44,214 nucleotides of DNA from Acidobacteriota bacterium (GTDB lineage Bacteria; Acidobacteriota; CAIWXX01), in NCBI GenBank assembly GCA_016191015.1, contig JACPPM010000050.1, positions 1 through 44,214 of the forward strand. Reading direction: 5' to 3'. Every line of letters begins with the position of its first letter. Position 1 is the stretch's first letter. Made by a program: the position numbers and the translations under genes. The notes under the pieces were generated by a model. It saw only the letters and a list, made by a program, of their open reading frames with translations. It ran no database searches and was not told the origin of the DNA. Shown piece after piece: positions 1-44,214 of the stretch.

Positions 1-18
1 AAATGGCAAGAAACCTGT

Positions 19-85
19 TCACCGCAGAGACGCAGAGGTCGCGGAGAAAGATTCCCGCTCTGCGCTCTCAGCGCCTCTGCGGTGA
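19..85. repeat. Imperfect inverted repeat of CCGCAGAG type
   Basis: The left arm (about 19-47) starts TCACCGCAGAGACGCAGAGG and the right arm (about 58-85) is its near reverse complement, ending CGCCTCTGCGGTGA. Together they form a long imperfect hairpin. It lies downstream of the minus-strand gene ending at 153. Elements with this wording recur between genes of many unrelated bacteria; that statement is from general knowledge and was not checked. A role as transcript end is possible, but there is no T-tract. Confidence 0.6.
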
Positions 86-152
86 AATGGCATACCCATG
101 AACCCGCGGCTCTTGGTTGCGGCTATGCCGCGTTAGGCATTACCAGGTCGCA

Positions 153-722
153 CTACGCGTCGCGCCCGGGCCGCTTTCTTGCGCCCTCCCGATAGTGGAT
201 GATGAGACCGTAGACGGACAGGGTCAGCAGCGCGCATCCCATGAAATCAGCAAGACCGCCGAGCGTCCGGTCGTGCTTCAGCAGGCCGGTGGCGCCGAGC
301 AGATAGGCCCAATCGTGCTCGCCGCCTCCGAGCAGTGGGAGATCCTGTGACCGCGCGTCGGCCATGTATCGCCCCACATCGAGGAGGTTCTGGCCGATCC
401 AGAAAAGGACGGCGTCAGCGGACTTTGGCTGGGAGTGGCGCAGGAAATAGAGGAAGAAGGCCACCGGCATCATGAGTTGCATGAGCGTGCCACCGAGGAA
501 TCCGATGAATTCGATTCCGAAAACCCCGAACACGGGATGTCCTGCTTCATGGATCATCAGGTCCACGCCGGCAAGAAACCACAGCGCGGACCTGACTGAG
601 TCACGGAGGGCGAAGAGCACGAATGAGGCAAGCAGGAGTACCGTGGCGATGAGGGGATCGGGCCGCAGTCTCCAGAATGCCTTACCGTTCGGGTCTATCA
701 ATTCCGAGAGCCGTTCAAACAC
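153..722 (-). CDS. Small membrane protein with HEAGH zinc-protease-like motif
   Basis: This 189-residue protein has about four to five hydrophobic segments (roughly residues 24-40, 46-58, 66-95, 104-115 and 158-175). The segment at 55-62 reads LMIHEAGH, an HExxH motif (H58, E59, H62) at the membrane edge, as in M50-like intramembrane zinc proteases. A classical second M50 motif (NxxPxxxxDG) is not obvious; candidate acidic ligands are D115 or D122. It may be a divergent peptidase or a conserved membrane protein without activity. The start is GTG at 722 with no clear ribosome binding site. A promoter-like sequence ends only six bases upstream, so the mRNA may be leaderless. Confidence 0.75.
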   Translation of the reverse strand: MFERLSELIDPNGKAFWRLRPDPLIATVLLLASFVLFALRDSVRSALWFLAGVDLMIHEAGHPVFGVFGIEFIGFLGGTLMQLMMPVAFFLYFLRHSQPKSADAVLFWIGQNLLDVGRYMADARSQDLPLLGGGEHDWAYLLGATGLLKHDRTLGGLADFMGCALLTLSVYGLIIHYREGARKRPGRDA

Positions 723-728
723 GGATCG

Positions 729-758
729 ATCATATCGCGCATTCCTCTACCTTGACCA
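729..758 (-). promoter_or_regulatory. Candidate promoter for the HEAGH membrane protein gene
   Basis: On the minus strand TGGTCA (753-758) and TATGAT (729-734) are separated by 18 bases. The -10 matches consensus at five of six positions, the -35 at four. The start codon begins six bases after the -10 box, which would put the transcription start on or next to it. Confidence 0.35.
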
Positions 759-846
759 GACTCGTCACGCCAACGCGCACGGGAACGTCGAAGTCGTCTC
801 AACCGGAGACTGCTTGGTTCTGCGGAGGCGAACGCAGGGGCCGCTG

Positions 847-951
847 GCGGACATGCAGATCCGAGCTGAGCCTGCCGACGAAGGCATCGGACAGTCCGGC
901 GAGGTGCGGCTGTGCTCCTCCGACGGTCCTCGGAAAGCCGGCCGAATCAGT
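847..951 (-). pseudogene. Fragment of an SBBP-repeat protein gene
   Basis: Reading the minus strand from 951 gives an open stretch of about 35 codons beginning TDSAGFPRTVGGAQP and containing LSDAFVGRLSSDL. This matches the last SBBP repeat of the protein encoded at 2972-5362 (TDSVGFPGTGGGAQP...TSDAFIARLGVDL). A TAA stop lies three codons upstream in the same frame, and similarity ends at about 847. It is therefore a short remnant with no start or neighbouring repeats, left by decay or recombination. The rest of 723-1021 holds no recognisable gene. Confidence 0.6.
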
Positions 952-1021
952 ACGGAGTTACGCGCAATCAAATGGCGAAGTAGTTGGCAAGACCCTTCCT
1001 TGAAGGCCCTTTCTCTTCGGC

Positions 1022-1366
1022 CTACCGGCCGAGAACGACGTCAATCCCGGAAAGCAGCAGTTCCAACTTCGCCCGAGGAAGCTTGCCGACGCGCTCGTTG
1101 AGCAGCGCCTTGTCTAGCGTGACGACCTGGGAAACATTCGCGACCGAGTCCTTCGGGAGGCTCGTCACCCGATCCCGCAGGAGCACGTTGCCCGGCGCGT
1201 CTGCCCACCGCAGATTGCTCGTCAGAGGTACGCACACGACCGTCGCGATCCGGCTCCGATTCAGTGGGTCACATTGAACTACGACAACCGGCCTGCGAAA
1301 CCCCGGCCCTGAGCCGGCGGGCGGCGGAAGGTCGGCCCACCAGACTTCGCCCTGAGAAATCACCAC
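1022..1366 (-). CDS. mazF: MazF/PemK-family endoribonuclease toxin
   Basis: The 114-residue length is normal for MazF toxins, which cleave mRNA at short sequence motifs and are neutralised by a co-expressed antitoxin. Family signatures in order are GEVWWADL (6-13), the conserved Arg with RPVVVVQ (25-31), SRIATVVCVPLTS (38-50, holding the conserved Thr/Ser) and SVANVSQVVTLDK (74-86). No key element is missing, so it should be active. The GTG start at 1366 overlaps the end of the upstream antitoxin gene by seven bases, which indicates translational coupling; a second GTG follows directly. The substrate motif cannot be read from sequence. Confidence 0.93.
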   Translation of the reverse strand: MVISQGEVWWADLPPPAGSGPGFRRPVVVVQCDPLNRSRIATVVCVPLTSNLRWADAPGNVLLRDRVTSLPKDSVANVSQVVTLDKALLNERVGKLPRAKLELLLSGIDVVLGR

Positions 1367-1596
1367 TCCGTTCTCTCAAGAACCCGACGACCGGCCTCGC
1401 GCACGAACGCGTCTTCCTGCCCGCTCACAACCTCACACACCCGATTCATGGCCTCCGTCAGTTCATCAGGAGCATGGCGCGCAACATATTCTCTGAGAGC
1501 CGCGCTGAACACCTCGCTCCGAGAGCGCCGATCGCGGCGCGCCAACCGCTCAACTCTTTCGAAAACGTCATCCGGAATTGAAACCGCTGTTTTCAT
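1360..1596 (-). CDS. Ribbon-helix-helix antitoxin partner of MazF
   Basis: This 78-residue protein begins MKTAVSIPDDVFERVERLAR, the beta-strand and first helix of a ribbon-helix-helix DNA-binding domain, followed by RSRSEVFSAALREYVARH as the second helix. The remaining 35 residues are charged and probably wrap the toxin. Dimers of such proteins bind operators in their own promoter and repress the operon, more strongly when bound to toxin. The start at 1596 was chosen because the ribbon-helix-helix begins there and the promoter directly precedes it; the longer open frame upstream has no such homology. It overlaps mazF by seven bases. Confidence 0.9.
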   Translation of the reverse strand: MKTAVSIPDDVFERVERLARRDRRSRSEVFSAALREYVARHAPDELTEAMNRVCEVVSGQEDAFVREAGRRVLERTEW

Positions 1597-1602
1597 ACCA
1601 GG

Positions 1603-1631
1603 AGTATAACCGCACACGAGGACCACTTCAA
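1603..1631 (-). promoter_or_regulatory. Near-consensus sigma70 promoter of the toxin-antitoxin operon
   Basis: On the minus strand TTGAAG (1626-1631) is followed after exactly 17 bases by TATACT (1603-1608). The ATG of the antitoxin starts six bases after the -10 box, so transcription would begin at or beside the start codon and no Shine-Dalgarno sequence fits. A leaderless transcript is inferred. Confidence 0.65.
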
Positions 1632-1724
1632 GATTGGGCGTGAAGCCGAAGTCCCCGGATTGTGGCGCGGCATTGCCGTCGTGCATCCGGCCGAGATAGA
1701 GTGCGCTTCGGCTTGAGACTCCGC

Positions 1725-2900
1725 CTACTCCGCGACCGCCTGCGTGTGCCAGAAACCGTAGTCTGCGTCGCTCGTGACGATGTTGACGACGACATCGAGA
1801 TTGCCCGTCGAGCCTTCGGCCGCCACGTGGTAGACCGCGACCGCGTTCGGAGGCGCCGGGAAGGTCTGCGCCGCTCCGAACGTCGTCACGTCCTCGTCGG
1901 TGAGCACGGAATGGAACGTCCCGTCGGCATACCACAGCATCCACAGCCTGCCATCGGCTCCGGGGGTGAGCACGACGTAGCGGGCGCCGGCCGAGTCCGG
2001 GACGGTCAGCACTTTCGTCGTCCCCAGCTTCCACAGGTACAGGCGCGTGGACCCGGGGTTGCTGTATGCCAGATAGGCGCCGTCTGCACCTTTCCTCGCC
2101 GAGAGCGCCACACTCTGCCACGGATCGATCGAGCTGCCGCTCGCGCTGGATTTCGGCGCCTTCTTTCGCGGGCCGAGGCTCGGTAGGAGCGCGCGTGCGA
2201 AGTATCCGTTGGGGGAACCGGAAGCACTTGAGTACCAGGCGAGCCACACCGTACCGGTCACGGCATCCGTGGCCAGCGCCGACTGCTGGTTGCAGCAGCC
2301 TGGCAGGGTGAATGTGTGATCTGCGCTCGCGGCCGGGATCGACGAATCTATACCGGCATGCCAGTACATCGTGCTACCGATCCCGAAAGACCAGGACACG
2401 ATCGGAGTCCCTGTCAGATCGAGCGTTGCGCCCGTGCCGACGCTGGCATATGCGTAGCCGCTCTGCGAAAGCGCGCCTGTTCCGAGAGCCCACGAGTTGC
2501 CGGTCTTGCTCGTCGCCGTGAACATTGCCCCCGTCGAATAGGGGTCGCTTGTCGACGTGCTCTTCAATCCGCTGAAAATCATGCGAAGCCCCGATCCATC
2601 CGGCAGGAGTAGCGGGCCGGAATGAACACCACCCCACCCGCTCAGGACTGTCGTGGGGCGACCCACTGTCCCGTTCGCCGTGACCGCCGTATGCCCGTAA
2701 GCCTGCTTCTTGTTGATCACCGTGGGCCAGACCGCGTGAACTTTGCCGTCGGGCGTCCGCAGGAGCGCGGAATCGTAGGTGCTGCTCCCGGCCCCGTTCG
2801 AAATCTTGGTCCAGGTCCCCGGTGATCCCGCGTGGACTGTAACCGATATCATCGAAAGTAGCGCAAGCCCGACCTGAGCTGCGCGTGTTCTCTTGGACAT
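1725..2900 (-). CDS. Exported beta-propeller-like protein, function unknown
   Basis: This 391-residue protein has a signal peptide (MSKRTRAAQVGLALLSMISVTVHA, cleavage near residue 24). The mature part is rich in Gly, Ser, Thr and Trp and has repeating strand patterns such as LLRTPDGKVHAVW, PLLLPDGSGLRMIF and VVLTPGADGRLWMLWYADGTFHSVL, typical of sialidase or exo-alpha type propellers. No catalytic set was recognised. A Cys pair (GCCNQQ) lies mid-protein. The ATG at 2900 was chosen because GAGGAGG stands about seven bases upstream and the signal peptide starts there. The 71-base gap to the SBBP gene on the same strand suggests co-transcription. Confidence 0.8.
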   Translation of the reverse strand: MSKRTRAAQVGLALLSMISVTVHAGSPGTWTKISNGAGSSTYDSALLRTPDGKVHAVWPTVINKKQAYGHTAVTANGTVGRPTTVLSGWGGVHSGPLLLPDGSGLRMIFSGLKSTSTSDPYSTGAMFTATSKTGNSWALGTGALSQSGYAYASVGTGATLDLTGTPIVSWSFGIGSTMYWHAGIDSSIPAASADHTFTLPGCCNQQSALATDAVTGTVWLAWYSSASGSPNGYFARALLPSLGPRKKAPKSSASGSSIDPWQSVALSARKGADGAYLAYSNPGSTRLYLWKLGTTKVLTVPDSAGARYVVLTPGADGRLWMLWYADGTFHSVLTDEDVTTFGAAQTFPAPPNAVAVYHVAAEGSTGNLDVVVNIVTSDADYGFWHTQAVAE

Positions 2901-2971
2901 TTCAAGCCTCCTCAGCGAAATTCGCCTTTCACAATGGACTTCGAGAAGAAAGGCGTCCCCATTCGTCACTA

Positions 2972-5362
2972 TCATCTTAACGTGAACGACACCACGTTGC
3001 TGCTGACACCGTCTACCTCAGCATGGACATTCACTTTCCCCTTCTTCAAAGAGCTCGGTATCGTCACCTTCAATGTCGTCTCCGTCGACTTCTTGATTGC
3101 GGCCGTTTTGCGACCGAAGTAGACCTTGTTCAGACTGACCATTTTCGAAAAGCCGGCGCCGTAGATCACAGCCCGGCTGCCGGGCTTGCTGCTCTTGCTC
3201 TTGATGGATGAGATCGATGGGCCGCTTTTCAGATCCACGCCGAGCCTGGCGATGAAGGCATCCGACGTTCCATCCATGAGCGGCTGCGCTCCTCCGCCGG
3301 TCCCCGGAAAGCCAACCGAATCAGTGTAACCGACGACGTAGATCTCACTGAGAGTCGGGTGAAGGAGCAACGCGTTGGCCCCTTCGTCGCCGGCGCCGCC
3401 AAGGTAGGTCGATTGTGAGAGCGCTGCCAGCGACGAGACGAATCGGGCCACGAAAGCGTCGGTCGCTCCACCCCACGCCGGCTGGCTCCCGCCGGTCGTG
3501 CCGGGGAGGTTCGATGAGCCGGTCTCACCGCCTATGAAGACCTCTCCAGTGCCGGGGCGAACCGCCAACCCGTCGGCGAAGTCGTCTCCTGCCCCGCCGA
3601 AGTACGTGGCTTGGTTGAGCGAAGTCAGGTCTCCGCCGAATCGCGCGAGGAAACCGTCTCTGCCACCCCCGGGAGCCGCCTGAGCGCCGCCGGCTGTGCC
3701 CGGGAGATCCGTCCCGGCACTCGTACCTGCAATGAAGACGTCACCGGTTGCCGGATTCAGTGCTACCGCGCGGGCGAAGTTGTTGGACGAGCCTCCGAAG
3801 TAGGTGGATTGTGTGAGGGAGGTGAGTGTCGAGTTGAGCCGCGCGACGAAAGCGTCTGATGCACCGCCGAGGAGTGTCTGCGCCCCGCCGGGAGTGCCCG
3901 GGAAACTCGTCGACTGGGTGTGCCCGCAGATGTACACATCGCCCGAAGAGCCATTGATCGCGAGTGAGCTGAGGTAGTCTGCGCTGCTGCCGCCGAGATA
4001 AGTGGCTTGCGTGAGAGATGACAGGCTCGGGTTCAGGCGCGCGACATAGGCGTCGGCTGTGCCCCCGAAACTCCCCTGTGCTCCGCCGTTCGTCCCCGGA
4101 AATCCGGAGGCGTATGTCTCCCCTCCAACGTATACCTCCCCGTTGATCGGGTGGATGCCGAGCGTCCAGGCATCGTCTCCGCCAGCGCCACCGAGGTAGG
4201 TCGCCTGGACCAGGGACGTGAGACTGGCATCCAACCGCACGACGACGGCGTCGTAAGCGCCAGCGAGAGCCGGCTGGAGTCCACCGGCTGTACCGGGGAA
4301 GTTCGTAGAAAACGTCAGGCCAGCCACGTAGACATCACCTGTCGCCGGATGAATCGCCATCGCATAGCCGCGTTCTCCGGAAGATCCACCGATGTAGGTG
4401 GCCTGCTTCAGCGCTGTCAGCGAGGGGTTCAGGCGGACAATGAAAATATCGCCTCCTGAGCCACCGGCATTGATTGACTGCGCTCCCCCCGTCACTCCAG
4501 GAAAGTCAGGCGAGTCCGTGTTTCCCGCCACGTAGACGTCACCGTTGGTCGGGTGCACTGCGGCCACGAAGGCCGTCTCATCGGAGGAACCGCCGAGATA
4601 GGTCGCCTGGATCAGCGGATCGATCACCACGGGCTGACTCGGGTCGTACGGGCCGATCGCAAACCCGTAGGCATCGTGCGCGATCAGACGATATTCAACG
4701 CGGACGGGCAAGCACTCGTCTCGCACCTCCTGGTACGCAACGGGCCGCGTGAGGCTCACTTCTCCGAGACCGGTTTGCACAATGAGCCGGCCCGAATCGT
4801 CCACATACACGCATTCCGCACCGTCGATCCGCATTGCGATGGCGTCGGCTGAAGCGCCCGGCTCAACCGTGAAGATCTTCTCCACGTTGTCGCCGTGCGC
4901 ACTCAAGGCGAGTCTGATCCCAGGCCACAGCTCGCCGAGGCTGACATCACGGATCGCCCGCAGCCGCGAATGCCACCGCGCTGAGTCGCTGCCATGGAAG
5001 ACGGCCACACGGCTATCGGCCTCCTCGCCTGGCTCAACGTTCGGCCGTCCGCCGAGCGGCGTTTCGACGAGCGTCCATCGGCTTCGAACGCCCGCATCGA
5101 TATGCGGATCTCGATCCGGTGTCATCTTCCGCGATGGCAACGAATACACGAGCTGCCCGTCGATTGTGACAAAGCACGTCCCGGCTCCTGTCATCGCGCA
5201 ATAGGCAACACGGGGGTCGGTCTGGCCGACATTCTCGACAAAGGGGATCGAAAGCCCGGTCGCACCTGCGTGCATCACCTCACGGTTATCCGCCGACACT
5301 ACATCTGCCAGGGACATCAGAGTCAGAGCGCCGAGCCCAACCACCTTCAATATATTTCTCAT
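2972..5362 (-). CDS. Exported SBBP-repeat seven-bladed propeller protein with IPT/TIG C-terminus
   Basis: This 796-residue protein has a signal peptide (cleavage near VVSA-DN, residue 24). An N-terminal domain typical of this family follows (about 35-250, beginning FVENVGQTDPRVAY). Then come seven SBBP repeats of about 66 residues (253-705), each opening with ATYLGG or STYFGG and containing GDVYVAG, FPGT and DAFVARL. The C-terminus (712-796) is an IPT/TIG immunoglobulin-like fold with VIYGAGFS. Seven repeats fit a closed seven-bladed propeller. Such proteins are secreted or surface-bound in Acidobacteria and Deltaproteobacteria; their ligand is generally unknown. Its C-terminal domain resembles that of the protein at 25502-26446. 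A fragment of a related gene lies at 847-951. Confidence 0.88.
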   Translation of the reverse strand: MRNILKVVGLGALTLMSLADVVSADNREVMHAGATGLSIPFVENVGQTDPRVAYCAMTGAGTCFVTIDGQLVYSLPSRKMTPDRDPHIDAGVRSRWTLVETPLGGRPNVEPGEEADSRVAVFHGSDSARWHSRLRAIRDVSLGELWPGIRLALSAHGDNVEKIFTVEPGASADAIAMRIDGAECVYVDDSGRLIVQTGLGEVSLTRPVAYQEVRDECLPVRVEYRLIAHDAYGFAIGPYDPSQPVVIDPLIQATYLGGSSDETAFVAAVHPTNGDVYVAGNTDSPDFPGVTGGAQSINAGGSGGDIFIVRLNPSLTALKQATYIGGSSGERGYAMAIHPATGDVYVAGLTFSTNFPGTAGGLQPALAGAYDAVVVRLDASLTSLVQATYLGGAGGDDAWTLGIHPINGEVYVGGETYASGFPGTNGGAQGSFGGTADAYVARLNPSLSSLTQATYLGGSSADYLSSLAINGSSGDVYICGHTQSTSFPGTPGGAQTLLGGASDAFVARLNSTLTSLTQSTYFGGSSNNFARAVALNPATGDVFIAGTSAGTDLPGTAGGAQAAPGGGRDGFLARFGGDLTSLNQATYFGGAGDDFADGLAVRPGTGEVFIGGETGSSNLPGTTGGSQPAWGGATDAFVARFVSSLAALSQSTYLGGAGDEGANALLLHPTLSEIYVVGYTDSVGFPGTGGGAQPLMDGTSDAFIARLGVDLKSGPSISSIKSKSSKPGSRAVIYGAGFSKMVSLNKVYFGRKTAAIKKSTETTLKVTIPSSLKKGKVNVHAEVDGVSSNVVSFTLR

Positions 5363-5723
5363 CTCACTTCACCTCGTTCTCTACTCGAGTGACCGGATGA
5401 CCCCCGTTCCGGGACCATTCCTGCCCTCCATTTATCTCAAACGGAAAATGGAGGCCGATACCGGACATTGCTATCCCACAGGATGGCAACCCCGGCTGTC
5501 TTCCAGCCGTTTCAGTCCTGAATTGGGATTCGGAGTAGAGAGCACATGGGCTCAAACATAACGTCATCCTTGACATCCCGGGAGCGCGATGCGTATATGT
5601 TGATGAGGATGAGCCCGGCTGCGATGAGCGCGGTCTGGCGAGGGCAGGAGCAGGTATGAGTTTGCGCGGGGGTTCGTTTCTCTCGACCGCCGACTGCGAT
5701 CTCCTGTTCCTTGCGATTTCGAG
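5363..5723. other. Divergent intergenic region without a gene
   Basis: These 361 bases separate the SBBP gene (minus) from the ECF sigma gene (plus). Open frames crossing it have no recognisable protein features. It must contain both promoters, but no clear pair of promoter boxes or operator could be assigned by eye. Confidence 0.5.
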
Positions 5724-6278
5724 ATGAGCGAGCTCACTCAATGGCTGCAAGCGGCGCGCAGCGGGGACCGCGTCGCAATCGAACGTGTGTGCGCGGCGAC
5801 CTACGCCGAGCTGCATGCGTTGGCCCACGCACGCATCATGCGCTCCGGGCGCCTCACTCTCCTCGACACGACCTCCCTCGTCCACGAGACCTTCCTCCGC
5901 TTGTTGAACGCCGGCAGGTTCAACATTGACGATCGATCGCATTTTCTCGCATATGCTGCGACGGTGATGCGGTCGGTCATCGTCGATTACGCGCGACAGC
6001 GATCGGCGGCCCGGCGCGGCGGGGCCGATAGCAAGATTGCCATCGACAGCGACGTCCCTGAAAACGTCGCGGCCGAGGAAGAGATCGTCCGAGTGAACGA
6101 CGCGCTCGATGAGCTCCGCCAGATCGACGAGCGGATGGCTCGGATCATCGAGATGCGCTACTTCGCCGGGCTGACTTTTGAGGAAGTGGCCGCGTCGTTG
6201 GAGCTTTCCGAGCGCACAATCCGCCGCGAATGGGAAAAGGCGCGGGCCATCCTGTACACGACGTTGGGCACTCAATAG
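5724..6278 (+). CDS. ECF sigma factor of the kinase-linked (ECF43/TIGR02999-like) type
   Basis: This 184-residue sigma70-family protein has region 2 (about 5-85, with FLAYAATVMRSVIVDYARQRSA as 2.3/2.4) and region 4 (about 118-180, with MRYFAGLTFEEVAASLELSERTIRREW as the helix-turn-helix). In region 2.2, where most ECF sigmas carry DAEDLVQE, this one reads DTTSLVHE (48-55), so the two acidic positions are T50 and S51. In the ECF43 group, for example Vibrio EcfP, a Thr there is phosphorylated by a partner kinase to allow RNA polymerase binding. No anti-sigma gene is adjacent; the next gene, six bases on, is a Ser/Thr kinase, which fits that mode of control. That this sigma is phosphorylated is an inference. 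Confidence 0.92.
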   Translation: MSELTQWLQAARSGDRVAIERVCAATYAELHALAHARIMRSGRLTLLDTTSLVHETFLRLLNAGRFNIDDRSHFLAYAATVMRSVIVDYARQRSAARRGGADSKIAIDSDVPENVAAEEEIVRVNDALDELRQIDERMARIIEMRYFAGLTFEEVAASLELSERTIRREWEKARAILYTTLGTQ

Positions 6279-6284
6279 ATCATC

Positions 6285-9200
6285 ATGCGAATTGAGCCAC
6301 AGGAGTGGCCGGAGCTTTCCAAGCTCCTGGACGAAGCACTCGATCTGCCGGAATCTGAGCGCGAGAAATGGCTGGCCGGGCTTGATGGCCTGGACCCCGG
6401 CCGACGGGCGTCCATCCGGGAGCTCCTGGCTGCGCATGAGAAGGCCAAGTCCGCCGGCTTTCTCGTCACAATGCCGGAGATCGGGGATGTGTCCGGAACG
6501 CCCGCAAGCGGGGCCGATCGCCGGCAAGACCTCGTCCTCGGTCCGTACCGGCTCGTCCGCGAAATCGGGCTCGGCGGTATGGGGTCGGTGTGGCTCGCCC
6601 GTCGTGCCGACGGACTCTATGAAGGCGACGTCGCCATCAAGATGCTGCGCGAACAGATCGTGTCGGAGGCGCAGCGGGATCGTTTTGCGCGCGAAGGACA
6701 GATTCTGAGTCGACTCGCGCATCCCAACATCGCCCGACTTCTCGATGCCGGCGTTGCTGGCGATGGCCAGCGCTACATGGTGCTCGAATATATCCTCGGG
6801 AAACCGCTCACCCTCTATTGCGACGAGAACAGGCTCGACCTCCCGGCGCGGCTACGCCTCTCTAGCACGGCGTGCAAGGCGGTCGCACACGCGCACGCCC
6901 ACCTCGTCGTGCACAGGGATCTCAAACCTTCGAACATCTTTGTCACGCGGGACGGTGAGGTGAAGCTGCTGGATTTCGGAATCGCGAAGCTGATCGAGGA
7001 AGAGGGGAAAGACGCGGCTCCGACGCAACTGACCCAGGTGGGCGGCCGAGCCTTCACGCCGGAGTATGCCTCGCCCGAGCAGATCGCAGGTACGGCAATC
7101 ACGACGGCCTCCGACGTGTATTCGCTCGGCGTCGTCCTCTACGAGCTGCTGTGCGGAGAGCGGCCCTATCGGGTGAAACGAGAGTCGCGCGCGGCCTTGG
7201 AAGAGGCCATTCTGGCCGGTGATCCGGGTCGCCCCAGCCACGCAGCCACGTCGTCGGTGGCTGCTGCCGCCCGGTCCTCGAATCCCGCCAAACTCTCGCG
7301 ACTGCTCGCCGGCGACCTCGACACGATCGTCCTCAAAGCGCTGAAGAAGAATCCATCCGACCGCTATCCGTCCGTCGACGCTCTCGAAGCCGACCTCGCC
7401 TGCTACCTCGACGGACGACCGGTGTCCGCTCAGCCTGATAGTCTCATGTACCGAACCGGAAAGTTCGTGAGGCGGCACAGGGCCGGTGTCGCTGGTGTCG
7501 CCGTTCTGGCACTCGTCCTGGTGGCAGGTGCCGGCGGCGTTCTATGGGAGGCGCGCGTCGCCCGAATCGAGGCAAGCAAGGCACAGGCGGTCACCGACTA
7601 CCTGGTTGGCATCTTCGAGATGAACAGCTTCGACCGGCCGGACCCCGAGAAGGCGCGAGAGACGAGCGCGCGGGAGCTCCTTGATCTCGGCAGGAAGCGC
7701 ATCGCCGGCGGCCTGCACGAGGAGCCGGCCGTGCGGGAGGAGCTGCTGAGCGTCTTCGGGCGGTTGTACCATCAACTCGAGCTCAACGACGAAGCGCTCA
7801 AGCTCGAGCAGGAACGCCTGAAACTGGCCCGCTCGCTCTACGGGCAGGACGATCCGCGCACAGCCGAGGCGCTGGTCAACGCCGCCAGCACACTCCTTTT
7901 CGTCGGCAACTACGCCGATTCCGGCAAGGCGCTGCGCGAGGCCGATGCGATCTTCCTGCGTCTGCGCGACGAGAGCTCCGAGCCGCGCGCACTCGGGCTC
8001 ATGGGTCTCTACTACATCACGCGTCGCGAGGACCCGCCGAAAGCATATGGGTTGGTCGAGCGTGCCGTGGCAATCTATCAGGCGCACTATGCCGGAAGCC
8101 GTGACTACCCGATCGCGCTGCGAGCGCTCGCGCTCTCGCAGATCGAAAGAGGCGATTACGCAGCGGCCGAGAAGACGATCGAGCGGGCGCTCGATGCGGG
8201 AGCGAAGGTGCTCGGGAGTGAGCATCGCGACATGAGCTTCATCCACCAGGTCGCGGGCATGGCGTACACGTACGAGAATCGTGTGCGCAAGGCCGAGGAG
8301 CATCTGCGGCGGGCGGTCGAGATCAGTGGCAGGGTCGTCGGAGGCGATCGCCCGTATCTTTTCTATCAGACGCTGATGCTCGGCCGCTTTCTCCACGCAA
8401 CCTCACGCACGGCCGAAGGCCGAGAAATTCTCACGGAGATGCTTGCCCGCGCCGAGTCCCCCGATGGGTCCAAGGATCCGCGTGCGAAGGCGTTTGCCTA
8501 CGGGTCTATTCTACAGGCTGACGTGCGCGAAGGCCGGCTGGAGGAGGCGCGGCAGCTCTTGGCGAGAGCCATGCCGGAGTTTCACGGAAAGCTCGGCAAG
8601 AGCGAGCTCGTGACCTTCTCGGTACCGTCTGTGTCGCTGCTTGCGGCGCTAGGCCGGCTTGGCGAGGCGAGATCAATGGCGGACGAAATGGAGCAGTTGG
8701 CACGCAAGGAGCTGGCAACTAACAAGGCTCTCCTATCGCAGGTTCTCGCTGCGAAGGGCGAGGTGCTGCTGCAGCAGGGCGAGACCGCAGCCTGTGAAAC
8801 GATTGTCCAGGAAGCACTCACCGTCGCCGGCGAGCTCCACCAGGATGTTCCCGCCGAAAAGCTCAGCTCGCGACTCGTGCTCTCCGAAGCCAGAGAAAAG
8901 CAGGGCCGGGCCGAGGAGGCGGTAGCCATTGCAAGGACGGTTGTGGAGAGAGTGAGCGGGCTGGCGGAGCGAGAGCTCTTCAAAGATCTCGAAGCGCGGG
9001 CACTGCTGCGTCTGGGGGAAGCGCTCGATCACAGCGGCGACCCGCAGTCTGCGCTCGCCCCACTGCGCCGCGCCGTCGATCTGCGGAAGGAGATCGATTG
9101 GGAGTACAGCCCATATCTCGCCGCGTCCCGCGCAACTCTGGCGAGCTGTCTGATCGAGCTGGATCGGCGAGCCGAGGCGCAGCCCCTCGTGGACCAAGCC

Positions 9201-9302
9201 AGGGCTGCCGTGGCACACAATCCCGAGCTGTCGCCTCGGCTCAGGGCGCCGATCGAACAGTCATCGGCTTGGCTCGCACGATCTCTACGGGCGATAAAGT
9301 AG
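6285..9302 (+). CDS. Membrane Ser/Thr protein kinase with TPR sensor region
   Basis: This 1005-residue PknB-type kinase starts with a short helical segment (1-85, EWPELSKLLDEALDLP), common in kinases next to ECF sigmas. The kinase domain spans about 88-375: glycine loop GLGGMG (95-100), Lys119, HRDLKPSN (210-217), DFG (230-232) and TPEYASPE (258-265), all intact. One membrane span (401-420) follows, then about 580 residues of TPR-like helical pairs, presumably periplasmic. It lies six bases after the ECF sigma gene and is probably its activating kinase. ATG at 6285 is the only sensible start. The ligand is unknown; the TPR region should bind a protein or peptide. Confidence 0.93.
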   Translation: MRIEPQEWPELSKLLDEALDLPESEREKWLAGLDGLDPGRRASIRELLAAHEKAKSAGFLVTMPEIGDVSGTPASGADRRQDLVLGPYRLVREIGLGGMGSVWLARRADGLYEGDVAIKMLREQIVSEAQRDRFAREGQILSRLAHPNIARLLDAGVAGDGQRYMVLEYILGKPLTLYCDENRLDLPARLRLSSTACKAVAHAHAHLVVHRDLKPSNIFVTRDGEVKLLDFGIAKLIEEEGKDAAPTQLTQVGGRAFTPEYASPEQIAGTAITTASDVYSLGVVLYELLCGERPYRVKRESRAALEEAILAGDPGRPSHAATSSVAAAARSSNPAKLSRLLAGDLDTIVLKALKKNPSDRYPSVDALEADLACYLDGRPVSAQPDSLMYRTGKFVRRHRAGVAGVAVLALVLVAGAGGVLWEARVARIEASKAQAVTDYLVGIFEMNSFDRPDPEKARETSARELLDLGRKRIAGGLHEEPAVREELLSVFGRLYHQLELNDEALKLEQERLKLARSLYGQDDPRTAEALVNAASTLLFVGNYADSGKALREADAIFLRLRDESSEPRALGLMGLYYITRREDPPKAYGLVERAVAIYQAHYAGSRDYPIALRALALSQIERGDYAAAEKTIERALDAGAKVLGSEHRDMSFIHQVAGMAYTYENRVRKAEEHLRRAVEISGRVVGGDRPYLFYQTLMLGRFLHATSRTAEGREILTEMLARAESPDGSKDPRAKAFAYGSILQADVREGRLEEARQLLARAMPEFHGKLGKSELVTFSVPSVSLLAALGRLGEARSMADEMEQLARKELATNKALLSQVLAAKGEVLLQQGETAACETIVQEALTVAGELHQDVPAEKLSSRLVLSEAREKQGRAEEAVAIARTVVERVSGLAERELFKDLEARALLRLGEALDHSGDPQSALAPLRRAVDLRKEIDWEYSPYLAASRATLASCLIELDRRAEAQPLVDQARAAVAHNPELSPRLRAPIEQSSAWLARSLRAIK

Positions 9303-9420
9303 CGCGATCGCGCCGGTGCTGCGACGAGAGCGACGAAGCGGAGCAGTCCTCCTCGCGGGATTCTGGACACTCGGCTCGGGTTGCATCGCAGGCGAAACCC
9401 AGAGACAATGGGGCAACGGA

Positions 9421-12400
9421 ATGGCGACTCCCGACGCGAAGAGGAAGGATCTCGAAGATCGGATTCTGCTTCGCGCGATCGAGGCCGGGCTTATCGAGGC
9501 GGCCGAGGTCGATGCGGCCGGCCCGCTCCAGGATCGCGATACGGTTTACCCGTGGGGCCCGCGAGTATCGGCTCTTGTGCGCACGGGGAAGTTGAGCGAA
9601 TCCGCGGTGGAGTGGTTGGCGCAGGAGGATCCTGGAATCCAGCCATCATTATCGAGTCAGCCGACGGACGTCGCACCGGGTGAGGGTGGCGGGCGCGGGG
9701 CGAGCCGAGCCGTGGGGGAGAACGACGGGAGCCCGTCCAGGCGTCTCGGGAAGTACGAGCTGGGCATTGTGCTGGGCCAGGGCGGGATGGGGCGTGTCTA
9801 CATGGCCTACGACACCGTGCTGAAGAGATCAGTAGCGCTCAAGTTCCTGCTCGTGGAGAACGGCGCGACGCCAGAGAGGTTTTTCCAGGAGGCGCGGGCG
9901 CAGGCACGGGTCGATCACGAGTACGTCTGCAGGATCTACGAGGCTGGCGAGATCGACCGCACGCCGTACATCGCCATGCAGTATATCGCCGGAAGCACCC
10001 TGACATTCGCAGCTCTCGAGATGAACCTGGATCAGAAGATGGACGTGATGAGGAAGGTGGCCGAGGGCGTGAATGCAGCGCATGCGACGGGTCTCATCCA
10101 CCGTGACTTGAAACCTGGGAACATCCTGGTCCAGCGCACCGAAGATGGGGTGTGGAAGCCTTACGTCATGGACTTCGGGCTCGCGCGCGAGCTGCAGTCC
10201 GATGGGCTCACATCCTCCGGGATGGTCATGGGGACCTTCGCGTATATGGCGCCTGAGCAGGCCCGAGGCGAGGTCCGCCACCTGGATCGACGCACGGACG
10301 TCTATGGGCTGGGCGCCACGATGTACGAGATCCTCTCGGGCGCTCCACCGTTTTCCGGCGGCAGCGGCGCAGACATCCTGGTGGATGTGCTGCAGAAGGA
10401 TCCGAAACGACCCCGGTTGCGCGATCCGCGAATCCCGATCGACGCCGAGACGATCACCATGAAGTGTCTGGAAAAGAATCCAGAGAAGCGGTATCAGTCG
10501 GCGAAGGCCCTGGCCGATGACCTCAACCGTTTTCTCCAGGGTGATCCCATTCTGGCCAGGCGAGCGACGGTTCCCGAGCGCGTCTGGAAGAGGATCCGCA
10601 AGTATCCGGTGTTCTCCTCGATCATCGCCGCGGCCGTGCTCGCCGTCATTGTGCTCACCGGGATCGCGGTGGTGACATCGTACCGGGCGAAAGAGGCGGG
10701 CCGTCTCATGCAGGAGTTCGGGCAGGAGGTGAAGGAGGTCGAAGCCATCATGCGCTTCGCGTATCTGCTGCCTCTGCACGATATCTCGCCGCAAGACGCA
10801 CTTGTGCGTGCCCGGTTGCGAGAGATCGAAGGACGGATGGAACAGATCGGCAGGATCGCTCAAGGTCCCGGCCACTATGCCCTCGGTCGCGGATACATGG
10901 CCCTGCGTGAGTACGAGGATGCGCGGTCGCATCTGGAATCGGCCTGGAACGAGCACGGGTATCAGCCGCCGGTGGTGGCCTACGCGCTCGGGTTGACGTT
11001 GACGAATCTCTACCAGGAACGGCTGAAGGAGGTGCAACGGATCACGGTGAAGCAGGAACGGGAGGCCCGATTGGCCTCGCTCGATCGCGAGTACCGCGAC
11101 CCTGCCAAGAATTTCATTCGTGCGGCTGGAGCACATCTCGAGTCACGGGAGTATGCGGACGCGCTGGTCGCGATGCTCGACAAGAACTACGAAGCGGCTC
11201 TGGCGAAAGCGGAGATGTCGTACAGGACTGTCCCGTGGCTCTACGAAGCCAGACAACTCGAAGGCGACGTCTACCTGACAATGGCGAATCAGAAGCGGGA
11301 TGAAGGGAGGAACGATGAAGCCGCCGTGCTGTATGAGAAAGCGGAGGCCGCCTACGCCGACGCTCTGAGCAGAGGCTCCAGCGACCCCGCCGCGTACGAA
11401 TCGGCGGCGAGCCTCCAGGTGGAGGTCATGCGGATGCAGATCTACCAGACCGCCAGATCGCCACGCGGGTCTTTCGAGAAGGCGTTAGCGGCCTGTGAGT
11501 CCGCGCTGGCGGCACAGCCGCATAACCCGCGGGCATACGGCCTCAGATCGTCCGCGTATGTGCGGTGGGGCGAGTACGAGGCGCAACAGGGAGAAGATCC
11601 GCGCCCGACATTCTTGAGATCGATCGAGTCAGCTGAGGCTGCGGTCCGCCAGAGGCCGGGAGACGTCCTCGCCCTGACGGGTATCGGGACAGCGTGGTGG
11701 AGGTACGGGCGCTACGAGGCGCAGCTGGGAGGCGACCCGGCCGAGTCGTTCACGAAGGCAGCCGATGCGTATCGGAAAGCGGCCCGGATCGAAGCATCCG
11801 CCCTCACCTATGCCAACCTTGGCGGGCTTTACTGGAATCGCGCGTCCGAGGAGTCGCGGGCAGGGCGACGCTCTTCAGAGTGGCTCGATCGAGCCGCTGA
11901 GTGTCTCGAGAAGGCCCTGGAGCTGAACCCGGCCTACGGTCCGGCGCATAACAATCTCGGACTGGTGTACCTCGAGAAGGCTGAGCTGGCGGTCGACGGC
12001 GGCGGAGACGTGCGTCCATTTGTCAGGAGCGCAGCGGAAAGGCTGCAGAAAGGCATCGCGCTCAATCCCACCGATGCCTACGCGTGCTCGAACCTCGGCT
12101 CGACCTTCCTCGTCCTCGGAATGTACGAATCGTTGAACGGCAGCGATCCCCGGGGATCGCTCGCCCAGTCGATCGCGGCATACGAACGGGCGCATTCGAT
12201 CAACCCCAATTGGCCGTCCCCATACTTCGGAATCGGAGCGGCGCTGAATCAGCGGGCCCAGTACGAGCTGGAGACCGGCATCGATCCGACCGCCGATATC
12301 AATGCTTCTTTGGAAGCGCTGGATCGATGCCTTCGCATCGACGCGAACCAACCTGATGTCTACACGATTTTGGGGCGCGTCAGGCTCCTCGATGCGCGCT

Positions 12401-12816
12401 GGCTCATCAAGGCACACCGGTCTCCCGAGGCGGCCCTCGACTCCGCCCGGACCCTCATGCTGAAAGCCGGCGCGAAAGACGCCGAAGCCAATGAGGCGCT
12501 CGGTGAGCTATTCCGATGGAGGGCTGAATGGCGGCTATCGCGCCGGGAATCGGCCGCATCGGACATCAAGCAGGGGATCGTGTACGCGGACCGGGCTCTA
12601 TCTCTGTCGCCCAGCCTGGCGGACGCCCACGCCGTCAAAGGCGCCCTCTTGCTCCTGCAGGCAAACGCAGGACCTGCTGGAAGCCCGCGTTGCGCCGCCG
12701 GTGCGGAGGCGGCACGGGAGATCCAGGAGGCGAATCGACTGAATGCCAACCTGCAGGCGCGCTGCGCCCAGGAGCTTGCAGCAGCCAGATCGCTCTGTTC
12801 GGGAAGCAGCAAATGA
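9421..12816 (+). CDS. Membrane Ser/Thr protein kinase with long TPR region
   Basis: This 1131-residue protein has an N-terminal helical segment of about 70 residues, then a kinase domain (112-372): GQGGMG (119-124), Lys141, HRDLKPGN (227-234), DFG (251-253) and APE (277-279), all intact. A membrane span covers 398-420. Shortly after comes LLPLHDI (449-455), then about 680 residues of TPR units, several ending in regular LNP turns. The ATG at 9421 was chosen over an in-frame start at 9316, whose extra residues mimic a lipoprotein signal that would export the kinase domain. It follows the first kinase by 118 bases, likely in the same operon. It is paralogous to the kinase at 40916 and shares the LLPLHDI motif. 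Confidence 0.9.
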   Translation: MATPDAKRKDLEDRILLRAIEAGLIEAAEVDAAGPLQDRDTVYPWGPRVSALVRTGKLSESAVEWLAQEDPGIQPSLSSQPTDVAPGEGGGRGASRAVGENDGSPSRRLGKYELGIVLGQGGMGRVYMAYDTVLKRSVALKFLLVENGATPERFFQEARAQARVDHEYVCRIYEAGEIDRTPYIAMQYIAGSTLTFAALEMNLDQKMDVMRKVAEGVNAAHATGLIHRDLKPGNILVQRTEDGVWKPYVMDFGLARELQSDGLTSSGMVMGTFAYMAPEQARGEVRHLDRRTDVYGLGATMYEILSGAPPFSGGSGADILVDVLQKDPKRPRLRDPRIPIDAETITMKCLEKNPEKRYQSAKALADDLNRFLQGDPILARRATVPERVWKRIRKYPVFSSIIAAAVLAVIVLTGIAVVTSYRAKEAGRLMQEFGQEVKEVEAIMRFAYLLPLHDISPQDALVRARLREIEGRMEQIGRIAQGPGHYALGRGYMALREYEDARSHLESAWNEHGYQPPVVAYALGLTLTNLYQERLKEVQRITVKQEREARLASLDREYRDPAKNFIRAAGAHLESREYADALVAMLDKNYEAALAKAEMSYRTVPWLYEARQLEGDVYLTMANQKRDEGRNDEAAVLYEKAEAAYADALSRGSSDPAAYESAASLQVEVMRMQIYQTARSPRGSFEKALAACESALAAQPHNPRAYGLRSSAYVRWGEYEAQQGEDPRPTFLRSIESAEAAVRQRPGDVLALTGIGTAWWRYGRYEAQLGGDPAESFTKAADAYRKAARIEASALTYANLGGLYWNRASEESRAGRRSSEWLDRAAECLEKALELNPAYGPAHNNLGLVYLEKAELAVDGGGDVRPFVRSAAERLQKGIALNPTDAYACSNLGSTFLVLGMYESLNGSDPRGSLAQSIAAYERAHSINPNWPSPYFGIGAALNQRAQYELETGIDPTADINASLEALDRCLRIDANQPDVYTILGRVRLLDARWLIKAHRSPEAALDSARTLMLKAGAKDAEANEALGELFRWRAEWRLSRRESAASDIKQGIVYADRALSLSPSLADAHAVKGALLLLQANAGPAGSPRCAAGAEAAREIQEANRLNANLQARCAQELAAARSLCSGSSK

Positions 12817-13175
12817 GCGTCCCCGATCGCGAGGACTCTGCGTGGATCGGTCATGTGCCGGGATTCCGCGGGCATCCCGAAATGACACTACTGCCCGTCT
12901 GCAATGGGCCTCACGTCAACAAGCCTCCCGGCACGTCCCGCCTGTCTCACCCGTACATCAAATCGAAGATGGTCTCCACCAGCGCCGTTCGTTTGTGATC
13001 CGGGATTGGCCGTACACCGGTGTAGAGGATGTACCGGCATTGACCGCGGGGCACGAGAAGAGAGATGCGCAGTGTAGCATCACGGCGGATCTCGCCCCCG
13101 CCTGCTGTGTTGGCCCGCATGCGCCACATGCTTCTTTATGGGCGCCCACGCGCCGAAGAATCCCGGTGCGCACCG
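12817..13175. other. Convergent intergenic region with a small palindrome
   Basis: No gene was recognised in these 359 bases between the plus-strand kinase and the minus-strand response regulator. A perfect 12-base palindrome CGGTGCGCACCG (13164-13175) abuts the end of the response-regulator gene, and GGCGC-CCAC-GCGCC (13141-13154) can form a second small hairpin. Either could help end transcription, but neither is followed by a T-run. Confidence 0.4.
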
Positions 13176-13934
13176 TTACGCAAAATCGCCGCGCACGCGG
13201 GCCCGGTACCGGCGGCTCCAGGTCAGCATGCGTCCGTCCTTCATGATCACGCGGTAGTCGCCATGAAACCACGGCTGGAATTCGCGGACCGCTTCGAGGC
13301 GAACGATCTCCGAGCGATTCACTCGCATGAACTTCTCCGGGTCGAGGCGAGCTTCGAGGGCGTTGAGTGTCCCCCGGCGGATGTACTCGCCCTCTCGCGC
13401 GATGAAACGCATGTAGTTCTTCTCGGATTGTATGAGATCCACCGTCTCCAACTGCAGCAAGATCTCCCGTTCATGCCCCTTCTCGACGAAAAGGTGACGC
13501 AGGTATCGGGGCTCGGCTCTCAGCGTCTCCAGAAGCTGGCCGAGGCGGCTCGCCAGCTCGAGCGTGTCGGCATGATGAAGCCGCTTCCGAATGCGTTGGA
13601 GGACCTGCTGGAATCGACTCGGAGCAAACGGTTTCAGCAGATAGTCCAGAGCGTGGACATCAAAAGCGCGCAGGGCGTGTTCGTCGTAGGCGGTGATGAA
13701 AACTACGAGAGGCATGATCTCTGCGCCAATCGCGTCGATGACACCGAACCCATCGAGGCGCGGCATCTGGATGTCCAGGAACACTAGCTCGGGCCGCGTC
13801 GTGCGGATAAGGTCCACGGCTACAGCGCCGTCGGCGGCCTCGCCGACGACCTCGATGTCCGCCTCGTGGGTCAGCAGATCCCGGATCTTCCGCCGCGCGG
13901 GTGCCTCGTCGTCCACGATCAAAGTGCGGATCAT
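13176..13934 (-). CDS. LytTR-family DNA-binding response regulator
   Basis: This 252-residue protein has a receiver domain (1-118) with D8/D9, phospho-acceptor D54 (LVFLDIQMP), T81 and K101, all in place. The LytTR DNA-binding domain (about 147-250) contains FVEKGHEREILLQLETVDLI, EKNYMRF and FMRVNRSEIVRLEAV. AlgR/LytR-type regulators bind paired direct repeats upstream of target genes. The gene overlaps the end of the sensor kinase gene by four bases (ATGA), so the pair is translationally coupled. Targets cannot be deduced. Confidence 0.95.
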   Translation of the reverse strand: MIRTLIVDDEAPARRKIRDLLTHEADIEVVGEAADGAVAVDLIRTTRPELVFLDIQMPRLDGFGVIDAIGAEIMPLVVFITAYDEHALRAFDVHALDYLLKPFAPSRFQQVLQRIRKRLHHADTLELASRLGQLLETLRAEPRYLRHLFVEKGHEREILLQLETVDLIQSEKNYMRFIAREGEYIRRGTLNALEARLDPEKFMRVNRSEIVRLEAVREFQPWFHGDYRVIMKDGRMLTWSRRYRARVRGDFA

Positions 13935-15040
13935 GGTGCCATCTCAGCCGCGGTTCTGAAGGGGAACGACGCGCGCACGAGGAAACCGCGCGTTGCTCCG
14001 TTCCCCGCGGTGAATGTGTGATCGGCGCCGTAAAGGATCTGCAGACGCTCGGCCGTCGCAGACAGCCCCACCCCCGATCCGGCGGTGCCGCGACCGCTTG
14101 GCATCCCCGGTCCGTCATCCTCGATCTCCAGAACGAGGCGAGCGTCAAGCCTGCTGGCGCGGATCTCGATCGTGCCGGCTCCCGTGCGCGCAGCGGCGCC
14201 GTGTTGGACTGCGTTCTCCACCAATGGCTGCAGGATCATCGAGGGAACCAGGGCCCTCGAAACATCCGGATCGAGCTGAATGGTCACACGAAAGTTGTCG
14301 CCGAAGCGCGCGCGCTGGATGGCAAGGTATTGGTCCAGCACGTCGAGCTCGATTTGGAATGGTACTTCATCGGTCTGGGCCGTGCGGAGGGAGGCACGGA
14401 GAAGCTCGGAGAGCTGGCCGAGCATCTCGTCGGCAGCAGCAGGATCACGGTACATCGTGGAGGAGATCGTATTGAGGGCGTTGAAGAGGAAATGAGGCTG
14501 GAGCTGCAAGCGCAGGTTTCGGAGCTGAGCCTGGGCCAGACCGCTCTGGAGTTGCGCCGCGTGCACTTCACGCTCCCGGGCAGTACGAAAGGCGTCGATC
14601 GCATGGATGGCACCAATCATGACCGAGAACGCGATCACCTCCATCGGCAGCTCCATGAAATACCTCAGAGGCATGATGCCGTAGTCGTAGTCGCCCAGTC
14701 CGGCGAGCGGGAAGAGAACCTCGCGCAGTCCCCACATGATCGTTGTGCTCCCGGCGGCGAAGGCTGCCAAGGCCACAACATAAACCGGAAGGAACCGGGG
14801 CCATCTGGTTCGGTCGAGCGGGAAACGCCGCGCGAACCAGAGCACGAAAACAAACAGCACCCCACCGGTGAAGGCGCCGGTCATCTCACAGATCAGCGGG
14901 TTCAGAAACGGCTGCTTCCCGCGGTCGACCAGGACTCCGAGGTGATGGTAGAAGAACTGGAGGAACCCGATCGAAATGACGACCGCCAGCCACAGGCCGA
15001 TCGCCCACAGAGACGGAAGCGGCCGTCTGGCAGTCACCAC
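13931..15040 (-). CDS. LytS/YehU-type sensor histidine kinase
   Basis: This 369-residue protein has four hydrophobic segments in its first 150 residues (about 11-31, 51-70, 83-103 and 127-147) and a short coiled linker. The HisKA-7TM/His_kinase domain has phospho-acceptor H183 in LQLQPHFLFNALN, LVENAVQHG as N box, DDGPGMP as G1 box and GVGLSATAERL as G2 box. It phosphorylates the LytTR regulator encoded immediately downstream. There is no extracellular domain of any size, so the signal is probably within or at the membrane. Confidence 0.94.
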   Translation of the reverse strand: MVTARRPLPSLWAIGLWLAVVISIGFLQFFYHHLGVLVDRGKQPFLNPLICEMTGAFTGGVLFVFVLWFARRFPLDRTRWPRFLPVYVVALAAFAAGSTTIMWGLREVLFPLAGLGDYDYGIMPLRYFMELPMEVIAFSVMIGAIHAIDAFRTAREREVHAAQLQSGLAQAQLRNLRLQLQPHFLFNALNTISSTMYRDPAAADEMLGQLSELLRASLRTAQTDEVPFQIELDVLDQYLAIQRARFGDNFRVTIQLDPDVSRALVPSMILQPLVENAVQHGAAARTGAGTIEIRASRLDARLVLEIEDDGPGMPSGRGTAGSGVGLSATAERLQILYGADHTFTAGNGATRGFLVRASFPFRTAAEMAP

Positions 15041-15154
15041 GGCAATCTCCTGTTCCCCGGCATGTTCTCACGCAAATGATACCGGGATTCCCTGCTCACT
15101 CACAACGGCACAGGGATGAACGGCGAGGGGCGGGGACGAGCGGCGTGGGGAGTC

Positions 15155-15190
15155 GAGTTCAAAGTTCAGAGTTCAAAGTTCAGAGTTCAA
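15155..15190. repeat. Tandem 14-base repeat (GAGTTCAAAGTTCA, 2.6 copies)
   Basis: Two perfect copies of GAGTTCAAAGTTCA at 15155-15168 and 15169-15182 are followed by eight bases of a third. Each unit itself contains two AGTTCA half-repeats. It lies between the histidine kinase and the end of the metal permease gene. No function is evident; it may be a replication-slippage microsatellite. Confidence 0.85.
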
Positions 15191-15216
15191 TGGCGCCCGG
15201 GAAGGTGTGATTGCTG

Positions 15217-16038
15217 CTAGGCGCGGCGGCGCATGAGCAGCCTCACGATTGCGGCGAGGGCCAACGTAATTCCGAAGGTGACGACGATCGTGGCGCCGGT
15301 CGGCAGGTCGAGGAAGAAGCTCGCGGCGACCCCGATCGTGCTCACCAGCGTCCCCATCGTCCAGCCGATGGCCAGGCGCGTTCCGACACGTTTGGCGAAG
15401 AACATCGCAGTCACCGACGGAACGATCAGGTATGAGAAGACCAACAGAACTCCGGCGATCGCGACCGACGACGTCACGACGAAGCCGAATGAGACGTAAA
15501 AAAGGAAATCCCAGAACCTGACGGCCTCCCCTTGTGCCTCGGCCGCATCGGCGTCCAATGAGATCATCAGGAACTTCCTGCGAAAGACGTAGTGGAACAG
15601 CCCGATCACGCCGTAGAGTGCGGCGGTCTTCCAGACGTCGGTCCAGGAGACGACGAGGATGTTGCCGACGAGCATGTCCTTGATGTGTTCGGACCCTTCC
15701 GGTGCCTTGCTCATGGCCAGTATTGCCGTGGCGGCGCTCACGGCATAGGCGATGCCGATGAAGGCCTCCTGCGGGATCCGCCCTTCGTGCATGCGCGTGA
15801 GGGCGAAAAGGGCGGCGCCGAGGAAGGTGAAGCTCAACGAGAACCAGTAGGTGCCTTGGCCGTGAAGGGGGAAGCCGAGCAGGAAGCCGATGGTTGTGCC
15901 GAGGGCGGCGATCTGGGCGAGCGCGAGGTCGACGAAGATGACCCCGCGTTCGACCACGTGCAGGCCGAGATAGGCATGGATACCGGCGAGGATCAGGCTT
16001 GCGACGAACGGAGCGAGCAGGAACTCGAGGACGTCCAT
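15217..16038 (-). CDS. znuB: Zn/Mn ABC transporter membrane permease (ABC-3 family)
   Basis: This 273-residue protein has about eight membrane spans. The opening HAYLGLHVVERGVIFVDLALAQIAALG (20-46) is the signature of the ZnuB/MntB/TroC family; the C-terminal half contains VVTSSVAIAGVLLVFSYLIVPSVTA. It forms the channel through which Zn2+ or Mn2+ delivered by the binding protein crosses the inner membrane. ATG at 16038, seven bases after the end of the znuA-like gene, was chosen because family similarity begins there; a longer frame upstream overlaps znuA. No ATP-binding subunit is encoded nearby, so the ATPase must come from elsewhere. The metal cannot be fixed from sequence. Confidence 0.9.
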   Translation of the reverse strand: MDVLEFLLAPFVASLILAGIHAYLGLHVVERGVIFVDLALAQIAALGTTIGFLLGFPLHGQGTYWFSLSFTFLGAALFALTRMHEGRIPQEAFIGIAYAVSAATAILAMSKAPEGSEHIKDMLVGNILVVSWTDVWKTAALYGVIGLFHYVFRRKFLMISLDADAAEAQGEAVRFWDFLFYVSFGFVVTSSVAIAGVLLVFSYLIVPSVTAMFFAKRVGTRLAIGWTMGTLVSTIGVAASFFLDLPTGATIVVTFGITLALAAIVRLLMRRRA

Positions 16039-16045
16039 TGATCTG

Positions 16046-16975
16046 TTACCCTTTCTGCGGCGGCCTGTACCCGGTCTCCGCGAAGGACTTTTTGAGCAAC
16101 CCGAGGAGGTGGTCGAAGAGCCCGAGGTAGTCCTTGATCTGCTCGTTCCCGCCAACCGATGGTGGCATCACAACGACGCGGGCACCCGTCTCGCGGGCGA
16201 CGGCGTTGGGGGTCTGGAGATCAAAGTAGGGCTCGACCAGAATCACCTTCACGCCGGTGGCCCGGATCTTCTGGATGAGCTCGAGCGTGTGCGCCGGTGA
16301 AGGCGGAATGCCCGGCTTCGGCTCGACGTAGCCGACGACCTGCAGCTTGAAGGATCTCAGGAAATTCGGCCAGGAGTTGTGATACGTGACTACCTGAGCG
16401 CCGCTGAAGGGCTCCATCTCCTTCTGCCACCCCATGCTGCGCCGATCTATCTCGCCGACAAACGCGGCCAGCCGGGACTGAAAGAAGGCGGAATCCACGG
16501 GTTGGATCTCGCTGAGCTTCCGGGCGATATTGGTCGCGATCACCTTACCGTTGCCCGGATCGAGCCAGTAGTGCGGGTTTCCAAGTGGATGGACGTCTCC
16601 TTCGGCGCGCGTCACTTGACCAGTGGGCCGGTCGAGGATCTCGCACCCTTGAGAGGCATCCAGGTAACCGCTTCCGAGAAGCTTCGAGTTGCGGCACTGC
16701 TGGACGAGCGCAGGCAACCAGCCTGCCTCCAGCTCCAACCCGACCGCGATCAGCAGATCGGCCTTCCGGAGCTTCAGCAGATAGCTCGGTTTGGCATCGA
16801 CAAAATGCGGATCCTGGTACCCCTTGGCGATTGAGGCAACGTCGGCGCGGTCACCAGCAATCGACATCGTGATCGAGGCGAGATCTTCGGTGGTTGTGAT
16901 CACGTTGACCTTGGCAGCAGCGGAGCTGTGCGCAGCGAGGAATGCTATGACGATTCCGTAGATAGTCCTGTTCAT
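16046..16975 (-). CDS. znuA: Metal ABC transporter periplasmic binding protein (ZnuA-like)
   Basis: This 309-residue cluster A-I solute-binding protein has a signal peptide (cleavage near residue 21). Likely metal ligands are H57 (DPHFVD), H135 (GNPHYWLDP) and H199 (TYHNSW), with an acidic fourth ligand around E248-D252 (VEPYFDLQT). The His-rich flexible loop of many zinc-specific members is short here (GDVHPLGNPH), so manganese is also possible. An AGGAG site lies about eight bases before the ATG. It passes metal to the permease encoded seven bases downstream and follows the barrel gene by ten bases. Confidence 0.92.
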   Translation of the reverse strand: MNRTIYGIVIAFLAAHSSAAAKVNVITTTEDLASITMSIAGDRADVASIAKGYQDPHFVDAKPSYLLKLRKADLLIAVGLELEAGWLPALVQQCRNSKLLGSGYLDASQGCEILDRPTGQVTRAEGDVHPLGNPHYWLDPGNGKVIATNIARKLSEIQPVDSAFFQSRLAAFVGEIDRRSMGWQKEMEPFSGAQVVTYHNSWPNFLRSFKLQVVGYVEPKPGIPPSPAHTLELIQKIRATGVKVILVEPYFDLQTPNAVARETGARVVVMPPSVGGNEQIKDYLGLFDHLLGLLKKSFAETGYRPPQKG

Positions 16976-16985
16976 GTGAACGCTC

Positions 16986-18065
16986 CTAGAATGGGTGGGC
17001 GCCGTGCGGCCCGATGTTGAATGTCAGCTTGATGAACTGTGCCCAGTCGGTGGCACCGTCAGCCCTCCTGACGACTCGGTTCTGAAAGCTCAGCAGGCTG
17101 AACTCGGACGGCGTGTATGTGATGTAAGCGAGCCCGCCCTGCTCGTTCGTCGAGTTGTCTGCAGGGAATTCCGTGCGGTCGAATCGCGCCCCCGCATGCC
17201 AACGCCGCTGGAACTGATAATCGACGTAGCTGAACATGCCCCAGCTCGTGACCGCGGCCCCGGGCGAGGCCTCAACCTGCGCCACCAGCAGCTCGGTCTG
17301 CCACGTCAGCGACCGGTAGACGGCGCGCCGCGGGTTCTTCCATCGGAAGGTGACGTCTGCGTTGTATAGGTTCGTGGCCAACTCACCCTCACGATCATGC
17401 ACCCCTCGCGCAAAACTGAACCCTCCCGCGATATTGCTCGCCTCGCTCAGATCGTAGAAGGTCGAGGCGCGGACGAGATAGCCCAAATCGCGCCGCCCGC
17501 CTCCCGAGAGAAGCTCGCCGTCCTCCTCGTAGGCGAAGCTCGGGCTCTCACCAAAGCTGTCGGTGAGCTCGAGGTCCACATTCAGATAGAGCGCCGAGGT
17601 CGGCACGAGCCAGCTCAATGACGCGCCTACCCCAGCCAGTCCCTCCTCTCCCAGAAACGCCTCCCCTGCCAACGGCCGGTCGACGAAGAACGTCTCGGGC
17701 GGATGCGTGCGGTTGAACTTCCCGAGGTTCGAACGGAACTTGCCCGCTTTCGCCGAGATGCCCCCGGGCAACGAGAGCCAGGTAATGTACCCTTCCTCGA
17801 GCTCGACCCCTTCTTCGCTGACCGCGACGAAGACGTCTGCGCGTGCGTACGGGTCGACGACCGATTGGAAGGCTACCTCGGCTTCTTTGAAGCTAAAGAG
17901 GTTCTCCCCAATCGTCGCGTCGTCGCCCCAGCTCATGCCGATATTCCCGACGACGCTGATATTCGGGTTGAGAAGATTCGATGATTGTTGAGGTGCGCCC
18001 GACTGCTGAGCCGCTGAAAAACCGGCCGGCGTGAGCAGCAGAAGCGCAAGGATCTTGTGGTCCAA
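16986..18065 (-). CDS. Outer-membrane beta-barrel, porin-like, of the metal-uptake operon
   Basis: This 359-residue protein has a signal peptide (MDHKILALLLLTPAGFSAA) and a body of alternating amphipathic strands rich in Tyr, Trp and Gly. It ends in HPF, a C-terminal aromatic as expected for BAM-assembled barrels. It probably carries metal or metal complexes across the outer membrane for the ZnuA/ZnuB pair, since it is only ten bases upstream of znuA. The start codon is TTG at 18065, supported by AAAGGA about eight bases upstream. No TonB box or plug domain was seen, so a passive porin is more likely than a TonB receptor. Substrate specificity is inferred from context only. Confidence 0.85.
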   Translation of the reverse strand: MDHKILALLLLTPAGFSAAQQSGAPQQSSNLLNPNISVVGNIGMSWGDDATIGENLFSFKEAEVAFQSVVDPYARADVFVAVSEEGVELEEGYITWLSLPGGISAKAGKFRSNLGKFNRTHPPETFFVDRPLAGEAFLGEEGLAGVGASLSWLVPTSALYLNVDLELTDSFGESPSFAYEEDGELLSGGGRRDLGYLVRASTFYDLSEASNIAGGFSFARGVHDREGELATNLYNADVTFRWKNPRRAVYRSLTWQTELLVAQVEASPGAAVTSWGMFSYVDYQFQRRWHAGARFDRTEFPADNSTNEQGGLAYITYTPSEFSLLSFQNRVVRRADGATDWAQFIKLTFNIGPHGAHPF

Positions 18066-18137
18066 GTCTGATTCCTTTCGTCGATGTGTGAGGCACGGAC
18101 GGCTCGCAATGAGCCGCCATTGATGAACGGAAGGGAC

Positions 18138-18488
18138 CTAGACTGACGGAGGCGCGCGAGATCGTGAAGCTGAGAAGACGCCGCCGAGCGGCACGAGCGG
18201 TGCGACGGGCTGGAGACGCTCCGGTCTGTCTTCGACCGGAAGCACACACCCGGACGTGGCCGCCGGCGTGCTCTGGACCTGGCTCCACACGCACGCGGGA
18301 CATTGGTGGTCCTGCGGCAGCGTGACGCCGCCGGGCGCGTCCCAATGCATGGCCGTTTCGGTGCAGTGAGCGATCCCGGCCTGTACACTCCGGTGAGTGT
18401 GGAAGAAAGAGGCGAGCAGAATGGCGAGAACGTAGGCGGAAGTCAGACCGCCCCGCCAACCCCGCCGTCTCTGCCCCCGAACACACAT
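18138..18488 (-). CDS. Small exported His/Cys-rich protein heading the metal operon
   Basis: This 116-residue protein has an N-terminal hydrophobic segment (17-28) that could be a signal peptide or anchor. The mature part carries clustered potential metal ligands: H30, H32, H41, C42, H48 and HQCPAC (H61, C63, C66). The rest is proline-rich and poorly conserved in appearance. It stands first in the operon, 72 bases before the outer-membrane barrel gene. This resembles the small DUF2946-like proteins sometimes found with metal or copper loci, but the family assignment is uncertain. It may be a metallochaperone or metal sensor peptide. Translation lacks a Shine-Dalgarno site. Confidence 0.6.
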   Translation of the reverse strand: MCVRGQRRRGWRGGLTSAYVLAILLASFFHTHRSVQAGIAHCTETAMHWDAPGGVTLPQDHQCPACVWSQVQSTPAATSGCVLPVEDRPERLQPVAPLVPLGGVFSASRSRAPPSV

Positions 18489-18498
18489 CGCAAGCTAA

Positions 18499-18527
18499 CG
18501 GATAACACACGCGAGACACCGAGTCAA
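18499..18527 (-). promoter_or_regulatory. Candidate promoter of the metal-uptake operon
   Basis: On the minus strand TTGACT (18522-18527) and TATCCG (18499-18504) are 17 bases apart, ten bases before the start codon at 18488. The -35 is good, the -10 weak, as expected for a regulated promoter. No clear Zur or MntR palindrome was seen. Confidence 0.35.
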
Positions 18528-18567
18528 TCGCAGCAGAACGCGCCCAGGGCTGCCGCAACGCGCCGGA

Positions 18568-18705
18568 AACCGCAGATTCCACAGATTGACGCGCAGTTGT
18601 CGCAGATGGCATCGGGCGGACCGGAGAGTGAAGAGGAAGTTGCTCGTCGGTAAATGGCTGGGAGAATCTGCGCAATCTGCGCGGAAATCGGCGCAATCTG
18701 CGGTT
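18568..18705. repeat. Long imperfect inverted repeat of ATCTGCG words
   Basis: The left arm (18568-18607) contains AACCGCAGATT, CAGATT and CGCAGAT; the right arm (18662-18705) contains AATCTGCGCAATCTGCGC and CAATCTGCGGTT, the reverse complement order. The arms pair over about 40 bases with mismatches and leave a 54-base loop. It occupies most of the gap 18489-18862, in which no gene was recognised; an 83-codon frame across it is made of the repeat words and is not believed. Similar arrays occur between genes in other bacteria (general impression, not checked). Confidence 0.7.
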
Positions 18706-18862
18706 GCGTTCGGAACGGACGCGCCGTATCGGCGCCTCGACTTTGCTGCAGCCTTGAACGCGGGTCGGCGGGCACTCCCGTGCCGTCGCCCGGCCTGACT
18801 TGAGAACCAGGAACCGGGGATTCCGCCGCGCTCAGATAGAAGCGGAATCCCCGTCCGAGTTG

Positions 18863-20167
18863 TCAGAAGCTGTATTCGAAGCCGAGGAGAGGCGTGAGGT
18901 TGTCGCGCAACCCGCCGTCGTCAAGCTTGACGCCGACGTTAAAATCGACAAGGAGCCGCCCGCCGGCGTTCATCTTGAAGCCGAAAGCCGCGCTTGTCTC
19001 GATGAAGGATCCTCCTGCGAACTGGATGTCCTTGAACGTCTGGCCTGTGATTGCGGTGAACGTCCCGCTCACCAGGCGTGCGGAATCGATGACGCGCTGG
19101 CCGATCAGGTCGAAGGCCACGGTGAAGCGGGGCGAGACGCCGATATCGGCTCCGATGACGTAGAGAAACTGGTCGGGCAGGTCCGCTTTCGTGCCCGCCA
19201 CCACGTCGCCGCCGAGAAGGCTCTCCCCGTTCCATTGATACGCCAGATTCACGTGGGGAGAGATTTTCTTGTGAGCCATGGAAATCGCGACAAACGGTTT
19301 CACACCCGCCGCCCCGGAGCCCAGGAGGTTTTCTTCGTCGCCGGTCGGAGCCCGGACGTCCACTCCCGCGGCTATACCCGCGGTTTCCCGCCTCATCGCA
19401 TTGGCTTTGAACCGGAAGATCAGGTCGCCGATTCCGCTGGCGGAGCCCTGTGTCGAGAACACTCTTCTGTTGCCGTGGCCGCCGCTGCCGTCATTGAAGT
19501 AGTGCACGGCTAGATCTCCACTCGTACCCACCCTCTGAATTGTCGCGACGGATGTGACGCCGAGGTCGGTCCGCACGATCGGGAGCGCCACGGAAACATC
19601 AAGCCTATCCGCGAGGCCGTAAGTGAGGACCGCGGTGAACCGATCGATCGAGACGTTGATGGCGTTGAGCGTGGTGACGACATCCGCCCTCCCGCCGCCC
19701 TGCTGAAAGTCGTCGTGCGTGAATACGGCATCGACGTTTTCGAGGTCCATACCTTCCATGCTGTCGAAGCTGAACCTCTGGTAGCTGAAGCCCAGCGTGA
19801 GTTTCTTCCCGCCGATCGTCTCGGCGCGATCCGACATGATCGGACCGAAGCTCTGAGTCGATCGATCGAAAACGCCGGTTTCCGAGTCGAAGCTGTAGGT
19901 GAATCCCGACGCCGGGGACGGGAGTGGCACCGAGGACAGTTGTGTCGCCATCGCGCTGTTGAACTGAGTGAAGGAAGCGAACGAGGAGCTGAAGAAGTGA
20001 GCCGAGTGAGTGCCGCCACCGGGAAGGGGCGCATCACTGTCCACCTGGAGGCCATCCGAGCCGAAAAGGTACGGGATCAGATACGCAAGTTTGTTGCTAT
20101 TCGATTCTGCCCATGCCGAGCCCCCGCTCAAGCTCAGCAGAGCCACCACGATCACTTTATTCCACAT
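18863..20167 (-). CDS. Outer-membrane beta-barrel of the Phenol_MetA_deg-like type
   Basis: This 434-residue protein has a signal peptide with cleavage after AWA (about residue 20). The body has alternating barrel strands, for example KKLTLGFSYQRFSF, RFTAVLTYGLADRLDVSVALPIVRTDLGV, GIAAGVDVRAPTGDEENLLGSG and PHVNLAYQWNGE, and ends in FEYSF with a terminal Phe. The pattern with DVSVALPIV and RAPTGDEEN is typical of the PF13557-like transporter/MetA family, whose members are often annotated as transporters with no known substrate. A good GAGGAGAA site precedes the ATG. The gene stands alone on the minus strand downstream of a kinase gene. Confidence 0.85.
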   Translation of the reverse strand: MWNKVIVVALLSLSGGSAWAESNSNKLAYLIPYLFGSDGLQVDSDAPLPGGGTHSAHFFSSSFASFTQFNSAMATQLSSVPLPSPASGFTYSFDSETGVFDRSTQSFGPIMSDRAETIGGKKLTLGFSYQRFSFDSMEGMDLENVDAVFTHDDFQQGGGRADVVTTLNAINVSIDRFTAVLTYGLADRLDVSVALPIVRTDLGVTSVATIQRVGTSGDLAVHYFNDGSGGHGNRRVFSTQGSASGIGDLIFRFKANAMRRETAGIAAGVDVRAPTGDEENLLGSGAAGVKPFVAISMAHKKISPHVNLAYQWNGESLLGGDVVAGTKADLPDQFLYVIGADIGVSPRFTVAFDLIGQRVIDSARLVSGTFTAITGQTFKDIQFAGGSFIETSAAFGFKMNAGGRLLVDFNVGVKLDDGGLRDNLTPLLGFEYSF

Positions 20168-20248
20168 GCGATTCTCCTCTTGTCATTTTTCATCTTTTGG
20201 ACAAATAGAGTGAGCGGGACGACAGGCACGCCGCTGCACCCCACACCG

Positions 20249-23248
20249 TCAGCGGATCGCATCGATAACCCATGATCCCCCTCCCTTTCGAAAACTGAAC
20301 GTTGCCTTGGACTGGTTGGGAACCCGATCTCCCTGCACCGTGATCAGATCATCCCGGCGCTGGCAGACGACCGTAGCGGTATCACCGGAGAGCTCGAAGC
20401 TGATGGGCGTGAGCTCGATGACATGGGAACGTGTGAAACCGAAGCTGGCCTTGATCTTGCTCTCCTCACGCTCCCCCAGTGATGGCCAGATACTCCTCAA
20501 AGCCTCGAGATTCTTCTCTTGGATCGCCGCCGAGTATGAACGCAGCAGCTTCGTAATCGCTTCGGTGTCGCCGGCCGCGCTTCGTGCTGCGGCATCGTAC
20601 AGGGCGGCCGCCCTATGATAAGCAGCTGCGGCATCCGAGAGCCTCCCCTGCTCAGCCAGCGACCCCCCCTTCGACATCTCGCCGGACGCCTGGGGCACCG
20701 CACCCGGCGCCTTCTTCCTGGCGGTTTCGGCAGCGAGTCGCGCTTCGGCGAGGAGCTTCGCCTCTTCGGCCGCCTGTTTCTGCGACGTCGAATCCGTGAC
20801 CGCCTTCTCGATCGCTCCCGCATCGACACCTGGGTGCGGCCGGTCATCCGCCGGGTGGGCAGCCGCATCCTGCCGGCGAACCTCCTTCTCCTGCTGGCTC
20901 ACGCGAAGCTCGGCGACACGTGCTTCCCCCGCCGCTCCCTCGTAGGCGCTCACAGCCGCCTTGAACTGGACCGTCGCCTGGACGTACTGCCCGGCGTCGG
21001 AGAAGCGCTTTCCCTCCAGCTCCAGTTTGCGCGCTCTTTCGTAGGACTCATTGGCCAGGACTCCTGCCCGCGCCTGCTCCGCACTGCCTCGGGCCGCCCG
21101 TGCCTGCCGCATCGCGTCATCCAGATCCGACCGCAACCGGGCGTCGATCTTGACGAGGAGGTCGCGAGCGCCGGCGGAAGCGGGTGCGGCCCCGAAAGCG
21201 CGAACAAGCAGCGTCTTCGCCTCCTCCGCCTGCCCACGCTCGAGGAGGCTGTTTGCTTGCAGGATCGCCGCCTCCTCAGGCTTGGCCTGTCCATCGGGCA
21301 GGACCACCTTGGGTTGCTCCGTTTGTGGATCTACATCCACCGCGGCTGGGTCACCGGGGCCGGCCACAACTTGAGTCTGCTTCTGGCCGGTCTCCGCGAC
21401 CTTGTCGTCGCCCGTCACCCCGGGCGTGACCGTGTTCAGCGTCATGACGCCGGCGATGACGGCGCCGGCGAGCGACAGGATGGCGACACCGTATCCCCAT
21501 CGCGCGGGCAGCTTGGCCCGGCCTCGGACGCCTTGGCGAACGGCGAGAGGGCGGGTGGTTTCCGGCTGAGCCGCACGCGCTTGCGCCTCTGCGCTTTGTC
21601 GCGCGATCTCTTTCTCGATCTTCGCTCGAAGATTCGCCGCGCCGGGCTGATCGGGCCACAGCACCACGGCCTCGCCGAGGGCGCGGGATGCATCCTCCGG
21701 CCGCTTCGACGAAAGGTGGGCGCGCGCTTCCTTCATCAGCTCCTCGGCGCGATTCCGCGCGTCCTGCGCCGCCCGCTGCTGCTCCTCGAGCTGCGATATC
21801 CGCGCACGCAGCGCCTGCACCGCCGGGTCATCAGCGTCGATCGCGATCGCTCGTTCGGCCTCCCGCCCCGCCTTCTCCAGTTTTCCGGCCGACAGCGCGG
21901 CCTCAGCACTCTGCATGATCTTCGAGAGCAAATCCCGGCGCCGCTCCTCCTCTCGCTCCCTCTCCAGCCACTCACGCGCCGCCGCGAGGTACTCGGCCGC
22001 CTCGCGGTGACCGGGAGCGGCGGCGAGCAGCTCATTCATCACATCGACACAGCCGGTATAGTCGTGTCGATCGAAGGCGCTCTGCCCATCCTGGAACCGC
22101 TGCTGGATCCATTCGTCCCGGCGGCGCGCGTCGTCGCGCACGCGAAGCTCCTCGCGTACGCGCGCGAGCGCTGCCGTCACTCTCGAATCGGCTGCGATCG
22201 CAGCCTCGGCGCTTTCGAGGATCGTCACGGCGCCGGTCAGATCTCCCTTGGCGGCCAGCGCATCAGCCTGGGCGACGAGCCGTCGCGTCCGCTGCTCCTT
22301 CTCTTGCTCCTCTCCCCGATCGGCCGGTCTCACTTCGATACTGTCGATCACGGCCCCGACCCTTGGACGCGGCGCCGTTCGGGCCGAGACGAACTGAGCG
22401 GTACGTTCGACATCGACCGGCTGCGCCACCCATCCACTTCGCATTCGATCCAGATCGGCGAGGATCTCGTCGACCGTCTGGTAGCGGGCGTCGGGATTCT
22501 TGATCAGGGCGCGGTGGACGATCTGAGTCAGCTCCTTCGGCAGAGCGGGGTCGACCGACCCGATCGGCTCGGGCTCCTCCTGTGTGATCTTGAAGAACGT
22601 GGCTGGGAGCGATGTCCCGTTGAAGGGTTTGCGGGAGGTCAGGACCTCATAGCATACCGAGCCCAGAGAGAAGATGTCCGATCGCCGGTCGACGCGGTCG
22701 CCTCTGATCTGCTCGGGCGACATGTAGCTGGGAGTGCCCATCACAGCGCCCGCTTTCGTGACCTCCGAGGAGGCGATGCGGGCGAGCCCGAAGTCGAGGA
22801 TCTTCACATGACCGCCGGGGACGATGAAGATGTTTCCGGGCTTGATATCGCGATGGATGACCCCGTTAGCGTGCGCATGCGCAATGCCCTCGCACATCTC
22901 CGTGATCACCTTCACCTTGTCGGGGATGGACACGAGCTCACGGCGAGCCAGCTTCTTGCGAAGATCCTCGCCTTCGAGAAACTCCATCGCCATGTACGCG
23001 CGCCCGCCTTCCTCGCCCAGGTCGTAAATCGTGATGATGTTCTTGTGCGAAAGCTGGCCGGCCGATCGTGCCTCGCGGAAGAAGCGTTGGCGGAGCTCAG
23101 GGTCCGCGTCCAGGTCGGCGGACATCGTCTTCACCGCCACGATCCGTTCGATGACAGGGTCCAGCGCCTTGTAAACGATCCCCATGGCGCCTTCGCCGAT
23201 CTTCTGAAGGATCTCGTATTTGCCGATCTTCTGCACGCCGCTCACCAT
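20249..23248 (-). CDS. Membrane Ser/Thr protein kinase with coiled-coil/TPR linker and NTF2-like end
   Basis: In this 999-residue protein the PknB-type kinase domain (10-268) has GEGAMG (18-23), Lys40, HRDIKPGN (132-139), DFG (152-154) and SPE (177-179), all intact. Cytoplasmic TPR-like and coiled-coil helices rich in Ala, Glu and Arg follow (320-560), then one membrane span (584-604). The outside part has further Ala/Glu-rich helices and a final domain of about 100 residues (ITKLLRSYSAAIQEKNLEALRSIWPSL ... GGGSWVIDAIR), which reads like an NTF2/SnoaL-type cone fold seen at kinase ends. ATG at 23248 was chosen because the kinase begins almost at once. It is not adjacent to a sigma gene. Confidence 0.92.
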   Translation of the reverse strand: MVSGVQKIGKYEILQKIGEGAMGIVYKALDPVIERIVAVKTMSADLDADPELRQRFFREARSAGQLSHKNIITIYDLGEEGGRAYMAMEFLEGEDLRKKLARRELVSIPDKVKVITEMCEGIAHAHANGVIHRDIKPGNIFIVPGGHVKILDFGLARIASSEVTKAGAVMGTPSYMSPEQIRGDRVDRRSDIFSLGSVCYEVLTSRKPFNGTSLPATFFKITQEEPEPIGSVDPALPKELTQIVHRALIKNPDARYQTVDEILADLDRMRSGWVAQPVDVERTAQFVSARTAPRPRVGAVIDSIEVRPADRGEEQEKEQRTRRLVAQADALAAKGDLTGAVTILESAEAAIAADSRVTAALARVREELRVRDDARRRDEWIQQRFQDGQSAFDRHDYTGCVDVMNELLAAAPGHREAAEYLAAAREWLEREREEERRRDLLSKIMQSAEAALSAGKLEKAGREAERAIAIDADDPAVQALRARISQLEEQQRAAQDARNRAEELMKEARAHLSSKRPEDASRALGEAVVLWPDQPGAANLRAKIEKEIARQSAEAQARAAQPETTRPLAVRQGVRGRAKLPARWGYGVAILSLAGAVIAGVMTLNTVTPGVTGDDKVAETGQKQTQVVAGPGDPAAVDVDPQTEQPKVVLPDGQAKPEEAAILQANSLLERGQAEEAKTLLVRAFGAAPASAGARDLLVKIDARLRSDLDDAMRQARAARGSAEQARAGVLANESYERARKLELEGKRFSDAGQYVQATVQFKAAVSAYEGAAGEARVAELRVSQQEKEVRRQDAAAHPADDRPHPGVDAGAIEKAVTDSTSQKQAAEEAKLLAEARLAAETARKKAPGAVPQASGEMSKGGSLAEQGRLSDAAAAYHRAAALYDAAARSAAGDTEAITKLLRSYSAAIQEKNLEALRSIWPSLGEREESKIKASFGFTRSHVIELTPISFELSGDTATVVCQRRDDLITVQGDRVPNQSKATFSFRKGGGSWVIDAIR

Positions 23249-23659
23249 GTCGAGCCCACAGGCCGACTCTGGCCGTCGATCAATATTGGATTCTCGATTC
23301 CGGGTCAGACCCGGCTTCGAGGCTCACGTTCATTCGTTTCGAGCGGCACGTCGCCTGCTGACAGCCGCCCCCACGTGGAGCTGCCGCCGCGCGCAAACAA
23401 CGCACTACCCAACACTCATGTTACATCCCCGACTGTAAAGGGTCAATGCTGGCTTCCGAAATCGGCGACGCTGCGGTAGTGTCCGGGAATCCTGCCATCC
23501 CGATGCCCTTCCCTGGATCCTGCTCTCCGGGAGCGGGCTGGCCGGTGGGTCGACAATGTGAAGACTCCGACCTATATTTTGGTGAGAGGCGATGAGGGGC
23601 AGACCAGCCACGGATGAATCTTTGAGAGCAAGCTGCCGCCACATCTGGGAGGATCAATC
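23249..23659. other. Divergent intergenic region between kinase and propeller genes
   Basis: These 411 bases contain no recognisable gene. They hold the candidate plus-strand promoter at 23550-23578 and about 75 bases of leader before the propeller gene. No tandem or inverted repeat of note was seen. Confidence 0.5.
23550..23578 (+). promoter_or_regulatory. Candidate sigma70 promoter for the propeller protein gene
   Basis: TCGACA (23550-23555) and TATATT (23573-23578) are separated by 17 bases; each matches consensus at five of six positions. Transcription would start near 23585, leaving a leader of about 75 bases and the ribosome site GGGAGGA before the ATG at 23660. Confidence 0.5.
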
Positions 23660-25054
23660 ATGAACACGTCTGCGGGTAGATCCGGCGCCGTAATCGGGGC
23701 GATTCTCTGCTTGACGCCGTTGGTGCCCGCCGACACGCGTTGGGCAAAGTCCTACGGCGGCACCAGCGACGATGTCGGGCTCGCAATCTCCCAGATCGCC
23801 GACGGCGGGTTTGTGGTCGCAGGCTATGCGATCCGCCAAGGGGATCCGGACGACGACCTCTGGCTTGCGCGGATCAACCCCTCGGGCGGCGTCAAGTGGC
23901 AGAGGTATTATGACGTCGGGGCATGGGATGACATCGCCAACGACGTCCAGCCGACCGTCGATGGCGGCTACATCGTGGCCGGAGTGACGACCAACTATCG
24001 GGCTGGTGATTCCTACGAGAACAAGGATTTCCTTGTCATCAAAACTGATGCCAGAGGAGTCGTCACCTGGTGGCGCGCATATGGCGGCAACTACTTCGAC
24101 TCCGCCAGAGCTGTCCACCAGACACGCGACGGCGGGTATATCGTCATCGGATCGTCCGCATCGTCGCTGAATGGCAGCACGGATGTCTCTGTGCTAAAGC
24201 TGGATTCAGCAGGTGGTATCGAGTGGTGGAAGACATACGGAGGTTGGACCAGCGACGACGGGAAGGATGTTGTCATCACGTCAGATTCCGGCTACCTCGT
24301 CGCGGCGGACACGAAATCATTCGGGAGCGGCCAGAGCGATGTGTGGCTCCTGAAGCTCAAGTCGACCGGCGCGGTGGCATGGCAGAAAGCATACGGGGGC
24401 TCACAACTCGATCTCGGCATGAGGATCGTCCCGTCAGTGGATGGGAACTATCTCCTCGCTGGCCTCACCGCCTCATTCGGCGCGGGGCTCTATGACGGGT
24501 GGATTGTCAAGGTCGATTCCAACGGGGTCATCGTCTGGCAGAAGGCCTATGGCACGATCGACAACAACGCGTTCCTCGGCATCGCGGCGTCTTCGGACGG
24601 GGGAGCCGTCCCGGTCGGTTATACCTATTTGCCCTCGGGCCGCAGCTACCTGGGCCAGCAGATATGGGGGATGAAGATTGACTCCACCGGTGTAGTAATA
24701 TGGCAGAATGCGTATGGAGGAGGGTTGAACGATTCGGCCTACCAGGCTGCCGGGATGTCCAAAGGGGGATTCGCGATCACCGGCTCCACGCGGTCGTATG
24801 GCAATGGTAATACCGACGCGATTCTGCTCAAACTGGACCCCGCCGGCGAGATCGGCGCCTCCTGCACCAACGCCTCCCCGCCGTTTTACCAGTCGGTCGA
24901 GTCCACGGTCACCACAACGAAGGCAAAGGTCAAGACCACCAAGGCCACGGTGAAGAACATGAACGCCACGATCACTGATGTCGAGGGCGAGACCGGGAAG
25001 AGAAAGGGATCTACCACCTTCACCATCTGCAGCGGCACGTCCCGGCGCCGCTAG
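23660..25054 (+). CDS. Exported seven-repeat beta-propeller protein
   Basis: This 464-residue protein has a signal peptide (cleavage near VPA-DT, residue 24). Seven repeats of about 50-55 residues follow (28-400), each with WxKxYGG at the start, a central DGGY(I/F)VxG and a final DxWLxKLDSxG, for example WQKAYGGSQLDLG. This pattern is common in secreted propellers of Bacteroidota, Acidobacteriota and archaea, usually of unknown function. The tail (about 415-464) is rich in Thr and Lys (TTKAKVKTTKATVKN) and may be a linker or attachment region. GGGAGGA precedes the ATG by seven bases. It is followed on the same strand by another exported protein. Confidence 0.85.
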   Translation: MNTSAGRSGAVIGAILCLTPLVPADTRWAKSYGGTSDDVGLAISQIADGGFVVAGYAIRQGDPDDDLWLARINPSGGVKWQRYYDVGAWDDIANDVQPTVDGGYIVAGVTTNYRAGDSYENKDFLVIKTDARGVVTWWRAYGGNYFDSARAVHQTRDGGYIVIGSSASSLNGSTDVSVLKLDSAGGIEWWKTYGGWTSDDGKDVVITSDSGYLVAADTKSFGSGQSDVWLLKLKSTGAVAWQKAYGGSQLDLGMRIVPSVDGNYLLAGLTASFGAGLYDGWIVKVDSNGVIVWQKAYGTIDNNAFLGIAASSDGGAVPVGYTYLPSGRSYLGQQIWGMKIDSTGVVIWQNAYGGGLNDSAYQAAGMSKGGFAITGSTRSYGNGNTDAILLKLDPAGEIGASCTNASPPFYQSVESTVTTTKAKVKTTKATVKNMNATITDVEGETGKRKGSTTFTICSGTSRRR

Positions 25055-25501
25055 CGAGCTCCCCCAGTGTAAGAGGCGGCCGTCCGCTGTCTCCGCTGTC
25101 CGCCGTTAGGCCGGCTCCACCCGAGAGCGTCTCGAGGAGCGCATTGTTGCTGGCGGCCATAGTACATCCAGCCAGCTCGCTGGTCTTACTAGTGCGCAGG
25201 AAGTTGAGTGTTGACACGAAATGGGAAGAAATTTGAGGCGGCTAGATCTTCCGAGCTCCTCTCAGGAACGCAGGAGGAGAGGAATTCAGGAACGGAGCGG
25301 TCGCCTCGGACGATCAGGGTGGCTCGGAAGAACGCTCTCACCCCTTCGCTTCGCTCAAGGGCTCCGGCTCCACGCTCCAGGCCTGCGAAGCGGGCCGGAC
25401 GCTCTCACGCGCGGCGGAGACGCAACCAATGCAGGTTGCGGCTCGGCCGCGTTGGGAAGGAGCGAGGGCAACTGGATCAGCGAATCGTCGGGAGGTAAGA
25501 A
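25055..25501. other. Intergenic region without a recognised gene
   Basis: These 447 bases lie between two plus-strand exported-protein genes. No frame has recognisable protein features. The stretch around 25350-25430 contains CCTTCGCTTCGC and other short self-complementary GC-rich words; CCTTCGCTTCGC recurs at about 26930 inside the cohesin gene end, suggesting a scattered low-grade repeat. A strong ribosome site (GGGAGGTAAGAA) ends it. Confidence 0.45.
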
Positions 25502-26446
25502 ATGGACTGCTGGGTGCAGATGTGCAGGTGTTGGTTTAGGCGGCGCCTGTCCCACGCCTCATCATGGGGAACCAGGTCGATGGCGGGGACGTCAGTCTCC
25601 TTGGCGATGGCCATTCTGGTCTGTTCGATCGGCAGCCCTGTGGAGTCGTGCGCACAATCGTTCAGCGGATCCGGCGATGCCATCGTCGACTTCACTCGGC
25701 CGTCGACGCCCGCGATCGTCCACATCACCGGCGATGCAGGGAATGACTACTTCGTCATCCGATCGTCGACCCCCGGTGGCGGTTACGACGTCGACCTGCT
25801 TGTGGACGCGGCCGGTCCGTATGACGGAATCCGCCCGCTGGATTTTGAGGGGACCCACGCCGGCAGATTCGCCGTGACCGCTATTACCGCTTGGACCATC
25901 GACATACTGCCGGTGTCCTCCGCGCACAGTCTGCCGGTTCCGGGCAGCTACGCGGGCATCGGCGACGATGTGTTGGCACTCTCCGGCGCCATGCCCGACA
26001 CAGCCACGATCAGCGGTAACGCCGCAGGAGGCAACTTCGCGATCGATTGCTACCGGGCCGCCGGAGAATTGATCGGTCGCCTCGTCGACACCACAAATCC
26101 ATTCGTAGGGAGTGTCTCTGTACCTCACGAGGCGGTGTATCTGGTCATCGAGGCCGTGGGCCCCTGGTCCATCTCGACCACCGGCATCTACGGTCCAACC
26201 ATCAGCCAGATCAAGAGCAAGAAGAGCACTGCGGGAAGCCCGGTATCGGTCTACGGCACCGGCTTCTCAGCAAAGTCGTCATCCAACATCGTCAGGTTCG
26301 GCACCAAGAAAGCAACTGTCACCAAGGCCTCCCCGACGAAGCTCACCGTGACGATCCCAACGAGCTGCCGGAAAGGAAGGAGCTACGACGTGACAGTGAC
26401 CGTGAACAGCATCAGCAGTAACTCGCTTCCGTTCGCGGTGAAGTAG
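25502..26446 (+). CDS. Exported protein with C-terminal IPT/TIG domain
   Basis: This 314-residue protein starts at ATG 25502, supported by GGGAGGTAAG just upstream. That gives a long positively charged leader (with FRRRLS) before the hydrophobic stretch SVSLAMAILVCSIGS and likely cleavage near CAQS (about residue 53). An alternative ATG at 25580 gives a normal-length signal peptide but a poorer ribosome site. The middle (55-225) is a strand-rich domain not recognised (INNER motifs include GDAGNDYFVIRSSTPGGGYDVDLLVD). The last 85 residues form an IPT/TIG fold with SVYGTGFSAKSS, resembling the end of the SBBP protein at 2972-5362. Function is unknown; extracellular. Confidence 0.75.
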   Translation: MDCWVQMCRCWFRRRLSHASSWGTRSMAGTSVSLAMAILVCSIGSPVESCAQSFSGSGDAIVDFTRPSTPAIVHITGDAGNDYFVIRSSTPGGGYDVDLLVDAAGPYDGIRPLDFEGTHAGRFAVTAITAWTIDILPVSSAHSLPVPGSYAGIGDDVLALSGAMPDTATISGNAAGGNFAIDCYRAAGELIGRLVDTTNPFVGSVSVPHEAVYLVIEAVGPWSISTTGIYGPTISQIKSKKSTAGSPVSVYGTGFSAKSSSNIVRFGTKKATVTKASPTKLTVTIPTSCRKGRSYDVTVTVNSISSNSLPFAVK

Positions 26447-26502
26447 CTCAGCCTCCTCAGCAGAGCTCGTGACCGAAGTGTGGCTCTGCGAGTCTGCCCG
26501 GT

Positions 26503-26530
26503 ACGGACTCCGGTCCGTGTTTTCGGATTT
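26503..26530 (+). terminator. Candidate transcription terminator after the IPT protein gene
   Basis: ACGGAC-TCCG-GTCCGT (26503-26518) forms a six-base stem with four-base loop, followed by GTTTTCGGATTTC. It lies 57 bases after the stop codon at 26446. The T-tract is interrupted, so strength is uncertain. Confidence 0.45.
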
Positions 26531-26717
26531 CATTGTTGTGGAGACGTGTCTGCTCAAAGCGCGCCGGCCGGGCCCGAGTCGGTGAAGAGCAGTTCCACCA
26601 GCTCTCCCACCTCGTTCGGCACGGCCGAGCCATTATGTGGGTGTGCGCTCTGTCAAGCTCAGCCCGAATTGCCCCCAGGGGCTGCGGCAAAGTCACACCT
26701 GCGGCCCGTTCTGGTCA

Positions 26718-26760
26718 ATTCGTACCCGTACGGGTACCGGCCGTAGGCCTTGGTACGAAT
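26718..26760. repeat. Nested palindrome: 16-base perfect core inside a 9-base inverted repeat
   Basis: GTACCCGTACGGGTAC (26722-26737) is a perfect palindrome. It is overlapped and enclosed by ATTCGTACC (26718-26726) and its exact complement GGTACGAAT (26752-26760). The two foldings are mutually exclusive. Function unknown: it could be a protein-binding site or recombination remnant. Confidence 0.7.
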
Positions 26761-26882
26761 CCGTGTAGGCAGGATTTCGGGACTTTGCCGTAGCCTTGCG
26801 AATTGCCCGACTCACTCTCCCATTCCAGCCCGGCATCGACTCGTGCCAACAAAACGCGGCCCAGAGTAATGGTGCTCCGTCG

Positions 26883-27419
26883 TCAGAAACAGGCGCCAAC
26901 AGCCGGCGAACCGCGAGCAGCGATTTCGCCTTCGCTTCGCGGGCGAAGGATCGATGCCGTGAACGTGCCCCTGTAAACGGTACGCGGGATCTGCGCTGCA
27001 TTGCTGTTGATTGAGTCTGGAACGGACAGGGTGAGGTAGCTCTGTGTGCCGGCGGCACCGACGGCTCTCAGGGTGACGTAGGCGATCACGACATTGCCCG
27101 TTTGGGCCGTCGTATTCCAGGTGACGATCTTCGTCCTGCCGTTGCTATTGGTGATGTTCACGGTGGGAGTGCCGAGGCCTCCCGCGGTGATGTTGTCCAC
27201 AACGACGACGGATTTGGTGTAGCTGAGGATGACCGTACACGCGGCCAGGCCGCTCACATTGTTCGCGGTGATTGCGACGGTCCCGCTCCCTTTGATCGAG
27301 CCGATCGTGATTGTCGCTGCTCCCGCTGTCGCCGCAGAGAAGAGATACAACAGGGGGATCACAGAGCGGCGTGACCGGGTCGGCCTTCCCTCGCCTACAT
27401 CCCGAGTACCATGTTTCAT
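26883..27419 (-). CDS. Exported cohesin-domain-like protein
   Basis: This 178-residue protein has a basic leader (RPTRSRR) and hydrophobic signal (SVIPLLYLFSAATAGAA). The segment from about 40 to 135 reads like a type I cohesin: VAITANNVSGLAACTVILSYTKSVVVVDNI, then TKIVTWNTTAQTGNVVIAYVTLRAVG. Cohesins are beta-sandwiches that bind dockerins on partner proteins. The last 20 residues (RPRSEGEIAARGSPAVGACF) are low-complexity and coincide with a small hairpin in the DNA (CCTTCGC/GCGAAGG near 26930), so the natural end may be lost. GGGAGA precedes the ATG. The dockerin ORF lies 53 bases upstream on the same strand. Confidence 0.7.
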   Translation of the reverse strand: MKHGTRDVGEGRPTRSRRSVIPLLYLFSAATAGAATITIGSIKGSGTVAITANNVSGLAACTVILSYTKSVVVVDNITAGGLGTPTVNITNSNGRTKIVTWNTTAQTGNVVIAYVTLRAVGAAGTQSYLTLSVPDSINSNAAQIPRTVYRGTFTASILRPRSEGEIAARGSPAVGACF

Positions 27420-27472
27420 AGCATTCTCCCATAGGTTTTTCTTACATGTTTCATGGTTGTTCTACGCGTCGC

Positions 27473-27775
27473 TCATTGACAGCTCGTCCTCACGCCTGCA
27501 ACATACTGGGCGTAGAAGAGGACATCGACAACATCAAGGCCTGCGTAGCAATTGACGTCGGCCGCGTTCTGTTGAGCAGGGGTCAAGGTCCTGAGTCCGG
27601 CCACTGCCTGGGCAATAAACAGAACGTCTCCCGCGTCCACGGTGCGGTTGCCGTTGACATCCGCAACGATGGGGCAAACATATTCGTCTGCTATTGCGCG
27701 GTGCACTTTGTAATACTTCCCGCCGTAAAGAGTCTGAGTTACACCTGAATCCGCGCGTAAGACGCGCGGATTCAT
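27473..27775 (-). CDS. Type I dockerin domain, probably the end of a truncated gene
   Basis: This frame encodes 100 residues. Two calcium-binding dockerin segments are clear: DVNGNRTVDAGDVLFIAQAVAG (about 39-60) and DVNCYAGLDVVDVLFYAQYVAG (about 73-94); the second lacks some usual Asp/Asn ligands. There is no signal peptide. The only ATG (27775) lies next to and reads straight through a perfect 11-base hairpin (27747-27773), so the first 10 residues derive from a repeat. A GTG further in (Val24 of KVHRA) is another possible start. The simplest reading is a dockerin-bearing gene whose 5' part was removed by a rearrangement at the hairpin, though expression from a new start is possible. Confidence 0.65.
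   Translation of the reverse strand: MNPRVLRADSGVTQTLYGGKYYKVHRAIADEYVCPIVADVNGNRTVDAGDVLFIAQAVAGLRTLTPAQQNAADVNCYAGLDVVDVLFYAQYVAGVRTSCQ
27747..27773. repeat. Perfect hairpin, 11-base stem (GAATCCGCGCG)
   Basis: GAATCCGCGCG (27747-27757) and CGCGCGGATTC (27763-27773) flank the loop TAAGA. An AT-rich stretch (ATGAATTAAAAATGCAAAA) follows on the plus strand. It shares AATCCGCG with the hairpin at 28012-28042 and overlaps the 5' end of the dockerin frame. Confidence 0.85.
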
Positions 27776-28011
27776 GAATTAAAAATGCAAAATTAGAAAC
27801 GCAAAAGCGGCAAAAGCCCGAGTGACGGGCCCAGCGCAGATGCGACGCTCATCGTGGCACCGAAGGGGCCGAGATTTCTTTCTGTCAAGAGATGCTTGAC
27901 CTTGTTGACTCGTGTGTGGGACGGCTTTCACAAGCGACCCGAGCACGCCGCGCCCGGCGATTGACCGAGCAGTTTCCGGTTTTTTGACTTTGAATTTTGA
28001 ATTTTGAATTG
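27774..28011. other. Possible small non-coding element between two related hairpins
   Basis: These 238 bases are AT-rich at both ends: ATGAATTAAAAATGCAAAA on the left and TTGAATTTTGAATTTTGAATT on the right, each adjoining a hairpin with the AATCCGCG word. The middle contains GCCCG-AGTGA-CGGGC as a small hairpin. No protein is encoded. The mirrored layout resembles paired REP sequences (REPIN) or a miniature inverted-repeat element. Confidence 0.45.
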
Positions 28012-28042
28012 CCCAAATCCGCGGCTTAGCCGCGGATTTGGG
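28012..28042. repeat. Perfect hairpin, 14-base stem (CCCAAATCCGCGGC)
   Basis: CCCAAATCCGCGGC (28012-28025), loop TTA, and GCCGCGGATTTGGG (28029-28042). A TTTGAATTTTGAATTTTGAATT tract borders it on the left. It is too perfect and too GC-rich to be chance. No T-run follows on either strand, so it is unlikely to be a simple terminator. Confidence 0.9.
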
Positions 28043-28092
28043 TTACAGGGCGCTGAGCGTACTTGATACTCAGCATTGTTTCACCGCTGTAA
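28043..28092. repeat. Nested inverted repeat (TTACAG...CTGTAA with inner GCTGAG hairpin)
   Basis: TTACAG (28043-28048) pairs with CTGTAA (28087-28092); inside, GCTGAG(CG)TA and TACTCAGC (28052-28074) form an eight-base stem with a two-base bulge. It directly abuts the 14-base hairpin, so this whole stretch is highly structured. The remainder, 28093-28335, holds nothing recognised. Confidence 0.55.
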
Positions 28093-28335
28093 GTAGCGTC
28101 ATTGCCCCCATGCCTTCCAGGATGCGGACGCACCGTCCCGTATCAGATCTATGTCTTTGTACCCGCTAGACGTGCTGGTCGGCGTCGCCTTGGCACACCG
28201 CACATTGAACGTCTCCATGTTCGCATCGGGGTTGCCGGTGCGGCGGGGCACCGTGAAATCTGCGGTTTCCCGGCTTTCGGCCTCGTTTGACCTGGCAACA
28301 TGTTGGTAAGGAATGCGCCCTAGGGTGCCTATGGT

Positions 28336-30357
28336 CTATTCAACGATTGTGATCTTCCAACTCCTGGTGAAGGCTAGTTTCGTTCCCTCGAGATGCCCCT
28401 CGAACTTCAGCTCGTAGGTTCCGAGCGGGGCACGTTGATTCAGGCCGATGAAGTACACAAGGTATGGAAAACTCTTGAGGTGGGATCTGACGCCGTTCAC
28501 CGCCTCAATAGACGGGGGATAGAATTCCGGGCTGGTGATGATTTCTTCACTATTGGGCGTGATCGTCAGATTTCCATAGAAATAGTATCCCGGCGCTGTT
28601 CCTTGTATTCTCGCGTCAATCGCCACCATGATCGCCTCGCCCCTCCTGAACGTGCTCCTTTTCATCTCTTCCCTCGAGTTGGCGCTGCCGCTTGCGTAGA
28701 CATCCAGGATCTCCACCTTTGCAGGGTTGCCACGATCCGGCCCACTGATTCCATGGGCTGCGAATGCCCGTTTGACTGCATCCTTGTCGCGCTCTTCTGC
28801 CGCCTGCACAGCGGCATCGCGGATGCCGAAGAAGTTCTCCGTGCCGTCGAGCAGATAGTTCGCATCCAGGAATGTCTGCAGTGCTCTTGTGCCGATCGCT
28901 TTGTAGAGATTCCAGAAGGCTCCCGAAACGATCATCCCGGCATAGTGCGGTTCGGAAAACCCAGCCATGGGGTGTACCACATTTCCCGGATAGCGGTTGC
29001 TGTTGTCCGCAGACCGACCCATCCAGACACCGACCTTCCGGTCAATAGCCGCGTACTCGGCCCCCAGCGGGTTGCCAGTTAGGCCTGCCGCAACGCAGTC
29101 GCCCCAGCCTTCGTGGTACGCAGCGCCGTACACATCGTTGGAGCGTTCAATAAGCGCCGGCTGGATCGAATCGAGCACCGCGTGGCCATACTCGTGAGTG
29201 AAGATGTCCGAATCGAATGCGAAGGGATTGAGCATCAGTGGGACCCAAGTCGCGATGAAACCCGAATCGAAGATAGCCCTTGCATAGAAAGCGTTGTCTG
29301 CCCCATCAGCGCAATTGACGAAAACCGGCATCTGCGACCGAAGCTCTTTGAAGCCCATAGAGGCCAGGATGCCGTAGGCTCGATCTATGTGGTAGTAGGC
29401 CATGGCCTCTCCGAACCTGTGATCGCCCCAGGCCGAATCGTTTACAGGAAAGGTGTAATCGCCATTGGAATCCGATGCGGTTGTGAATTTGGAAACATCC
29501 TCCTTCGAATACGGCGTAGACAGCTGATAATTCCCATTGTACGTTCTCACATGAGCTCCAGAGAGGCTTGTGGGAGATTTGAGGTTCTTGAACGTGACCG
29601 ATGTCAGAGAACTCGCCGCCGGATTCTCAGGATAGATCGTCCCCTTCGCCGTAGCTTCCAAGACCATGTTCAGTCTCAACGGGACTACATTGGGATTCAG
29701 GGCGTCGACAAGGACCAACCAGTACTTCGGCTGTGTCGATGCCACTTGTGCCGGCACGCGATAAACGAGTCGCAGCTCCTCGCCTTCCCGATGTAAGACC
29801 AACTCGGGGGAGCTAGTTGTCACGGTTCCGCCGTTCTCCGAACACATCCGCACGGCGCGCGACGTGGCTTCCTCTATGTTGACCTTGGGCTCCGTTTCCG
29901 GGTGCTTGCCCGGAACGAAGTTGTTCTGAAGGAGAACCACTCTACCTGACCCGTCGTAGTGCACGTAGCTGGACGGACCCATCACGCGTATCCCATCAAT
30001 CGTCTGCGTCAGGGCCACGTGGACGGCGTTGCGGCTGGTCAAGATCCTGGACCCGGCCCGCGCGACATCATCGGGATCGACGCCGAACATTTCCCCGTTT
30101 TCGGAGAAGAACCGTCGCGCCGCATCAACCCGGTCTCCCTGAGTCGGATCGGAAAGAACACCACTGGCCCGGGTCACCCGGCTGCCGTCCGCGCTTAGAC
30201 GGTATTCGAATGCGTGTCCTAAGCGGGACTGGTAGGCCTGCGCTGCGAGATCAGCCCTCCCGGCAGCACCCTCTGCGGTGGAGAGTCCGAGGACGAGGAC
30301 ACCGAGGCCCGTCAGGACCGCTCCTAGCTTTCGCACCACAATCTGCAAGAGTTTCAT
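28336..30357 (-). CDS. Secreted zinc metallopeptidase, M36/M4-like
   Basis: This 673-residue protein has a signal peptide (residues 1-30). An FTP-like propeptide (about 35-230, containing VHVALTQTIDGIRVMGPSSYVHYD) follows, as in fungalysin and thermolysin precursors. The catalytic domain has HEYGH (388-392) and HEGWGD (415-420, E416 as third zinc ligand), the gluzincin arrangement. A beta-rich C-terminal domain of about 130 residues follows (from about 545), possibly for substrate binding. ATG at 30357 is preceded by GAGGAGGAAG. It lies 22 bases after a paralogous gene of the same strand, so the two are co-transcribed. Extracellular protein digestion is likely; specificity unknown. Confidence 0.9.
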   Translation of the reverse strand: MKLLQIVVRKLGAVLTGLGVLVLGLSTAEGAAGRADLAAQAYQSRLGHAFEYRLSADGSRVTRASGVLSDPTQGDRVDAARRFFSENGEMFGVDPDDVARAGSRILTSRNAVHVALTQTIDGIRVMGPSSYVHYDGSGRVVLLQNNFVPGKHPETEPKVNIEEATSRAVRMCSENGGTVTTSSPELVLHREGEELRLVYRVPAQVASTQPKYWLVLVDALNPNVVPLRLNMVLEATAKGTIYPENPAASSLTSVTFKNLKSPTSLSGAHVRTYNGNYQLSTPYSKEDVSKFTTASDSNGDYTFPVNDSAWGDHRFGEAMAYYHIDRAYGILASMGFKELRSQMPVFVNCADGADNAFYARAIFDSGFIATWVPLMLNPFAFDSDIFTHEYGHAVLDSIQPALIERSNDVYGAAYHEGWGDCVAAGLTGNPLGAEYAAIDRKVGVWMGRSADNSNRYPGNVVHPMAGFSEPHYAGMIVSGAFWNLYKAIGTRALQTFLDANYLLDGTENFFGIRDAAVQAAEERDKDAVKRAFAAHGISGPDRGNPAKVEILDVYASGSANSREEMKRSTFRRGEAIMVAIDARIQGTAPGYYFYGNLTITPNSEEIITSPEFYPPSIEAVNGVRSHLKSFPYLVYFIGLNQRAPLGTYELKFEGHLEGTKLAFTRSWKITIVE

Positions 30358-30379
30358 TTCTTCCTCCTCACCCGTTACA

Positions 30380-32374
30380 CTACGGTTCGATGGTGACATC
30401 GAACGTCTTCTCAAACGTGAGCGCCGACCCGCCGAGGTGTCCCTCGATCTTCAGGTGATACGAGCCCGCAGGGGTGTCCTTGTCTGACAGCACGAAATAC
30501 AGCACGTACGGCCCGCCGCTCCGCTGCGATCTCGTGCCGTTACCTGCCTCGACAAGCCCCGGCAGCGTGACTTGAGTAATGCTCGGGAAGACTTGTGCGT
30601 CGTTTATAGACAGCTTGCCGTAGAAGCGGTAGGCCGGGGCCGCGTCCTTGATCTCTGCGTCGACACAAACAGCTATGGTTTCGAACTTCCGGAACCGGGT
30701 CCTCTTCTCGAATGTCCCAGATTGCGGGAGCGCCGGATAGACGTCCAGGATCTTCACCTTGGCATTGTTGCCAGGATCCGGACCCAAGACTCCGTTATTT
30801 AGGAAACCATTATAGATCAGTTGCTTGTAATCTTCGGGGGAGGCCTGGATTACGGCATCCCGGATGCCGAACATATTCTCTGAGCCGTCCAACAGGTAGT
30901 TGGCATCGAGAAACCACTGTAGCACCTTGCTGCCAAATTGTCTGTACAGGTACCAGTACGGTCCGGAGATGATCAGGCTCGCCTGATGCGGGTCGGTGAT
31001 TTTGTAGACAGGGTCCTGGACATCCGTCGGGTACACGCGGAAGTCAGTGAGGCTAACAGCATCGTTTACCCACGCATACTCACCGATCTGCGAGTTGCGG
31101 TTCAGAGAGGCGGCAAGGATGTCCCCCCACGCCTCGTGGTAGATGCGGCCGTACACGTGCTCGACATTCGCTCTCAGGAGTGGCTGGATGTGGTCGAGCG
31201 CCGCGTGCCCATACTCATGATAGTACACGTCCGAATCATTGGCCCACTGAGCTGGTATCTCCAGGAGTCCGGTGCGGGGAAAGACGCCCAGCGTCGAGTC
31301 CCCGGGCTGGTAGTGGGGGAGATAGAAAGTCCGCGTGTGCAGGAAGACCGGCATCTGTTCGTCGAGCTCGTTGAACCCCATGTCTTTGAGGGTGTCGTGT
31401 GCGCGGTTCACGTGGTAGTAGGCCATGGCCTCGGCAAAGCGGATGTGTGAAGGCTTACCTCTTGGATCGGGCCACCCGGGCCCCCGATAGGTGAAGTCAC
31501 GGTCGCTTTCTGTGGCAGTGGTGAACTTGCGCTGGTTTTCCACCGATTCCGGTAGCCAAAGCTCGTTTTTGCCATTGTACGTTCTCACATAGGAGCCGGA
31601 CAGGCGCGTCGGCGAGAGGAGATTGGGGAAAACGAGAGACTGGAGCGAGGTCGTGACCGGGTTCTCAGGAAAAATGGTCCCCTTCGCCGACGCGGCCAGG
31701 AGGACTTCCAGTCGCTGAGGCGCCACATCAGGATCGATGGCATCGATAAATACCATCCAATCCGTGGGCGGCGTGGATGCCACACGAGTGGGGACGTAGT
31801 AGACGAGTCGCAAATCGTCGCCTTCGCGGCGCAGGACCAGCTGCGCCTCCCCCGGGGTCACAGCGGCATCCTCCGAGAAGGCCCGTTTCACCTCTGGGCC
31901 GATCTCGTCGCGAGTGAGCCTGGGCGTTGTTCTGGGCCGCGCGCCCGGGAGGAAATTGTTCTGGACGAGCATGATCCGCCTTTGCTCGTCGTAGTGCACA
32001 TGGCTGGCCGGGCCCATCACGCGAACACCTCCGATCACCTGCGTGAGGGCGACGTGAATACCATTCCTGCTGGTGAGCACTCTGGATTGCGCCCGTCGCA
32101 CACTGTCGGAATCGATGCCGAACATCCCCTTGTTCTCACACACGAAATCCCGCGCCGCCTCGATTCGGTCGCCTTGGACCGGGTCTGAGAGAACTCCACT
32201 CGCCCGAACCACCCGGTCTCCGTGGCGGCTCAGGCGATACTCGAACTCGTGTCCCAAACGAGACTGGTACTCGGTCACCGCAAGATCGACCTCTCCGGCG
32301 CTCATTCCGGCCGAGACGCCGAAGACGAGTACGCCAAGGCGCAACACGAATCCTCCAAAAGGGTCCCTTGTCAT
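30380..32374 (-). CDS. Secreted zinc metallopeptidase, M36/M4-like, paralogue
   Basis: This 664-residue paralogue of the next gene has the same order throughout: signal peptide (about 1-27), FTP-like propeptide (30-225, NGIHVALTQVIGGVRVMGPASHVHYD), catalytic HEYGH (386-390) and HEAWGD (413-418, E414), then a C-terminal beta domain from about 535. All zinc ligands and the catalytic Glu are present, so both copies should be active. ATG 32374 is best placed after AAGGAG; a GTG one codon earlier is too close. The region before the catalytic motif differs most from its partner (HTRTFYLPHYQPGDSTLG), which may change the active-site entrance. It is the first gene of the operon. Confidence 0.9.
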   Translation of the reverse strand: MTRDPFGGFVLRLGVLVFGVSAGMSAGEVDLAVTEYQSRLGHEFEYRLSRHGDRVVRASGVLSDPVQGDRIEAARDFVCENKGMFGIDSDSVRRAQSRVLTSRNGIHVALTQVIGGVRVMGPASHVHYDEQRRIMLVQNNFLPGARPRTTPRLTRDEIGPEVKRAFSEDAAVTPGEAQLVLRREGDDLRLVYYVPTRVASTPPTDWMVFIDAIDPDVAPQRLEVLLAASAKGTIFPENPVTTSLQSLVFPNLLSPTRLSGSYVRTYNGKNELWLPESVENQRKFTTATESDRDFTYRGPGWPDPRGKPSHIRFAEAMAYYHVNRAHDTLKDMGFNELDEQMPVFLHTRTFYLPHYQPGDSTLGVFPRTGLLEIPAQWANDSDVYYHEYGHAALDHIQPLLRANVEHVYGRIYHEAWGDILAASLNRNSQIGEYAWVNDAVSLTDFRVYPTDVQDPVYKITDPHQASLIISGPYWYLYRQFGSKVLQWFLDANYLLDGSENMFGIRDAVIQASPEDYKQLIYNGFLNNGVLGPDPGNNAKVKILDVYPALPQSGTFEKRTRFRKFETIAVCVDAEIKDAAPAYRFYGKLSINDAQVFPSITQVTLPGLVEAGNGTRSQRSGGPYVLYFVLSDKDTPAGSYHLKIEGHLGGSALTFEKTFDVTIEP

Positions 32375-32402
32375 CACATGCTCCTTTTTAGCACATCTCC
32401 AC

Positions 32403-32421
32403 GGGCTCCTCTGAGCAGCCC
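32403..32421. other. Small hairpin in the leader of the metallopeptidase operon
   Basis: GGGCTCCTC-T-GAGCAGCCC folds with one mismatch and a one-base loop, about 28 bases before the start codon at 32374. It could affect translation or be fortuitous. Confidence 0.3.
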
Positions 32422-32558
32422 ATCACCCAATACAACGGCGATCGGCCTTGGATTTGGTCAGAGTTTCTTGACGACTCGCCGGTATCGGCCTGACTCTTGA
32501 CCAGATTCGTGGTTGCCAACCGTTGTATCATTGAAGGGTAGAGGATCAGTCGCGCTGG

Positions 32559-32573
32559 ATCACACGGCGTGAT
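32559..32573. promoter_or_regulatory. Candidate operator ATCAC-N5-GTGAT before the sigma gene
   Basis: A spaced inverted repeat with five-base arms lies 20 bases upstream of the sigma start codon, in the 219-base region shared with the divergent metallopeptidase operon. The short arms make chance possible. No clear ECF -35/-10 pair was identified in the region. Confidence 0.3.
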
Positions 32574-32593
32574 GACAACCTCAACAGGAATCA

Positions 32594-33190
32594 GTGGCTG
32601 AAATAAGGAAGTTCGTCAGGTCGCGGCCGGACGCTGCCACGGGCGAGGAGCCTGATTTCGAGCTGGTGCGGCAGTTCCAAAGCTCCGGGGATCCAGCCGC
32701 ATTCGAAGCCATTTTCCGGCGCCACCAGCAACACATCGCGAATCTATGTCTTTGCATTCTGAGATCGCGTGCGGACGGCGAAGATGCTCTGCAGGAGGTG
32801 TTCCTGAAGGCCTACAGAGGGATGAGCACATTCGAAGCCACTGTGACTCTACGTGGCTGGCTCCACCGGATCGCGGTGAATCACTGTCGGGACGTTCTTG
32901 AGCGTCGGAGGCGCCTGGCGGAGGAAAGGGATGATTGCCTGCAGTCCGTCACCTCTCACCCCCATGACGATTCGGGGCTCGTCGAAGGAATGGCGATCGA
33001 GGCCGCTTTAGACAGGCTCGATCCCCAGTATCGAATCGCATTCGTACTGAGTGCCGTCGAGGGCCACACGATCGCGGAGGTGGCCGAGCGAAGTGGTATC
33101 GGGATCGAGGCGGCCGCGAGCCGCATACGGCGGGCGTACAAGCATTTTTCCGACGCCTACAGGTCGCTGAGTAGGAGGCAGTCATGTTAG
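32594..33190 (+). CDS. ECF sigma factor, RpoE-like
   Basis: This 198-residue protein has region 2 (about 24-95) with the canonical acidic 2.2 motif DGEDALQEVFLKAY (61-74) and GWLHRIAVNHCRDVLERRRR as 2.3/2.4. Region 4 (about 132-190) has LDPQYRIAFVLSAVEGHTIAEVAERSGIGIEAAASRIRRAYK. It starts with GTG at 32594 after AACAGGAA. Unlike the sigma at 5724 it keeps its acidic residues and is followed, with a seven-base overlap, by a zinc-finger anti-sigma gene, so control by sequestration is expected. The adjacent divergent metallopeptidase operon is a natural candidate target. Confidence 0.95.
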   Translation: MAEIRKFVRSRPDAATGEEPDFELVRQFQSSGDPAAFEAIFRRHQQHIANLCLCILRSRADGEDALQEVFLKAYRGMSTFEATVTLRGWLHRIAVNHCRDVLERRRRLAEERDDCLQSVTSHPHDDSGLVEGMAIEAALDRLDPQYRIAFVLSAVEGHTIAEVAERSGIGIEAAASRIRRAYKHFSDAYRSLSRRQSC

Positions 33191-34869
33191 GTCCAGGCGC
33201 AGAATGCCGCGGCGTGGGCGACCTTCTGATCTATTTTCAGAAAAAGGAGCTCGATCCGGAGCGATCGGAGATCGTCGAATCGCATCTCGCCGAGTGCGCA
33301 GAGTGCCGCGGCGAATTGCAGGAGCTGGTGAGAGCGCAGGAACTGGCTCGTGGCTTGAGAGTGGAATCCGCAGATGTCGACCGGTACCCGGAGTTCCAGC
33401 GGCGACTCGCGGGTCGTTCTGCGAGGCCGGATGACGTTGCTGTCAGCACATCCGAGGTGCCGTGTGAAACGAAGAGAGGCGCGCCAGCACTACCCGCAAA
33501 ACACGGCCACAGTGGCGCAGCGATTCTGCTCCCTCTCTTCGGACGCACGCTTGCCATCAGATCCGGCTTCGGCCGGGGTTTCGAGATGGTTGTCGTGGGC
33601 AGGACCGGTGCGGAAATTCTCAAAATCTCGGTCACCTCCATGGCTCGCGCGGCGGCAATCGGATCCGTCGTGACGCTCGTTCCGACCTTCGTCGTCGTGT
33701 TTCTCATCCTTCCGTGGGCCCGCAGGGATGGGAACCCCACACGACAAGAGGTTCAGTATGCAGAAGGCCCACTCGGATCATCGGGGTTCGGATCATCGGG
33801 ATTTGGAGCTCCTCCCCCTCCCATGGACTCTCTGGATATCAACGCCGCCCCCGCCGGTGACTTGTCCGTCATCGTCACTCAGGGAGGCGGTGGTCTGATC
33901 GCGAAGATCTGGAATCGTGGAAAATGGGGCGCCGCCATGGCGCTCCCTTCTCTGGCGCCTCCGAGTCGTGGCTTGGTGCTCCAAGGGTCGGTGATGGGGA
34001 CCCTCGCGTCGGACGGTGAGAACGCGGTCTTTGTCGGCTCGTCCCCGCAGGGCCTGGCCTCCTGGCGAATCGCACCGGTGGAAGGAGCGGTTCGGGCCGC
34101 GACGCCCTTGCAGGTCCAAGGCGACGCACCGGACCTGTGCTGGGACGGGGATCGCTATCTCTTGGCCTGGACTTCCTTTGGGCCGAGAGGGTCGAGGATA
34201 TGGATGATGTCGCTCGACCGCCAGGGCCAACCGGCATCAGAGGCAACCGAGCTGATCACGGGATCTGGCATTGAGATGGGCCCTCTGCTGCCGAGTATCG
34301 CCAAGAAGCACGATTGCGCTCTTCTCTGCTATCAAACCATGGGGGGAGGAATCCGCGCGCATCTCGTTCGCGGTGACCCATTGAGGGAGAAGGCGTCGTC
34401 GAAGCTCCTCGTGATCCCCGCGTCCTTTGATGGCTTGATGCGCAAACCGCGCATACGAGAGCTGGCCGACGGCTTTCTTGTCTTCTGGGCTGAGACATCT
34501 CAGGACGGAACGTGGATCTTCATGGTGAGAGTCGATAACAGCGGTGCGATCGGAAGCAGGACACGACTCGTCTATGTCGGCGGACCGATACCGGCATGGG
34601 ATGTGGGCGCCGCCGACCAAGGGCCCATCGTGGCGTGGATCGAGGCTTCCTCTGCCGGAGTGAGAGTCATGAGACAGGAGTTCGATCGTGAAGGCGAGCG
34701 CGTGGGCGACCCGGCGGTCGTCCCCTCGCCCGCCTGTCTGCCGAGTGGGCTGGCCATCGGCAACCCAAGTGCCGATGTGATCTTCTGGCTTTGCCACACT
34801 GCCCGCGACGGGCCGCGCATAGAGGTGTGGGCCGCCAACACGGGTGAGCTCAGACGGAGTGGGCCTTGA
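33184..34869 (+). CDS. Transmembrane zinc-finger anti-sigma factor with propeller-like outer domain
   Basis: This 561-residue protein has an N-terminal zinc-binding anti-sigma domain with H34, C38 and C41 (HLAECAEC), as in ChrR/RsrA-type ZAS proteins. A variable linker and one membrane span (159-179) follow, then a glycine-rich linker (GSSGFGSSGFGAPPPP). The outer domain of about 350 residues has repeated strand motifs ending in W (LASDGENAVFVGSSPQGLASWRI, LCWDGDRYLLAWTS, ADGFLVFWAET, QGPIVAWIEAS), which suggests a beta-propeller. It overlaps the sigma gene by seven bases. It probably holds the sigma at the membrane until the outer domain senses an external ligand or is cleaved. Such a large outer domain is unusual for this class. 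Confidence 0.85.
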   Translation: MLGPGAECRGVGDLLIYFQKKELDPERSEIVESHLAECAECRGELQELVRAQELARGLRVESADVDRYPEFQRRLAGRSARPDDVAVSTSEVPCETKRGAPALPAKHGHSGAAILLPLFGRTLAIRSGFGRGFEMVVVGRTGAEILKISVTSMARAAAIGSVVTLVPTFVVVFLILPWARRDGNPTRQEVQYAEGPLGSSGFGSSGFGAPPPPMDSLDINAAPAGDLSVIVTQGGGGLIAKIWNRGKWGAAMALPSLAPPSRGLVLQGSVMGTLASDGENAVFVGSSPQGLASWRIAPVEGAVRAATPLQVQGDAPDLCWDGDRYLLAWTSFGPRGSRIWMMSLDRQGQPASEATELITGSGIEMGPLLPSIAKKHDCALLCYQTMGGGIRAHLVRGDPLREKASSKLLVIPASFDGLMRKPRIRELADGFLVFWAETSQDGTWIFMVRVDNSGAIGSRTRLVYVGGPIPAWDVGAADQGPIVAWIEASSAGVRVMRQEFDREGERVGDPAVVPSPACLPSGLAIGNPSADVIFWLCHTARDGPRIEVWAANTGELRRSGP

Positions 34870-35127
34870 GCCCGCTTCGAGGTCCACGGATGCGGCGGTG
34901 TTGGCCACCACTGCGAGGTCATCATCTTCCCCCTGCTTTGCCATGAGGACTAGCCCCACGCGAGGCCGATGCGGCTGGAGCCACCTCGGTGGAATAGGAC
35001 GGATGGTGGGATTGGAGCCCCAGGTCGCCCGCTGTGCCCTGCTGGCCCAGGGCAACGAGGCGTTCATCTTTCCCATGACAGTCATCTCGAGCGCCGGCAT
35101 CACGACGGGAGTGGCGGCTGCCACAGG
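34870..35127. other. Convergent intergenic region
   Basis: These 258 bases lie between the anti-sigma gene (plus) and the CHAT gene (minus). No gene, clear terminator or repeat was recognised. Open frames crossing it continue antisense into the neighbours and have no protein-like features. Confidence 0.4.
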
Positions 35128-37959
35128 TTACGGAGTGTGCTCCTCAATCCCCCACAGGCCCATGCGTGCGCGGGCGAGCGTGGCGATTGCGGCGATGACC
35201 GCGAAGATAGTCACAAGCATCACTATCGATGGCCTCGCGGACCTGGCGCCACTCACGCCGGACACCGGCACGGCCGAGCCGTCGCCGATGACGACCAGGC
35301 CGGCCCACGCCGCGGCGGGGGCGCCGGCACTCATCCGATCCCGCTGTGCCGCAGCCAAAGAGGCGGCGACGTCGTGCCCCATAGCCAGGTGCTCGCAGAA
35401 ACCCTCCGAGAGGCCGCTCGCTTCCGCGTCTCTGAGTGGCCAGAGGCTTCCGACAACCGTGCGCGCACCCGCCTGCAGAAAGGCGCGGGCGATTCCCATG
35501 ACGCCCTCGCCTCTGAGCTGCGTCCCGGTGACGCTCCTGCACCCAAAGAGCACGACGACCTGGCCGTTCAACCGAAGACCGATGATATCCCGGCTCTGGA
35601 GCAGACCGTCCTCCGAGGGTGGACTCGGCGCCAGGAGAACGGCCGAACGATCCGGATTCCTCTCATCGATTACTACATGCGTAGCAAAATACAGGATGCC
35701 GTACCGCCTGAGGTCGGTCTGCTTGAGCGCGTCTTCGCTCGCATCTGTCCCCTCGAGGAGGAGGCTGCCGGCACCGAGAAACCGCGTGATCATCCGGCCT
35801 TCGATTCGGGCGTACGGCAGAGCCCCCGGCAACTCATCGGCGTCAAGCAGCCGGAGACGTTCGAACGCGTTCGCCTTCCCCTCCCGCACCAGGTGGGGAT
35901 CCGCAAACACGATTGCGGGGCGATCGGCTGCAGGCGCCAGTTTCTTCAACCACCGCAACCAGACCGTGACCGAGGGCACCAGGCACAGATCGTATTGCGC
36001 GATCAGGGGTGGGCCCTCGCTCCGCGCACGCAAGGCGCTGAACGGGAGCCTGTGGAGGCTCCCATCAGGCACAATCACCAGGCGCCTGATCGCAGCCGGC
36101 ATGATCCGCATCGCCGGTGCCAGGAGGTCACGATAAAGAGCGGCCGCGGCGGCAGCCTCCTGGCCGTCGCGACGCGAGACCATCCCGGTGAAGAGATCAA
36201 CCTGCGCTTCGAGCATTCGACGGTCCGGGAGCGCAAACACGCGAGAGCTTGTGCGCGTGATCGCGATCAGCCATGAGCCACCTTCGGTCGCACCGCCCAG
36301 TTGTTCTCGCTCGGAGAGCTGGAAGGACAGCAGCATCTCGTCCGTGGCCAGTCTCCGCTGGACCTCCGCGATTGCGGGGATGTCCGGGTGCCTCACCACC
36401 GCGAACCTCGGATCAGACTGTGCGATCTCCTCGCGCAGAGTCCCCTCCTGCACCTCGAGATTGTCGAGTCGCTCGACCGCCTCCGACCTCTCGTGCCCCG
36501 ACAGCTCACCGCCAAGCAAAGTCTTCTGAAGCTGCGCGATCTGGTCGAGCACCGCCAACCGCTGCCGATCAAGCGCGCTCCTCGGGCTCAGCGCAGCCGT
36601 GCTGCGTGCGGCGTCGAGCGCATCCAGAAGCACTCGCGCACGCATCCTTTCGGTCACAGCGAACGCGGCATTCAGATCGGCGGGAGATCCGAGCAGATAA
36701 CCGGAGAGCTGGTAGTAGGCAAAGGCCCATTCCGAGAAGAGCCGGGCACGGACGGCGTCGTCGCGCTGCAGATCCCGGATGCGTTCGATCGCGTCCAGCG
36801 CCGCGAGCGACTCCGCGATAGCCTTCGGACGATCTCCGGAAATGACGCGCATATACGCCCGCGTCAGGCAGGCACGGGCGAAGGTGGTGGGGCTTCCCGT
36901 GAGGCGCGTCAGAGCGAGGGACTTGTCTGCGAGCTCGAACGCCAGCTCGGCCTGCCCCGGTTCGGTGAGAATGAGATTCAGCGCCACCAGGCGCGAGGCC
37001 GACGCCATGAGGTTAATGTTCCCCGTGGCGCGCGCCGCGTCGAGTGCGCGTTGTGCAGCGTCCAGCGCCTCGGGTGGGGCGAGGTCCCGGTCTTGGGCCT
37101 GAAGGCAGTAGACGGCGGCCTGCGTCTCGAGATTCCGGGCACGCATGGCGGCGTCCAGCGCGTCGAACCACAGCTTCCTTGCGCGCTCGGCGGTCATCGC
37201 ACCGCTCTCCAGCAGCCTCCGCGCCAGTGTCGCGATGTTGTAGCGCACCCTCGACTCCTCGTAATAATCGCCGTTCTCCCAATGCAGCACGGCCTCCTTC
37301 GCAAAACATGCGAGCGCTTCCTCGTTGTCGCCGGTCGCCGAGGCCACCGCACCCAGTCCGTCCAATACCAGGGCGAGAGGGTAGTCCTCCTCGCCCTCCG
37401 CCGCACCTTCGGCCTTGCTGAGCTGGGACCGAGCCAGACTGTATTCGCCCCGCGCAATCGCCATGAATCCCATTTCGATCCAGACCCGGGTCATCAGCCG
37501 ATGATCGCCGGATGCCGTGACCGCGGCACGGTCGACCATCTCCTCCGCCTCCGTCATTCGCCCTCGCTGGCGGAGGAACGTGGCGAGGCTGAGGCGCGCG
37601 AGGGTTTCCCCTCTCTTGTCGGCGACGGCAGCGAAGCCTTCGGCTGCCGCGCGGTACGACGTCTCGGCCCGGGCCCGCCCACGATCGGCTTCGAGGGCAC
37701 CCAGGAAGAGCCGCGCGAAGCTGTTCGAGGGGTCGCGGGCTAGCACAGCATCGAGCCGTCGCATCGCCTCATCCCAGCTCTGATAACGCCGGGCCAGCAC
37801 CAGATAGCAGCGGTAGGCATCAAGCTCGCGTGGATGTTCGCTGATGAGCGCCTCGCAGTCGCGGAAGGCTGTTGGCCTGGAGAGATCAACACCGGCGCGC
37901 GAACCCGTCGATGCCATCAACAGGATGGCTGGAATCAGACCGGCGATGGACAGGCGCAT
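35128..37959 (-). CDS. Exported, membrane-anchored TPR-CHAT protease-like protein
   Basis: This 943-residue protein has a signal peptide (residues 1-22), TPR pairs (about 30-460), a coiled linker (465-515) and a CHAT caspase-like domain (about 520-895). The expected dyad is present: His761 in YFATHVVID and Cys807 in VVVLFGCRSVTG, as in separase-like peptidases. Near the C-terminus is a membrane span (911-930) with a short basic tail. The signal peptide and terminal anchor would place TPR and protease in the periplasm, whereas many studied CHAT proteins are cytoplasmic. It is 27 bases downstream of the FlgO/TPR gene, with which it surely forms an operon. Substrate unknown; a role in stress response or envelope signalling is inference. 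Confidence 0.88.
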   Translation of the reverse strand: MRLSIAGLIPAILLMASTGSRAGVDLSRPTAFRDCEALISEHPRELDAYRCYLVLARRYQSWDEAMRRLDAVLARDPSNSFARLFLGALEADRGRARAETSYRAAAEGFAAVADKRGETLARLSLATFLRQRGRMTEAEEMVDRAAVTASGDHRLMTRVWIEMGFMAIARGEYSLARSQLSKAEGAAEGEEDYPLALVLDGLGAVASATGDNEEALACFAKEAVLHWENGDYYEESRVRYNIATLARRLLESGAMTAERARKLWFDALDAAMRARNLETQAAVYCLQAQDRDLAPPEALDAAQRALDAARATGNINLMASASRLVALNLILTEPGQAELAFELADKSLALTRLTGSPTTFARACLTRAYMRVISGDRPKAIAESLAALDAIERIRDLQRDDAVRARLFSEWAFAYYQLSGYLLGSPADLNAAFAVTERMRARVLLDALDAARSTAALSPRSALDRQRLAVLDQIAQLQKTLLGGELSGHERSEAVERLDNLEVQEGTLREEIAQSDPRFAVVRHPDIPAIAEVQRRLATDEMLLSFQLSEREQLGGATEGGSWLIAITRTSSRVFALPDRRMLEAQVDLFTGMVSRRDGQEAAAAAALYRDLLAPAMRIMPAAIRRLVIVPDGSLHRLPFSALRARSEGPPLIAQYDLCLVPSVTVWLRWLKKLAPAADRPAIVFADPHLVREGKANAFERLRLLDADELPGALPYARIEGRMITRFLGAGSLLLEGTDASEDALKQTDLRRYGILYFATHVVIDERNPDRSAVLLAPSPPSEDGLLQSRDIIGLRLNGQVVVLFGCRSVTGTQLRGEGVMGIARAFLQAGARTVVGSLWPLRDAEASGLSEGFCEHLAMGHDVAASLAAAQRDRMSAGAPAAAWAGLVVIGDGSAVPVSGVSGARSARPSIVMLVTIFAVIAAIATLARARMGLWGIEEHTP

Positions 37960-37986
37960 GGCACGGTCACCGCGGTGTCGTCGGCC

Positions 37987-40305
37987 TCAACTGGAGCTCC
38001 GCCGGGCGAACCCTCGGGCGAGCCCTCGGGCGAGCTCCGCGATCAGGAGAAACCCCTTTGCTCTCGCGTCGCTCTCGACTGCCGAGAGGTGTCCGAGAGC
38101 AGCTGCGTTCCTTCCCTGTTTCAGATCGACCGCGGCCAGGGCCAGACGCGCTTCGAGCAGCAGCCCGGTGAATCCGTGCTTCTGCGCATCGCGGACGGCG
38201 GCTTGGAGTGACGGGACAGGGTCGGTTCCGCGAGGGTCGCCGTACGAGGCACGTACCCGGCCGAGGGTCACGATCACGAAGACGTGCTGATAGGCGCTGA
38301 TCGGTGGTCTCGACAACTCCTCGGCGCGGCCGAGTGCGGCGGCAGCGGCCCCGCTGTCGCCGCGCGCCATGAGCGCCCAGGCGAGGAGAGCGCGCCCCGA
38401 GGCCTCGAGTCCCCGCATCCCGGCGGATTGGGCGCGACCGGCAACCGAGAGGCACAGAGACTCGGCGTCCGCAGGTCTTCCCTGCTCCAGCGCCACGAGG
38501 GCGCGCGCGAGCTCCGCCTCGCTCGCCAGCGCCTTGAAGCCCCGATCCGTCCAAATCGCACTAGCCTCGTTCAATGCTCTCTCGGCCCCGTCCAGATCCC
38601 CCCGGTCTCTGAGTACGCGCCCGAGGCCGAGGGAGGCCTCTGCGATGAGCGACCCCTGGTCACCCGCGCGGGCTCTCTGCAGGATCTGTTCGAAAAGCTG
38701 CTTTGCATGAAGCAGGTTACCCTCTCGCGCGCTCAGGATCGCGAGGTCGCAGAGGGCGTTGTCCGGAAGAAACGGACACCCGGAAAGGATTCCGTCGCCC
38801 GCATCGCGGATGATCCTGTAGGACTCGATGAGTGTTCGCCGAGCGGCCGCGTGGTCTCCGAGCTCCATCAGAACATTCCCCATTCTGTCCAGGGCTTCGG
38901 CCTCGTACGGTCTGCTGCCGCGGAACTCGCGCAGGATTTCGATGGATTGCTGGAGGGAGTCCCGAGCTTTCTCGAGGTCGCCATTCCTGCAGTGGAGCGC
39001 ACCGAGTATGCTCGAAGCCTTCCCCACGCCCCAGCGATCGCCGAGCGCGGCGCGGATTCGACGGGCCTCCTCATAGGCGGACTCCGCTTTCTCGATCTCC
39101 CCCATCCACTCCAGGGCGTTTCCTTGAGCTATGAGGGCGTCGTCCACCAGAGATCGCGCGCCCTTGCGACCTGCGGCTTGGGCGGCGCGGGTCGCTGCGG
39201 CAAGCTTGCGCTTCGGCTCGTCGTCGGCAAACCACGCTTCGGCGAGGTCGATCCTCGGGTCTCCCAATGAAGGAAGGGGCGTGCGGCGCAGGCGGTCGAG
39301 AGTTGCGTAGGCTTCATCCAGATGACCTGCCTTCGCCTCGGCCGTTGCGAGCGAGAGGCCGTAATCGAGGTTGTCCGGATAGGCCGTGCCCAATTCCCGC
39401 AGGAGCTCGGCCTCCCGCTCGACTTCCCCCGTCCGATCCAGGTAGGCGGCCTCCACACAAAGCCTGATCTCATGGGGGAGGCCGCTGGAGAGGTCGTAGG
39501 CCTTCCGAGCCTCCTGCTCGGCTTCACCGGCGAACCCCAGCGAGCCGCAGGCGTCGGAGAGGGCTGCGTGGGCGAGAGCGAACTGCGGATCTGCGGCGAC
39601 CGCTCTGTCGAGCAGGTCGCGGGCGGAAAGAAAGTCGAACTGGCGGAGCTTCACGAGCCCCTCGGCGTAGAGGCGCGCCGACTCGCGGCTGGAGGGGAGT
39701 GACGCCTTGAGCTGTCGTTCTTCGGCGGACGTCAGCTTTCCCGACGCGAGTCTCCCGCGAAGACGTGTGCCGATTCGAGATGCAAGATCGACGATGTCCT
39801 TCTCCACCCCCTCCTCGGTGGCAGTGATGAGCGTCTCTCCGGTCGATGCATCCTGCACGCGCGCTGAGACGCGGACTCGCCCTCCGGTCGCATCGCCGAG
39901 AGTCAGATAGGAACCGACGACGATCAGGTCCGTGCCGATGTTGGTTCGGATTCTGGCGAGCGTTTCGGCGGTGAGCGCGTCCGAATTGGGCAGCTCCAGA
40001 TCGGACTTCATCCGCGCGACCTCGCCCCCGGGAATCGCTCGAATCCGCGGAGCTACGGAGAGCTCCGATGTCAGCATCTCCGAGAGCGCGGGGGAAATCC
40101 ACGCCGATTCAGGGCTCCCCGACGTGTCCGAGAAGCCGATGACAGCGACGGCCGGGCGAGGCCCTGGCGAGGTGGGCGCATGAGTGGCCGCAGGCTGGAG
40201 GATGCCCCACCGGAGACCAATGAAGATGCCCAGGCCGGAGAGCAGGGCGAAAACCGCCAGTCCAGCTACGACGAGCACCCATCGAGGACGGGAAGCATCA
40301 CGCAT
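37987..40305 (-). CDS. FlgO/TolB-like domain plus TPR protein: receptor part of a kinase without the kinase
   Basis: This 772-residue protein has a short basic N-terminus (MRDASRPR) and a membrane span (9-30). A FlgO/TolB-N-like domain follows (about 50-185: PAVAVIGFSDTSGSPESAWISPALSEML, then GTDLIVVGSYLTLGD). TPR pairs fill residues 205-772. In Acidobacteria this order normally follows a Ser/Thr kinase domain in one protein (general knowledge); here nothing precedes the membrane span. ATG 40305 was chosen because the earlier in-frame GTG at 40365 overlaps the small upstream gene. The start overlaps that gene by eight bases. Its partner downstream is the TPR-CHAT gene. It probably senses an outside ligand and acts through CHAT or a kinase in trans. 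Confidence 0.85.
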   Translation of the reverse strand: MRDASRPRWVLVVAGLAVFALLSGLGIFIGLRWGILQPAATHAPTSPGPRPAVAVIGFSDTSGSPESAWISPALSEMLTSELSVAPRIRAIPGGEVARMKSDLELPNSDALTAETLARIRTNIGTDLIVVGSYLTLGDATGGRVRVSARVQDASTGETLITATEEGVEKDIVDLASRIGTRLRGRLASGKLTSAEERQLKASLPSSRESARLYAEGLVKLRQFDFLSARDLLDRAVAADPQFALAHAALSDACGSLGFAGEAEQEARKAYDLSSGLPHEIRLCVEAAYLDRTGEVEREAELLRELGTAYPDNLDYGLSLATAEAKAGHLDEAYATLDRLRRTPLPSLGDPRIDLAEAWFADDEPKRKLAAATRAAQAAGRKGARSLVDDALIAQGNALEWMGEIEKAESAYEEARRIRAALGDRWGVGKASSILGALHCRNGDLEKARDSLQQSIEILREFRGSRPYEAEALDRMGNVLMELGDHAAARRTLIESYRIIRDAGDGILSGCPFLPDNALCDLAILSAREGNLLHAKQLFEQILQRARAGDQGSLIAEASLGLGRVLRDRGDLDGAERALNEASAIWTDRGFKALASEAELARALVALEQGRPADAESLCLSVAGRAQSAGMRGLEASGRALLAWALMARGDSGAAAAALGRAEELSRPPISAYQHVFVIVTLGRVRASYGDPRGTDPVPSLQAAVRDAQKHGFTGLLLEARLALAAVDLKQGRNAAALGHLSAVESDARAKGFLLIAELARGLARGFARRSSS

Positions 40306-40543
40306 GCCGGGTGCGATTGAGCCGTTCCCTGAACGCGCGAAAATTCGCCTCGGCCCATTCCTCACTGAGCCGATTCATGCTTTCGAGGCTGCGGTGCTTG
40401 TAGACGCCCGGTGGGAATCGAGGCGATCCCCACCGATCCCCGAAGCTCCAAACCCCCGCGATGGCGCCGTACAGTTTCGGATCACCGCGATCCAGCCACG
40501 GCTCCGGCATCTCCTCACCCCGTCGCAACTTCCGAACTGGCAT
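40298..40543 (-). CDS. Small conserved-looking protein, function unknown
   Basis: This 81-residue protein is acidic and aromatic-rich, with PEPWLDRGDPKLYGAIAGVW and FPPGVYKHRS as striking elements and a helical end (NRLSEEWAEANFRAFRERLNR). The wording suggests a genuine conserved small protein of the kind found in toxin-antitoxin-like pairs, but I cannot name the family. The ATG at 40543 overlaps the stop of a 24-codon frame by one base (TGATG), and its own stop lies inside the start region of the FlgO/TPR gene. These tight overlaps suggest an operon. It could also be a remnant left where the kinase part of the neighbour was lost. Confidence 0.55.
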   Translation of the reverse strand: MPVRKLRRGEEMPEPWLDRGDPKLYGAIAGVWSFGDRWGSPRFPPGVYKHRSLESMNRLSEEWAEANFRAFRERLNRTRHA

Positions 40544-40617
40544 CACTCCTCCGCGAGACCGAAACGCTGACGCAGTGCCATCGCGGCGAGCACCTTCTTC
40601 GAGGCTTTGTAATCCAT
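40543..40617 (-). other. Tiny 24-residue frame overlapping the small gene
   Basis: ATG 40617 to TGA 40543 encodes a basic, helical 24-residue peptide (contains KASKKVLAAMALRQRFGLAEE). The stop shares one base with the next start (TGATG). An in-frame stop lies five codons upstream of the ATG, so it is either a true micro-ORF, a leader peptide for coupling, or the last codons of a decayed gene. It has no good ribosome site. Confidence 0.35.
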
Positions 40618-40915
40618 GGACTTACTGCATCAAGTTCGAAGGGCTATCAACGCTAAGCTCTGGCCCCGTTCCTGAACCTACGGTCATTATACAACGAGCC
40701 TGTCGGCCCGGTCCCGATCATAGCCCTGACAGACATAGGCTCGTCCCTCGCCATCGTCACACCGGGGATGAAGTGGACCCAGGCTTTTCGATCTCGTTCC
40801 GGGCCTCGACCTATGGATGCGCGACGCGGCTTTTCGTGATAGCTTCTGAAACACGAAGCGACCCACTGAAGGGGATGCCCGGAGAGGCCGTGACCGATAC
40901 CCGGAAGGGACATGG
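40618..40915. other. Divergent intergenic region before the fourth kinase
   Basis: These 298 bases lie between the minus-strand CHAT operon and the plus-strand kinase. No gene was recognised. GGAAGGGA just upstream of 40916 serves as ribosome site for the kinase. No convincing promoter boxes could be assigned by eye. Confidence 0.4.
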
Positions 40916-43900
40916 ATGAGCGACGGGGAGGATGAAGCCACCTGCGGAACCCCGGACGGTCTCGCTGAGATCAGCCGACCACACCAGGACCCGGTTCTTG
41001 GCGGGTTCGGCAAATATACGGCTCTGCTGCTTGTCGGCGAGGGTGGCATGGGCAAGGTGTATCGCGCACAGGACCGCGAGCTTGGCCGGCAGGTTGCACT
41101 GAAGTTCATCCGCTGGGATGATCCGGGACTGGCCGAGAGGCTGCTGTGGGAGGCTCGCGCCCAAGCGCGCATCGATCACCCGAACGTCTGTAAGGTTTAC
41201 GAGACGGGTCAGCACGGTGGGACTCCGTACATCGCCATGCAGTGGATCTGCGGGAAACCGTTGCACTACCTGCAGGAGGAGCTCTCGCTCGAAGAGAAGG
41301 TCCGAATCATCAAAGATGTCAGCGAGGGGGTCCACGCAGCGCACCGCGTTGGGCTCATCCACCGTGACCTCAAGCCGGGAAATATCCTTGTCGAGCGGAG
41401 CGACGCGGGCACGTGGGTTCCGACCGTCATGGACTTCGGTCTCGCGCGCGAGGTGCACGCCACTGGGAAGACATCGACCGGGGCCGTGCTGGGCACACCG
41501 AACTACATGCCGCCCGAGCAGGCGCGGGGCGAGGTCCATGCGCTCGATCGTCGTTCGGACGTCTACAGTCTTGGCGCCACGCTCTATCAATTGCTCGCCG
41601 GAATCCCTCCCTACAGTGGGGAGAGCAGCATCGACATCTTAATCCAAATCCTTCTGGATGAGCCTCCACATCTGAGAAAAATCGCGCCGCATGTTCCCGC
41701 GGACCTGGCGACCATTGTGCATCGGTGTCTCGCCCGAGAGCCGCACCGGCGCTATGATTCGGCTCACGAGCTGGCCGAGGATCTGGATCGTTACCTGCGC
41801 GGCGATCCCATTCAGGCACGGCCGGCCGGCCTGCTCTACCGTTTACGGAAGAAAGCGCTCAAGCACCGGACTCTGGCCTCCACGCTGGCCGCCGCCCTCG
41901 TGATCAGCCTCATCGCCGCCTCCTACGCGTGGCGCACCCGCGCCGACGCGCAGCGCCGGGCCGAGCTGGCTGGCCAGTTCGCGCAGCAAGCCGAGCGGAT
42001 GGAACGGACGCTGCAGGTCGCCCATCTTCTTCCTCTGCATGACATCCGGCCGGACATCGAGGAGGTACGCAGGACGATCAAGTCACTCGAATCCCGGATT
42101 GATGACATCGGAAAACTTGCTGAAGGTCCGGGGCATCTTGCGCTCGGACGCGCATGGTATGCACTCGGTGACGACCAGAAATCGCTGGAGCACCTGAAGA
42201 GCTCCTGGGAGGCCGGCCAGCGAACGGCGGACACGGCGCGGGCACTGGGCCTCACCTACGGACGTCTCTATCAGCGGCTTCGTGAGGAGGCCGAGCGAAC
42301 GCGGAACACAACGCAGCGGGAGCAGCTGATCCGCGATCTCGAGAGAACCCACCGCGCTCCAGCGCTCCAGTATCTCGCGCTCGGCGCGAACCCGGCGGAT
42401 AGCTCCGATGCCATGGCAGGGGCGTTGATCGCCTTCTACAGCCGCGAGCTCGACCGCGCCGAAAGCCTCTGCTACCAGGCGCAGCAGAAGAGTCCCTGGC
42501 GCTATGAAAGCTACCTCCTCGGAGGCGATGTGCGGAGGTCGCGAGCGCAGCAGGAACGTAATCGAGGCGAGTACGAGACCGCCGCGAAGCTCTTCCGGGA
42601 GGCCGACGCCCAGTATGCGAGGGCTCAGGATATCGGGCGCAGCGATCCGGATGTCTACCTCGGGCGTTCCGTGCTCTGGGAGCTCATGATGAACATGCAG
42701 AATGAGCAGGGCGAGGATCCACAGGAGGCCTACCGACTGGCCCGCGATGCATGCGAGAACGCCCTCAAGATTAACCCCGACAACGCCGATGCGCACGCGA
42801 CGCTATCTCTTATCACGCTTCAGTTGGGCGATCACCTGTTCTATGCTGGCAACGACCCTATCTCCACCTACGATCGCGCCATAGCCGAATCCCGACGCGC
42901 CCTTGCCTTCCGTGGCTCGTGGGAATTGCCCCACAAAAGAATCGGCTACGCCTTTCTCGGACTGGCAGAGTACGCGGCGAACAATGGGAGGGATTCCGTG
43001 GGGCTATGGCGGGAGGCGATCAGCGAATATCGTGAGGCGCTGTCGGTGGCACCCAGAGACATGGCTTGTTACCACAACATTGGGTTCGCGAGCAGTTGGA
43101 TTGGTAAAGTTGTTGAGGTGCGCGGTGAGGATCCGTGCCCGTTCTATCGAGAAGCTGCCGGAAGCTACGAATCCGCTCTCGATATCGCCCCGCAGGATGC
43201 GAGGGTCCTCGGCGACGCAGCGCTGTGCTATTACCATCTGGCTCGATACAGCCTGGACCATGGAATCGATCCGACTGATGACCTGGAGCATGGTTTGGCG
43301 CTTTGCCGAAAGTCCATTCAGATCACCCCCAGTCGGGGGCACACCTACAACACGATGGGGCAGCTGTGCACTCTGCTGGCGCGTCGCGATCTGCTGCAGG
43401 GTAAGGATCCGGCGGTGAATTTCGCCTCTGCCCTTCAGCAGTTCCGCAAGGTACAACAGCTTCTCCCCGATCGGGTCTTCGCCTACGTCAACATGGGCGC
43501 GCTCCTCCAGGTTCCCGTCGAGTACAGGCTGATGCGCGGCGATGATCCTTCGTCGATGGTAGGGCAGGCCCGTGAGCTCCTCGCGAAGGCGCTCGAGATC
43601 AATCCCAACTTCCCGGAGACATTCGTCCTACTGGCCGAGAACGAGCTCAAGATGGCTTCGTTCAGGATCTCGCGGCGCACGGATCCCACGGCGGTTCTCC
43701 AGAAGGCCGAGTCGTACGCTGGAACGCTGTTGAAGCTGGATGGATCGAGCGCCGCGGGGCGCAGTCTTCTCGGCCAGGCCTCCCTCCTGCGTGCGGAATG
43801 GCTCAAGGTGCGCCGACAGGACCCCCAAGCTGCCTGGACGGAGGCTGAACAGAGATTTCGCGCCGCCATTGCGATCAACCAGGCTGACTATGCGAACCAT

Positions 43901-44170
43901 CTGTCGATCTCCAAGTTGATGTTACGCAGATGCGAATGGCGACGATCGTCCGGAATGCCAATCGAGTCCGATGCGCGCGATGGCCTCACCGCAGCCGATC
44001 GGGCGCTTGCCATCAATCCGGTGGCTGCAGAGGCATATGCTCTCCGAGGGGCCCTGCTTGCCGTCGCCATTGATACGTCGAACCCCGACGAGCGCCTCCG
44101 CCAGGCGCAGGAATCCCTCAGCCGCGCCTTTGCCATCAACCCCCTACTGAAACGCGAGTATGAACGGTGA
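40916..44170 (+). CDS. Membrane Ser/Thr protein kinase with long TPR region
   Basis: This 1084-residue protein has a kinase domain (33-295): GEGGMG (41-46), Lys63, HRDLKPGN (149-156), DFG (173-175) and PPE (199-201) in place of APE. A membrane span covers 320-338. The motif LLPLHDI (371-377) follows, then about 700 residues of TPR units with many LNP-like turns and repeated GxDP-type loops. It is a paralogue of the kinase at 9421-12816, matching it from the kinase domain through the membrane-proximal motif, but lacks that protein's 70-residue N-terminal extension. It is divergent from the kinase-less FlgO/TPR and CHAT operon and could act on it in trans (speculation). The last 44 bases of the window hold nothing recognised. 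Confidence 0.93.
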   Translation: MSDGEDEATCGTPDGLAEISRPHQDPVLGGFGKYTALLLVGEGGMGKVYRAQDRELGRQVALKFIRWDDPGLAERLLWEARAQARIDHPNVCKVYETGQHGGTPYIAMQWICGKPLHYLQEELSLEEKVRIIKDVSEGVHAAHRVGLIHRDLKPGNILVERSDAGTWVPTVMDFGLAREVHATGKTSTGAVLGTPNYMPPEQARGEVHALDRRSDVYSLGATLYQLLAGIPPYSGESSIDILIQILLDEPPHLRKIAPHVPADLATIVHRCLAREPHRRYDSAHELAEDLDRYLRGDPIQARPAGLLYRLRKKALKHRTLASTLAAALVISLIAASYAWRTRADAQRRAELAGQFAQQAERMERTLQVAHLLPLHDIRPDIEEVRRTIKSLESRIDDIGKLAEGPGHLALGRAWYALGDDQKSLEHLKSSWEAGQRTADTARALGLTYGRLYQRLREEAERTRNTTQREQLIRDLERTHRAPALQYLALGANPADSSDAMAGALIAFYSRELDRAESLCYQAQQKSPWRYESYLLGGDVRRSRAQQERNRGEYETAAKLFREADAQYARAQDIGRSDPDVYLGRSVLWELMMNMQNEQGEDPQEAYRLARDACENALKINPDNADAHATLSLITLQLGDHLFYAGNDPISTYDRAIAESRRALAFRGSWELPHKRIGYAFLGLAEYAANNGRDSVGLWREAISEYREALSVAPRDMACYHNIGFASSWIGKVVEVRGEDPCPFYREAAGSYESALDIAPQDARVLGDAALCYYHLARYSLDHGIDPTDDLEHGLALCRKSIQITPSRGHTYNTMGQLCTLLARRDLLQGKDPAVNFASALQQFRKVQQLLPDRVFAYVNMGALLQVPVEYRLMRGDDPSSMVGQARELLAKALEINPNFPETFVLLAENELKMASFRISRRTDPTAVLQKAESYAGTLLKLDGSSAAGRSLLGQASLLRAEWLKVRRQDPQAAWTEAEQRFRAAIAINQADYANHLSISKLMLRRCEWRRSSGMPIESDARDGLTAADRALAINPVAAEAYALRGALLAVAIDTSNPDERLRQAQESLSRAFAINPLLKREYER

Positions 44171-44214
44171 CAGGATCCGCGCAGGGCGTCCTGGATTCGC
44201 GCGGCAGTCCTCAG

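Follow-up and report, generated by a model that had tools for sequence, protein, structure and literature searches.

A predicted periplasmic TPR-CHAT protein family linked to ECF sigma factors and one-span anti-sigma factors

What is the role of a TPR-CHAT protein encoded directly behind a receptor-like membrane protein that carries no kinase? The question is raised by two genes on the minus strand of a contig of 44,214 nucleotides from an Acidobacteriota bacterium (JACPPM010000050.1, here called the window). The first, P0001 (37987..40305), starts with an ATG codon and encodes a FlgO/TolB-like TPR membrane protein of 772 aa, and the second, P0002 (35128..37959), encodes a TPR-CHAT protein of 943 aa that is predicted to be periplasmic. 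Both are real, intact genes, chance being ruled out for each. They are separated by a gap of 27 bases (37960..37986, −), a spacing that suggests an operon, and inspection of the sequence revealed no obvious Shine-Dalgarno motif before the P0002 start. An 82-aa ORF (40298..40546, −) overlaps the start of P0001 and may head its transcript; it had no match in Pfam and NCBIfam searches, and a search of 60 genomes returned only weak relatives. Together with a tightly overlapping 24-aa ORF, it occupies positions 40298-40618 (−) immediately upstream of P0001, and the two are possibly the leftover of a small gene pair. A preliminary description of the locus had proposed that the FlgO-TPR and CHAT proteins form a sensor-protease pair, in which proteolysis replaces phosphorylation as the output.

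P0001 begins with a short positive segment followed by a single membrane span (residues 9-32; 40210..40281, −), which is visible both by hydropathy and as a helix in the AlphaFold model (pLDDT 89). The span is followed by an alpha-beta domain of FlgO/TolB/LpoB-like character (residues 52-185; 39751..40152, −), delineated by secondary structure and family alignment, and by a TPR superhelix (residues 193-771; 37993..39729, −) that is supported by the Pfam families TPR_12 and TPR_MalT and by the model. The Pfam FlgO profile did not match P0001, and the label “FlgO” is used here for a resemblance in fold topology and motifs together with a weak match to LpoB (E=0.024). A structure search with the whole protein returned TPR proteins, with MalT domain III among the best matches.

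No kinase domain was detected in P0001 by Pfam, whereas the Ser/Thr kinase-FlgO/TolB-TPR receptors, to which it aligns with 25-38% identity across the span, the FlgO-like domain and the TPRs, carry one at their N terminus. Most relatives of P0001 are fused to Ser/Thr kinases in this manner, and several such paralogues are present in the window's genome. Other relatives are fusions with winged-helix domains of the Trans_reg_C type (Pfam E ~1e-16), and the window's genome also encodes a free-standing paralogue of 797 aa with a lipoprotein-like start (L070). P0001 is a modular receptor, periplasmic by hydropathy, whose kinase-less form is one of several states in the family. We also considered a loss of the kinase by local deletion, the alternative that the preliminary description had itself raised, and rejected a deletion leaving traces, since kinase similarity upstream of P0001 is no higher than expected by chance and no remnant is present. 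Elsewhere, a FlgO-TPR protein encoded at L163:5828-8620 (+) has an N-terminal stretch that, by reading, resembles a class III nucleotide cyclase, for which Pfam gave no match. Within the window, a gene divergent from P0001 (40916-44170, +) encodes a Ser/Thr kinase that also has a membrane span and a long TPR region.

P0002 opens with a signal-peptide-like stretch (residues 1-23; 37891..37959, −) that reads MRLSIAGLIPAILLMASTGSRA-G, and continues with a TPR/helical region (residues ~32-520; 36400..37866, −), as indicated by the model and by profile matches to TPR structures. The CHAT domain (Pfam residues 604-893; 35281..36150, −; E=1.4e-56) scores 192.5 bits against the Pfam CHAT profile PF12770, for a cut-off of 24, and covers profile positions 3-289 of 289. 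The catalytic residues His761 (codon 35677..35679, −) and Cys807 (codon 35539..35541, −) fall in invariant columns of the family alignment. A C-terminal membrane anchor (residues 909-934; 35158..35235, −) is predicted by hydropathy and is followed by a short tail containing Arg. The architecture given in the preliminary description, namely an N-terminal span in P0001, 27-base spacing, and a CHAT protein that faces the periplasm with a signal peptide, TPRs, an intact dyad and a C-terminal anchor, is thus confirmed at the level of sequence, hydropathy and alignment. These features support a periplasmic location of P0002 by prediction and an intact CHAT dyad, from which we infer that the protein may be proteolytically active.

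The closest structural match of the P0002 model (pLDDT 82) is Csx29 (Z 26.3 over ~555-575 residues, spanning about residues 150-896), and the model also resembles the catalytic region of separase (Z 26, rmsd 3.1-3.2, ~300 residues) and the anti-sigma factor DdvA (Z 21.7, 498 residues). When a profile of the CHAT domain alone was compared with PDB chains, DdvA came first (E=5.7e-11) and Csx29 next, while separase displays weak sequence similarity to the CHAT profile (E ~6e-5). Searching PDB chains with phmmer, using either P0002 or a Myxococcus homologue, was unproductive.

To assess whether the two genes form a conserved pair, we used P0001 and P0002 to query 396 genomes of the phylum, scoring the best two candidates per genome. 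Close relatives of P0001 were found in 28 genomes and of P0002 in 32, with both in nine, and among these nine the two are adjacent in the window alone. The flanks of 54 other loci of the CHAT family, some of them short, contained no FlgO-TPR gene, and no relative of P0001 was found adjoining a P0002-type CHAT gene elsewhere. In the window's own genome, a kinase-FlgO gene does lie beside a CHAT gene on contig C164, a case that we rejected because the two genes are convergent and that CHAT protein falls outside the P0002 family. With adjacency in 1 of 396 genomes and at 0 of 54 other loci, a conserved FlgO-TPR/CHAT pair is rejected, and on this genomic evidence P0001 is a local, non-conserved companion of P0002. 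The sensor-protease pairing of the preliminary description is accordingly not upheld as a conserved arrangement; nor is its idea of proteolysis replacing phosphorylation, since winged-helix fusions and a free-standing copy make the missing kinase nothing special. That description had also named, as the picture that would speak against it, relatives of P0001 that all carry a kinase and have no conserved CHAT neighbor. Most of this picture holds, as the relatives are mostly kinase-fused and none stands beside a P0002-type CHAT gene, except that kinase-less forms exist.

We then turned to the CHAT protein itself. A profile scan of public genomes yielded 80 loci, among them one in Myxococcus xanthus AM003; Acidobacteriota and Myxococcota account for most of the loci. 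Identity to P0002 is ~29-44%. In an alignment of 62 family members, the His and Cys of the dyad are invariant (62/62). The C-terminal span is near-universal, 57 of 59 members passing the hydropathy test and the remaining two being borderline, and a hydrophobic start comparable to that of P0002 is present in 45 of the 52 members in which it could be tested. P0002 is the sole close member of the family in its genome, where the next CHAT protein has 32% identity over a partial length; 11 further CHAT genes were counted there. Several of these, at loci L079, L081, L080, L055, L056 and L082, are close to ECF-sigma-like and anti-sigma-like genes of other types, and the link between CHAT proteins and ECF sigma factors may thus extend beyond the P0002 family.

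The usual neighbors of the family's CHAT genes are one distinctive type of ECF sigma factor and a one-span anti-sigma factor, in which Pfam recognizes Sigma70_r2/r4 and zf-HC2, respectively. At 33 of the 55 loci first examined, the ECF sigma gene precedes the CHAT gene on the same strand, and many of the others are cut contigs. At 48 family loci (41 distinct), a module-type ECF gene is found no further than 3.5 kb away, and 28 of these loci also have the anti-sigma type. The anti-sigma factor displays an N-terminal zinc-finger motif, HxxxCxxC, that is lost in myxobacteria, followed by a single span and, at the C terminus, a presumably periplasmic domain of ~100 residues; some modules have, in between, a gene for a small protein whose start resembles a signal peptide. 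Across the 396 genomes of the phylum, the module ECF type occurs in 28 and a CHAT relative (E<=1e-55) in 32, and 27 of the 28 ECF genomes have both (Fisher 1e-35, a value that is uncorrected for shared descent and partly reflects the linkage itself).

The association is not exclusive. No sigma gene is present near L093, L105 and L121, and at L045:5962-11533 (+) a gene for a TPR hybrid histidine kinase directly precedes the family CHAT gene. These four neighborhoods indicate that the CHAT family is not bound to one partner, and the histidine kinase at L045 that other sensors can accompany it. In G001, a genome from the same family as the window's, a single frame (L051:8171-9622, −) opens like an ECF gene, runs on into the TPR part of a CHAT-family protein and looks like a decayed module.

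P0002 adjoins the FlgO-TPR gene and not the sigma and anti-sigma genes of the module. One strong module-type ECF gene (236 bits) is nonetheless present in the window's genome, on contig C121, where the anti-sigma gene (208 bits) comes next; the gene after that is unrelated, and no CHAT gene is adjacent. In the sister genome G001, the genes for sigma factor, anti-sigma factor and CHAT protein are contiguous. Its CHAT protein and P0002 are sisters in the CHAT tree, and the G001 anti-sigma factor adjoins that of C121 in the anti-sigma tree, while in the ECF tree, which is short and poorly resolved, the C121 factor does not stand beside that of G001. In another genome, G008, one contig carries a sigma/anti-sigma pair that lacks CHAT, and a second contig carries a CHAT gene with an anti-sigma gene and no sigma gene. 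With the window's genome, this case indicates that split modules do occur. The module of the window's genome thus looks split, with the sigma/anti-sigma pair on C121 and the CHAT gene elsewhere, and we consider it most likely that P0002 still acts on the C121 pair in trans.

The window has an ECF gene of its own (32594-33190, +), which overlaps a gene for a zf-HC2 anti-sigma-like protein (33184-34869, +) of 561 aa with a long C-terminal part; the pair is convergent with the CHAT gene. We rejected these genes as the missing partners, as the module ECF profile gives their sigma factor 23 bits, compared with 236 for the ECF factor on C121. Also in the window, tandem overlapping paralogues at 28336-30414 (−) and 30380-32377 (−) resemble M36/fungalysin-type metallopeptidases, both having HEYGH and Pfam scores slightly under the cut-off.

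Known systems provide three points of comparison, besides separase (C50), a eukaryotic cohesin protease with which P0002 shares the caspase-like His/Cys dyad. DegS is a PDZ serine protease. In the DegS/RseA system, an anti-sigma factor is subject to regulated proteolysis (PMC10028731), and the logic proposed here is the same, that of a periplasmic protease acting on a one-span anti-sigma factor, except that P0002 would be a caspase-like cysteine protease. In the Craspase of type III-E CRISPR systems, Csx29 cleaves Csx30, which relieves the inhibition of the ECF-like CASP-sigma (PMC10028731). Csx29 is, like P0002, a TPR-CHAT protein with a His/Cys dyad; P0002 differs in having a signal peptide and a membrane anchor, in belonging to a non-CRISPR family (13.8 bits against the Csx29 family model, well under the cut-off of 300), and in that an RNA-guided activator is not known for it. 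In Myxococcus xanthus, the ECF sigma factor DdvS has DdvA as its anti-sigma factor (PMC4374960). DdvA is a transmembrane protein of an ECF sigma pathway, with the CHAT fold inside the anti-sigma chain, whereas the CHAT domain of P0002 is on a separate protein and the anti-sigma factor of its module is a short one-span protein. Pfam detected no zinc-finger or sigma-binding domain in P0002, in which the signal peptide is followed by TPRs. Two precedents are already known: Craspase, in which a CHAT protease acts on a sigma-factor inhibitor, and DdvA, an anti-sigma factor that contains a CHAT fold. A limited search of the open-access literature for CHAT joined with ECF sigma or anti-sigma factors returned the Craspase paper alone, and within that search we found no report of a separate CHAT family that resides in the periplasm and has its own one-span anti-sigma factor.

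Based on the predicted periplasmic location, the invariant dyad and the linkage to a one-span anti-sigma factor, we propose that P0002 works in the periplasm as a protease of the separase/Csx29 kind, which would control the anti-sigma factor in trans and into which P0001 may feed. We give this reading about even chances. In this model, the periplasmic TPR part of P0002 would sense or bind a signal or a partner, leading to activation of the CHAT domain. The active CHAT domain would cut the anti-sigma factor within its periplasmic domain in a site-1-like manner, much as DegS acts on RseA, further proteolysis would free the sigma factor, and P0001 may add a periplasmic input in this genome. The anti-sigma factor as substrate, the action in trans and any contact with P0001 are what we infer here. 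More tentatively, and at somewhat under even chances, the family may embody a widespread, non-CRISPR version of the Craspase logic at the envelope, with CHAT as the site-1 protease of a dedicated one-span anti-sigma factor and, in this genome, its gene moved under or beside a FlgO-TPR receptor.

DdvA illustrates that a CHAT domain can belong to the anti-sigma factor itself, which counts against the protease reading: the solved chain contains a CHAT fold (titles and molecule name of PDB 8ROT/8RW5), and CHAT could be a ligand-binding or regulatory domain rather than a working protease of the pathway, as perhaps in DdvA. We regard this as the least probable of the readings, given that all 62 aligned family members have both His and Cys and that DdvA itself retains the aligned His and Cys. 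It is also rather unlikely that, in this lineage, P0002 was recruited away from the sigma/anti-sigma pair and joins P0001 in a periplasmic complex of sensor and protease. The shared strand, the 27-base gap and the periplasm-facing hydropathy of both proteins are consistent with such a complex, as is a possible parallel at L045, where CHAT lies right behind the hybrid histidine kinase; but the pair occurs once in 396 genomes, the C121 sigma/anti-sigma pair is intact, suggesting that the old link is retained, and an interface has no sequence support.

Equally improbable, in our view, is a chance adjacency, in which a rearranged FlgO-TPR paralogue that lost its kinase came to lie beside a displaced CHAT gene, their co-transcription being functionally meaningless. 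The many kinase-FlgO-TPR paralogues of the genome, the lack of conservation of the pair and the odd small ORF overlapping the P0001 start would fit this scenario. Against it, both frames are long, intact and confidently modeled (pLDDT 89 and 82), and P0001 need not be a broken gene, as no kinase trace lies upstream and other kinase-less FlgO-TPR proteins are known here.

Bacteria encode many caspase-like CHAT proteins, few of which, to our knowledge, have a known substrate. For the P0002 family, the conserved three-gene module points to the one-span anti-sigma factor as a candidate substrate and offers sigma-dependent transcription as an output that can be measured; a family member is present in the genetically tractable Myxococcus. 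If the proposed control of the anti-sigma factor is true, the Csx29/Csx30/sigma circuit would be one instance of a wider protease/anti-sigma theme, and envelope stress signaling would gain a cysteine protease class.
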